From contig CAMDAF010000022.1 of assembly GCA_945888525.1 (NCBI GenBank), positions 1-41,338 on the forward strand: a stretch of 41,338 bases of DNA, written 5' to 3'. Below, in pieces: positions 1 through 41,338 of this stretch. The notes below the pieces were generated by a model. The model was given only the letters and a program-made list of their open reading frames with translations. It had not been told where the DNA came from and did not search any database. A program made the translations under genes and the position numbers. How positions within the stretch are numbered: position 1 is the first letter of the stretch; each line of letters starts with the position of its first letter. This DNA comes from Chitinophaga pinensis (GTDB taxonomy: Bacteria; Bacteroidota; Bacteroidia; NS11-12g; UBA955).

Positions 1-1
1 G

Positions 2-109
2 AAAGTTTTCGATTATCGACAATTTGAATTCGAAAAATGGGTTGAATTTTTAGATGAACGATTATCAAGAGTTTATCCACCAAAGCAATATTTTCGAGTG
101 GTAAAATAG
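2..109 (+). CDS. C-terminal end of an unrecognised protein (truncated by window edge)
   Basis: An open frame enters from the left edge and ends at TAG 107-109, giving 35 residues. They are mixed acidic, basic and aromatic (it begins KVFDYRQFEF and ends QYFRVVK), as in the tail of a soluble protein. No family is recognisable from so little. The frame is compatible with codon use elsewhere in the window, but there is no independent proof that it is coding. A gap of about 250 bp separates it from the next gene. Confidence 0.45.
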   Translation, partial: KVFDYRQFEFEKWVEFLDERLSRVYPPKQYFRVVK

Positions 110-361
110 CTATCACACTTGGTATCAATAGCTTTCCTCAATATAATAAAAAAAATGTCTAAATTTGTGTATTTATTATGAGTCACTAAATTGGCCTTCA
201 CTACTTAAACACTTATAAACAAAGGAAAAAGTCAGTAACTTTGTGCTGTGAATAAGTAAAAGCTAGGCGATTATCTCTTTCTTGAATGACGGCATACTAT
301 ATTTGAACAAATTACAATTAAAATACTTATGCTAAAAAAAGCGTAAAATATTGAAGTTAAA

Positions 362-3337
362 ATGAAAGAAGGTCTGAATTTGATTAATAATGAGAGAGAA
401 CGATTAGAGGCGCTCATCAATTTCAATATTTTGGAAAAAATACCTGAATCAGAAATTGATTCAGTGGTTCAGATGGCTGCACAAATTTGCCAAACCCAAG
501 TGGCAATTTTATCGATATTTGACGGCAAGACCTATCAAATAAAGGCGAGTATTGGCTTAAATATTTACGACCTGCGCGGGGATTTTGACTTTTGTTTTGA
601 CTTAACAAAAAACGAAGACTATTTCGAGATCCCTGATGCGTATTTAGATGCTGAATTGGTTAAAAACCCAATGGTTATTGGACATCCAAATTTCAGATTT
701 TTTGGTGGCGTTCCAATTACAAGTGTTGAAGGTTTCAAGATTGGATCCATTAACATTATCGACCCCAAAGCCAAGCATCTTAACCGCGAACAAATTGATG
801 GTTTGCAAAGTTTAGCGAAGCAGGTAACCGTTTTATTAAATTTAAGAAAGCAAAATAAGAATCTTCAAAATGAGTTAAACCAATTACTTAACGAACGGGT
901 AAACCAAACCGAAATAGATTTAGCGGCGTATAAGTTTGCCTTAGACCAATCGTCAGGGGTAGCAATTGCAGACAGGAATGGTTACATCAAATTTGTTAAC
1001 GATAAATTTTGCAAATCGTCCGGCTATATCAAAGAAGAATTGCTCGGTCAGGCTTACAGCATTTTCAATTCAGGCCACCACAGTCAACTTTTCTTCGAAG
1101 AAATGTGGGAAAGCATCAGCCATGGTGAATTATGGAAAGGTGAAATAAGAAACAAAGACAAACAAGGGAATTTCTTTTGGGTGGATTGTAGCATTATTCC
1201 ATTTTTAGATAAAAAAGGCAAAACCTATCAGTATATGGCTATTCAGCAAGACATAACTGAAAAGAAATCAGCTCAGGAACGCATAGCGCTTGAAGCGCGC
1301 TTAATATCCATTTTGAGTGAAAACGAAAGCGTTAATGCATCCATACAGCACATTGCAGAGCAAATATGCTACCGTTTGGAATGGGATATTGGAATTTTTT
1401 GGCGTGCACAAAATGACAGCAATATACTTAACCCACACACCTATTATCAATTTACCTATCCGCACAACGACGAGTTAAGGAATTTTATACTGCAGCAAAA
1501 AACAAGCATCGGAGAGTCACTTTCAGGCCGGGTTTGGCAAAAGAAACAACCAAAGTGGATTTTTGACATCAGCATTGAAAATGGTCAGTTAGAGACTAGT
1601 ATTTCAGAGATGTATAACATAAAATCCTCGTTGCTATTTCCTGTTTTATTTAATAACGAGGTGATTGGTATTATGCAATTCTTAAGCTCTAAATCGAAAA
1701 AGACAGATGTTAACATCTTACAAATGTTTGAAAGCACAGGCTTGCAAATCGGTGCATTTATTGAACGAAAACGGGCCGAAGAAGAGTTGTTAAAAGCAAA
1801 AAAACAAGCTGAGGAATCTGTGATATCTAAAGACCAATTTTTGGCCAATATGAGCCACGAAATCAGAACACCAATGAATGCAATAATTGGTTTCACCGAA
1901 TTATTGTCGCAAACCGGTTTAGACCATTTGCAAAAAGACTACGCAGATTCGGTGAAGGTTGCTGGTGAAAATTTATTGTCTATTATTAACGATATTTTAG
2001 ACTTTTCGAAAATAGAATCTGGCGTTGTAAAGATAGAGACCAGCTCAGCAGACGTGCATTTGATCATGAAGAATGTATATGATCTTTTGAAAATCAGCGC
2101 CAATCAAAAAAACCTAAAATTTTCTTTTGACTTTGACCCAAATATTCCGCAACATTTAATGTGTGATGCCTTGAGATTAAATCAAATTTTAATTAACTTG
2201 GTTGGCAACGCCATTAAGTTTACTGAAAATGGCTCGGTTGAATTTTCTGCAACTTTAATCAATAACGGCAGTTCCTATCAGCAAATTTTATTTAAAGTAA
2301 AAGACACCGGCATTGGCATACATGACGAGAAGCAAGACAAAATATTTGAACGGTTTAGTCAGGTTAACAATGCGATAAACCGCAAATATGAGGGCACCGG
2401 TTTGGGATTGAGTATTTCGAAGAACTTAATTCAATTGATGGGGGGAGAATTGGAATTAAAATCTAAAGAAGGCATTGGTTCTGAGTTTCACTTTGTGTTA
2501 AAACTTAACATTGGAACTAAGAACGAAACACTTAAAGAAACCTACCAAAGCAAGCGAAGTTCGCATATCCGCAGACCAGTAATTTTGGTTATAGAAGACA
2601 ATTATCTCAACCAAAAACTCGCGAAAAACGTTCTGAATAATTTTGATTTTGATGTAGAATTGGCTAGTAATGGACAAATTGGTTTGGAAATGTTAAAACT
2701 CAAAAGTTATGACTTAATTTTAATGGACATCCAAATGCCCGAATTGGATGGTTATCAAACCACTAAAATAATCAGAAGCATATTGAAATTGAACACCCCA
2801 ATTATTGCAATGACAGCCCATTCGATTGTTGGTGAAAAAGAGAAATGTATTGCGGCAGGCATGAATGATTTTATTTCAAAACCGTTTAATCCTGATACAC
2901 TCTACCACAAAATAATCAAAAAGCTTTCTACAGCTTTAATTGGCAATACTTTTGAGGCAGCTGAAAATGACATCAAAGAAGAACCTGGTTTACAAATCAA
3001 CATGACTTACTTAGAAGAATTGTCGGCAGGGAATACCAACTTCGAACTTGAAATGATTCGGTTATTTTTAAACCAAATACCCCTTGAAATTCAAAACATT
3101 GCCCAAGCAATTGAATTTAATGACCTGCAAAAGATTAGAGATTTATGCCATAAGATAAAATCATCTTTTGATATTTTTGGGCTCCAAAATATCAGTGAAT
3201 TATTAGGCCAACTTTCAACCGACTCATACAATGGGAAAAATAAAACCGAGTTATTGAAACAAGTTGCTTCCATGCAGACCATGTTAGAGGCATTTTATCC
3301 TGAATTAGAAAATAAAGCGAGCGAACTACAACCTTAA
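362..3337 (+). CDS. Hybrid sensor histidine kinase, GAF-PAS-GAF-HisKA-HATPase-REC-HPt
   Basis: This 991-residue cytoplasmic multi-domain kinase has no membrane segment. Domains in order: GAF (about 15-160), PAS/PAC (about 190-300, ending QQDITEKK), second GAF (about 320-470), a short coiled coil, HisKA with the phospho-accepting H499 (SHEIRTPMNA), HATPase with N box (GNAIKFTENG), G1 (DTGIGI) and G2 (GTGLGLS), a receiver with D789 and K840, and a C-terminal HPt with H930 (CHKIKSSF). All four phosphorelay residues are present, so a complete His-Asp-His relay can run inside one chain. The natural exit is the LytTR regulator 20 bp downstream. The signal is unknown; two GAFs and one PAS suggest intracellular small-molecule or redox input. 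The ATG at 362 is the only sensible start for the first GAF. Confidence 0.93.
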   Translation: MKEGLNLINNERERLEALINFNILEKIPESEIDSVVQMAAQICQTQVAILSIFDGKTYQIKASIGLNIYDLRGDFDFCFDLTKNEDYFEIPDAYLDAELVKNPMVIGHPNFRFFGGVPITSVEGFKIGSINIIDPKAKHLNREQIDGLQSLAKQVTVLLNLRKQNKNLQNELNQLLNERVNQTEIDLAAYKFALDQSSGVAIADRNGYIKFVNDKFCKSSGYIKEELLGQAYSIFNSGHHSQLFFEEMWESISHGELWKGEIRNKDKQGNFFWVDCSIIPFLDKKGKTYQYMAIQQDITEKKSAQERIALEARLISILSENESVNASIQHIAEQICYRLEWDIGIFWRAQNDSNILNPHTYYQFTYPHNDELRNFILQQKTSIGESLSGRVWQKKQPKWIFDISIENGQLETSISEMYNIKSSLLFPVLFNNEVIGIMQFLSSKSKKTDVNILQMFESTGLQIGAFIERKRAEEELLKAKKQAEESVISKDQFLANMSHEIRTPMNAIIGFTELLSQTGLDHLQKDYADSVKVAGENLLSIINDILDFSKIESGVVKIETSSADVHLIMKNVYDLLKISANQKNLKFSFDFDPNIPQHLMCDALRLNQILINLVGNAIKFTENGSVEFSATLINNGSSYQQILFKVKDTGIGIHDEKQDKIFERFSQVNNAINRKYEGTGLGLSISKNLIQLMGGELELKSKEGIGSEFHFVLKLNIGTKNETLKETYQSKRSSHIRRPVILVIEDNYLNQKLAKNVLNNFDFDVELASNGQIGLEMLKLKSYDLILMDIQMPELDGYQTTKIIRSILKLNTPIIAMTAHSIVGEKEKCIAAGMNDFISKPFNPDTLYHKIIKKLSTALIGNTFEAAENDIKEEPGLQINMTYLEELSAGNTNFELEMIRLFLNQIPLEIQNIAQAIEFNDLQKIRDLCHKIKSSFDIFGLQNISELLGQLSTDSYNGKNKTELLKQVASMQTMLEAFYPELENKASELQP

Positions 3338-3357
3338 AAAATGAAACCACAGTATTT

Positions 3358-4047
3358 ATGAAATCAATCATCATAGACGACAACGAAATAGCCTTATTAG
3401 CAACCCAACAATGCGTGTTAAAGGCCGAACAAATAAAACTGTTAAAAACCTTTAACAATGCGCTTCAAGCACTTTCCTATATTGCCAGCAATCAAGTGGA
3501 TTTAATCTTTTTAGACATCGAAATGCCCGAATTAAATGGCATCGAATTCATCAAAGCAATGAAGCATCCCCATCCTTTAATTGTTCTGACCACTTCACAC
3601 CCTGAATTTGCGCTTGAAGCATACGAAAATAATGTTTTAGATTATTTGGTTAAGCCAATCGCCCTGCCAAGATTTTTGAACGCAGTAGCTAAAGCACAAG
3701 CCATGTTTGAAAAGCACAACATTGACAAAATAGAAAATGACATTATTTTTATTAAAAAAGGAAACATTATTGTAAAGGTAAACAAGTCGGATGTACTGTG
3801 GATAGAGGGCTTGGGTGACTATGTTACCTTAAATACAGAAAAAGAAAAATTCATTATTCACTCAACCATGCACGCTATTGAGCAAAAATTTGCATCGAAC
3901 GAATTCATTCGTGTGCACCGTTCATTTATCATTAGGATTGACCGCATTAACAACATTGAGGATAATTGTATTTCCTATTACGATAAGTTTATACCCATTG
4001 GGAAAACATATCGAGAGGCGGTATACAAAAGACTTAACCTATTATAA
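3358..4047 (+). CDS. LytTR-family response regulator (REC-LytTR)
   Basis: This 229-residue DNA-binding response regulator has a receiver at residues 1-120, with acidic pocket DD7-8, phospho-acceptor D53 (FLDIEMPEL) and K99. A LytTR domain follows at about 127-229, with the family signature around VLWIEGLGDYV and RVHRSFIIR. LytTR proteins bind direct repeats through a beta-fold rather than a helix-turn-helix. The gene starts 20 bp after the hybrid kinase and is very likely co-transcribed with it, so it is the probable partner for the kinase HPt. An ATG 17 bases upstream is followed by an early stop, so 3358 is the start. A hairpin terminator lies about 135 bp downstream. Confidence 0.93.
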   Translation: MKSIIIDDNEIALLATQQCVLKAEQIKLLKTFNNALQALSYIASNQVDLIFLDIEMPELNGIEFIKAMKHPHPLIVLTTSHPEFALEAYENNVLDYLVKPIALPRFLNAVAKAQAMFEKHNIDKIENDIIFIKKGNIIVKVNKSDVLWIEGLGDYVTLNTEKEKFIIHSTMHAIEQKFASNEFIRVHRSFIIRIDRINNIEDNCISYYDKFIPIGKTYREAVYKRLNLL

Positions 4048-4182
4048 TTTGATCTAAAAACCGTTTATCTACAGATTTTAGACCTATTTCGAAAATTCCT
4101 CGTTCATTATCGAAAAGTAATATATGGTATCGTGCGTAAACATATCTTTGTCTCAGGAAATAAAATTTATATTGTAAAAAGA

Positions 4183-4216
4183 ATGGGAACTGTTATATAA
4201 TGGTTCCCATTTTTTT
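4183..4216 (+). terminator. Intrinsic terminator after the LytTR regulator
   Basis: ATGGGAAC (4183-4190) pairs with GTTCCCAT (4203-4210) over a 12-base loop and is followed by a T run to 4216. It closes the plus-strand kinase/LytTR unit. An A run just before the stem means it could also end the minus-strand oxidase operon, whose last stop codon is at 4288. Confidence 0.75.
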
Positions 4217-4287
4217 GTGCGCAACGGTTCCTTTTTGCAAAATTTAAAGTTCTGATTTCTAAATGCCCTAAATCGAAAAAACCAGTT

Positions 4288-5349
4288 CTAGTTTTTCATT
4301 GAACGCAATTTAATTGCATCAACAATGGTAATCGTGCTGCCTTTAATTTCGATTAAACCTTCTTCTTTGAAGTCTGTTAGGGTTCTAATGAGCGTTTCAG
4401 TAGCAGTACCTGCAATATGGGCTAAATCCTCGCGGCTAATTGGAAAACTAAACACATCGTCAACTTTATTCCCATAGCGCTCTTTTAGCATCATCAAACT
4501 TTCGGCGACTTTCTTCCTAACACTGTCGTAAGCAATTTTTAAAAGGCGTTCTTCCTTCTCTTTAACCTCCTTACTTAATAATTTCATAAACGTGTTGGCC
4601 ACTTCCCTATTCTGATAAATCAGTTTATAAAAATCTTCCTTAAGAATCAATTTAAGTTGGGTTTCCTCCATTGCTATAGCCTCATCTTCATAAACATTGT
4701 CTTCCATTAATGCAATATAGCCAAAGAAATCGCCTTCATTGTATAGCCCAGTAATGAGTTCCTTATCTTGTCGGTTGTTTTTAACCATTTTCACCTTACC
4801 TTTTTCAATCAAATACAAATAAAGAGGTGTATTGCTTTCTGAATAAATAATATCTTTCTTCTTGTATTGTTTATTGCGTGCATTGACATCTACACGGGCA
4901 AATTCTTCAATCGATTTTACTTGGCGAATAAAATGATCAAATCCTTCAGAGTTGTGAGCGAAGTTTTGCCCTGTCAACAAACTTGACTTTTTAAGGCGGG
5001 TATCTACAGCAGCCAGCAATTCAACATCATCAAACGGTTTGGTGACATAATCGTCGGCGCCTAATTCCATCCCTTTTCTAACGTCGGAACGGTCAGCCTT
5101 AGCCGTTAAAAATATAAATGGAATTTGATTGGTGTTTGGGTCTCTGTTTAGCATATGTAATACACCATAGCCATCTAACTCAGGCATCATGATATCACAA
5201 ATAATTAACTCAGGTTTGTTTAACTGAACTTTTATCACCCCTTCTTTCCCATTGTTGGCAGTTGCAACTTGGTGACCGGCTAAAGTTAAAATTTCAGAGG
5301 TATTTTCCCTCATGTTGTCATTGTCCTCAATTAATAATATGTGTGCCAT
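4288..5349 (-). CDS. REC-CRP/FNR fusion transcriptional regulator
   Basis: This 353-residue regulator fuses a phospho-receiver to a CRP/FNR-type DNA-binding module. The receiver occupies 1-120, with E8/D9, phospho-acceptor D52 (CDIMMPELDG), T82 and K104. A cyclic-nucleotide-binding-like beta barrel covers about 155-265 (EKGKVKMV, NEGDFFGYIALM), and a Crp-type helix-turn-helix covers about 290-345 (SREDLAHIAGTATETLIRTL). There is no FNR-type N-terminal cysteine cluster, so direct Fe-S oxygen sensing is not expected. Control by phosphorylation is the simplest reading. The gene lies 13 bp after a PAS histidine kinase at the end of the cbb3 oxidase operon. FNR-shaped boxes upstream of that operon are plausible targets, but the link is inferred. 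Confidence 0.9.
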   Translation of the reverse strand: MAHILLIEDNDNMRENTSEILTLAGHQVATANNGKEGVIKVQLNKPELIICDIMMPELDGYGVLHMLNRDPNTNQIPFIFLTAKADRSDVRKGMELGADDYVTKPFDDVELLAAVDTRLKKSSLLTGQNFAHNSEGFDHFIRQVKSIEEFARVDVNARNKQYKKKDIIYSESNTPLYLYLIEKGKVKMVKNNRQDKELITGLYNEGDFFGYIALMEDNVYEDEAIAMEETQLKLILKEDFYKLIYQNREVANTFMKLLSKEVKEKEERLLKIAYDSVRKKVAESLMMLKERYGNKVDDVFSFPISREDLAHIAGTATETLIRTLTDFKEEGLIEIKGSTITIVDAIKLRSMKN

Positions 5350-5362
5350 TTTTAAATAATTT

Positions 5363-6598
5363 TTATATTGGTAATTTAAGTGTGAATTTGGTCCCCTTTT
5401 CTGGAATGCTTTTAAATTGAATATCGCCTTTTAATATCTCCACATACTTTTTAACAATATTCAAACCCAAACCAGTGCCTTGCATATTGCCAATGTTATT
5501 TGCGCGGTAAAAACGCTCAAAAATATGGGCTTGGTCTTCAAGTGGAATCCCAATGCCTTGGTCTTTTATTTCAATCGTTAGCGTGTTCCCATCTCTACTT
5601 AATTTGATGTCTATATTGGTATTTTCATTAGAATATTTAATCGCATTGCTAATTAAATTAAACATTATGTTTTTGAGAATCCTTTTATCTATAAAAATTT
5701 GCTCATTGACCAAGAGCCCTGTAAAATTAATGCGTTGACCAGCCTTTGCAATCGGCTTGATTTCATCCGTTATAGCGACCAGCAGGTCATTTAAGCCAAG
5801 GTATTCTGGATTGGCCATTACAGCGCCTTCTTCAAGCTTGTCCAATGACAAGAAATCATTTAAAATATCAGTCAAATGGTTAACAGAACTCTTCACACGG
5901 TCGATGTGTTTAGACATGCTGTTTTTATCCATGCTTTCGGCATATTTCCCTGTCAAAGAAACAGAAGACATTATGGTTGCCAAAGGGGTTCTAAATTCGT
6001 GTGAAGCGGTGCTAATAAAACGTGATTTAAGATTATTCAATTCCCTTTCTTTTTCTAAGGCCATATCCACTTCTTTTTTCGACTCTGTTAACTTGCGGAT
6101 CATTTCGGCCAATTCGAGTGTGCGCTCCTGAACTTTTTGCTCTAAATCTTGGTTTAATTTTGACAATTGAAAAGTGGTTTTTTTAAGCAATTCGTTGGCC
6201 TCACGAAGTTCATTGTCTTTTTTCTTCCGCTCTGTGATATCAATAATAAACGACACCACCAACATCCCATCAAAAGATTTCACATAACTCAAACTAATTT
6301 CAATTGGAAATTCATTACCATCTCGACTCTTCGCCCATAAATCGCGACCCACCCCCATAGATCGCGGAGAAGGGTTTTGATGGTAATTGGATCGGTGTTC
6401 TTTGTGCATGTGCAGAAAACGAGAAGGAACTAAATCTTCTATAATTAAAGTACACATGGTTTCCTTATCGTATCCGAACATTTGCAAAGCCTTAGGATTG
6501 GACAGTACAATGTTCCCTTTCGAATCGCTTACAATGATGCCTTCAGTGGCATCTGTGAACATGCCTTCTAGTATTTCGTTATGGTTAAAATTCTCCAT
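5363..6598 (-). CDS. PAS-domain sensor histidine kinase, FixL-like layout
   Basis: This 411-residue soluble kinase has one PAS domain (about 8-125, ending IDITERKK), a coiled-coil linker (about 126-195), HisKA with H200 (ASHEFRTPLA), and HATPase with N318, DQGIGI (346-351) and GTGLGL (374-379). The PAS contains H65 and a GVGR motif ending at R85. That 20-residue spacing matches the heme-ligand His and the GIGR arginine of FixL, but many non-heme PAS domains share it. The gene sits between the oxidase assembly genes and the REC-CRP regulator, only 4 bp after the TauE-like gene. A role in oxygen or redox control of the cbb3 operon is likely from context. No transmembrane segment is visible. Confidence 0.9.
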   Translation of the reverse strand: MENFNHNEILEGMFTDATEGIIVSDSKGNIVLSNPKALQMFGYDKETMCTLIIEDLVPSRFLHMHKEHRSNYHQNPSPRSMGVGRDLWAKSRDGNEFPIEISLSYVKSFDGMLVVSFIIDITERKKKDNELREANELLKKTTFQLSKLNQDLEQKVQERTLELAEMIRKLTESKKEVDMALEKERELNNLKSRFISTASHEFRTPLATIMSSVSLTGKYAESMDKNSMSKHIDRVKSSVNHLTDILNDFLSLDKLEEGAVMANPEYLGLNDLLVAITDEIKPIAKAGQRINFTGLLVNEQIFIDKRILKNIMFNLISNAIKYSNENTNIDIKLSRDGNTLTIEIKDQGIGIPLEDQAHIFERFYRANNIGNMQGTGLGLNIVKKYVEILKGDIQFKSIPEKGTKFTLKLPI

Positions 6599-6602
6599 TA
6601 AA

Positions 6603-7298
6603 TTAATGTTTACAACAGTTTTTGACTTCTACAGTTTGTTTGGTTTGCTCTAACCCTGGGCTTAAATAAGGAATTCCAAGATTTGCGCCTCTGAGAATCA
6701 TCAATACACCCACGATTATTGGTAAAGCCTTGTAAAGGTAGGTAAAACGTTTTACTTTAAAAGAAAATTGCTTGGAAAGCAACATCCATGCGGCTATAAA
6801 TACGGGCATAGTGCCTAGCCCGAATAAGGCCATGTAAACAAGCACCTCTTCTACCTGACTGAAACTTGCACAATAAAGAGCCGCAATATAAATGGCTCCA
6901 CAAGGCAATAATCCATTCATAATACCTAAACCCAAAGCCGACTTATTATGATTAACCCCAATAGAATTCGATATTTTTGTCAACACATTGGTTTGAAAGT
7001 TGGCAAATAATTTTATCCTTGGAAGCTTGAGCATCGGCCATAAAACATATAACACCATAAGACTACCCATAACAATGGAAAGTGTTTGTTGCAATTTGAA
7101 AAACGAAAAGGATATCCCTAAAAGATAAACCATGAATCCAATAAGTATATAAATTGATATCCGACCAATTTGATACAAAAGAGCAAAAACATTTTTATTG
7201 CCTTTTACTTGAGACGGGATATAAAAAGCCAAAGGACCACACATCCCAGCACAATGCAGGGTTGAAATCAATCCGAATATTAGCCCATTTATTAGCAC
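6603..7298 (-). CDS. Sulfite exporter TauE/SafE-like membrane protein of the cbb3 cluster
   Basis: This 231-residue polytopic membrane protein has about six hydrophobic segments. Its N-terminus carries the HCAGMCGPL motif (about residues 15-23), typical of the TauE/SafE-like proteins found beside cbb3 and copper genes. The C-terminus ends in a cysteine/histidine tail, NCCKH, that could bind metal. It begins 1 bp after fixH and is clearly in the oxidase operon. In this family and context a role in metal (copper) handling or cofactor delivery for the oxidase is often proposed. True sulfite export is unlikely here. The exact substrate cannot be read from the sequence. Confidence 0.85.
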   Translation of the reverse strand: MLINGLIFGLISTLHCAGMCGPLAFYIPSQVKGNKNVFALLYQIGRISIYILIGFMVYLLGISFSFFKLQQTLSIVMGSLMVLYVLWPMLKLPRIKLFANFQTNVLTKISNSIGVNHNKSALGLGIMNGLLPCGAIYIAALYCASFSQVEEVLVYMALFGLGTMPVFIAAWMLLSKQFSFKVKRFTYLYKALPIIVGVLMILRGANLGIPYLSPGLEQTKQTVEVKNCCKH

Positions 7299-7299
7299 T

Positions 7300-7719
7300 T
7301 TATAGTTTAATTTTTTTCTCTATTTGATAAAGCCCTTTTGAATACAGATATATATTTAACCCGTAAACACCTGAAACAAATTGGGATTTCAAAAGTGGTT
7401 TAATCATAGATCCTTTAAAAACAAAACTTCTGTCTGCTTTTGCGTTATCTGGTTTCTTAAAAACCAATTTGATCGAATCACAAACCAAAGAAACAGCTTG
7501 CTTTACTTTTACCATACCAGCTTCCTCATAAACAAGAAAAGAATCGGCATATAGATTCCCTAGGTTTAATGCATCAATTTTTGTTTGGTATTCGAGTTCC
7601 TCTGCATAATAGTCTTTTGATTCAAGATCGATATTTTGACCACAGCTTTTAAAAACCATTGTTACAATGAGTAAAACAAAGGTGAGGTAAAGTGCAATTA
7701 TAAAGTATTTAAAATTCAT
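7300..7719 (-). CDS. fixH: FixH family cbb3 oxidase-associated membrane protein
   Basis: This 139-residue protein has one N-terminal membrane anchor (about residues 5-24) and a short periplasmic domain rich in beta-type sequence. The stretch SKDYYAEELEYQTKID just after the anchor is the usual FixH motif (K-x-Y-Y-x2-E-L-x-Y-Q). FixH proteins help assemble cbb3-type oxidase, probably with the copper pump FixI. The gene lies 3 bp after ccoG and 1 bp before the TauE-like gene. The family is divergent, so the call rests on the motif, the topology and the operon position. Confidence 0.85.
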   Translation of the reverse strand: MNFKYFIIALYLTFVLLIVTMVFKSCGQNIDLESKDYYAEELEYQTKIDALNLGNLYADSFLVYEEAGMVKVKQAVSLVCDSIKLVFKKPDNAKADRSFVFKGSMIKPLLKSQFVSGVYGLNIYLYSKGLYQIEKKIKL

Positions 7720-7722
7720 TGA

Positions 7723-9138
7723 TTAATAAATTGGCCCTAAAAAATTAGTTGTTACACGTTCTATTTTTTCACCATCACTGTATAGATCCAAAACCACTTT
7801 CGTTTGATGCCCTGTCATTTGACTGTTTGGTATGACTAAGAAAAACTGCCCATCGTACTTAGATTCAGCTTTGATTTTGATGTCACGACCAATACTTTTT
7901 ACCACGGCCTCTGAAGGCTCAACAACAACAATTTTAAGGTTTGCATCGTGATACGTTTTATTAATGGTTTTAATTAAAAACAGATTTGAATAATGCATAC
8001 TATCCGGTTGTTGGAACAGTAGCCCTGGAGATCTTAATATCGTGCTGTCTATATTTTTACGGCTTGCAATTAAGAGTATAAGGATCCCAAGCAGCAAAAT
8101 TAGCACCACAGTGTATGCGCGGGTTCTCCAATTAAATAGATGCGAAACCCCTGTTGAGATGGAACTCTCGCTGGTAAATTTAATTAAGCGCATAGGTTTA
8201 TGCACTTTTTCCATTACCTCATCGCAAGCATCAATACAAGCAGTGCAATTAACGCATTCCAATTGGGTGCCATTTCGAATATCTATGGCAGTTGGACAAA
8301 CCTTCACACACATGCCGCAATCAATACAATCGCCTTTTGAAATTGGGTCATCTCCTTTTTGGATATGCCCTCTAGGCTCACCCCTTTTGTAGTCATATGC
8401 AACCACTATGGAATTTTTATCCAACATAACCCCTTGCAATCTGCCATAAGGGCATGCGATAAGACACACTTGTTCTCTAAACCAAGCAAACACAAAGTAA
8501 TAAACACCACTAAAAATCAAAATAAGCAACAATCCAACTGCGTGTTCAGAAACTGGCTCCGTTATAATTTCATATAAGCCAGTAACGCCGATCATATAGG
8601 CCAAAAATGTATTGGATATTAGAAAAGCAAAGAGAAAGAAAATGGAATGTTTTAAGGTTCTTTTAAAATGCTTCTCTTTGGTCCATCGACTGTTTTTAAG
8701 TTTAATTTGATTGGCGGCAGAACCATCAATCCAATACTCAATTTTGCGAAAAACCATTTCAAGAAAAACCGTTTGTGGGCAAACCCAACCGCAAAACACC
8801 CTGCCAAATGCGACAGTAAATAAAACAACGAAGAGAACAAAAGTGATCATAGCAACACCAAATATCACCAAATCTTGTGGCCAGAAAATAGCCCCAAACA
8901 AAATGAATTTTCTTTCTAATACATTGAAAAGAAACATGGGGTGCCCATTGTAATTCAAAAAGGGCAGACCAAACAGAACCAGCAAATACATGATGGACAA
9001 GGCGGTTCTGAAGTTGTATAATTTGCCTTTAGGCTGCCAGGGGAAAACCCATTTGCGTTTACCATTGGATCCTATAGTCCCAATTGAATCTCTGTAAGAC
9101 TGATCGACATGCTCAAGTTCAAAGGGGTCCGAACTCAT
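7723..9138 (-). CDS. ccoG: CcoG/FixG: cbb3 oxidase accessory ferredoxin-type protein
   Basis: This 471-residue membrane protein has several transmembrane helices, a CGWVCPQTVF motif in the first third, and a polyferredoxin region with two 4Fe-4S signatures (CIDCGMCVKVCP and CVNCTACIDACD). An Ig-like periplasmic C-terminal domain completes it, which is the full CcoG arrangement. CcoG is a cupric reductase that helps supply Cu(I) for the CuB site of cbb3 oxidase. The start codon overlaps the stop of ccoP as TAATG, so translation is probably coupled. Length and motif set are normal for the family. Confidence 0.95.
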   Translation of the reverse strand: MSSDPFELEHVDQSYRDSIGTIGSNGKRKWVFPWQPKGKLYNFRTALSIMYLLVLFGLPFLNYNGHPMFLFNVLERKFILFGAIFWPQDLVIFGVAMITFVLFVVLFTVAFGRVFCGWVCPQTVFLEMVFRKIEYWIDGSAANQIKLKNSRWTKEKHFKRTLKHSIFFLFAFLISNTFLAYMIGVTGLYEIITEPVSEHAVGLLLILIFSGVYYFVFAWFREQVCLIACPYGRLQGVMLDKNSIVVAYDYKRGEPRGHIQKGDDPISKGDCIDCGMCVKVCPTAIDIRNGTQLECVNCTACIDACDEVMEKVHKPMRLIKFTSESSISTGVSHLFNWRTRAYTVVLILLLGILILLIASRKNIDSTILRSPGLLFQQPDSMHYSNLFLIKTINKTYHDANLKIVVVEPSEAVVKSIGRDIKIKAESKYDGQFFLVIPNSQMTGHQTKVVLDLYSDGEKIERVTTNFLGPIY

Positions 9139-10295
9139 TATTGAACTTCGATAACTTTAACTGAATCTTTAACACCCACAGAGTCGTTGCTCGAAGAAAG
9201 TTCCTCTTCTACGATAACACCATCTGGTGCTTTCGGATTTGCAGGATTGGTGCCTTCTAGTGTATGAATGTAGCTGATAACATTTTGAATATCTACAGGA
9301 CTTAACTCATCTTTCCATGCTTTCATTCCCTTATTGGTGCCATTTTTTACGATTTTAAATAAATCGCCGGCCTTGTTTCCATATACCCAGTATTTATCGG
9401 TAAAGTTAGGACCTACCAAACCTTGACCTTCATTGCCATGGCATACAACACAGTTCTTTACAAAAGTTGCCTTTCCTGCATCTATTTTACCTGCATCAGT
9501 AAAATATGTTGCATTGGTTTCATCTACATTTGAAGCTAAAGTTGCTCTGTAAGCATTCACACTTTTTTCAGCCTCTGCCATTTCGAATTCATACTCTTCT
9601 AAACTCGATTTTGAGTTGTGCGTTACATGGTAACTAATAAAATAAATGATACCTGCAATTATGCTTAGATAGAAACCGTATTTCCACCAAGGAGGCAAAT
9701 CGTTGTCCAATTCTTTAATTCCATCATAGTCGTGGTCAAGCATAACATCTTTGTCTGTTTCAACTGGCTTCACACCTAACAATTTTCTTGAGATGAAATT
9801 GCTTAGGAAAGATTCCTTTTTGACTTTTTCTCCAGCGGTTTGAGAAGCCACAGCCTCTCGTTTTACAATAATCCTTAATATGATCAAGCACAGCCAAAGA
9901 ATGACAAATAATTCGAGCAACAATACGGTAAACAAAGAATAGAATCCCAGTGGATGCATGCCAGCAATTGCATCCGATTCGTATATGCTTTCAGTTACCG
10001 CCGGGGCGCTTGTTTGAGCGAATGTAGTTCCCGACGAAAAAAGCATCAAAATTAACACAAGCGTTTGGGCTCCTTTATTTGCAACAATTTCACGTATTTT
10101 GGTTTTTACGGCTGTCCTTAAGACACCAGATAAAATCATTATGACGATGAGTAAAACAGAGGCAAGTATGCCCATTGCTAGGAAAAGTGGATTGCTTCCA
10201 ATTGATTCCGCTTTAGAATCAGGGCTAAGTGAATAGCCATTGAAAGATATAAATGTCGCGGTGAGGAAGCTTATTGATTTGATTGTTCTCATCAT
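9138..10295 (-). CDS. ccoP: CcoP, cytochrome c subunit of cbb3 oxidase (single-heme form)
   Basis: This 385-residue subunit feeds electrons to the oxidase core. Visible parts are two extra hydrophobic stretches near the N-terminus (about 35-60 and 75-93), another segment at about 115-145, the CcoP N-domain (LDNDLPPWWKYGF, about 196-208) with its membrane helix at about 207-224, and one cytochrome c domain with CVVCH at 282-286. Proteobacterial CcoP has two c-hemes and is shorter at the N-terminus; here only one CXXCH occurs. The C-terminal tail (about 345-385) is acidic and serine-rich. The gene follows ccoQ by 2 bp and overlaps ccoG. Confidence 0.93.
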   Translation of the reverse strand: MMRTIKSISFLTATFISFNGYSLSPDSKAESIGSNPLFLAMGILASVLLIVIMILSGVLRTAVKTKIREIVANKGAQTLVLILMLFSSGTTFAQTSAPAVTESIYESDAIAGMHPLGFYSLFTVLLLELFVILWLCLIILRIIVKREAVASQTAGEKVKKESFLSNFISRKLLGVKPVETDKDVMLDHDYDGIKELDNDLPPWWKYGFYLSIIAGIIYFISYHVTHNSKSSLEEYEFEMAEAEKSVNAYRATLASNVDETNATYFTDAGKIDAGKATFVKNCVVCHGNEGQGLVGPNFTDKYWVYGNKAGDLFKIVKNGTNKGMKAWKDELSPVDIQNVISYIHTLEGTNPANPKAPDGVIVEEELSSSNDSVGVKDSVKVIEVQ

Positions 10296-10297
10296 AA

Positions 10298-10468
10298 TTA
10301 TTTCTTTTTGTTATCGAATGGAATTTGTTCTATTTCTTTTAAATACTGCTTATCTGTTTTTAGCACGAACCAAAGCAAAACCACAAAAAAGATAAAAAAT
10401 ATGAGCAGTGAAGTCAATGGGTAAATGCTTACTCCAGATATATTTTCCAAATAATGAATGAATTTCAT
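10298..10468 (-). CDS. ccoQ: CcoQ-like small subunit of cbb3 oxidase
   Basis: This 56-residue protein has one membrane helix (about residues 18-38) followed by a charged tail ending DNKKK. Small single-helix proteins in this position stabilise the cbb3 complex. An in-frame GTG further upstream would add 11 residues but lies inside the ccoNO 3' end. The ATG at 10468 (MKFIHYLE), four bases after the ccoNO stop codon, gives a normal CcoQ N-terminus and is preferred. Identification depends on size, topology and position rather than on a strong motif. Confidence 0.82.
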   Translation of the reverse strand: MKFIHYLENISGVSIYPLTSLLIFFIFFVVLLWFVLKTDKQYLKEIEQIPFDNKKK

Positions 10469-10472
10469 AAGT

Positions 10473-12608
10473 TTATTTTTGAGTATTGGTTGGTTCAGCA
10501 CTGATATCGGTACCCAATCTTTGAAGGTAAGCGATCAAGGCAATAATTTCTTTTTGAGGCATTGCTTTGATGTTTTCCTTTTGAAGATCAGCCACAATTT
10601 CATTGGCTTGTTTCATTAGATCTTTGTTGGCCTCCTTTTCGTAACCTTGCTCATACGGGACACCTAATGTTTGCATGGCTTTGATTTTTGCCTCTGTAAT
10701 ATCCATATCGATATCATTTTCGAACAACCAAGTGTAACGCGGCATTATTGAGCCTGGAGAAATTGTTTGTGGCTCATACATATGGTTGAAATGCCAAGAA
10801 TTCGGTTTTCTAATTTTTTGTGTACCTTCTCTAGCTAAGTCAGGTCCCGTGCGTTTACTACCCCATTGGAATGGGTGATCATACACAAACTCGCCGGCTT
10901 TAGAGTACTCGCCATATCTTGCTGTTTCGCTTCTGAACGGACGAACCATTTGAGAGTGGCAGGTGTAACAACCTTCGCGGATGTATATGTCCCTGCCTTG
11001 CAATTCAAGTGGAGTATATGGTTTTACACTGCTAATGGTAGGCACATTGCTTTTAATTAAAAAAGAAGGAATAAATTCGACTGCTCCACCTATTAAAATC
11101 ACAACCAATGAGAACACCAATAATTCAACAGGTCTTCTTTCAACCCAGCGGTGCCAGTGCTCAGTATGATGTGGCACATAGTCGTCGGTTAATGGAGCCG
11201 CTTCGGCTACTTCATCGTCAACCGCTTTACCAGCGCGAATGGTTTTGATTAAATTGTATACCATTAAAATTGCACCTAGAAAATACAAAGTACCACCAAT
11301 AGAACGCAATAAGTAGAAAGGTTTTAATTGCACAACCGTTTCAAGGAATTGGTATTTCAGAGTTCCGTCTGGCGTAAATTCTTTCCACATTAAACTTTGT
11401 GTCCAACCAGCCCAGTACATTGGTATTGCATACAAAAGAATGCCAAGTGTTCCTAACCAAAAGTGGGTATTGGCAATGCTTTTACTGTAAAGGTCGGTTT
11501 TAAAAATTCGAGGAATTAACCAATATAAGATACCAAAGGTTAAAAAACCGTTCCAACCCAAAGCGCCAACGTGCACGTGGGCAACAATCCAATCGGTAAA
11601 GTGGGCAATTGCATTTACGTTTTTGAAAGAGAGCATTGGACCTTCGAAAGTTGCCATACCGTAGGCAGTAACTGCAACAACCATAAATTTCAATACCACA
11701 TCTTCTCTAACTTTATCCCAAACACCCCTAAGGGTTAATAATCCATTAATCATACCACCCCAACTTGGAGCAATCAACATCACTGAGAAAACAACACCTA
11801 AGGATTGTGCCCAATCTGGCAATGACGTATACAACAAGTGGTGAGGCCCAGCCCAAATGTATAAGAATATCAAAGCCCAGAAGTGGATAATTGACAATCG
11901 GTAAGAATACACTGGTCTATCAGCTGCCTTCGGTAAGAAGTAATACATCAAACCTAGGTAAGGTGTGGTTAAAAAGAATGCAACGGCATTATGGCCATAC
12001 CACCATTGAACCAAAGCATCTTGCATACCTGCATAAAAGCTATAACTCTTCATCCAGCTAAATGGCAATTCAAATGAATTCACAATGTGCAATACGGCAA
12101 CAGTTACAAAAGTTGCGATATAAAACCAAATGGCGACATACAAATGGCGTTCTCTGCGTTTTAAAATCGTACCAAACATGTTCCAACCAAATACTACCCA
12201 AATAAGAGCAATTAAGATATCGATCGGCCATTCTAGTTCAGCATACTCTTTACCAGTTGTATAACCAGCAAGCAAGGTAACTGCAGCAAGAACAATAATT
12301 AATTGCCAGCCCCAAAAATGTATTTTACTCAGGGTATCATTGAACATTCTAGCCTTGCATAAACGTTGCAAAGAGTAGTAGACACCCATAAAAATACCAT
12401 TGCCGATAAAGGCAAAGATGATGGCATTGGTGTGAACTGGTCTAATCCGGCCAAAACTCGTTTGAGCAAGGTCGAAGTTTAAGACCGGAAATACGAGCTG
12501 AAATGCCGCAAGTAATCCAACGAGCATACCCACAAGCGACCAGAGCATAGTCGCATAGGCAAACCATTTCACGATTTTGTTGTCATAATAGAAGGTTTCT
12601 TTATTCAT
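10473..12608 (-). CDS. ccoN: Fused CcoNO: catalytic subunit I plus monoheme cytochrome c subunit of cbb3 oxidase
   Basis: This 711-residue fusion makes up the core of the high-affinity terminal oxidase that reduces O2 to water and pumps protons. The CcoN part (about 1-465) is a multi-helix heme-copper subunit I with its expected histidines: H59 (PVHTNA), H206 (WYGHNA), H256/H257 (GPHHLLY), and H344/H346 (VAHVHVG). A linker and a membrane anchor (about 493-513) lead to CcoO, a cytochrome c domain with CYTCH at 547-551 (then SQMVRPF) and an axial-ligand candidate in the SIMPRY region. Separate ccoN and ccoO genes are usual in Proteobacteria; the fusion is common in Bacteroidota. It starts 6 bp after ccoS. 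Confidence 0.96.
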   Translation of the reverse strand: MNKETFYYDNKIVKWFAYATMLWSLVGMLVGLLAAFQLVFPVLNFDLAQTSFGRIRPVHTNAIIFAFIGNGIFMGVYYSLQRLCKARMFNDTLSKIHFWGWQLIIVLAAVTLLAGYTTGKEYAELEWPIDILIALIWVVFGWNMFGTILKRRERHLYVAIWFYIATFVTVAVLHIVNSFELPFSWMKSYSFYAGMQDALVQWWYGHNAVAFFLTTPYLGLMYYFLPKAADRPVYSYRLSIIHFWALIFLYIWAGPHHLLYTSLPDWAQSLGVVFSVMLIAPSWGGMINGLLTLRGVWDKVREDVVLKFMVVAVTAYGMATFEGPMLSFKNVNAIAHFTDWIVAHVHVGALGWNGFLTFGILYWLIPRIFKTDLYSKSIANTHFWLGTLGILLYAIPMYWAGWTQSLMWKEFTPDGTLKYQFLETVVQLKPFYLLRSIGGTLYFLGAILMVYNLIKTIRAGKAVDDEVAEAAPLTDDYVPHHTEHWHRWVERRPVELLVFSLVVILIGGAVEFIPSFLIKSNVPTISSVKPYTPLELQGRDIYIREGCYTCHSQMVRPFRSETARYGEYSKAGEFVYDHPFQWGSKRTGPDLAREGTQKIRKPNSWHFNHMYEPQTISPGSIMPRYTWLFENDIDMDITEAKIKAMQTLGVPYEQGYEKEANKDLMKQANEIVADLQKENIKAMPQKEIIALIAYLQRLGTDISAEPTNTQK

Positions 12609-12614
12609 ATCTGA

Positions 12615-12782
12615 TTATTTTGAATTTTTTGAATTTTCTGTTTCTTCATCCTCGAATAAAATTCGAACAGATGGGGTGTAAGTGTCGCGGAATTGCCCTC
12701 GCATTCCAGCGCGGATAAACATGATTAAAAAGAACATTGCCAATAGCATACTTGCCCCTATTAAAAGTATCATGATTTCCAT
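12615..12782 (-). CDS. ccoS: CcoS, small cbb3 oxidase assembly protein
   Basis: This 55-residue protein has an N-terminal membrane helix (about 4-24) followed by the CcoS signature GQFRDTYTPSVRILFED (29-45). CcoS is required for cofactor (heme/Cu) insertion into CcoN. It is the first gene of the operon and sits 6 bp before ccoNO. The first ATG (12782) fits family N-termini; a second in-frame ATG lies three codons later. The gene falls below common ORF length cut-offs and is easily missed. The predicted promoter places the transcript start at or next to the ATG. Confidence 0.92.
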   Translation of the reverse strand: MEIMILLIGASMLLAMFFLIMFIRAGMRGQFRDTYTPSVRILFEDEETENSKNSK

Positions 12783-12786
12783 GGTT

Positions 12787-12817
12787 CAAAAATATTTATT
12801 TGCGTTTTTTGAATCAA
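12787..12817 (-). promoter_or_regulatory. Promoter of the ccoS-ccoNOQP operon
   Basis: Read on the minus strand, TTG (12817-12815), 20 bases, then TATTTTTG (12794-12787) match the Bacteroidota consensus TTG-N19-21-TAnnTTTG exactly. The implied transcription start is about 12782-12783, at or beside the ccoS ATG, so the message would be leaderless or nearly so. Confidence 0.7.
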
Positions 12818-12829
12818 TGACCTGAATCA
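12818..12829. promoter_or_regulatory. FNR-type operator box 1 upstream of ccoS
   Basis: TGACCTGAATCA has the TGA-N6-TCA shape of CRP/FNR-family sites (TGAY-N4-RTCA). Its centre lies about 41 bp upstream of the predicted transcript start, the classical class II activator position, directly beside the TTG element. Confidence 0.6.
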
Positions 12830-12837
12830 GAATAATA

Positions 12838-12853
12838 ACTGACACAGGTCAGT
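12838..12853. promoter_or_regulatory. FNR-type operator box 2 upstream of ccoS (perfect palindrome)
   Basis: ACTGAC-ACAG-GTCAGT is a perfect 6+6 inverted repeat with a 4-base centre and contains TGA-N6-TCA. Its centre is 22 bp, two helical turns, from box 1, so two dimers could sit on the same face of the DNA. Boxes 1 and 2 together also form an imperfect 13-bp inverted repeat. Confidence 0.6.
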
Positions 12854-13197
12854 ATTAGGCTTTGGAATATTGGAAACTTATCGATATAATCATGCTTAAA
12901 AATCCTTATTTAAACACACAAGAACTTATTTTACTGTCAATTAAAAACAAAAGGAAAGTCTGCATTAAAATCTATACAATTTAGCTAAAAATTAAAGCAA
13001 TATTAGAATTTACATATTTCGATTAATTTTAAAAAAGACCTAAGCGCTGTCATATTTATTGACAAGAAAGAAATCTTCTAAACAGGCAAAAGGTGAAAAT
13101 ACGATACCAACGCATTTAAACATATGACAGCGCAAAGCTTTAATTGCGATTTGGAATCAATTAATAGACTGAATCAACCCCAAGTGCCGGTTCAAAT
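12854..13197. other. Intergenic region between fixI (3' end) and the ccoS control region
   Basis: This stretch of about 340 bp is AT-rich and has no convincing open frame. It holds a perfect 12-bp inverted repeat, GCGCTGTCATAT (13044-13055) against ATATGACAGCGC (13122-13133). Overlapping its left arm is a smaller TGTCA-N7-TGACA dyad (13048-13064). No T-tailed hairpin was found for fixI. The function is unknown. Confidence 0.5.
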
Positions 13198-15633
13198 TTA
13201 AACCAAGACTTGTTTTTCTTTAATGATAAATTTAGCCATTAAATTGGTCATTGCCCAAGTAATAATCAACATTGAGATGGAGCTACTAGGCATTAATATG
13301 GCAGCAGTGAGAGGTGATAATTGTGCTGTAATTGCATAATACAACCCAATGACATTATAGACCAAGGAGAATGTAAAACTCAAGATCACAACCCATTTTG
13401 CGGCTTTAACCATTTGCATTAAAGACGGCAAACTGCCCAAGGCATTGGCGGTCAATAGCACATCACATGCAGGGAAGAATGAATTCTCGTGGTCGGCAAC
13501 TGAAACGGCAACATCAGCTTCTCTAAGGGCTGGCGCGTCGTTTAAGCCATCCCCTGCCATGCAAACAATTTTGCCTTCTTGCTTTAGTTTTTTAACCAAA
13601 GCAACTTTGTCCTCAGGTTCTTGTTTTATCAAAGCTTGTTCAAAAACAGCATGGTTTATTTCCGCATTCAACTCATTGTCTCCGCTAGAAAGATATAAGG
13701 AATATCCTTGCCTTTTTAGGTCTAACAAGACCCTGTTGGTTTCAGGACGTATGCGGTGGGTAAGAACAAAACAGCCTTTGTACTGACCGTTAATTTCAAC
13801 ATGAACCGCACTTTGCCCTTGCCCTACCTTTCCATGTTCCTGTTTAAGGAAAAGTGCAGATCCTAATCTAATTCGAGTGGAATTAATTGAACCTTGCAGA
13901 CCCTTCCCCGCAAAGTCAGTGTACGCAACCAAGTTAAAATTAACTTTATGAAACACATGGGCGATGGCGACACTATATGGGTGAACAGATTGATAGCATA
14001 AAAAGCCAAGCATACTAAGTTCTTCTGCGCTTAAACATGTTTGATTGCTAACTTCAAAGGCTTTGTTATCGGTTAAGGTTCCCGTTTTATCAAAAATAAA
14101 TGTATCACACTTGGCCATTTGACTTAAAGTATCTTTGTTCTTTACAAACATCCCATTGTTTTTGAGCGTTCTGAGCAAATGCCCATTAGCGAAGGTTGTA
14201 GCAAGTAATAGAATGCAAGGACAAGCTACAATGAGAACGCTGGTAAGCGACTTAAAAGCCTCTTCTAAGCCATTCATATTGTATTGGTAAATAAAAGCAA
14301 AAGCACCAACGATGAGCAAACCCAAGGTGAAATAATAATTTAACTTTTCAGTTAAGGAATTGTCTTTATTTGATTTGTCTTTTTCTATGGCCCATAATTT
14401 AACCAAGCGGCTGTTGTCTGTAGAACCCAATAGCTTAAATTGTGCTGACCGGCCATTGATAACAGCCCCTGCATATACCTTATCACCTGCTTGCACAGCC
14501 ACTGGTTTTGATTCGCCAGTAATAAAACTGTAGTCAACGCTCACAACCCCTGAAGAAAGAACTGCATCAGCAGGCAATAGTTCAGAATTACGCAATTCGA
14601 TGGTATCGTTCTTTGTGAGTTTAGAAATATTTACAACTTGGGAGCTTCCATTTACAATCAATCTTGCAGACAATGGAAAATATGAGCGGTAATCGCGGTC
14701 GAAACTTAAAGAATGGTAACTTAAATCTTGAAAATACCGGCCAGTTAGCAAAAGAAATACGATGCCCGTCATGCTGTCAAAATAGCCCGAATGGTTCATA
14801 ATAAACAATTCGTATAAACTGCGGCCAAATGCCGCAACAATAGCTAGAGTAATAGGCAAGTCGATATTGAGCGTGCGGGTTCTAATTGCTTTGTAAGAAC
14901 CCTCAAAAAATTCGGATGAACAATAAAACAAGACAGGTAAAGACAAAGCCAAGCTAATGTATTCGAACCAATGTTTTAGAGTGGTGCTCGAGACGTCTGA
15001 AGACAAGCCCAAATACTCAGGAAAACTGAGCATCATAATGTTGCCAAAGCAAAAACCGGCCACACCAATTTTAATGGTCCGAGTCGAAAATTTATTTTTC
15101 TTGACTCCAGAATTGTTAGAAAGTGTGAGGTCGGGTTTGTAACCCAAGCCGAACAAAAGGGCAACCAAACTGGACAAAACTTTTGGGCCATTCTTAACAG
15201 TGACTAGGAGTTCCTTATTAAAGAAATCGACACGAGAAGATAAGACAGCTTGATTTAATTTATCCAAGCGTTCCAACAAATAAATACAAGAATTACAATG
15301 CATTCCTGGTATTCTAAATTTAAATTGAACGGTATCGCCTTGGCTAAAGATTTTGAATTTATCGGCCGTCTCAATTTCATCTAAAAAATCCAAACCTCCC
15401 TGTTCTGTTGATTCGGGCGTTAAACCTTTGCCTTCATCATAATAGCGGCACATGTTGCTGTCGCTAAGAAGGGTAAAGACGGCGGCACAACCAGTGCAAC
15501 AAAAGTTTAATTCAGATTCTATAAGCGCATGGTCTTCACATGGAAGGCCACAGTGGAGACATGGTTTGATGTTTGAAACTTTGGCTTCATTTAACTTCTC
15601 AGTTAAAACACCTGCCTTCAGATCAATATCCAT
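13198..15633 (-). CDS. fixI: FixI/CcoI-type copper-transporting P1B ATPase
   Basis: This 811-residue membrane pump exports Cu for assembly of cbb3 oxidase. The N-terminus has a cysteine cluster (C25, C28, then FCCTGC at 44-49) typical of the CcoI family, followed by an HMA-like domain with GMHCNSC (110-116). The P-type core shows TGES (372-375), the transmembrane CPC at 471-473 (CPCILLLA, with Ile where Ala is usual), the phosphorylated D515 in DKTGT, an HP motif (SVHPYSVA) and GDGLNDAP in the hinge. It begins 12 bp after a universal stress protein gene. Its stop lies 415 bp before ccoS, so it belongs to a separate transcription unit from the oxidase structural genes. Confidence 0.95.
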   Translation of the reverse strand: MDIDLKAGVLTEKLNEAKVSNIKPCLHCGLPCEDHALIESELNFCCTGCAAVFTLLSDSNMCRYYDEGKGLTPESTEQGGLDFLDEIETADKFKIFSQGDTVQFKFRIPGMHCNSCIYLLERLDKLNQAVLSSRVDFFNKELLVTVKNGPKVLSSLVALLFGLGYKPDLTLSNNSGVKKNKFSTRTIKIGVAGFCFGNIMMLSFPEYLGLSSDVSSTTLKHWFEYISLALSLPVLFYCSSEFFEGSYKAIRTRTLNIDLPITLAIVAAFGRSLYELFIMNHSGYFDSMTGIVFLLLTGRYFQDLSYHSLSFDRDYRSYFPLSARLIVNGSSQVVNISKLTKNDTIELRNSELLPADAVLSSGVVSVDYSFITGESKPVAVQAGDKVYAGAVINGRSAQFKLLGSTDNSRLVKLWAIEKDKSNKDNSLTEKLNYYFTLGLLIVGAFAFIYQYNMNGLEEAFKSLTSVLIVACPCILLLATTFANGHLLRTLKNNGMFVKNKDTLSQMAKCDTFIFDKTGTLTDNKAFEVSNQTCLSAEELSMLGFLCYQSVHPYSVAIAHVFHKVNFNLVAYTDFAGKGLQGSINSTRIRLGSALFLKQEHGKVGQGQSAVHVEINGQYKGCFVLTHRIRPETNRVLLDLKRQGYSLYLSSGDNELNAEINHAVFEQALIKQEPEDKVALVKKLKQEGKIVCMAGDGLNDAPALREADVAVSVADHENSFFPACDVLLTANALGSLPSLMQMVKAAKWVVILSFTFSLVYNVIGLYYAITAQLSPLTAAILMPSSSISMLIITWAMTNLMAKFIIKEKQVLV

Positions 15634-15645
15634 AACTCAAGAAAC

Positions 15646-16470
15646 TTAACAAACGATTAAAACTGGAGATTGGGTAAATTTAAGTGCATACTTAGAAAAC
15701 CGCTTATGAAACAGATTTTGCCAAACATTATAATGGTGGGCATAAACAACCAAGATATCTGGTTTCAAATGTTTAATTGCTTTCTCAAATTCCACTTCTT
15801 TATCAAGTCCTTGAATTTGTTTGAGGTCGATAGACTGGGAAGAAAACATTTTTTTAAGGCCATGTTTAAAATTCCCTGCATTGCGCTCAACGGCTGCGTC
15901 GTAATGAGAAACATTTAGAGCAGTAATTGTCGCATTGTGACTTCCAAGCATTTCTTTTAAAACTGACAATTGATGAACTTCTGCAGATTTACCGTCCCAA
16001 GCATAGGCAATATGGTCTAAATTAAGTGACTTAGAATTAAAAGGAACAACAAATAAAGGGCTTTGAATTTTCCCGATTAGCGTTGTACATACATCGCCGA
16101 AAATCACTTTGTCTAAGCCTGTTCTTTTTTTAACGCCAAGCACTGAAATCCATGGAGAAAGAGCCTCCACCTTTTCTGCAATAGTAGGAATTAAAAAACC
16201 GTAATCAACTTCGAAAGCAATTTGCATTCCTGAACGCGTTTTTTTCAAATAGGAAATGCCCCGACGAAGCAAGGCTGAAGTTTTTTTGATGTCTAATTCA
16301 GGATTGTAGGTATACAAATTCTCGCTATCTGTAAGAACAGAAGTTGAAACAACATGGTAAATAAACAAACGGGATCCTGTTTTAAATGCTAGGTCGGCGG
16401 CTAATTCTAAAGCATTTTTAGAGGCTGGACTGAAATCGTGAGCAGCAAAAACTATTTTATTGTGTTTCAT
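15646..16470 (-). CDS. Universal stress protein, tandem UspA domains
   Basis: This 274-residue cytoplasmic protein consists of two UspA-like domains (about 1-142 and 148-274). The first opens with the typical strand KIVFAAHDFSPAS. The GxxG-N8/9-G(S/T) nucleotide-binding motif is not clear in either domain, so it may be a non-ATP-binding type. It is the first gene of a unit with fixI, 12 bp apart. Usp genes coupled to cbb3/fixI clusters are known in oxygen-limited regulons (for example the Anr/FNR type). A TGAT-N4-ATCA box and a TAGTTTTG -7-like element (minus strand, 16506-16499) lie upstream, supporting low-oxygen control. Confidence 0.88.
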   Translation of the reverse strand: MKHNKIVFAAHDFSPASKNALELAADLAFKTGSRLFIYHVVSTSVLTDSENLYTYNPELDIKKTSALLRRGISYLKKTRSGMQIAFEVDYGFLIPTIAEKVEALSPWISVLGVKKRTGLDKVIFGDVCTTLIGKIQSPLFVVPFNSKSLNLDHIAYAWDGKSAEVHQLSVLKEMLGSHNATITALNVSHYDAAVERNAGNFKHGLKKMFSSQSIDLKQIQGLDKEVEFEKAIKHLKPDILVVYAHHYNVWQNLFHKRFSKYALKFTQSPVLIVC

Positions 16471-16552
16471 ATTTCTGTAGATTAAATATACTAAAGCACA
16501 AAACTATAGCTATTTGAAAAAGATCATCATGACATAGAGCAGTCAAAAGAAC

Positions 16553-16564
16553 TGATCCATATCA
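16553..16564. promoter_or_regulatory. FNR-type operator box between usp-fixI and paaA
   Basis: TGAT-CCAT-ATCA matches the core of the FNR consensus (TTGAT-N4-ATCAA) with only the outermost bases differing. It lies about 88 bp upstream of the usp ATG and about 64 bp from the start implied by the -7-like element at 16499-16506. It is about 90 bp upstream of the predicted paaA start, so usp-fixI is the more likely target. Confidence 0.55.
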
Positions 16565-16610
16565 TTTTTATTGGGTTAAGAACTTTATGGAAAAATATTA
16601 AAAATCAAAA

Positions 16611-16625
16611 CCACTTGCAAAGTGG
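16611..16625. promoter_or_regulatory. Palindrome overlapping the paaA -33 element
   Basis: CCACTT-GCA-AAGTGG is a perfect 6+6 inverted repeat whose left arm and spacer contain the TTG of the paaA promoter. A repressor bound here would block the promoter. The protein is unknown; no PaaX or PaaR-like gene lies in the window. Confidence 0.4.
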
Positions 16626-16645
16626 ATTGTTTATTTATAAATTTG
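16615..16645 (+). promoter_or_regulatory. Promoter of paaABC
   Basis: TTG (16615-16617), a 20-base spacer and TAAATTTG (16638-16645) match the Bacteroidota promoter consensus. This implies a start near 16650 and a leader of about 25 bases before the paaA ATG at 16676. Confidence 0.7.
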
Positions 16646-16675
16646 TCATCTTATTTTACTTTAAAATAAACACCC

Positions 16676-17626
16676 ATGGAAATCAAATTAGAAGCATTAT
16701 TCCAAGATAAAATCGACCAAGAGATTAAAATCGAACCAAGAGATTGGATGCCGGAAAAATACCGTAAGACCTTGCTGCGCCAAATATCGCAACACGCTCA
16801 CAGTGAAATAGTTGGTATGCTACCTGAAGGCAATTGGATTACCCGTGCCCCGAATCTACGCCGTAAAGTTGCCTTATTGGCAAAGGTTCAAGATGAAGCA
16901 GGCCATGGATTATACCTCTATTCCGCTGCAGAAACATTGGGCATGAGCCGCGATGAAATGTTTGAAGAACTTCACAGTGGGAAAGCCAAATACAGCAGTA
17001 TTTTCAATTACCCAACTTTAACTTGGGCCGATATGGGTGCTATTGGATGGCTGGTTGATGGTGCCGCTATTATGAATCAAGTTCCACTTTGCAGAACAAG
17101 TTATGGTCCATATGCAAGGGCCATGGTTAGGGTATGTAAAGAAGAATCATTCCACCAAAGACAAGGATACGAAATTATGTTGACCTTAAGCAAAGGAACA
17201 GAGGCTCAAAAAGCCCTAGCTCAAGATGCTTTAAACAGATGGTGGTGGCCAAGCATCATGATGTTTGGACCAAATGACGACAATTCTCCAAACAGTGCAC
17301 AAAGCATGAAATGGAAAATCAAGCGATTTAGCAACGACGAATTAAGACAAAAATTTGTGGACGTAACGGTTGCACAAACTGAGATACTAGGACTAAGCAT
17401 TCCAGACAAAGACTTAAAATGGAATGAGGAACGCGGGCATTATGATTTTGGTGTAATTGATTGGGAAGAATTTTTCCAAGTGGTTGCAGGAAATGGACCA
17501 TGCAACAAACAAAGATTGAAGGCTAGAGTGGATGCATGGGAAAATGGCGCTTGGGTTAGAGAAGCTGCCACAGCCTATGCCGAAAAAAGAGAATTAAGAA
17601 CCAAGAATCAAACAGAAGCAGCATAA
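16676..17626 (+). CDS. paaA: PaaA, catalytic subunit of phenylacetyl-CoA 1,2-epoxidase
   Basis: This 316-residue ferritin-like diiron protein converts phenylacetyl-CoA to the ring 1,2-epoxide as part of a multicomponent monooxygenase. Two ExxH elements are visible, E74-H77 (DEAGH) and E157-H160 ([10 protein letters not shown]). With E44 and D128 they form a plausible diiron ligand set; the individual ligand assignment is inferred from family pattern. Length is normal. The stop codon overlaps the paaB start (TAATG). The gene has its own consensus promoter and a leader of about 25 bases. PaaB and PaaC follow directly, but the reductase paaE and paaD do not. Confidence 0.96.
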
Positions 17627-17913
17627 TGAGCACAAAAGAATGGCCTCTATGGGAGGTGTTTATACGCGCAAAACAGGGCTTGAACCATAAGCATGTTGGC
17701 AGTTTGCACGCTGCAGATTTGCAAATGGCAATTGAGAATGCCCGTGATGTATACACCAGAAGAATGGAAGGTGTAAGTATTTGGGTTGTAGAAAGCAAAC
17801 ATGTTCACGCCAGTGAACCGTCTGAACAAGAGGCATTGTTTGAACCAGCAAACGACAAAATATACAGACATCCTACCTTCTATGATTTACCAGAAGAATT
17901 GAACCACATGTAA
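17626..17913 (+). CDS. paaB: PaaB, small subunit of phenylacetyl-CoA epoxidase
   Basis: This 95-residue protein begins with the family pattern WPLWEVFIRAKQGLNHKHVG and has the usual PaaB length. PaaB bridges PaaA-PaaC heterodimers in the epoxidase and has no metal site. Start and stop codons overlap those of paaA and paaC (TAATG at both junctions), so the three subunits are translationally coupled for stoichiometric production. Confidence 0.95.
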   Translation: MSTKEWPLWEVFIRAKQGLNHKHVGSLHAADLQMAIENARDVYTRRMEGVSIWVVESKHVHASEPSEQEALFEPANDKIYRHPTFYDLPEELNHM

Positions 17914-18674
17914 TGGCTGTAAACAAAGATATACTCATAGACTATATTCTGCATTTAGCAGACAACAGCATGATATTGGGTCAGCGCAACGCGGAGTGGT
18001 GCGGTCACGGCCCAGTGCTAGAGCAAGACATTGCATTAACCAATATCACCTTAGATTTAATTGGAGAAGCGCGCAGCTTATACCAATACGCCGCAGAGTT
18101 AACAGGAGGTAATAGTACGGAAGATACTGTTGCCTTTTTAAGGGATGTGATGCAATACCGTAACACCTTGCTGCTAGAACAGCACAATACCGATTGGGCT
18201 TATACAATTACGAGACAATTTTTCTACGATGTATTTCATTACTATTTGCAAGAAGCTCTTGTAAACAGTGCGGATGAACGTATAAAAGAAATTGCTAAGA
18301 AGACCATAAAAGAATCTGCCTACCATTTAAAATGGAGCAGTGAGTGGATGATTCGCTTGGGTGATGGAACTGAAATAAGCCATTTAAAAATGCAAAATGC
18401 AGTGAACGATCTTTGGGAATATACTGGCGAGTTTTTCATCCCTTCTGAGACTGAGATTGAAATGACAGAAATTGGTATTGCGCCAGATTTAACCTTATTG
18501 TCTAAAAAATGGAAATCCAAAGTTGAGGATATTTTAACCGAAGCAACCTTAAGCATACCCAGTTCTGATTTTCAACAAAAAGGCGGGAAAAAAGGGCTTC
18601 ACAGCGAGCATTTAGGATTTATTTTGGCCGAAATGCAGTATTTGCAACGTGCATACCCGGGGTCAGAATGGTAA
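17913..18674 (+). CDS. paaC: PaaC, structural subunit of phenylacetyl-CoA epoxidase
   Basis: This 253-residue ferritin-like helical protein resembles PaaA in fold but serves mainly as the structural partner in the PaaAC heterodimer. Recognisable stretches include LGQRNAEWCGHGPVLEQD near the N-terminus and AYHLKWSSEWMIRLGDGTE around 130-150. In many Paa clusters paaD and paaE follow. Here the frame ends and a 155-bp AT-rich gap leads to yebC, so the other pathway genes must lie elsewhere or be absent. Confidence 0.95.
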   Translation: MAVNKDILIDYILHLADNSMILGQRNAEWCGHGPVLEQDIALTNITLDLIGEARSLYQYAAELTGGNSTEDTVAFLRDVMQYRNTLLLEQHNTDWAYTITRQFFYDVFHYYLQEALVNSADERIKEIAKKTIKESAYHLKWSSEWMIRLGDGTEISHLKMQNAVNDLWEYTGEFFIPSETEIEMTEIGIAPDLTLLSKKWKSKVEDILTEATLSIPSSDFQQKGGKKGLHSEHLGFILAEMQYLQRAYPGSEW

Positions 18675-18773
18675 TTGCAAAGCAAATACGCAAGGTTAAT
18701 TAGCCAAATAATTAATTATTAATTTCTTACGCTTTTTCTACTTAACATCAAACTGATAATAATCCTATTTTAT

Positions 18774-18806
18774 TTGTTTAGATTTTGATATAAATATTTA
18801 ACTTTG
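18774..18806 (+). promoter_or_regulatory. Promoter of the yebC gene
   Basis: TTG (18774-18776), 22 bases and TAACTTTG (18799-18806) fit the Bacteroidota consensus with a slightly long spacer. The implied start is near 18811, about 20 bases before the yebC ATG. Confidence 0.55.
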
Positions 18807-18829
18807 CGGAGCTATTTATTTACCTCTGT

Positions 18830-19537
18830 ATGGGAAGAGTATTCGAAAAAAGAAAACATAAAATGTTCGCGCGTTTCGACAAGATGTCGAAAACATTCAC
18901 GAAATATGGCAAGGAAATAGCCATTGCCATCAAATCGGGTGGACCAGATCCAGAATCAAATGCCAAATTAAGGGTTGTTATTGCCAATGCAAAAAGTCAA
19001 AATATGCCCAAAGACCGAATTGATGCTGCCATCAAAAGGTCTTTAGGCAAAGATACCAGCAGCTATGAAGAGATTGCCTACGAAGCAATGTGCATGAAAG
19101 GTGTTGGCTTAATCATTGAAACGGCAACTGACAATCCTACGCGCACAGTTGCTAATATACGTATGCATCTAAACAGAGGTGGTGGAGAATTAGGCAAATC
19201 CGGTAGTTTAGATTTTGCTTTTGAACGCAAGAGTGTTTTTGTAATTAAAACCGAAGGTATAAATCCTGAAGAATTAGAATTTGAATTAATTGATGCTGGC
19301 CTTGAAGAGATTGAAGTTGAAGACGGTGAAATGGTTGTTACCACTTCATTTGAAAACTTTGGGTCAATGCAAAAAGCACTTGAAAGCAGAGGATTGGTAT
19401 TGGTAAGTGCTGAATTACAAAGAATGCCTACAAGCTTAATCAATTTGAGTGATGAAGAAAAAGAGCAAGTTGAGAATTTAATAGACAAATTAGAAGATGA
19501 CGAAGACGTGCAAAGCGTTTATTCGAACATAGCTTAA
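18830..19537 (+). CDS. YebC/PmpR family translation/transcription factor
   Basis: This 235-residue protein has the YebC N-terminal signature (MGRVFEKRKHKMFARFDKMS) and three-domain length. Family members were long described as DNA-binding regulators; more recent work assigns some a role in helping ribosomes through proline stretches. The common WANIK motif is replaced here by an RVFEKRKHKMFAR variant, as in a subset of the family. The acidic C-terminus (EDDEDVQSVYSNIA) is typical. A consensus promoter lies upstream, and a universal stress protein follows after 34 bp. Confidence 0.92.
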   Translation: MGRVFEKRKHKMFARFDKMSKTFTKYGKEIAIAIKSGGPDPESNAKLRVVIANAKSQNMPKDRIDAAIKRSLGKDTSSYEEIAYEAMCMKGVGLIIETATDNPTRTVANIRMHLNRGGGELGKSGSLDFAFERKSVFVIKTEGINPEELEFELIDAGLEEIEVEDGEMVVTTSFENFGSMQKALESRGLVLVSAELQRMPTSLINLSDEEKEQVENLIDKLEDDEDVQSVYSNIA

Positions 19538-19571
19538 ACAAAATATTTAAAAACAAACATATTCCCTCATT

Positions 19572-20459
19572 ATGAATCGAAACAACAACAACAACATTTT
19601 AGTTCCTACAGATTTTTCGGAAATTGCGCACAATGCTTTAGGACATGCATTGAAAATTGCGGATGTTTATAAAAATGAAATTACCCTCCTAAATATACAA
19701 GACGAAGGTGGGCTATATGGACTGTTTGTCTCAGATGAAAAAATGGGTTTAATCCATGAGGCCGTTGATATGAAAATGGATAAATTGATTGCAGAATCAG
19801 CTATTTCATTTCCTAATGTTAAAATTAACAAACGTTTTGAAACAGGTAAAATATACAAAGTAATTACTGAAATTGCAGCGAAAGAAAACTTTGACAGCAT
19901 TGTTATGGGCACAAATGGCGCAAGCGGATTACAGCAAATTACAGGCAGCAATGCGAGCCGAGTAATTAACTACGCTAAAGTTCCAGTTGTGGTTGTGAAA
20001 GATCAATCTATTAGCAAAAGCGGATACGAGAAGATCATTTTACCAATTGACTTATCAAGAGAAAGCAGACAAAAAGTAACTTGGGCGATCCATTTAGCAA
20101 AACGCTTTAACAGCCTTATTCATGTGATTTATGAAAACTCTAGCAACCCGGAGGTAAAAGGCAGAATTTTTGCAGCCGTCAATCAAACCCAAGATATTTT
20201 ATCCGAAAACAATGCAAATTATATCTTGCGTGGCCTGGATGAAGACAAATACCCTGACAGCTTTGCTGAGGACACTTTAGCATACGCTGCAGAAGTCAGC
20301 GCAGATTTGATTATGATAATGACCCAACAAGAAAAAGGTTTTAATGAGTTTTTATTGGGCAGTTACGCGCAACAAATTGTTAACCATAGCGGCAAAGTTC
20401 CTGTAATGTGCATCAACAGCAACGAAACTGGTGTTATTATGGACGGTGTGTTTAACTAA
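19572..20459 (+). CDS. Universal stress protein, tandem UspA domains (second in window)
   Basis: This 295-residue protein has two UspA domains (about 1-145 and 152-290). Domain 1 begins NILVPTDFSEIAHNAL and has a GTNG...GS loop (about residues 116-129) resembling the nucleotide-binding motif. Domain 2 has a weaker LLGSYAQQIV version. It differs clearly from the usp next to fixI and lacks an FNR-type box upstream. It starts 34 bp after yebC and may share its transcript. The ligand and stress stimulus are unknown. Confidence 0.9.
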   Translation: MNRNNNNNILVPTDFSEIAHNALGHALKIADVYKNEITLLNIQDEGGLYGLFVSDEKMGLIHEAVDMKMDKLIAESAISFPNVKINKRFETGKIYKVITEIAAKENFDSIVMGTNGASGLQQITGSNASRVINYAKVPVVVVKDQSISKSGYEKIILPIDLSRESRQKVTWAIHLAKRFNSLIHVIYENSSNPEVKGRIFAAVNQTQDILSENNANYILRGLDEDKYPDSFAEDTLAYAAEVSADLIMIMTQQEKGFNEFLLGSYAQQIVNHSGKVPVMCINSNETGVIMDGVFN

Positions 20460-20476
20460 TTTTATTGCAATAGATT

Positions 20477-21343
20477 ATGATACTTGTAGCAGACAGCGGA
20501 AGTACAAAATGCGATTGGATGTATATGGGCATTACCAAAACCCCCAGAATCATTGAAAGCATGGGTTTCAATCCTTTTTTTCACAAAAAAGAATTTATTG
20601 CCAAAGAAATTAAAAAAACGTTCAAGGACCATACATTAAGCAAATTTACACATGTTTATTATTATGGCGCAGGTTGTGCAAGCGAAGCACATAAAGACAC
20701 TGTAAGACAGGCCTTAAGCGAAGTATTCACAGATGCAGTTATACATGTAACGCACGACCTTGATGGCGCAGCGATTGCCACTTGTGGGAATAAAGAAGGT
20801 ATCGCCTGCATACTTGGTACAGGAAGCAATGCATGTTACTGGGGAGGCAAATCTCTAGTACCTCAAATTCCAACTTTTGGTTTAGGTTTTATACTTGGGG
20901 ATGAAGGCAGTGGAATGCATATGGGTAAACTGCTATTAAAAGCTTATTTCTACAATGATATGCCAATTAATATCAGACTGTTTTTTGAATCTTGCCATGA
21001 AAGCAAAGACCAAATCGTCGATAAAGTATACGGGAAAGCTGGCAATACCTATATGGCTTCATACGCAAAATTCATAGGCGACAACATCAATTTCAAATAC
21101 ATCGAATCAATTGTCTTAGCTTCATTTAGAGAATTTTTCAGCACCCACATTTTAAAATACAGCAAGCATAAAACGGTTCCAGTTAATTTTGTGGGATCAA
21201 TTGCATTTATCTATGAAAAACAATTGCGTATGGTTGCAAAAGAGTTTAAAGTCAATATAGGTACAATTATCAAGCAGCCTATACAGTCTTTATACGCATA
21301 CCACTTGGCGCATCCTGCTCAACCGATCCAGCAAGCCAAATAA
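20477..21343 (+). CDS. BadF/BadG-family ATPase, N-acetylglucosamine kinase-like
   Basis: This 288-residue ASKHA-fold kinase shows phosphate-1 motif ADSGSTKCDW (5-14), a second phosphate motif with CILGTGSNACYWG and an adenosine-site region GDEGSGMHMG. In Bacteroidota these proteins are usually annotated as N-acetylglucosamine kinase-like and probably phosphorylate amino sugars from wall recycling or chitin breakdown. It starts 17 bp after the usp gene. Its last 25 bp overlap the 3' end of the convergent zip gene, and its terminator lies inside zip. Confidence 0.85.
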   Translation: MILVADSGSTKCDWMYMGITKTPRIIESMGFNPFFHKKEFIAKEIKKTFKDHTLSKFTHVYYYGAGCASEAHKDTVRQALSEVFTDAVIHVTHDLDGAAIATCGNKEGIACILGTGSNACYWGGKSLVPQIPTFGLGFILGDEGSGMHMGKLLLKAYFYNDMPINIRLFFESCHESKDQIVDKVYGKAGNTYMASYAKFIGDNINFKYIESIVLASFREFFSTHILKYSKHKTVPVNFVGSIAFIYEKQLRMVAKEFKVNIGTIIKQPIQSLYAYHLAHPAQPIQQAK

Positions 21344-22041
21344 GAAATTCCCAAACCAGATAATATGAGGGCCCATTTACTGAGGCCCTCTTTTTTACGC
21401 AATGAATTTTCAAATACTATGGTGGTGCTAATGTGTAAGAAAGTTCCGGCAATAATTGCAGTGATAATTTGCGAGAGATTTTCAGATATAATATTGGCAT
21501 TGTGCACATATACGCCTGCAGTATAACCAAGTGGAGTGGCAAATATATAAAGGATTAAAAACAAGTAAACGTGACCTGATTTTTGCCATTTAGAATGCAT
21601 CAAAACCGATAAAGAGAATGCTGCCGGAATTTCGTGAATGGCTATTCCACCAATCATACCGCTGATAACTCCGGGATTTAGATAGTTACTCAAACCTGCA
21701 GAATAACCTTCTAATAGTGCATGCACCATTAATCCTGTAAAGAGCACAAGTTCACTTTTGGGCACATCATGGCTATGGATGTGTCCATGACCTAAGCCCC
21801 CTGTAAAACGTTCTAAAAAGATTTGAAAAAGGAATCCAAAAACAATCCAAAGTCCTGCCGTCTTAAAATTATCGAACAATTCTGGCATTAATCCAAAAAC
21901 AGCAATACCCATCAAAAACGAGCCGCTAAAGACAACCGTATGGGAAATAAACTTGTGCGAATGCACTTTTAGCACCCTTTGCAAGACGATACCCAAAAGA
22001 GGACCAGACAAGAGAACAAGTAGAGGTAAAATCAATTCCAT
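21319..22041 (-). CDS. ZIP-family metal transporter
   Basis: This 240-residue membrane protein has about eight hydrophobic segments. The metal-path motifs of ZIP proteins are visible: HALLEGYSAGL in helix 4 and IAIHEIPAAFSL in helix 5. A His-rich cytoplasmic loop (GHGHIHSHD) sits before helix 4. It most likely imports zinc or iron. The start overlaps the PAP2 stop by 10 bp. The 3' end overlaps the BadF-type gene by 25 bp, and a plus-strand intrinsic terminator lies within its last 30 codons. Confidence 0.9.
   Translation of the reverse strand: MELILPLLVLLSGPLLGIVLQRVLKVHSHKFISHTVVFSGSFLMGIAVFGLMPELFDNFKTAGLWIVFGFLFQIFLERFTGGLGHGHIHSHDVPKSELVLFTGLMVHALLEGYSAGLSNYLNPGVISGMIGGIAIHEIPAAFSLSVLMHSKWQKSGHVYLFLILYIFATPLGYTAGVYVHNANIISENLSQIITAIIAGTFLHISTTIVFENSLRKKEGLSKWALILSGLGISYLACWIG
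21367..21396 (+). terminator. Intrinsic terminator of the BadF-type gene, embedded in the zip coding sequence
   Basis: GAGGGCC (21367-21373), a 10-base loop, GGCCCTC (21384-21390) and six T residues form a strong GC-rich hairpin 24 bp after the plus-strand stop codon. The whole element lies inside the zip coding region on the other strand. Confidence 0.82.
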
Positions 22042-22595
22042 TTTAGTTTAAGAAGGGAGAACTTATAAAATTTAAAACACAAAAAGCCAAACAAAGCGCC
22101 AATGAATCCACCAATAAGCACATCGCTTGGATAGTGCACCCCGTTGTATACACGGCTATAGGCAATAACACTTGCCCATGACAGCCAAAAAATGGCACTT
22201 GAACGTTTTTTAATCCCATACAAGAAGACCATAAAAACAGCAAAAGCAAAGTGATTAGCGGCATGAGAAGACGCCATGCTTCCGGTTTCGCTGCATGACA
22301 CACCTTCCGGTATACGGGGAGTTAAAGCAAGCTCATGGCAAGGCCTTACACGACCAAAATAAGGCTTCATAAAACCACTGGTAAAGCGGTCGGATGCCGC
22401 CACAGCAATCAATAGAAAAAGTAAAATCAGCCAAGTTTTCTTGCCAAACTCTTTGACCATAAAATAGATACACAAGGCGTATAAAGGGGTCCAAAACAAC
22501 TTATCAGAGAAACGGACCATTATAACATCAAGCCATTCAGCGCTGAGCGTTTGGTTGATTAGCTGGTAGAAATAGATATCGAACGCGTTGCTCAT
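22032..22595 (-). CDS. PAP2-superfamily membrane phosphatase
   Basis: This 187-residue integral membrane protein has the three phosphatase motifs: KPYFGRVRP (motif 1), SMASSHAAN (motif 2, corresponding to PSGH) and SRVYNGVHYPSD (motif 3). It probably removes phosphate from undecaprenyl pyrophosphate, phosphatidylglycerophosphate or a lipid A intermediate; the substrate cannot be chosen from sequence. The start overlaps the end of the methyltransferase gene by 4 bp (ATGA), and its end overlaps zip by 10 bp, so the three genes form one tight operon. Confidence 0.9.
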   Translation of the reverse strand: MSNAFDIYFYQLINQTLSAEWLDVIMVRFSDKLFWTPLYALCIYFMVKEFGKKTWLILLFLLIAVAASDRFTSGFMKPYFGRVRPCHELALTPRIPEGVSCSETGSMASSHAANHFAFAVFMVFLYGIKKRSSAIFWLSWASVIAYSRVYNGVHYPSDVLIGGFIGALFGFLCFKFYKFSLLKLKWN

Positions 22596-23317
22596 GGTTT
22601 GTGTGCAATTAATATAAGACGGTCGGAGGTTTCAGGGTCAAATGGATTTAGTTGATAATCGCCAAAACAATGCAACAAATCTAGGTCAGATTCTTTGTAC
22701 ATGGCTTTAAAATCTTCCAAATCGAAAAGACTTACTTTCTCCTGAAATTCAAAATCTTCATTTTGGTCTTTAAAACGAATGGTTTTAATGACCCGTTTGT
22801 CTATAATTTCTTTGGTAATTTCAAAATCAATTCCATCTACACTTTTAAGTTCATAGGGCACTAAATTCTTTTGAACCTTGTGGGCATTAAAGAAGTCTTG
22901 CACAAAAACACCTTTGGGTTTTAGGTCTTGGCATACGGCAGATAAAGTCAAGAGATTATCTTCTTGCTTATCGAAGTACCCGAAACTGGTAAACAAATTG
23001 CAGACGTAATCGAAGTAGGCCTGTTTATAAGGCTTGCGCATGTCGTGCACATCAAATTCAAGATGCGCATTTTCTAGTTTTTTAGCCTCTGCGACACTCT
23101 CTGTGCTAAGATCGACGCCACATACAGAGTAACCATGGCTGCACAGGTCAAAAGAGTGCCGTCCCTTACCACAGGCCAAATCTAAAAACCTTGCACCTTC
23201 GTGGGGATTTAGAAAATTGAGTAAATTATTGATGAATAATTTCGCCTCATTATCGTCTCTTTGACCATACAGGGTATGATAGTATGAGGTGTTGAACCAA
23301 TCTTTAAACCAAGCCAT
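22592..23317 (-). CDS. Class I SAM-dependent methyltransferase
   Basis: This 241-residue soluble protein has motif I FLDLACGKGRHS followed by CGVDLS and a typical seven-strand methyltransferase layout. The substrate is unknown. The frame is open for 54 more codons upstream, but that stretch overlaps the promoter and signal peptide of the divergent lipoprotein gene and has a biased, unconserved-looking composition. The ATG at 23317 (MAWFKDWF) is the better start. It is the first gene of the methyltransferase-PAP2-zip operon. Confidence 0.88.
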   Translation of the reverse strand: MAWFKDWFNTSYYHTLYGQRDDNEAKLFINNLLNFLNPHEGARFLDLACGKGRHSFDLCSHGYSVCGVDLSTESVAEAKKLENAHLEFDVHDMRKPYKQAYFDYVCNLFTSFGYFDKQEDNLLTLSAVCQDLKPKGVFVQDFFNAHKVQKNLVPYELKSVDGIDFEITKEIIDKRVIKTIRFKDQNEDFEFQEKVSLFDLEDFKAMYKESDLDLLHCFGDYQLNPFDPETSDRLILIAHKP

Positions 23318-23326
23318 TTTATGAAC

Positions 23327-23357
23327 TTGCAAAATAAGCCAAAATAATTTACATTTG
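23327..23357 (+). promoter_or_regulatory. Promoter of the lipoprotein-pyrophosphatase operon
   Basis: TTG (23327-23329), 20 bases and TACATTTG (23350-23357) match the Bacteroidota consensus. The implied start is near 23362, only about 5 bases before the ATG at 23367, so the leader is very short. Confidence 0.68.
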
Positions 23358-23366
23358 CTTTCTATT

Positions 23367-23837
23367 ATGAAATTATTAAAGCCAATTATCTTATTCAGCG
23401 CTGTAGCAGTCTTCATTTTTTCTTGTAAAAAAACCGAAGAAGACAATAACAACAACAATGGAGGAAGCAGTAAGACCAAATTAGAATTATTAACTCAAAA
23501 AAACTGGAAAGTTTCTAGTTTGGTAAGCAGTGGCACAGACATCTGGGGAACTTTCTTAGTTGAAGCGTGCAACAAAGACAATCAATACCGCTTCAGAACC
23601 GACGATTCATTGTCATTGTATGACATGAGCAGCAAATGCAGCCCTTCTGATCCGGATTCAAGTGTAAGTATATACAAGTTTTACAACAACAATACCCAAT
23701 TGATTTTAAATGTGAAGCTAACAAGTACCAATACGTTAAATGATACCGCAGATATTGTTGAATTGAGCGAAACGCTTTTAAAAATCAATGCGGAATACAG
23801 CAGTGTTCCAGCTACCATTAGCTTTATCCACCCATAA
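23367..23837 (+). CDS. Lipoprotein, lipocalin-like, first of a tandem pair
   Basis: This 156-residue protein has an SpII signal peptide and lipobox cysteine C20 (FIFSC), then a polar N-rich linker and a compact beta-rich domain. The next gene encodes a paralogue: both share a W-K near the domain start, an ALxAC/VEAC-type cysteine, a D-x-YRF motif, a second cysteine followed by PDS, and F-Y-(N/D) further on. The two conserved cysteines could form a disulfide. The fold resembles the lipocalin-like lipoproteins common in Bacteroidota; the ligand is unknown. An upstream TTG in frame is not needed; the ATG at 23367 starts a good signal peptide. Confidence 0.82.
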   Translation: MKLLKPIILFSAVAVFIFSCKKTEEDNNNNNGGSSKTKLELLTQKNWKVSSLVSSGTDIWGTFLVEACNKDNQYRFRTDDSLSLYDMSSKCSPSDPDSSVSIYKFYNNNTQLILNVKLTSTNTLNDTADIVELSETLLKINAEYSSVPATISFIHP

Positions 23838-23838
23838 T

Positions 23839-24279
23839 ATGAAAAAGGCATTTATTATCATTGCATTTGTTAGTTTTTGGGCGGCTTCATGTAAAAAAGA
23901 AACTGCTCCACCTCCAAGTCCACCAGTTGTTCAAGAAGATCTTGAAATGAAAAGAATTACGTCTGCGCCATGGAAAATATACCGTGTTGAGGTAAGTGGC
24001 TTGGATTTGTACAATTTAGCTGTTCCGGCTTGCCAACAAGACGACACCTATAGATTCTACAAAGACAGTACCTTGATGCAATATGAGAATGGAAATATCT
24101 GTTCTGGAAATCCAGATTCTACTGCCACCCATTGGGAATTTTACGATGGAAAGAAAAAACTAATAGGAACTGTGCTTGGACTTACGGACACAGCAACTGT
24201 TGTAACTTTAGAGGATGCTTTGCTAAAGCTTTCTGTAGATTACAACGGCAGTCCAGCAGTTATATTCTTTAAAAAATAA
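23839..24279 (+). CDS. Lipoprotein, lipocalin-like, second of a tandem pair
   Basis: This 146-residue lipoprotein has a signal peptide ending in lipobox AASC (C18), a proline-rich linker (PPPSPP) and a domain paralogous to the preceding gene (APWKIYRVE, DDTYRFYKD, NPDSTATHWEFYD). It starts 1 bp after the previous stop codon. The earlier in-frame start lies inside the previous gene and would spoil the signal peptide, so ATG 23839 is used. The two probably arose by tandem duplication and are now quite diverged. Confidence 0.82.
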   Translation: MKKAFIIIAFVSFWAASCKKETAPPPSPPVVQEDLEMKRITSAPWKIYRVEVSGLDLYNLAVPACQQDDTYRFYKDSTLMQYENGNICSGNPDSTATHWEFYDGKKKLIGTVLGLTDTATVVTLEDALLKLSVDYNGSPAVIFFKK

Positions 24280-24284
24280 GCGCC

Positions 24285-24887
24285 TTGAAAACCGCACATC
24301 CTTGGCACGGAGTTTCAAAAGGTGCATCCTTTCCTGACATTATCAATGTCTACGTAGAAATAACACCGTTTGACACTGTCAAATACGAATTGGATAAAGA
24401 GAGTGGTTTGTTAAAAATAGACCGCCCTCAAAAATTCAGCAACCTCTGCCCTGCCCTTTACGGTTTCGTTCCTCAGACCTATTGCGGCAAAGAGATCGCA
24501 AATTTTTGCATGGAAAAATCAGGACTCACTGAAGTTAAAGGCGATGGAGACCCATTAGACATTTGCGTATTGAGTGAGCGACCGATTCAAAACCACAACA
24601 TCTTATTGCAATGCATTCCAATTGGTGGCTTGAGGATGGTTGATAAACACGAGGCAGATGATAAAATCATTGCTGTGTTAAAAGACGACCTCATGTACGG
24701 GCATATGCTTGACATATCTGAATTACCAGAGGCTATTTTACAACGATTGTTGCATTATTTCAAAACCTATAAACTAGACCCACAGAGTCAAGAAAACAAA
24801 GTTTTAATTACCGATGTATATGGCGCAGCTGAATGCAAGAAAGTATTGCAAATAGCTTCAGAAGATTACCAAAAAGAAATCGCGTAA
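24285..24887 (+). CDS. ppa: Inorganic pyrophosphatase, family I-like, TTG start
   Basis: This 200-residue cytoplasmic enzyme hydrolyses pyrophosphate and pulls biosynthetic reactions forward. The active-site signature GDGDPLDICVL (about 85-95), K-Y near ESGLLK, and the acidic DKHEADDKIIAVLKDD stretch are present. The family N-terminus (AHPWHG) follows immediately after a TTG codon at 24285. The same frame has a stop codon 15 bp upstream and no ATG in between, so TTG must be the start. It lies 5 bp after the second lipoprotein gene and is probably translated by coupling. Confidence 0.92.
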   Translation: MKTAHPWHGVSKGASFPDIINVYVEITPFDTVKYELDKESGLLKIDRPQKFSNLCPALYGFVPQTYCGKEIANFCMEKSGLTEVKGDGDPLDICVLSERPIQNHNILLQCIPIGGLRMVDKHEADDKIIAVLKDDLMYGHMLDISELPEAILQRLLHYFKTYKLDPQSQENKVLITDVYGAAECKKVLQIASEDYQKEIA

Positions 24888-24950
24888 CTTTTTTGTAAAC
24901 CCAGACCACTGTCAGAGAAAACTTCAAAATCTAAACACTATTTTCGCAGC

Positions 24951-26351
24951 ATGGGCTATACCCGCATTGATAAAACCATGGCAGATGCACTCTGTCAAAT
25001 TGTAGGGGAAGGTAATTACAAAACCGACCTAGAATCTCTAGACCTTTATGGCCGCGACTACACTGAAGATTTATGTTTTACCCCCGAATTGGTCTTATTG
25101 CCAAGCAATACACAGATGGTTTCAAAAATTACCAGGTATTGCAATGAGAACCTCATCGCTTTAACCTGCAGAGGCGCAGGCACAGGATTGAGTGGAGGTT
25201 GTTTGCCAATTGAAGGCGGGGTGGTATTGGGTTTTGAAAAAATGAACCGTATACTAGAAATTGACACAGCAAATCACCAAGCAATTGTTGAAGCAGGTGT
25301 AATTAATGAAGATTTGCAAAATGCAGTCCAAGCACTGGGCTTGTTTTACCCTCCAGATCCTGCGAGCAAAGGCAGTTGCACCTTAGGCGGAAACATTGCC
25401 CACAGCAGTGGTGGACCTCGCTGCGTTAAATACGGCACCACCAAAGACTATGTTTTAAATTTAGAAGTGGTGTTGGCCAATGGTGAGATTATACAAACTG
25501 GGGCTAATGTTTTAAAGAACTCGACCGGTTACCATTTAACCCAATTAATGGTAGGGAGTGAAGGCACTTTGGGTATCGTTTGTAAAATAACATTGAAACT
25601 AATTCCATATCCTCCATATAGGTCTTTAATGCTTGCCAGTTTTAACAATGCAAGGGAAGCTTGTGCAACGGTACCGGCCATATTTGCGGCGGGTGTTCAG
25701 GCTTCGGCCATTGAATTTATGGACAGAAAAGGCGTTCAGTTGTCGACTCAAAAGAACAATATTGCATTTGAAATGGGTGAAGAACAAGCCTATTTATTGA
25801 TAGAAGTTGATGCTTTCAACGAAGGGGAATTGATGCCACAATGTGAAAAGATCTATGAAGCCTTGGAAGCGCATGCGGTTTTGAATGTATTGATGGCGGA
25901 CGACAGCGAGACCAAGGAGAAATTTTGGAAAATCAGAAGATCGATTGGAGAAGTAGTAAAACAACACTCCATTTACAAAGAAGAAGATACAGTTGTAACA
26001 AGATCGTATCTACCCGACTTATACGATGGTGTAAGTAAAATCAGTGAAAAATATGGTTTTGAGACCGTTTGTTATGGGCATGCTGGAGACGGAAATTTAC
26101 ATGTCAATATTTTAAAAAACGATTTGGCCGATGAATTATGGGAAAAAGTTCTACCAATTGCCATTAGACAAATTTTTGACTTGTGTAAAAAGTATGGCGG
26201 CACCATTAGCGGAGAGCATGGCATTGGATTGGTTCAAAAACCATATTTAGATATTGTTTTTAGTGAGGCCCAATTTGAGATCATGCGCGGAATCAAACGA
26301 AGCTTTGACCCTAATTTAATTTTAAATCCTGGCAAAATCTTTGATATGTAA
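24951..26351 (+). CDS. FAD-linked oxidase, GlcD/D-lactate dehydrogenase-like
   Basis: This 466-residue flavoprotein of the VAO/GlcD family has an FAD-binding N-terminal domain with CRGAGTGLSGGCLP (about 64-77) and the GSEGTLGI motif. Its C-terminal cap has CYGHAGDGNLHVNIL and SGEHGIGLVQKPYL, histidines of which normally help bind the 2-hydroxy acid and a metal. Likely substrates are glycolate or D-lactate; the electron acceptor is unknown. No iron-sulfur partner (GlcF type) is adjacent. The ATG 63 bp after ppa gives a normal N-terminus. Confidence 0.92.
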   Translation: MGYTRIDKTMADALCQIVGEGNYKTDLESLDLYGRDYTEDLCFTPELVLLPSNTQMVSKITRYCNENLIALTCRGAGTGLSGGCLPIEGGVVLGFEKMNRILEIDTANHQAIVEAGVINEDLQNAVQALGLFYPPDPASKGSCTLGGNIAHSSGGPRCVKYGTTKDYVLNLEVVLANGEIIQTGANVLKNSTGYHLTQLMVGSEGTLGIVCKITLKLIPYPPYRSLMLASFNNAREACATVPAIFAAGVQASAIEFMDRKGVQLSTQKNNIAFEMGEEQAYLLIEVDAFNEGELMPQCEKIYEALEAHAVLNVLMADDSETKEKFWKIRRSIGEVVKQHSIYKEEDTVVTRSYLPDLYDGVSKISEKYGFETVCYGHAGDGNLHVNILKNDLADELWEKVLPIAIRQIFDLCKKYGGTISGEHGIGLVQKPYLDIVFSEAQFEIMRGIKRSFDPNLILNPGKIFDM

Positions 26352-26443
26352 GGCTATTTTGTGAATAAAAGAGATCATTATGTGAATATACCCTGCAAGC
26401 GTGTTATTACTTTCGCATTCAGATAAAAAAGTCTTAAATTAGT

Positions 26444-27565
26444 ATGAAATTTATTGTAGCAGCACCAGAATTATTAGAGCACTTAAGTAAAGTTAGCGGG
26501 GCAATCGTATCGAAGCCTGTATTACCTATACTTGATAACTTCTTATTTGACATAAAAAGTGGTACGCTTACCATTTCAACTACCGATTTAGAGACCTCTA
26601 TGTCTACTTCATTGAAAGTTGAGTCAAAAGACGACATCTTAGTAGCAATACCATCTAGGTTGTTAATTGATACGGTAAAAATGTTGAATGACCAACCAAT
26701 TACCTTTACAGTTAATGAAGAAACCTTCGGCATTGAATTAGGCACTGCCAATGGCCGATACAAATTGGCTGGCCAAAGTGGCTCTGATTTTCCTAAAGTT
26801 CCAGAAATTGAGTCTGAAAGTGCATTTTCTATGCCTTCAAATGTATTGTTAAGATGCATTAGTAAAACTTTATTTGCAACTGGCAACGACGATTTAAGAT
26901 TAAACCTTACTGGCGTATTTGTAGAACTCTACAATGACAGTATAAATTTTGTGGCAACAGATGCAAACCGCTTGGTTAAGCTAACCCGCCACGACATTAA
27001 ACCTGGCATGGAGCACACGTTTATCTTGCCTAAAAAAGCGCTCAACTTACTGAAATCGTCATTGAGCAATGATGTAACGCCAATACAAATTGATTTCAAC
27101 AAATCAAATGTATTCTTTACCAGCAACAATTTGAAATTGTCTTGCCGTTTAATCGACGAAAAGTACCCTGACTATAAAGCAGTAATTCCTCAAGACAACA
27201 ACAATATTGTTGGGATCAACCGAATTGACTTTTTAGAAACGGTTAAACGTGTTGCGAACTTCTCAAACAAAACCACGCACCAAATCAGAATCAAAATTAC
27301 TGGCAATGAATTGGCTGCTAGTGCAGAGGATATAGAATTGGCAAACGAAGCAAACGAAAAACGCGCTTGCGAATACGATGGAGAAGACATCGAAATTGGA
27401 TTCAACTCTCGTTTCTTATTGGAGTTGTTGTCAAATGTTGACCACGATTCAGTTAAATTGAAATTGTCTACACCCAACCGCGCCGGTCTTTTGGTTCCTG
27501 CAGAAAACGAAGCAGACGAAGAAGTGGTGATGTTGGTGATGCCAATGATGCTTAACAATTACTAA
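26444..27565 (+). CDS. dnaN: DNA polymerase III beta clamp
   Basis: This 373-residue sliding clamp has three repeated beta-clamp domains. Clear family segments are VSKPVLPILDNFLFD near the N-terminus, YKLAGQSGSDFPKVP, FVATDANRLV in the middle and the C-terminal peptide-binding end LVMPMMLNNY. The clamp tethers the replicase to DNA. The gene stands alone here rather than beside dnaA. It faces the convergent carboxypeptidase-regulatory-like gene across 79 bp with no obvious strong hairpin. Confidence 0.97.
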   Translation: MKFIVAAPELLEHLSKVSGAIVSKPVLPILDNFLFDIKSGTLTISTTDLETSMSTSLKVESKDDILVAIPSRLLIDTVKMLNDQPITFTVNEETFGIELGTANGRYKLAGQSGSDFPKVPEIESESAFSMPSNVLLRCISKTLFATGNDDLRLNLTGVFVELYNDSINFVATDANRLVKLTRHDIKPGMEHTFILPKKALNLLKSSLSNDVTPIQIDFNKSNVFFTSNNLKLSCRLIDEKYPDYKAVIPQDNNNIVGINRIDFLETVKRVANFSNKTTHQIRIKITGNELAASAEDIELANEANEKRACEYDGEDIEIGFNSRFLLELLSNVDHDSVKLKLSTPNRAGLLVPAENEADEEVVMLVMPMMLNNY

Positions 27566-27644
27566 GGCTTAAAATTCGTCAATTTTCCTTTATACCATTA
27601 GCTCTATTGGCATCGTCCTGGAGTTGATACAACTTGTTTTTTAA

Positions 27645-28292
27645 TTAACGGCTTTTGCGTTTAAAATCCCCACGCTTCCATGCTTCAAAAAACTGTGCCC
27701 AAGCGAAAGGATTTAAAATATTCATTGGAGGAATTTGTCCGCCAGCATAATAAGACTTCTGGGCATACATCCGTGTAATTTGCCTGTAAGCCTCAGAGGC
27801 ATCAGATCCTTCTAAGGAAAAAGCCTGTTCCTTTAGTTCTTCACGCTCCATATTATTTTTAGCCCTTTGGACATCATCATTTGGAATTTCTTTGGTAACA
27901 AACAAATGGTCGAAGGTTGCTCGGTTTGGCATTGGCATGATAATAACCCCGGGGAAATAAACCGTATCTTGGGTCATCAATTTAACAATACTGTACTTAT
28001 AGTCTTTTAGTGTATCTGGAATAACGAAGATAGAACGTTTAAATTCAACATGCGAGAAAATAACGGTATCGCCTTTGCGGGCTACAAAAGAAAAATAACC
28101 TTCTAAATTCGAATAGGTTCCATAAGGTTTTCTCTGAACAAAAATATTGGCAAATGGTATTGGATAAATACTATCCGAAGAAAGTAAAATACCTGAAAAC
28201 TGAATTAGGCCACTGTCTCTTTGCAATTGCGTTTGAGCCACCGAAAAAAACGGCAGAACCAAGAACAGATATAATCCAATTTTTTTATTCAT
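27645..28292 (-). CDS. Exported protein with carboxypeptidase-D-regulatory-like domain
   Basis: This 215-residue protein has a signal peptide (first about 20 residues, ending FFSVAQ) and a CarboxypepD_reg-like beta-sandwich (about 30-115: ILLSSDSIYPIPFANIFVQ, GTYSNLEGYFSFVARKGD). A polar helical C-terminal half follows, ending in basic residues. Such domains occur in periplasmic and outer-membrane-associated Bacteroidota proteins, including TonB-linked receptors, but no TonB or plug domain is present here. It starts 2 bp after chrA. The function is unknown. Confidence 0.8.
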   Translation of the reverse strand: MNKKIGLYLFLVLPFFSVAQTQLQRDSGLIQFSGILLSSDSIYPIPFANIFVQRKPYGTYSNLEGYFSFVARKGDTVIFSHVEFKRSIFVIPDTLKDYKYSIVKLMTQDTVYFPGVIIMPMPNRATFDHLFVTKEIPNDDVQRAKNNMEREELKEQAFSLEGSDASEAYRQITRMYAQKSYYAGGQIPPMNILNPFAWAQFFEAWKRGDFKRKSR

Positions 28293-28294
28293 TT

Positions 28295-29584
28295 CTAAAC
28301 AGCATATAACAAATAACCTGCCAACAAAGTTACAACAACCAAAAGAACGGTTGGCAGTTTCTTGTAACGCAAATATACCAAAGTTATAATGAAAACTAAA
28401 AGAGAAAGATATTGATCAGTCATCCCGTGCATATTGATGCCTTTTTTCTGGCATTCTAAAAACAAGGCACATTCTGTAACTATAGATTTCAAATACGGCA
28501 TCAGCATAAAAAGGGCCGCCGACCAAATAAAACCTATTGACACAGAAATAATCCCATCCAATGACCTATAAATAATTGGATACTCTTTAACTTGGCTCCA
28601 AATTGGGTAAACGAAAAATATCAACAAGGTACCTGGTAAAAAAATCGCTAAAGTTCCTAAGGCACATCCAATAAGCTGACCATTGAAGCCATATCCAAGG
28701 TTTTTCATTGCCATGCCGTTGGCGAAGGTGGCCAAAGAAAATGTTGGTCCAGGAACAGCCTGTAAGAGGCCTAACCCCGTATTAAATTCACTTAAACTCA
28801 GGTATTGTTTCGGTTTAAATTCAACAAACTCGGTAAGTATCATCGAATATAACACATTCCCACCACCAAAGACCATGGTACCCATTCGGTAGGTATTTTC
28901 AAACAAGCGGATGGGTTGAGAGAAGATTGGAAATTTGGTTTTGGTGTACAATCCGACAACTGCAACAGTGATAAGGATCATAAACATAAGACTTAAATTG
29001 GCCCAACGAATATTGATTAAAGGTTTGTTGTTTGGAATAAAATCTTTCTTTCCGAAATTGACGGTTACCAAAGCGCCAGCCAAAAGCAGAACAGGGAAAG
29101 CCACAGGGGTATGAAACCAAAAAGACAAAAAAGCCGCCAAAATTGCGAGACCAATATTAAGACGGTCTTTTTTTAGCAATTTAAACATTTGCAAAGCCGC
29201 TACGACAATAAACCCGAGTGCCATAGGCCCGATAAAAGTAAAGACTTGTGGTTTAACAAAACTGGTCGATAGAACAAAGAAAGACATCAACAGAGTGGCT
29301 GGCATTATCCAAATCATCAACGCCAAAAAAGCCAATCTTGGCCCCCCAATTTTATAGGCAATAGCAGTTAATGTTTGCGTTGATGAAGGCCCTGGCAATA
29401 TCTGACAAAGGCTATTGAGTTCCAACAAATCTGTTTCAGTCAGGTATTTCTTTTCCTGAACCAAATGCTTTAAGAAAAGACTAATATGCATTTCTGGGCC
29501 GCCAAATGCAGACACAGCAAGGACTCCTACGTCTTTTAGAAAAACGATTTCTCTTACGCGTTTATAATCGGTCCTGACTAACAA
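28295..29584 (-). CDS. Chromate transporter family protein (ChrA), two-domain form, TTG start
   Basis: This 429-residue membrane protein has two homologous CHR halves. The first has AVSAFGGPEMHISL and the LCQILPGPSSTQ motif; the second has GTMVFGGGNVLYSM and LLQAVPGPTFSL. Long ChrA proteins export chromate using the membrane potential; many environmental homologues have unproven substrates. The only start that keeps the conserved first helix is a TTG at 29584; an in-frame stop lies just upstream and the first internal ATG would cut into the conserved motif. Confidence 0.88.
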   Translation of the reverse strand: MLVRTDYKRVREIVFLKDVGVLAVSAFGGPEMHISLFLKHLVQEKKYLTETDLLELNSLCQILPGPSSTQTLTAIAYKIGGPRLAFLALMIWIMPATLLMSFFVLSTSFVKPQVFTFIGPMALGFIVVAALQMFKLLKKDRLNIGLAILAAFLSFWFHTPVAFPVLLLAGALVTVNFGKKDFIPNNKPLINIRWANLSLMFMILITVAVVGLYTKTKFPIFSQPIRLFENTYRMGTMVFGGGNVLYSMILTEFVEFKPKQYLSLSEFNTGLGLLQAVPGPTFSLATFANGMAMKNLGYGFNGQLIGCALGTLAIFLPGTLLIFFVYPIWSQVKEYPIIYRSLDGIISVSIGFIWSAALFMLMPYLKSIVTECALFLECQKKGINMHGMTDQYLSLLVFIITLVYLRYKKLPTVLLVVVTLLAGYLLYAV

Positions 29585-29633
29585 AAATTAAACTTGAGTT
29601 CAAAACTATATAAAAATAATATAATTTTGCAGT

Positions 29634-30188
29634 ATGTTTAAATATTTTATTCCCTGCTTGTTCTTGTTGATGTCTTGTAAAGATGGTTACAAAGCCGATT
29701 ATGAGGTAAAAGCCGAGTTAGAGTTGATAGACACTTTACAAATGCGTGTGCAAACCATACGCACTTGGTTGGATTATATGCCCTTAGAGGAAATCCAAGA
29801 GCGCAAAGACATTATCAAACACAATTATGAATTTTGCGACTCTAGGTACAGAGAAAAAAACTTAATTGTGGATTTAGAAACTGCACAGTTAATGGACGAA
29901 TATAAGAGTTATGGCAAATTGTATGGTAAAGCCATTGACAGTTTCAAACCAATTGTGATGGAAATCGAAGAACTTTTGATTCAATTAAAAACATTAAAAG
30001 AATCGGCGCACAGCAAAGACTATGAAAAAGAAACCTTTCTAACGTATTTCAGAAAAGAAAAAGAGGATGTAACGCTACTTTATACCTTGGCCGATAAAAT
30101 TCTAAAACCATTAAAAGAGACTGATTTGGCCTATGAAAGGGCCCAAAAAAAGGTAGAAGATATTTGCGAAAGCCTAAAAGACGAATAA
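29634..30188 (+). CDS. Coiled-coil lipoprotein of unknown function
   Basis: This 184-residue protein has a short signal peptide and lipobox LMSC (C15). The rest is almost entirely charged amphipathic helix with heptad-like leucines (for example ELELIDTLQMRVQTI and IEELLIQLKTLKES). It has no catalytic motif. A TAATTTTG -7-like element lies just before the ATG. It may sit on the periplasmic face of the outer membrane as a scaffold, but nothing in the context tells its partner. Confidence 0.8.
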   Translation: MFKYFIPCLFLLMSCKDGYKADYEVKAELELIDTLQMRVQTIRTWLDYMPLEEIQERKDIIKHNYEFCDSRYREKNLIVDLETAQLMDEYKSYGKLYGKAIDSFKPIVMEIEELLIQLKTLKESAHSKDYEKETFLTYFRKEKEDVTLLYTLADKILKPLKETDLAYERAQKKVEDICESLKDE

Positions 30189-30226
30189 ACAATTCAGGGC
30201 TCAATCGTATTAATAAAATAATAAAC

Positions 30227-30257
30227 TTGCCTTTTACCTAAAATTTTATTAAATTTG
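30227..30257 (+). promoter_or_regulatory. Promoter of the queA gene cluster
   Basis: TTG (30227-30229), 20 bases and TAAATTTG (30250-30257) match the Bacteroidota consensus exactly, implying a start near 30262 and a leader of about 24 bases. Confidence 0.68.
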
Positions 30258-30285
30258 CACCCTTTTTTACCCTAATTATAGTCCA

Positions 30286-31332
30286 ATGAAATTATCTAAA
30301 TTCAGCTTTGATTTACCAGCAAACTTGATTGCACAAGATCCGAACAAAAACCGCGATGAGAGCAAACTTATGGTGTTAAACAGAGCCACTCAAAAAATTG
30401 AGCACAAAAAATTCAAGGACATTTTAGACCTTTTTGAAGAAGACGATTTGTTCATCATGAACAACACACGCGTATTTCCTGCAAGAATGTACGGCAACAA
30501 AGAAAAGACGGGTGCTAAGATTGAAGTTTTCTTGTTGAGAGAATTAAATGAGGAGCATAAATTATGGGATGTGTTGGTTGATCCAGCGCGCAAAATCCGT
30601 GTAGGCAATAAATTGTATTTCGGCGACGACGATTTGGTTGCTGAGGTAGTTGACAATACCACCAGCAGAGGAAGAACCATCCGGTTCTTATTTGATGGCA
30701 GCAAGGAGGAGTTTAACAGCATCGTTAGAAAACTTGGAGAAACGCCAATACCAAAATACATTGACCGTGCGGTTAAGAAAGAAGACGAAGAACGCTACCA
30801 AACGATATTCGCAACTGTAGAAGGTGCAGTAGCTCCGCCAACAGCAGGCTTGCACTTCAGCAGAGAATTGATGATGCGCATGGACATCAAAGGGGTAAGA
30901 TTCACAGAATTGACATTGCACCAAGGATTAGGTACTTTTAGAAATGTAGAAGTAGAAGACCTGAGTAAACATAAAATGGATTCTGAGAGTTATTCAATTA
31001 GTGAGCAAACTGCATCATTGGTTAATGCTACTCAACTCACCAAAAAAAGAATAGTTGCGGTTGGTTCAGGCGCCATGAGGGCTCTCGAATCATCTGTGTC
31101 GTCAACTGGAACCTTGAATGCAAGTACAGGTTGGACGGATAAGTTTATTTCACCGGTCTATGATTTCTCAATTGCCAATGCCTTTATCACCAATTTACAT
31201 GCGCCAGAAAGCACCCTGATGATGCTGGCCACAGCATTTGGCGGATATGATTTCGTAATTGACGCATACAAAGAAGCAATTAAGAAGAAATACAACTTCC
31301 AATGCTACGGTGATGCGATGTTGATTTTGTAA
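30286..31332 (+). CDS. queA: S-adenosylmethionine:tRNA ribosyltransferase-isomerase
   Basis: This 348-residue enzyme transfers and isomerises the ribosyl group of SAM to 7-aminomethyl-7-deazaguanine in tRNA, making epoxyqueuosine. Family landmarks are the N-terminal [40 protein letters not shown] and [12 protein letters not shown], all intact. Length is normal. It heads a run of plus-strand genes (queA, TrmN6-type methyltransferase, TerC, GNAT-like) with gaps of 6, 33 and 1 bp. The first two both modify tRNA. Confidence 0.97.
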
Positions 31333-31338
31333 TTTCAA

Positions 31339-32070
31339 GTGGGAAATAGCTTTTTTCATTTCCAACAATTCAGCATCTTCAGTCAAGACAAAGGGTTAAA
31401 AGTAAACAGTGATGCTTGTATTTTAGGGGCAATTGCAGAATTTGACAACCCAATACACTGTTTGGACATTGGCACCGGAACGGGTGTTATAGCCTTGTTA
31501 CTGGCGCAGCGATACCCAAATACCCAGCTCACAGCAATTGAAATTGAAAAATCTGTTTACGAGCAAGCAACAGACAACATTCAAAAAAGTGTTTTTAACA
31601 ATCGAATTGTTACTTTAAACGCAGATGCATTAGAATATCCCTTCGCGCACAAGTTTGATTTGATTGTATGCAACCCACCCTATTTTAAAAACCATTTAGA
31701 AAAGGCAGACAGTGAGAAAAACAGGGCCATACACAACAAAACTTTGGATTCTGTGCAACTCATCAAAAGGATTAAAGAAATACTTAATCCCAATGGATTG
31801 TTTTGGCTTATTTACCCACCTCAAGAAGCAACAGAATTTATAAAAATGGCCGAGACCAATCATCTTTTTGCGCTTAAGGAGATTCTTATCTACAACAAAC
31901 CAGAAAAACATTACCGCAGCATCCTGTGTTTCAGTTTAGCAAACAATAAGCCAACTGAAGTGGAACATTTTAATCTGACGCAAGCAGATGGGCAAAAGAC
32001 TGAAGCATTTAGTCTATTAATGCGTGGGTTTTATCTTGAAAACACCGAAATGTTTAAAAGAATCAAGTAG
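31339..32070 (+). CDS. tRNA1(Val) A37 N6-methyltransferase-like protein, GTG start
   Basis: This 243-residue SAM methyltransferase has the TrmN6 N-terminal pattern (FHFQQFSIFSQDKGLKVNSDACILG), motif I CLDIGTGTGVIALLLA and the catalytic NPPY (VCNPPYFKNH), typical of N6-adenine methylation. TrmN6 modifies A37 of tRNA1(Val). No in-frame ATG lies near the conserved N-terminus. The GTG at 31339, 6 bp after queA, is therefore the start. Confidence 0.88.
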   Translation: MGNSFFHFQQFSIFSQDKGLKVNSDACILGAIAEFDNPIHCLDIGTGTGVIALLLAQRYPNTQLTAIEIEKSVYEQATDNIQKSVFNNRIVTLNADALEYPFAHKFDLIVCNPPYFKNHLEKADSEKNRAIHNKTLDSVQLIKRIKEILNPNGLFWLIYPPQEATEFIKMAETNHLFALKEILIYNKPEKHYRSILCFSLANNKPTEVEHFNLTQADGQKTEAFSLLMRGFYLENTEMFKRIK

Positions 32071-32103
32071 CAATCTAATTAAACATTTATTTTTGCAAAA
32101 CAA

Positions 32104-32835
32104 ATGGAAGAAATATTGAGTTCAGCAGGCCTGATTAGCCTTTTTACATTAACCTTTATGGAGGTTGTTCTTGGCATTGACAATATTATTTTTGTAAATA
32201 TTGTTGCAGGCAGAGTTGCAAAACACGAGCAAAAGAAAGCCCGTAACATTGGTTTACTTTTAGCCATGTTGTTGAGGTTGATATTGTTGGTGCTTATTCA
32301 GTTGGTTATTGAATCACAATCGACCTTGTTCACATTGCCAATTGATTTCGCAGGAAAAGATATTAGCATTAAAGACATGATTTTAATTGCTGGCGGTATG
32401 TTTTTAATCTACAAATCGACCACCGAAATACACCATAAATTTAGTGCCGACGAACATTTAGAATCTGAAAAGAAGACCAGGCAAAGCTTGGCTAAGGTTG
32501 TCGGCCAAATATTGTTGTTAAACTTGGTATTCTCTGTCGATTCAATCGTTACAGCGATTGGACTAACCCCAAGTATCCCAGTAATGTTTTTCTCCATTAT
32601 ACTATCTATGCTCATTATGCTTTTAGTTAGCGGAAGCATTTCGAATTTTGTAGACAAGCACCCAACTGTTAAAATGTTGGCTTTATCCTTTTTATTGATG
32701 ATTGGGTTTATGCTGATTGTTGAAGCCTTTGAAATCCACGTGCCAAAAGGATATATTTATTTCTCAATGGCATTTAGTTTGTTTGTAGAGATGCTGAATA
32801 TTCGCTTAAGAAAAAAAACAAGCGCGCCCAAATAG
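32104..32835 (+). CDS. TerC family integral membrane protein
   Basis: This 243-residue membrane protein has about seven helices and two TerC signature segments: FMEVVLGIDNIIFVNIV in the first helix region and LNLVFSVDSIVTAIGL in the second half. The acidic residues in these motifs likely bind a metal cation; TerC proteins are linked to tellurite resistance and to manganese export during secretion of metalloproteins. A TATTTTTG -7-like element precedes the ATG. The next gene starts 1 bp after its stop. Confidence 0.92.
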   Translation: MEEILSSAGLISLFTLTFMEVVLGIDNIIFVNIVAGRVAKHEQKKARNIGLLLAMLLRLILLVLIQLVIESQSTLFTLPIDFAGKDISIKDMILIAGGMFLIYKSTTEIHHKFSADEHLESEKKTRQSLAKVVGQILLLNLVFSVDSIVTAIGLTPSIPVMFFSIILSMLIMLLVSGSISNFVDKHPTVKMLALSFLLMIGFMLIVEAFEIHVPKGYIYFSMAFSLFVEMLNIRLRKKTSAPK

Positions 32836-32836
32836 A

Positions 32837-34021
32837 ATGTTTTACCGAGGTTCTGTTCAAAATAGCTTTAGTTTTCAAACTGCCTACACCTATCATCAGG
32901 TTCAAGAAACATGGTCCAAAATTTTGCCGGAGCAACACCATCTTCGCAATTCAGACATTCAGGCTTTAGAAGACGCAAAGCCTGAAGACATTGATTTTAG
33001 GTATGTAAACATTTACCAAAACAATACAATCATAGGCCTTATGTATTTGCAGTGTTTTAATTTCAACAGCAAACACTACCACCACAATATTTTTGACCGG
33101 CCGGTTTTAAAGCAATTAAAGCAGTGCATCATTACCCAAAGTTTACAGTTGTTGATTTGCGGCAATTTGTTTCGGGTCAACTTTCAAGGATTTTATTTCA
33201 TAGAGAAGAGCCACAGAGAGCAAATTTTTGATTGTCTTCAATTGTACCGTTTGGAAACAAAAAAAGAGAATGGCTTGTGTGGCATTTTATTGAAAGATTG
33301 TTCTCGAGAATTCAGCCCAAAACAATATACATGCCACCAATTTAGATCGTTTAAGCAAGACTTAACCATGGAGTTGGACATTAGAGAAGAATGGAATAGC
33401 TTCGACGACTACTTAAACGTCTTGTCAAGAAAGTATCGACAAAGAGCAGTAAAGATTCAGAAATCGATGCAAACCTTGGCAATAAAAGACCTGGGGGTAG
33501 AAGAATTAGTTGAAGAAAAAGGCCGTATAACAGAATTGTATCAAAACATTGTTCAAAAGCAGAGCATTGCTTTGGGCATTTTAAATGCCGAGTACTTTGT
33601 TGAAATGAAAAAGAATTTAGGCGAGAATTTTAGATTTTATGCTTACTATCTGGGAGAAACGATGATAGCTTTTAGCAGCAACATCTATTATCCTAATAAA
33701 GCAAAAATGGAGATCCATTATATTGGCTTGGATTACCATTATAACAACCAATACAACTTGTATTTCAATTTACTATTTGACGGCATCAAATGTGCTATCG
33801 TCAATAGGTTTAAAACCATTGAAATGGGCCGAACGGCCAGAGAAGCAAAAGCAAATGCTGGGGCGCATGCAGTAGAAAACTTTAATTATATTTGGGTAAA
33901 ACCAGGCATCATTCGCATGGCTTTCAATTTTATTGGCTCTTGGTTTGAAGGCAATATTGGTGATGAATGGAAAAAAAGAAATCCATTTAGACAGATTAAT
34001 GTTCAAGACCAAAGCGAATAG
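32837..34021 (+). CDS. FemAB/GNAT-like acyltransferase-fold protein
   Basis: This 394-residue soluble protein is not assigned with certainty. The C-terminal half (about 190-370) resembles BioF2/FemAB-like GNAT domains: a YLNVLSRKYRQRAVKIQKS helix, FYAYYLGETMIAFSSNIYY strands, then EIHYIGLDYHYN and IEMGRTAREAKANAGA. FemAB-type proteins transfer amino acids to wall precursors, while related ones act on lipids. It is joined to terC by 1 bp, and its 3' end overlaps the convergent PD-(D/E)XK gene by 19 bp. The substrate is unknown. Confidence 0.7.
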   Translation: MFYRGSVQNSFSFQTAYTYHQVQETWSKILPEQHHLRNSDIQALEDAKPEDIDFRYVNIYQNNTIIGLMYLQCFNFNSKHYHHNIFDRPVLKQLKQCIITQSLQLLICGNLFRVNFQGFYFIEKSHREQIFDCLQLYRLETKKENGLCGILLKDCSREFSPKQYTCHQFRSFKQDLTMELDIREEWNSFDDYLNVLSRKYRQRAVKIQKSMQTLAIKDLGVEELVEEKGRITELYQNIVQKQSIALGILNAEYFVEMKKNLGENFRFYAYYLGETMIAFSSNIYYPNKAKMEIHYIGLDYHYNNQYNLYFNLLFDGIKCAIVNRFKTIEMGRTAREAKANAGAHAVENFNYIWVKPGIIRMAFNFIGSWFEGNIGDEWKKRNPFRQINVQDQSE

Positions 34022-34452
34022 TTCGGTATTTCAGACACTTGCACAAATTTTTCACTTTTAACATCCCATAGCATGCCAACATGGTTGAGGCCATTGCTAA
34101 GAAGTATGCATTGCACCCCCAATGTTTGGTGGTAAACACCCGCTTGGTGCAGCGTTGATTTAGACAAGGCCACATCTGGTGCTTTGCACTCCACAAGAAG
34201 GAACATCCTTCCAGTATTTGTAGCCGCACAAATGTCAAATCTTTTTTTCAAGCCATTGAAAGTGAGCGCCCTTTCTACAGAAATCAGTCCAACAGGAACC
34301 GACAAATCATCGACCAAAAAATGAATTATATGCTGCCTTACCCACTCTTCGGGTGTTAGAACGACATACTTTTTCCTCACAATGTCGAAAATTAGTGTAT
34401 TACCTTGTTCTTCTTTTGTTGTAAAATTGTAGGACTTAAAATTCAGTTTCAC
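34003..34452 (-). CDS. Stand-alone HsdR N-terminal-type PD-(D/E)XK protein
   Basis: This 149-residue protein resembles the N-terminal nuclease domain of type I restriction subunit HsdR. Conserved segments are FDIVRKKYVVLTPEEWVRQH near the start and the likely catalytic core RFDICAATNTGRMFLLVECKAP, with the Asp and the E-x-K of a PD-(D/E)XK site. There is no helicase, methylase or specificity gene nearby, so this is not a restriction system. A GTG start at 34452 (VKLNFKSYNF) is preferred over a TTG at 34491, which would overlap holA. It diverges from holA across 20 bp, so their promoters must overlap. Confidence 0.78.
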   Translation of the reverse strand: MKLNFKSYNFTTKEEQGNTLIFDIVRKKYVVLTPEEWVRQHIIHFLVDDLSVPVGLISVERALTFNGLKKRFDICAATNTGRMFLLVECKAPDVALSKSTLHQAGVYHQTLGVQCILLSNGLNHVGMLWDVKSEKFVQVSEIPNYSLWS

Positions 34453-34472
34453 TTCTGCGAACTTAAAACATA

Positions 34473-35522
34473 ATGGCGAATCAGACCACAATAAAATTCG
34501 ATCAAATTGTTGGCGACATCAAGCGCAGAAAATTCATGCCCATATATTTGCTCGAAGGGGATGAAACTTTTTACATTGATGAAATTACCAGAACTCTAGA
34601 ACAGGAAGTTCTAAAACCAGAAGAAAAGAGTTTTAACCAAACCATTGCCTATGGCAAAGATATTTCTCCTTTGGAGATTAAAATGGCCGCCAAGCGCTAC
34701 CCAATGATGAGTGAATATCAATTAATCATCATCAAAGAAGCGCAGAACATTAGCGACATTGAGCTATTAGAAGACTATGTTGAAAACCCGAGTGCCACCA
34801 CAATATTGGTATTGTGTTACAAAGGCAAAAAAGTAGACAAGCGCAAAAAGGTTGGAAAGCTTTTTGGCAAATACACCCATTTTACGGCCGAAAGACTGCG
34901 CGATTATGAAATCACACCTTGGATAGAAACCTATTTCAGATCAATGAAAAGGGCCATAGACATAAAAGCGGTTCAATTGATTGCAGACTATTTGGGCAAC
35001 GACTTAAGTAAGATTGCCAATGAGGTAGACAAACTTTTAATCAATGTAAAAGAAGACGTAGCGGTTATTGGTGTTACACATATTGAGCAAAACATAGGGG
35101 TAAGCAAAGACTACAATATTTTTGAATTGCAAAAAGCAATTGGACAAAAAAACTTTAACAAGTCGATTCAAATCACCCATTATTTTGCATCGAACACCAA
35201 GCAGCATTCTATTATTCCTTTGATTGCAAACTTATACTCCTATTTTTCAAAAGTATACACCTACCATACCATAAAAAGCAAGCCAAGAAAAGACATTGCC
35301 AGCACATTGGGCGTTAATGAATTCTTTTTGGACGATTACAAGCAAGCAAGTGAAAATTACTTGCCTTTAATGATTGAACAAATCTTTGCTTTTTTAAAGT
35401 ATTATGATTTGCGTTCAAAAGGCGTTGATGACGCTGGTACCGACGATGGACAATTAATGATTGAATTGGTGGTTAAAATTTTGCGCATTGCAGAGATTCC
35501 ACATCAATTAAAATTGGTTTAA
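34473..35522 (+). CDS. holA: DNA polymerase III delta subunit (clamp loader)
   Basis: This 349-residue protein has the HolA N-terminal pattern (FMPIYLLEGDETFYIDEI), the middle KVDKRKKVGKLFGKY region and a C-terminal clamp-loader collar domain (GVSKDYNIFELQKAIG). The delta subunit opens the beta clamp, whose gene dnaN lies about 7 kb away in this window. It starts with ATG 20 bp from the divergent nuclease-like gene. Confidence 0.93.
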   Translation: MANQTTIKFDQIVGDIKRRKFMPIYLLEGDETFYIDEITRTLEQEVLKPEEKSFNQTIAYGKDISPLEIKMAAKRYPMMSEYQLIIIKEAQNISDIELLEDYVENPSATTILVLCYKGKKVDKRKKVGKLFGKYTHFTAERLRDYEITPWIETYFRSMKRAIDIKAVQLIADYLGNDLSKIANEVDKLLINVKEDVAVIGVTHIEQNIGVSKDYNIFELQKAIGQKNFNKSIQITHYFASNTKQHSIIPLIANLYSYFSKVYTYHTIKSKPRKDIASTLGVNEFFLDDYKQASENYLPLMIEQIFAFLKYYDLRSKGVDDAGTDDGQLMIELVVKILRIAEIPHQLKLV

Positions 35523-35694
35523 CAAAATCTGCAATACTCTAATTTCTAAGGCTTAAGTTTTAAAGTTAATACCGATCAAGGAATTAATTAACAAAAAGGT
35601 CTTATTCTATTCACAATTATTTTAATTTTTATTTTATAATTTCCAATTTTCAAGGTATTTTGCACCATTAAAACAAAATATACGATTGTTAATC

Positions 35695-37662
35695 ATGAAC
35701 AAAAAATTACTTATTACCGCTTTGGTTTTGCCTTTCATGGCATTTTCTCAAAGCAAAGATGCCTCTAAATTTGGTCAGATGACTGTTGGAGGTCCTCAGT
35801 TGCTTAGCAGCCAAACTGCTGGCGCTGTTGACAACAGCACTTTTGACTCAATGGCAAATGCAGGTGCAAGCAAAGCTGCACCAAAAAGCAGTGCAAAACG
35901 TGGAATTATTTCATATAATTTCGTAAAAGTTGGAAGCACGTATTACGATTTACAAACCAACGCAAGTATTGGTAGAAGAGTTGTATTACAAGACGATGGC
36001 AAAGTATCAGTTGCTTGGACAACTTCAAATGATGCAACCTATGCAAACCGTGGAACTGGATACAACCACTTCAACTTAAGCAGTTGGTTAAGCGTAGGCA
36101 ATCCTACAAACAGAGTTGAAAGCGTTCGTTTGGGATGGCCTTCAATTGGTGTGAACAACGGCAAAGAATGGGTTATGGGACACGATGCGGCCAATGGCGG
36201 ATATGTATTGTCTAATAATGCAGCTATTGGAAGCACTTCATGGTCCTCGGGCAGTTCAGTTCTAACTGAAAACAGTTTAAGACCATTATGGGGCAGAGTA
36301 GCCAACAGCGGCAACTATTTCCACTGCATTGGTACCTATGCAGACTCCTCTCAACCCGGTGAGCCTAGAGCACCAAAAAGAAAAGGTGTATTTGCGCCTT
36401 TGACTTACAGCCGTTCTACCGATGGTGGTGCAACTTGGGACATTCAACATTCAATATTACCAGGTTATGACAGCACCCGTATAACGTCTGGTGGTGGCGA
36501 TGAATATGCAATTGATGTGCGTGGTTCGGTAGTTGCTATTGTAACTGGTGACCAATTAAAAGACGTTATGGTATGGAAGTCTACTGACAATGGAGCAACT
36601 TTCACAAGAATTATTGCTGATACATTTGCATATGCGCCTTACAACGATAAAAAATTAATGTTGGATACGCCGAGTGTGTGCGATGGTTCTGTTGAGGTAT
36701 TAATTGACAACAACAACAAAGTTCACGCATTTTGGGGTGTAAGTAAAGTATTTGATGACGATACATCTGATGCTTCATACAGCTTCTTCCCTGGAACATC
36801 CTTATTGGCACACTGGAGCGAAAGCACTGGCAAAGTTCAACTTATTGCTGGCGGTTCTCAATTTGACCGCGACAAAAACGGAACATTAGACATTTCTGCT
36901 GGTAATACTGCAGCGTTGTCGGGTGGTTTGGTTCCACAAACTTTAAAAAACGTCGGCATATCATCCGTAGCTAGATTGGGTAACACGTCATTGTTGCACT
37001 CTCCTTCTGCTGGTGTTGATGCGAGTGGCAATATTTTCGTAACTTTCTCTTTCCCATTAGAGCAAGACGTAGATGCGAACAATGTAAACTTAAGAGACGT
37101 TATGATGGTTCACTCTACCGATGGTGGAGCCAATTGGGCTGCTTCTCAAGACATCACCCAAATCCAAGGCTTGGAAGAGGAATTTGCTTGTGTAGCTAAG
37201 AAAGTCAACAATTTTGTTCACGTTATTTTCCAAGTAGATGCTACTGCAGGTACAAACCTACAAAACAACAGCACTGCAGATAACAACCACCCTGCTGGTA
37301 TCAACGACATCATGTATGCGGCTATTCCAGTTGCTAAAATTTTAGATGGTTCTATCCAAACGCTTTGGAGCTTAGGTGTTGAGCAATTTGATGCAAACCA
37401 AGAAGTATTCGTGGTTTCTCAAAACTATCCTAACCCATTCAGCAGCAACTCAGATGTAATTATCTGGTTGAACACTGAGTCTAACGTTACAATCGAAATC
37501 ACCAATGTATCTGGTCAAGTTGTAAGCACCCAAGACTTCGGTTCTAAAGGTGCTGGCAACCACTCAATAACCATGAACGCTGACGGTTTGGCTGCTGGTA
37601 TTTACTTCTACACAGTAAAAACTGCTACCCACTCTGTAACTAAGAAAATGACAATCAACTAA
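35695..37662 (+). CDS. Large T9SS-secreted protein with sialidase-type Asp boxes
   Basis: This 655-residue exported protein starts with a Sec signal peptide (MNKKLLITALVLPFMAFSQS). Three Asp-box motifs, S-T-D-x-G-A-x-(W/F), occur as STDGGATW, STDNGATF and STDGGANW, pointing to a beta-propeller related to sialidase/BNR proteins. No sialidase Arg triad was identified, so enzymatic activity is doubtful. The last 75 or so residues (NYPNPFSSNSDVIIW to the Lys-rich end) form a type A T9SS sorting domain, so the protein is surface-anchored or released. An in-frame TTG 9 bp upstream is not needed. A strong terminator follows directly. Confidence 0.9.
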   Translation: MNKKLLITALVLPFMAFSQSKDASKFGQMTVGGPQLLSSQTAGAVDNSTFDSMANAGASKAAPKSSAKRGIISYNFVKVGSTYYDLQTNASIGRRVVLQDDGKVSVAWTTSNDATYANRGTGYNHFNLSSWLSVGNPTNRVESVRLGWPSIGVNNGKEWVMGHDAANGGYVLSNNAAIGSTSWSSGSSVLTENSLRPLWGRVANSGNYFHCIGTYADSSQPGEPRAPKRKGVFAPLTYSRSTDGGATWDIQHSILPGYDSTRITSGGGDEYAIDVRGSVVAIVTGDQLKDVMVWKSTDNGATFTRIIADTFAYAPYNDKKLMLDTPSVCDGSVEVLIDNNNKVHAFWGVSKVFDDDTSDASYSFFPGTSLLAHWSESTGKVQLIAGGSQFDRDKNGTLDISAGNTAALSGGLVPQTLKNVGISSVARLGNTSLLHSPSAGVDASGNIFVTFSFPLEQDVDANNVNLRDVMMVHSTDGGANWAASQDITQIQGLEEEFACVAKKVNNFVHVIFQVDATAGTNLQNNSTADNNHPAGINDIMYAAIPVAKILDGSIQTLWSLGVEQFDANQEVFVVSQNYPNPFSSNSDVIIWLNTESNVTIEITNVSGQVVSTQDFGSKGAGNHSITMNADGLAAGIYFYTVKTATHSVTKKMTIN

Positions 37663-37683
37663 GATTGATTTTTATTTAATATT

Positions 37684-37723
37684 AAAAATCCCGTCTTGTA
37701 ATTACAAGACGGGATTTTTTTTT
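37684..37723. terminator. Bidirectional intrinsic terminator, 36-bp perfect palindrome
   Basis: Positions 37684-37719 form a perfect 18+18 palindrome whose GC core is CCCGTCTTG (37690-37698) against CAAGACGGG (37705-37713), with A and T runs on both sides. It serves the T9SS gene on the plus strand and tspO, whose stop codon is within 3 bp, on the minus strand. Confidence 0.9.
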
Positions 37724-38192
37724 ACAAATTAAGAAACCATATGCTTCCGTTTAAAACTGAAGCAAAGCTTACCCAAAGTAAATATGGGATTTGGATAAGG
37801 GCGGCTGTTTTGTTGCAGCGCCAAAAAGAAACGATCATCCAAAGTATACAGCTCCAAATGGCCAGTATTTCAATAAATGAAATGCCAAGCCAATGGAAAG
37901 TAAAGAAAAGAAAACTCCAAGAAAAGTTTAAAGTCAATTGTAGGAAAAACACTTTAAGCGCAAGACTGCTGTTTGCATTTTTAGCTGATTGAAGGATTAA
38001 AAACAAACTTACACCCATTAAAGCGTATAGCGCCGACCATACAGGTCCAAACAAATAATTGGGCGGATTGAAACTCGGTTTCATTAAATTGGGATACCAA
38101 GTCTTTAAACCCCCTATGGTTGCAATACCGGAGATTCCTCCAATGGCCAAACAAATTATAATATAAGCAAGTAATTTAAGTGCTGATTTCAT
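37722..38192 (-). CDS. TspO/MBR family membrane protein
   Basis: This 156-residue protein has five membrane helices and the typical TspO sequence WYPNLMKPSFNPPNYLFGP (about 32-50) and WSALYALMGVS, with many tryptophans. TspO proteins bind porphyrins and sterol-like ligands and act in stress or heme-related responses. A link to the heme-rich respiratory chain of this organism is only a guess. It faces the T9SS gene across the bidirectional terminator and stands alone. Confidence 0.93.
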   Translation of the reverse strand: MKSALKLLAYIIICLAIGGISGIATIGGLKTWYPNLMKPSFNPPNYLFGPVWSALYALMGVSLFLILQSAKNANSSLALKVFFLQLTLNFSWSFLFFTFHWLGISFIEILAIWSCILWMIVSFWRCNKTAALIQIPYLLWVSFASVLNGSIWFLNL

Positions 38193-38224
38193 ACGAAATA
38201 AACAGTCTATGTAATTTTAATGTT

Positions 38225-38599
38225 TTACTTCTTGCCCAATTGCTCGGCAATACGCTGGCTTAGCATATCAACAATCCGCTTGTTCATTTCGTTTTTATGC
38301 TCAATGAAATATTGCAATTCATCCTCTGTTAAAAGGGCTAAGACCATACCAATTAAAGTGTTTCTGATGGTCATATCCTTTTGCAAACGCAATTTCACAA
38401 ACTGTTCAATTTCCATTTTAAAGTCGGGTATTTCAGCCCCATTTAATTGCGATTTGAAGTAGGCCAAGAACAAATCGTTTTGAAACTTGAGTATGGGGCG
38501 CAGACTTGAATTTTGAAATTGTTCAAGTGGCAGCGAGCTGCGTTCGGCGTCGGTAGGAATTTCGGTGCGCAGAGCGCTTATTTGTTCTGATCTATTCAT
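38225..38599 (-). CDS. Conserved small protein, sometimes annotated as a glyoxalase in Bacteroidota
   Basis: This 124-residue soluble, mostly helical protein is charged and contains EQFQNSSLRPILKFQNDLF and LQKDMTIRNTLIGMV. Similar proteins are frequent in Bacteroidota and are often given the name glyoxalase, but no metal-binding His/Glu set of a true glyoxalase is evident. The function is unknown. It sits 32 bp downstream of the YdeI-CDGSH gene end and may share its transcript. Confidence 0.75.
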   Translation of the reverse strand: MNRSEQISALRTEIPTDAERSSLPLEQFQNSSLRPILKFQNDLFLAYFKSQLNGAEIPDFKMEIEQFVKLRLQKDMTIRNTLIGMVLALLTEDELQYFIEHKNEMNKRIVDMLSQRIAEQLGKK

Positions 38600-38630
38600 T
38601 TTTATTTTATTGAGATTGAAGTCTTTGAAA

Positions 38631-39278
38631 TCAATCTATTGGTTTGAGAATTTTGTGTGAGCCATCGCAAGACGGCATTTTTTTAGACAGGCCACAAACG
38701 CAATCGTTAAGCCCCTTTCCCTTTAGGATCCTAGCGGTCGATTTCTCAATTCTAGAAATGCGGGTAGCAGATTGTTTGGAGTCGGAGAAAAATATATTGT
38801 AAGCCCTTTGACGCCCTGGTGTTAGCGCCATAAAAGCCGCATTAAATTTGGTATCGGCGTCTAATTTATTTTGCAGTTCTTCTACAAAGACAAGTTCTTT
38901 GCTTTGTTTGAATTCAACTTTAAAGCCCGCCTTTTCAACTTCTATGGCTTCATAAATATAGGCTTTGATATCGGCTTCCATGTTTAGAATTTCTTTAAGA
39001 CTGGTAAAACGAATTTGTCTACTTGCTTGTGTATTCTCCGTTTGTTGCACCAAAATCTTGTTTGGGTCATTCAAAAGCGCCCCTTTCACAAACAAGATGG
39101 CGCAATACTTTTTAAACCCATGGATTAAAAGCACATTGCTCTTGTTGAAGGTATAACAAGGAACACCCCATTTAAAATCTTCGACCAAGGCACAGCCGTT
39201 TGCAATGTTTCTAAGACATTCCAACTCAGCTTTCCAAGCATTGAGATCGTGTAAAAAGGCAGAAACTTTAGGGTGCAT
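38631..39278 (-). CDS. DUF1801/YdeI-type protein with C-terminal CDGSH iron-sulfur motif
   Basis: This 215-residue protein has three parts. Residues about 10-115 match DUF1801 (EDFKWGVPCYTFNKSNVLLI, KKYCAILFVKGALLND). Residues about 130-190 match the YdeI/OmdA domain (ALTPGRQRAYNIFFSDSKQS, IEKSTARILKGKG). The last 30 residues carry C193-x-C195-x2-S-x3-P-x-C204-DGS-H208, a full CDGSH signature for a redox-active 2Fe-2S cluster bound by three Cys and one His. YdeI homologues are linked to resistance to antimicrobial peptides; CDGSH proteins handle electrons or clusters. The combined function is unknown. Length fits a normal YdeI protein plus the tail. Confidence 0.82.
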   Translation of the reverse strand: MHPKVSAFLHDLNAWKAELECLRNIANGCALVEDFKWGVPCYTFNKSNVLLIHGFKKYCAILFVKGALLNDPNKILVQQTENTQASRQIRFTSLKEILNMEADIKAYIYEAIEVEKAGFKVEFKQSKELVFVEELQNKLDADTKFNAAFMALTPGRQRAYNIFFSDSKQSATRISRIEKSTARILKGKGLNDCVCGLSKKMPSCDGSHKILKPID

Positions 39279-39445
39279 AAAAGCAGTTCAAATTTAGGGG
39301 AAAAAAACAAAAGTGAATATAGAAAAACATTAAAAGCAATTGGCCTAAAAAAGATTCAAAACACAAACTCTTCTAATGTTAAAATACAGTAACTTATTAC
39401 AGGCACAAGTTAAATTTGCGTTATCTGCGTGTTTTATTTGGCAAT

Positions 39446-39590
39446 GAACGCTAACGTCGTTTTGCAGCTACAAGAAGTTGGCGATTTTAAAACCAATTTT
39501 GATTTGAAAGCTGCAACAAACATAAGATAAAACTTTCATACGAAGCACTTAACTAGCCAATTTCTTTAAGGTGCTACTAACTGACGTTTG
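39446..39590. repeat. attC-like repeat A (cassette-array repeat)
   Basis: This stretch of about 145 bp lies within the 315-bp gene-free gap 39279-39593, which otherwise holds only AT-rich DNA. Outer ends contain CTAACGTC and CTAACTGACG. Inner arms are imperfect complements: GCTACAAGAAGTTGGCG (39467-39483) and GCCAATTTCTTTAAGGTGCT (39557-39576). It shares TTGGCGATTTT, AATTTTGAT, AGCACTTAAC and GCCAATTTCTT with repeat B. The toxin gene stop codon lies 4 bp beyond its right end. Confidence 0.6.
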
Positions 39591-39593
39591 TTT

Positions 39594-39917
39594 TTATGCT
39601 ACATATGTCTCGTGAATAATTGTCTTGACTTCAACAATATCTTTTTCGGAAAGTTTATCAAGAATTTTCACAATACGTAGTCTGTCAATAGTTCTGATTT
39701 GATCAAGAACAACCCAGCCTTTTGTTTTATTATGTTTAACTGCTACTCTAGTCGGATAACTTTTAGAATTGCTTGTCATAGGGGCAATAACAATTGTCTG
39801 CAAATATTTATTCATTTCGTTGGGAGAAATTACAACGCATGGCCGAGTCTTTTTCATTTCACTGCCGATTGTAGGGTCAAGATTAACCAAAACAATTTCA
39901 TACTGTTTTATTTCCAT
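39594..39917 (-). CDS. PemK/MazF-family toxin
   Basis: This 107-residue protein has the MazF beta-barrel pattern: YEIVLVNLDPTIGSEMKKTRPCVVISPNE at the N-terminus, TIVIAPMTS, and GWVVLDQIRTIDRLRI. MazF-type toxins are sequence-specific endoribonucleases that stop translation. The start overlaps the end of the antitoxin gene by 10 bp, the normal antitoxin-first order. Its stop codon is 4 bp from repeat A. It is probably active only when the antitoxin is lost. Confidence 0.9.
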   Translation of the reverse strand: MEIKQYEIVLVNLDPTIGSEMKKTRPCVVISPNEMNKYLQTIVIAPMTSNSKSYPTRVAVKHNKTKGWVVLDQIRTIDRLRIVKILDKLSEKDIVEVKTIIHETYVA

Positions 39918-40153
39918 TCTTCAAAACTTTCGTCATTAAATACGTCTGCCATTAATTGGTTGTCATCTCCATTTTCGTGCATTTTCTTAAATGACTTCTC
40001 CCAACCATTTCTAGCTGAAGTCTTCGGTTTTAAAATAATAAAACCTTTTTCAAGTATTAATTCGATAGTGTCTTGAATATTATATTTTTCAAGTATTGTT
40101 TTGGAAAGTCTAATACCTTTTGAGTTTCCAATTGAGATTAATGAAATATCCAT
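39908..40153 (-). CDS. MazE/AbrB-type antitoxin
   Basis: This 81-residue protein has an N-terminal swapped-hairpin AbrB/MazE DNA-binding domain (SLISIGNSKGIRLSKTILEKY) and an acidic C-terminal tail (DDNQLMADVFNDESFEEW) of the kind that wraps the toxin. It should neutralise the MazF-like toxin and repress its own promoter, where a 13-bp imperfect inverted repeat lies just upstream. Confidence 0.9.
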   Translation of the reverse strand: MDISLISIGNSKGIRLSKTILEKYNIQDTIELILEKGFIILKPKTSARNGWEKSFKKMHENGDDNQLMADVFNDESFEEWK

Positions 40154-40163
40154 TGTCTAAATT

Positions 40164-40192
40164 TTAATGTAATTACAAAGTAACTACATTAA
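40164..40192. promoter_or_regulatory. Operator of the mazEF-type pair
   Basis: TTAATGTAATTAC (40164-40176), AAA, then GTAACTACATTAA (40180-40192) form an inverted repeat matching at 12 of 13 positions. It covers the -7 element of the antitoxin promoter, as expected for MazE autorepression. Confidence 0.65.
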
Positions 40193-40206
40193 TATCTATT
40201 TTCCAA
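40176..40206 (-). promoter_or_regulatory. Promoter of the antitoxin-toxin pair
   Basis: On the minus strand TTG (40206-40204), 20 bases and TTACTTTG (40183-40176) match the Bacteroidota consensus with one change in the -7 element. This gives the pair its own promoter, as toxin-antitoxin cassettes usually have. Confidence 0.55.
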
Positions 40207-40272
40207 ATTTAATTACAATAATTAGTATTGTTTTTTAATAATAAAATGTCCAAAAAATTCGCTCGGGGTTTT

Positions 40273-40459
40273 GCTGCTGACGGTTTCGGGCTTGGCGAAG
40301 GTGGCGATTTTCACCACAAATTTTGATGCGGAGAACCAAACTTTGATTAACCACATCCCCAAAGGGCTCACCAATGCCATATAAAATTAATACATTATTG
40401 GTAAATGCGTCTGCGGAGCACTGAACCGCCAATTTCTTGTAGTTGCTGTTATGGGCTGG
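40273..40459. repeat. attC-like repeat B (cassette-array repeat)
   Basis: This element of about 187 bp fills most of the gap between the antitoxin promoter and the TerB-like gene. It shares 21 identical bases with repeat C at its left (40291-40311, beginning CTTGGCGAAGGTGGCG) and 18 at its right (40444-40461, TGCTGTTATGGGCTGGTT). It also shares AATTTTGAT and GCCAATTTCTT with repeat A. GCCAATTTCTTGTAG on the right is partly complementary to TTGGCGAAGG on the left. The right end contains the GTTATGGGC junction and runs into the stop codon of the next gene. Confidence 0.65.
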
Positions 40460-40909
40460 TTAAATTTTCGTTAAGTCCCAACCTTTTTTTTCTTCTTCTT
40501 CAGTTAAACCAAAGTATTTTTTAGCCTTAGTGATAATTTTCCATTCACTATCAGAGATATTAATTTTTTCGCCATTCACTTGATAATCACCACCCCATGA
40601 TTTATGGGACATCTTAATCATGTAAACAATGACTTTCGCTTTCCATTCTTTGCCACAACTATTTGTAGCCTTCAGTGCTTCTTTAATGATTCCATCATAT
40701 CCTATACTATCTCTCAGTGCTGTGCGCTTTAAAACAATTTCTGAAAAGGGAATATCAATTCCTTCTGCCTTGTTAACCTTTTCATAATATTCATCTTCTA
40801 AACTGGATACTGCATTACCAAATTTTTGATCATCTGATGTAGTATCTGCGGTTGCAACTGCCCACAATAAGTGAAGCAATGCATCATGTTTGTACATTTC
40901 TTGTGCCAT
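40460..40909 (-). CDS. Small orphan protein, weakly TerB-like
   Basis: This 149-residue protein starts MAQEMYKHDALLHLLWAVA and is mostly helical and charged. The LLWAVATAD start with acidic residues following is reminiscent of the TerB/DjlA-type helical fold, but the match is weak and the function is unknown. The same frame is open 76 codons further upstream into repeat C, but that stretch reads through repeat sequence and has an unnatural composition, so ATG 40909 is used. The stop codon TAA overlaps the end of repeat B, the arrangement expected for a gene cassette. Confidence 0.6.
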   Translation of the reverse strand: MAQEMYKHDALLHLLWAVATADTTSDDQKFGNAVSSLEDEYYEKVNKAEGIDIPFSEIVLKRTALRDSIGYDGIIKEALKATNSCGKEWKAKVIVYMIKMSHKSWGGDYQVNGEKINISDSEWKIITKAKKYFGLTEEEEKKGWDLTKI

Positions 40910-41071
40910 TTCGTTTTTTTTAAATTTAGTTCCTACTCGTATGGCTTTTCGGTGTCGCCCCGTTTTTTTGAGTGGGTTCTGGACTCCACTTTTAAAATAC
41001 AATAATACAATTTTTTTGTCACTACAGGTGGTCAGCCCTTTGGCTCTTTCTGGCCGTCTTTGTTTAATTTG

Positions 41072-41211
41072 CCCATAACGTCCCGCGGCTTGGCGAAGGT
41101 GGCGATTTTGAAGCATAAACTTTCTTTTGAAAAACACATTTAAAATGTAAAATAAATTTTCATTAATAGTACAATGCAGCCAATTTTTTTAGGTGCTGTT
41201 ATGGGCTGGTT
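41072..41211. repeat. attC-like repeat C (cassette-array repeat)
   Basis: This 140-bp element has inverted ends: GCCCATAAC at 41071-41079 and GTTATGGGC at 41198-41206. It shares long exact blocks with repeat B (41089-41109 and 41194-41211). The interior is AT-rich and differs from A and B. The flanking sequence 40910-41070 contains no recognisable gene. Confidence 0.65.
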
Positions 41212-41338
41212 GTCTTGTCTGCCAAATAAAAGCAAATCAAGTAAGCGAACGGTCTAATATTAAAGTCCGTCCGCTTGAAAAGTCCACAAAGTCAGAAGTA
41301 TTATTTTTCTTTGTCGTATAAATATTTTGTTATGCTAG
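41212..41338. other. Right-edge segment beyond repeat C
   Basis: No open frame longer than about 30 codons is seen in these 127 bases. They contain an imperfect hairpin, AAGCG-ACGG-CT (from 41243) against AG-CCGT-CGCTT (to 41276), with two mismatches. If the array continues, this would be the 3' part of the next cassette. Confidence 0.4.

Follow-up and report, generated by a model that had tools for sequence, protein, structure and literature searches.

The analysed stretch of DNA (hereafter the window, 41,338 nt) carries a gene cluster for a cbb3-type cytochrome oxidase, recognised by ccoN, ccoO and ccoP (the latter by E-value, below the curated cut-off) together with ccoS and ccoG, and the genes for a universal stress protein and a ccoI-type ATPase are found upstream of the ccoS operon. 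In the direction of transcription, the genes are:

15646..16470, minus strand, universal stress protein (Usp; PF00582), first gene of a Usp-ccoI unit
13198..15633, minus strand, ccoI-type heavy-metal P-type ATPase (TIGR01525/TIGR01511, below the curated cut-offs), beside ccoS in relatives
12615..12782, minus strand, ccoS, first gene of the operon (TIGR00847, 34.6 bits; PF03597), putative start 4 nt below the TTTG of the promoter
10473..12608, minus strand, ccoNO fusion, cbb3 oxidase subunits I/II (NF011053, 1294.6 bits)
9138..10295, minus strand, ccoP-like cytochrome c subunit (TIGR00782, E 5.1e-30, below the curated cut-off)
7723..9138, minus strand, ccoG (TIGR02745, above the cut-off)
6603..7719, minus strand, two small membrane-protein genes, ccoH-like by position and o6603, without firm family match, position conserved in relatives
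5363..6598, minus strand, PAS-HisKA-HATPase histidine kinase (domain matches)
4288..5349, minus strand, REC-CRP response regulator (REC, cNMP_binding and HTH_Crp_2 domains)

Between ccoI and ccoS, a perfect 12-bp inverted repeat was observed (GCGCTGTCATAT/ATATGACAGCGC, 13044-13055 and 13122-13133, 66 nt apart), which was rejected as a repeated element because it occurs only once in the genome. Closer to ccoS, the minus strand reads as an outer box TGACCTGTGTCA, 10 nt, an inner box TGATTCAGGTCA, 27 nt, the TTTG of TATTTTTG, 4 nt and the ATG of ccoS:

12851-12840, minus strand, outer box TGACCTGTGTCA, in the perfect palindrome ACTGAC-ACAG-GTCAGT (12838-12853), kept in G010, G017, G008, G012, G019, G011, G015 and other genera
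12829-12818, minus strand, inner box TGATTCAGGTCA, centre 12823.5, with a conserved N27 to TTTG
12817-12815, minus strand, TTG at '-33', then N20 to TATTTTTG, not conserved in relatives
12794-12787, minus strand, -7 element TATTTTTG, followed here by AACC; its TAnnTTTG form emerges from 63 aligned sites and is in line with the published consensus (PMC7366714)

On the forward strand the boxes read TGACCTGAATCA (12818-12829) and TGACACAGGTCA (12840-12851), with a centre-to-centre distance of 22 bp. The box at 12840-12851 is the sole zero-mismatch TGACNNNNGTCA within the window, and an exact TGAYNNNNRTCA-N10-TRAYNNNNRTCA was detected as a single pair in the 2.42-Mb genome, namely the ccoS boxes. 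An earlier note on this DNA had described paired boxes with centres 22 bp apart, one of them inside a perfect ACTGAC-N4-GTCAGT palindrome, and boxes and palindrome were all recovered here. Compared to the FNR box TTGAT-N4-ATCAA, both TGACCTGTGTCA and TGATTCAGGTCA match in the TGA..TCA core and differ at the other positions.

The check proposed in the earlier note was whether the boxes are conserved upstream of cco in relatives, and reading the ccoNO loci from 30 genomes of the family revealed that they are kept with a fixed geometry. Among the genomes of the genus, the eight whose operon is closest all carry an outer and an inner TGA-N6-TCA, with a TAA (TAAC) inner half-site in G011 and G015. 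Within these genomes the box spacing is 22 bp (G000, G010, G017, G011, G015) or 23 bp (G008, G012, G019), and the G of TTTG follows 31 nt after the inner box ends (32 nt in G011). The 22-bp spacing and the 31 nt are also kept in the genera g6, g12, g13 and g14, where the boxes themselves differ (outer TGATAAAATCA-like, inner mostly TGAG..TCA) and where the ccoS leader is longer, the start codon following 9-22 nt below TTTG at the sampled sites compared to 4 nt here. The same distance between box and TTTG despite the longer leader indicates that the boxes are fixed to the -7 element and not to the start codon. In two genomes of genus g8 (L030, L031) ccoS is preceded by only one box, which is separated from the G of TTTG by 42 nt and thus lies one helical turn away from either position of the pair, inner or outer. 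In seven further genomes (G024, G006, G009, G013, G018, G030, G031) ccoS closely follows another reading frame and no boxes were detected directly before it.

For a statistical assessment, the composite pattern TGAN6TCA-N10-TGAN6TCA-N27-TTTG was searched with the reversed pattern as control, which led to 64 matches in 37 of 70 family genomes and 97 matches in 52 of 108 order genomes, with 0 matches of the reversed pattern in either set. A separate set comprised 80 loci (1.43 Mb) that surround homologues of REC-CRP, mostly from Bacteroidota. Over distances between 10 and 60 bp, 59 TGA-N6-TCA pairs in this set were 22 bp apart and six were 23 bp apart, and no other distance accounted for more than three pairs (0-3). 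For control words matched in composition no excess at 22 bp was seen in these 80 loci, and from first-order Markov sequences of the same length a mean of 0.1 pairs is expected compared to the 59 observed. Only 6 of the 59 pairs are located inside open frames of at least 150 codons (53 outside), as opposed to 426 of 819 single boxes (393 outside). The commonest gap between such pairs and TAnnTTTG is 27 nt, and single boxes outside pairs are followed by TAnnTTTG at N27 (42 cases) and N49 (17 cases) and hardly elsewhere, the two peaks matching the places taken by the inner and the outer box in a pair. The boxes on the minus strand are real, as chance is excluded by their conservation and by the spacing statistics.

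Alignment of 63 sites also revealed preferences at the free positions: outer base 4 is Y in 91% of the sites and outer base 9 is R in 86%, the inner box is followed by T in 74%, and T (69%) and A (79%) stand two bases before TTTG. The latter gives TAnnTTTG, the -7 consensus of Bacteroidota (PMC7366714). Downstream of the inner box no signal for a -33 TTG was detected across the 63 sites, and the TTG was therefore rejected as a conserved element. The earlier note had described a consensus TTG-N20-TAnnTTTG promoter, of which the TAnnTTTG part is conserved, whereas the -33 part occurs here without being kept in relatives. The lack of a conserved -33 is what one would expect of a class II promoter that depends on an activator, in which the box would replace the -33/-35 element. 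With a predicted transcription start 4-5 nt below TTTG (12783 or 12782), the inner box would be centred at -40.5 or -41.5 and the outer box at about -63, and from the fixed N27 between box and -7 element an inner centre of about -41 is predicted for the relatives as well. This would agree with the position of class II FNR sites near -41.5 (PMC3688515) and with the class II-positioned CRP/FNR-type pair before the cbb3 operon put forward in the earlier note. For many Bacteroidota, a tandem class II operator of the CRP/FNR kind before cbb3 and related genes is well supported. As the predicted start falls on or beside the ccoS start codon, the ccoS transcript would have almost no leader. The corresponding codon is GTG in G011 and TTG in G015, and a conserved ATG is located three codons downstream (window 12773-12794; L014, L015).

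We were also interested in the protein that might bind these boxes. Four HTH_Crp_2 matches were found in the genome, namely REC-CRP, two Crp-like proteins and one DtxR/MntR-like protein. REC-CRP is the only CRP-family protein of the genome with an FNR-like recognition helix (TATETLIRTL), which contains the E-x-x-x-R motif (E-[ST]-x-[IS]-R in relatives, including E-T-V-S-R); its E and R presumably correspond to E209 and R213 of FNR. An FNR-like E-x-x-x-R helix suits the TGA half-site. The two Crp-like proteins (206-207 aa) show the helices SSREVISR and TARVVVSR and no Cys cluster. REC-CRP itself has a single Cys (Cys51, in REC) and lacks the N-terminal 4Fe-4S Cys cluster of FNR, and none of the CRP-family proteins of the genome was recognised as an FNR-type Fe-S protein. 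The designation 'FNR-type' used in the earlier note consequently applies to the boxes and to the recognition helix but not to the protein. The phospho-acceptor Asp52 of the REC domain as well as Thr82 and Lys104 are invariant, and the kinase gene adjoins that of REC-CRP in 70 of 75 distant loci with a full-length REC-CRP, as expected for a two-component pair. REC-CRP is, as judged from the sequence, the probable binder in this genome. The nearest PDB structures to the PAS domain of the kinase are a multi-sensor kinase (10jx), followed by the heme PAS domains of FixL and DosP. FixL-type heme sensing by the kinase is unsupported, as the proximal heme-ligand His of FixL is replaced by Arg. This His is retained in some relatives (e.g. 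L190, L204), and members of the family may therefore not all share one sensing chemistry.

In g6, g13 and g14 the 3' end of the cco operon, the place taken here by kinase and REC-CRP, encodes a 236-aa FNR-like Crp with cysteines at positions 10, 13, 22, 38, 59 and 112. At outer base 4, C was counted in 10 of 17 REC-CRP sites and in 4 of 14 sites of the FNR genera; a co-evolution of this half-site base (C or T) with the regulator type was considered and dropped, as the sites are related by descent. When family genomes were sorted by hand for the presence of REC-CRP or FNR-like Crp (CRP-domain matches with E up to 1.2e-30), the composite pattern was found in 34 of 46 genomes with either protein and in 3 of 24 without (Fisher p 8.8e-7, only indicative as the genomes are related). 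Only one composite-pattern match was detected in five genomes of genus g11 with REC-CRP, and in the REC-CRP loci of Flavobacteriaceae (L207-L226) tandem boxes were found in 2 of about 20, though the recognition helix is similar. The link between operator and REC-CRP is therefore strong in the other lineages sampled, but not universal. One genome of the genus to which the window belongs (G014; L075, L076) encodes an FNR-like Crp and at least two REC-CRPs and carries 12 composite operators, far above its relatives, which points to an expanded regulon. Among 61 proteins encoded below the pattern in the sampled loci were ccoS (12), D-2-hydroxyacid (lactate) dehydrogenase (6), PAS kinase (5), Usp (3), Hsp20 (2), ScdA/hemerythrin (2) and SDR (2) as well as single CBS, BON, ccoG and P-type ATPase proteins. 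This gene set would fit a low-oxygen or anoxia-survival regulon, in a sample that is biased to REC-CRP and cco neighbourhoods.

Taken together, 12787-12853 most likely represents the tandem class II operator and core promoter of the cbb3 operon, served by the kinase/REC-CRP pair, a reading to which we assign a probability of roughly 70%. The operon ccoS-ccoNO-ccoP-ccoG-ccoH-o6603-HK-REC-CRP would be driven from this region, with two CRP/FNR-family dimers bound to the TGA-N6-TCA boxes at about -41 and -63 on the same face of the DNA. The inner dimer may stand in for the missing -33 and recruit RNA polymerase to TAnnTTTG, and the outer dimer, two turns upstream, would probably sit beside it and reinforce it by cooperative binding. 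Upon phosphorylation by the PAS kinase, REC-CRP~P might occupy both boxes and switch on the oxidase genes at low oxygen, which we infer to be the signal. As kinase and REC-CRP are encoded in the target operon, the system would also control its own genes. In the sister genera, the cysteine-bearing FNR-like protein from the same operon position may act on the same geometry.

An unlikely, though the most serious, alternative is a different CRP-family binder, either one of the remaining two Crp-like proteins or an Fe-S FNR whose gene fell into a gap of the assembly, with REC-CRP acting elsewhere. The assembly is 98% complete and not closed, and the FNR-like protein encoded at this operon position in sister genera goes along with the same operator geometry, both of which would be in favour of such a binder. 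However, the two Crp-like proteins are poor candidates by their helices and the lack of a Cys cluster, REC-CRP is encoded within the operon in eight genomes of the genus, and the operator is strongly enriched in distant REC-CRP loci, where it frequently lies directly upstream of the kinase gene or directly below that of REC-CRP. Clearly less probable is repression, with a regulator at -41/-63 that blocks polymerase and is released as oxygen falls. CRP/FNR proteins do repress some promoters, and the sites of FNR-repressed promoters are spread between positions upstream of -35 and positions overlapping the start (PMC3688515), but the favoured box positions at N27 and N49 are those of an activator, none is favoured over the -7 element or the start, and the -33 is missing as at activator-dependent promoters. 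Finally, a chance or hairpin sequence without regulatory role was considered, as a lone TGA-N6-TCA box is common (819 in 1.43 Mb); for the pair, spacing, promoter distance and conservation across genera refute chance statistically and leave this explanation with a negligible probability.

The proposed activation by kinase and REC-CRP resembles several known systems in part. With class II promoters of E. coli FNR the locus shares the TGA/TCA half-sites, the E-x-x-x-R helix and a box at about -41 from the predicted start, but E. coli FNR usually uses one site (89% of peaks; PMC3688515), whereas a second box is located exactly 22 bp upstream here, the promoter is of the TAnnTTTG type and REC-CRP, the likely binder, has no Cys cluster. 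With rhizobial FixL-FixJ-FixK, which acts on fixNOQP/ccoNOQP, it has in common a two-component input to a CRP/FNR-type factor controlling cbb3 oxidase, and the PAS domain of the kinase is near FixL among solved structures, apart from the Arg in place of the heme His. FixJ combines REC with a LuxR-type output, in contrast to the cNMP_binding and HTH_Crp_2 output found here, and REC-CRP alone would take the roles of both FixJ and FixK, its gene and that of the kinase being located inside the cco operon. The Bacteroidota primary sigma promoter (TAnnTTTG at -7, TTTG at -33) has TAnnTTTG at the same fixed place, but its -33 is not conserved here, where the inner activator box ends; in Flavobacterium johnsoniae, a -33 was likewise not identified in general (PMC7366714). 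The FNR-like Crp of g6, g13 and g14 shares operon position and 22-bp/N27 geometry with REC-CRP, but is Cys-bearing and comes without REC and without kinase.

Our search of the open-access literature did not yield any account of this operator or of a REC-CRP protein controlling cbb3 in Bacteroidota. Oxygen control in environmental Bacteroidota has been little described, and no account of it was given in the papers retrieved. Whether the sites represent a widespread promoter class of Bacteroidota, with tandem CRP-family dimers exactly 22 bp apart at -41/-63 that replace the -33 and with an interchangeable sensor (Fe-S FNR or PAS-kinase/REC-CRP), appears evenly balanced to us. If so, cbb3 oxidase, universal stress proteins, D-lactate dehydrogenase and iron-repair proteins would form a low-oxygen regulon under the control of this class. 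The composite signature (two boxes, 22 bp, N27 and TTTG; 0 control matches in 108 genomes) can be used to search any such genome for candidate targets of a two-component CRP regulator that is as yet uncharacterised, and the exchange of a Cys-bearing FNR-like protein for kinase/REC-CRP at the same operon position and with the same operator geometry is a clean natural example of sensor replacement.

A second tandem promoter following the N27-TAnnTTTG rule was detected before the Usp gene:

16564-16553, minus strand, outer box TGATATGGATCA, kept in G010, G017, G008 and G012
16541-16530, minus strand, inner box TGCTCTATGTCA, with a degenerate 5' half-site, N11 below the outer box (spacing 23 bp)
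16506-16499, minus strand, -7 element TAGTTTTG, N27 from the inner box and 28 nt above the Usp start codon

The inner 5' half-site of this promoter is TGC in three of these four relatives. With this second copy before Usp-ccoI, both transcription units of the cco cluster would be under the same kind of operator. Seven other matches to a single box with N27 and TTTG were found in the genome, three of which face a long open frame on the opposite strand and one of which lies within a frame on its own strand, and a second TGA-N6-TCA 22 bp upstream was detected in none of the seven. In the same genome, a single box TGACCATTATCA followed by N27 and TAATTTTG (G000:C7:30562-30604, L238) is located 22 nt before a gene for an MBL-fold (persulfide dioxygenase-like) protein.
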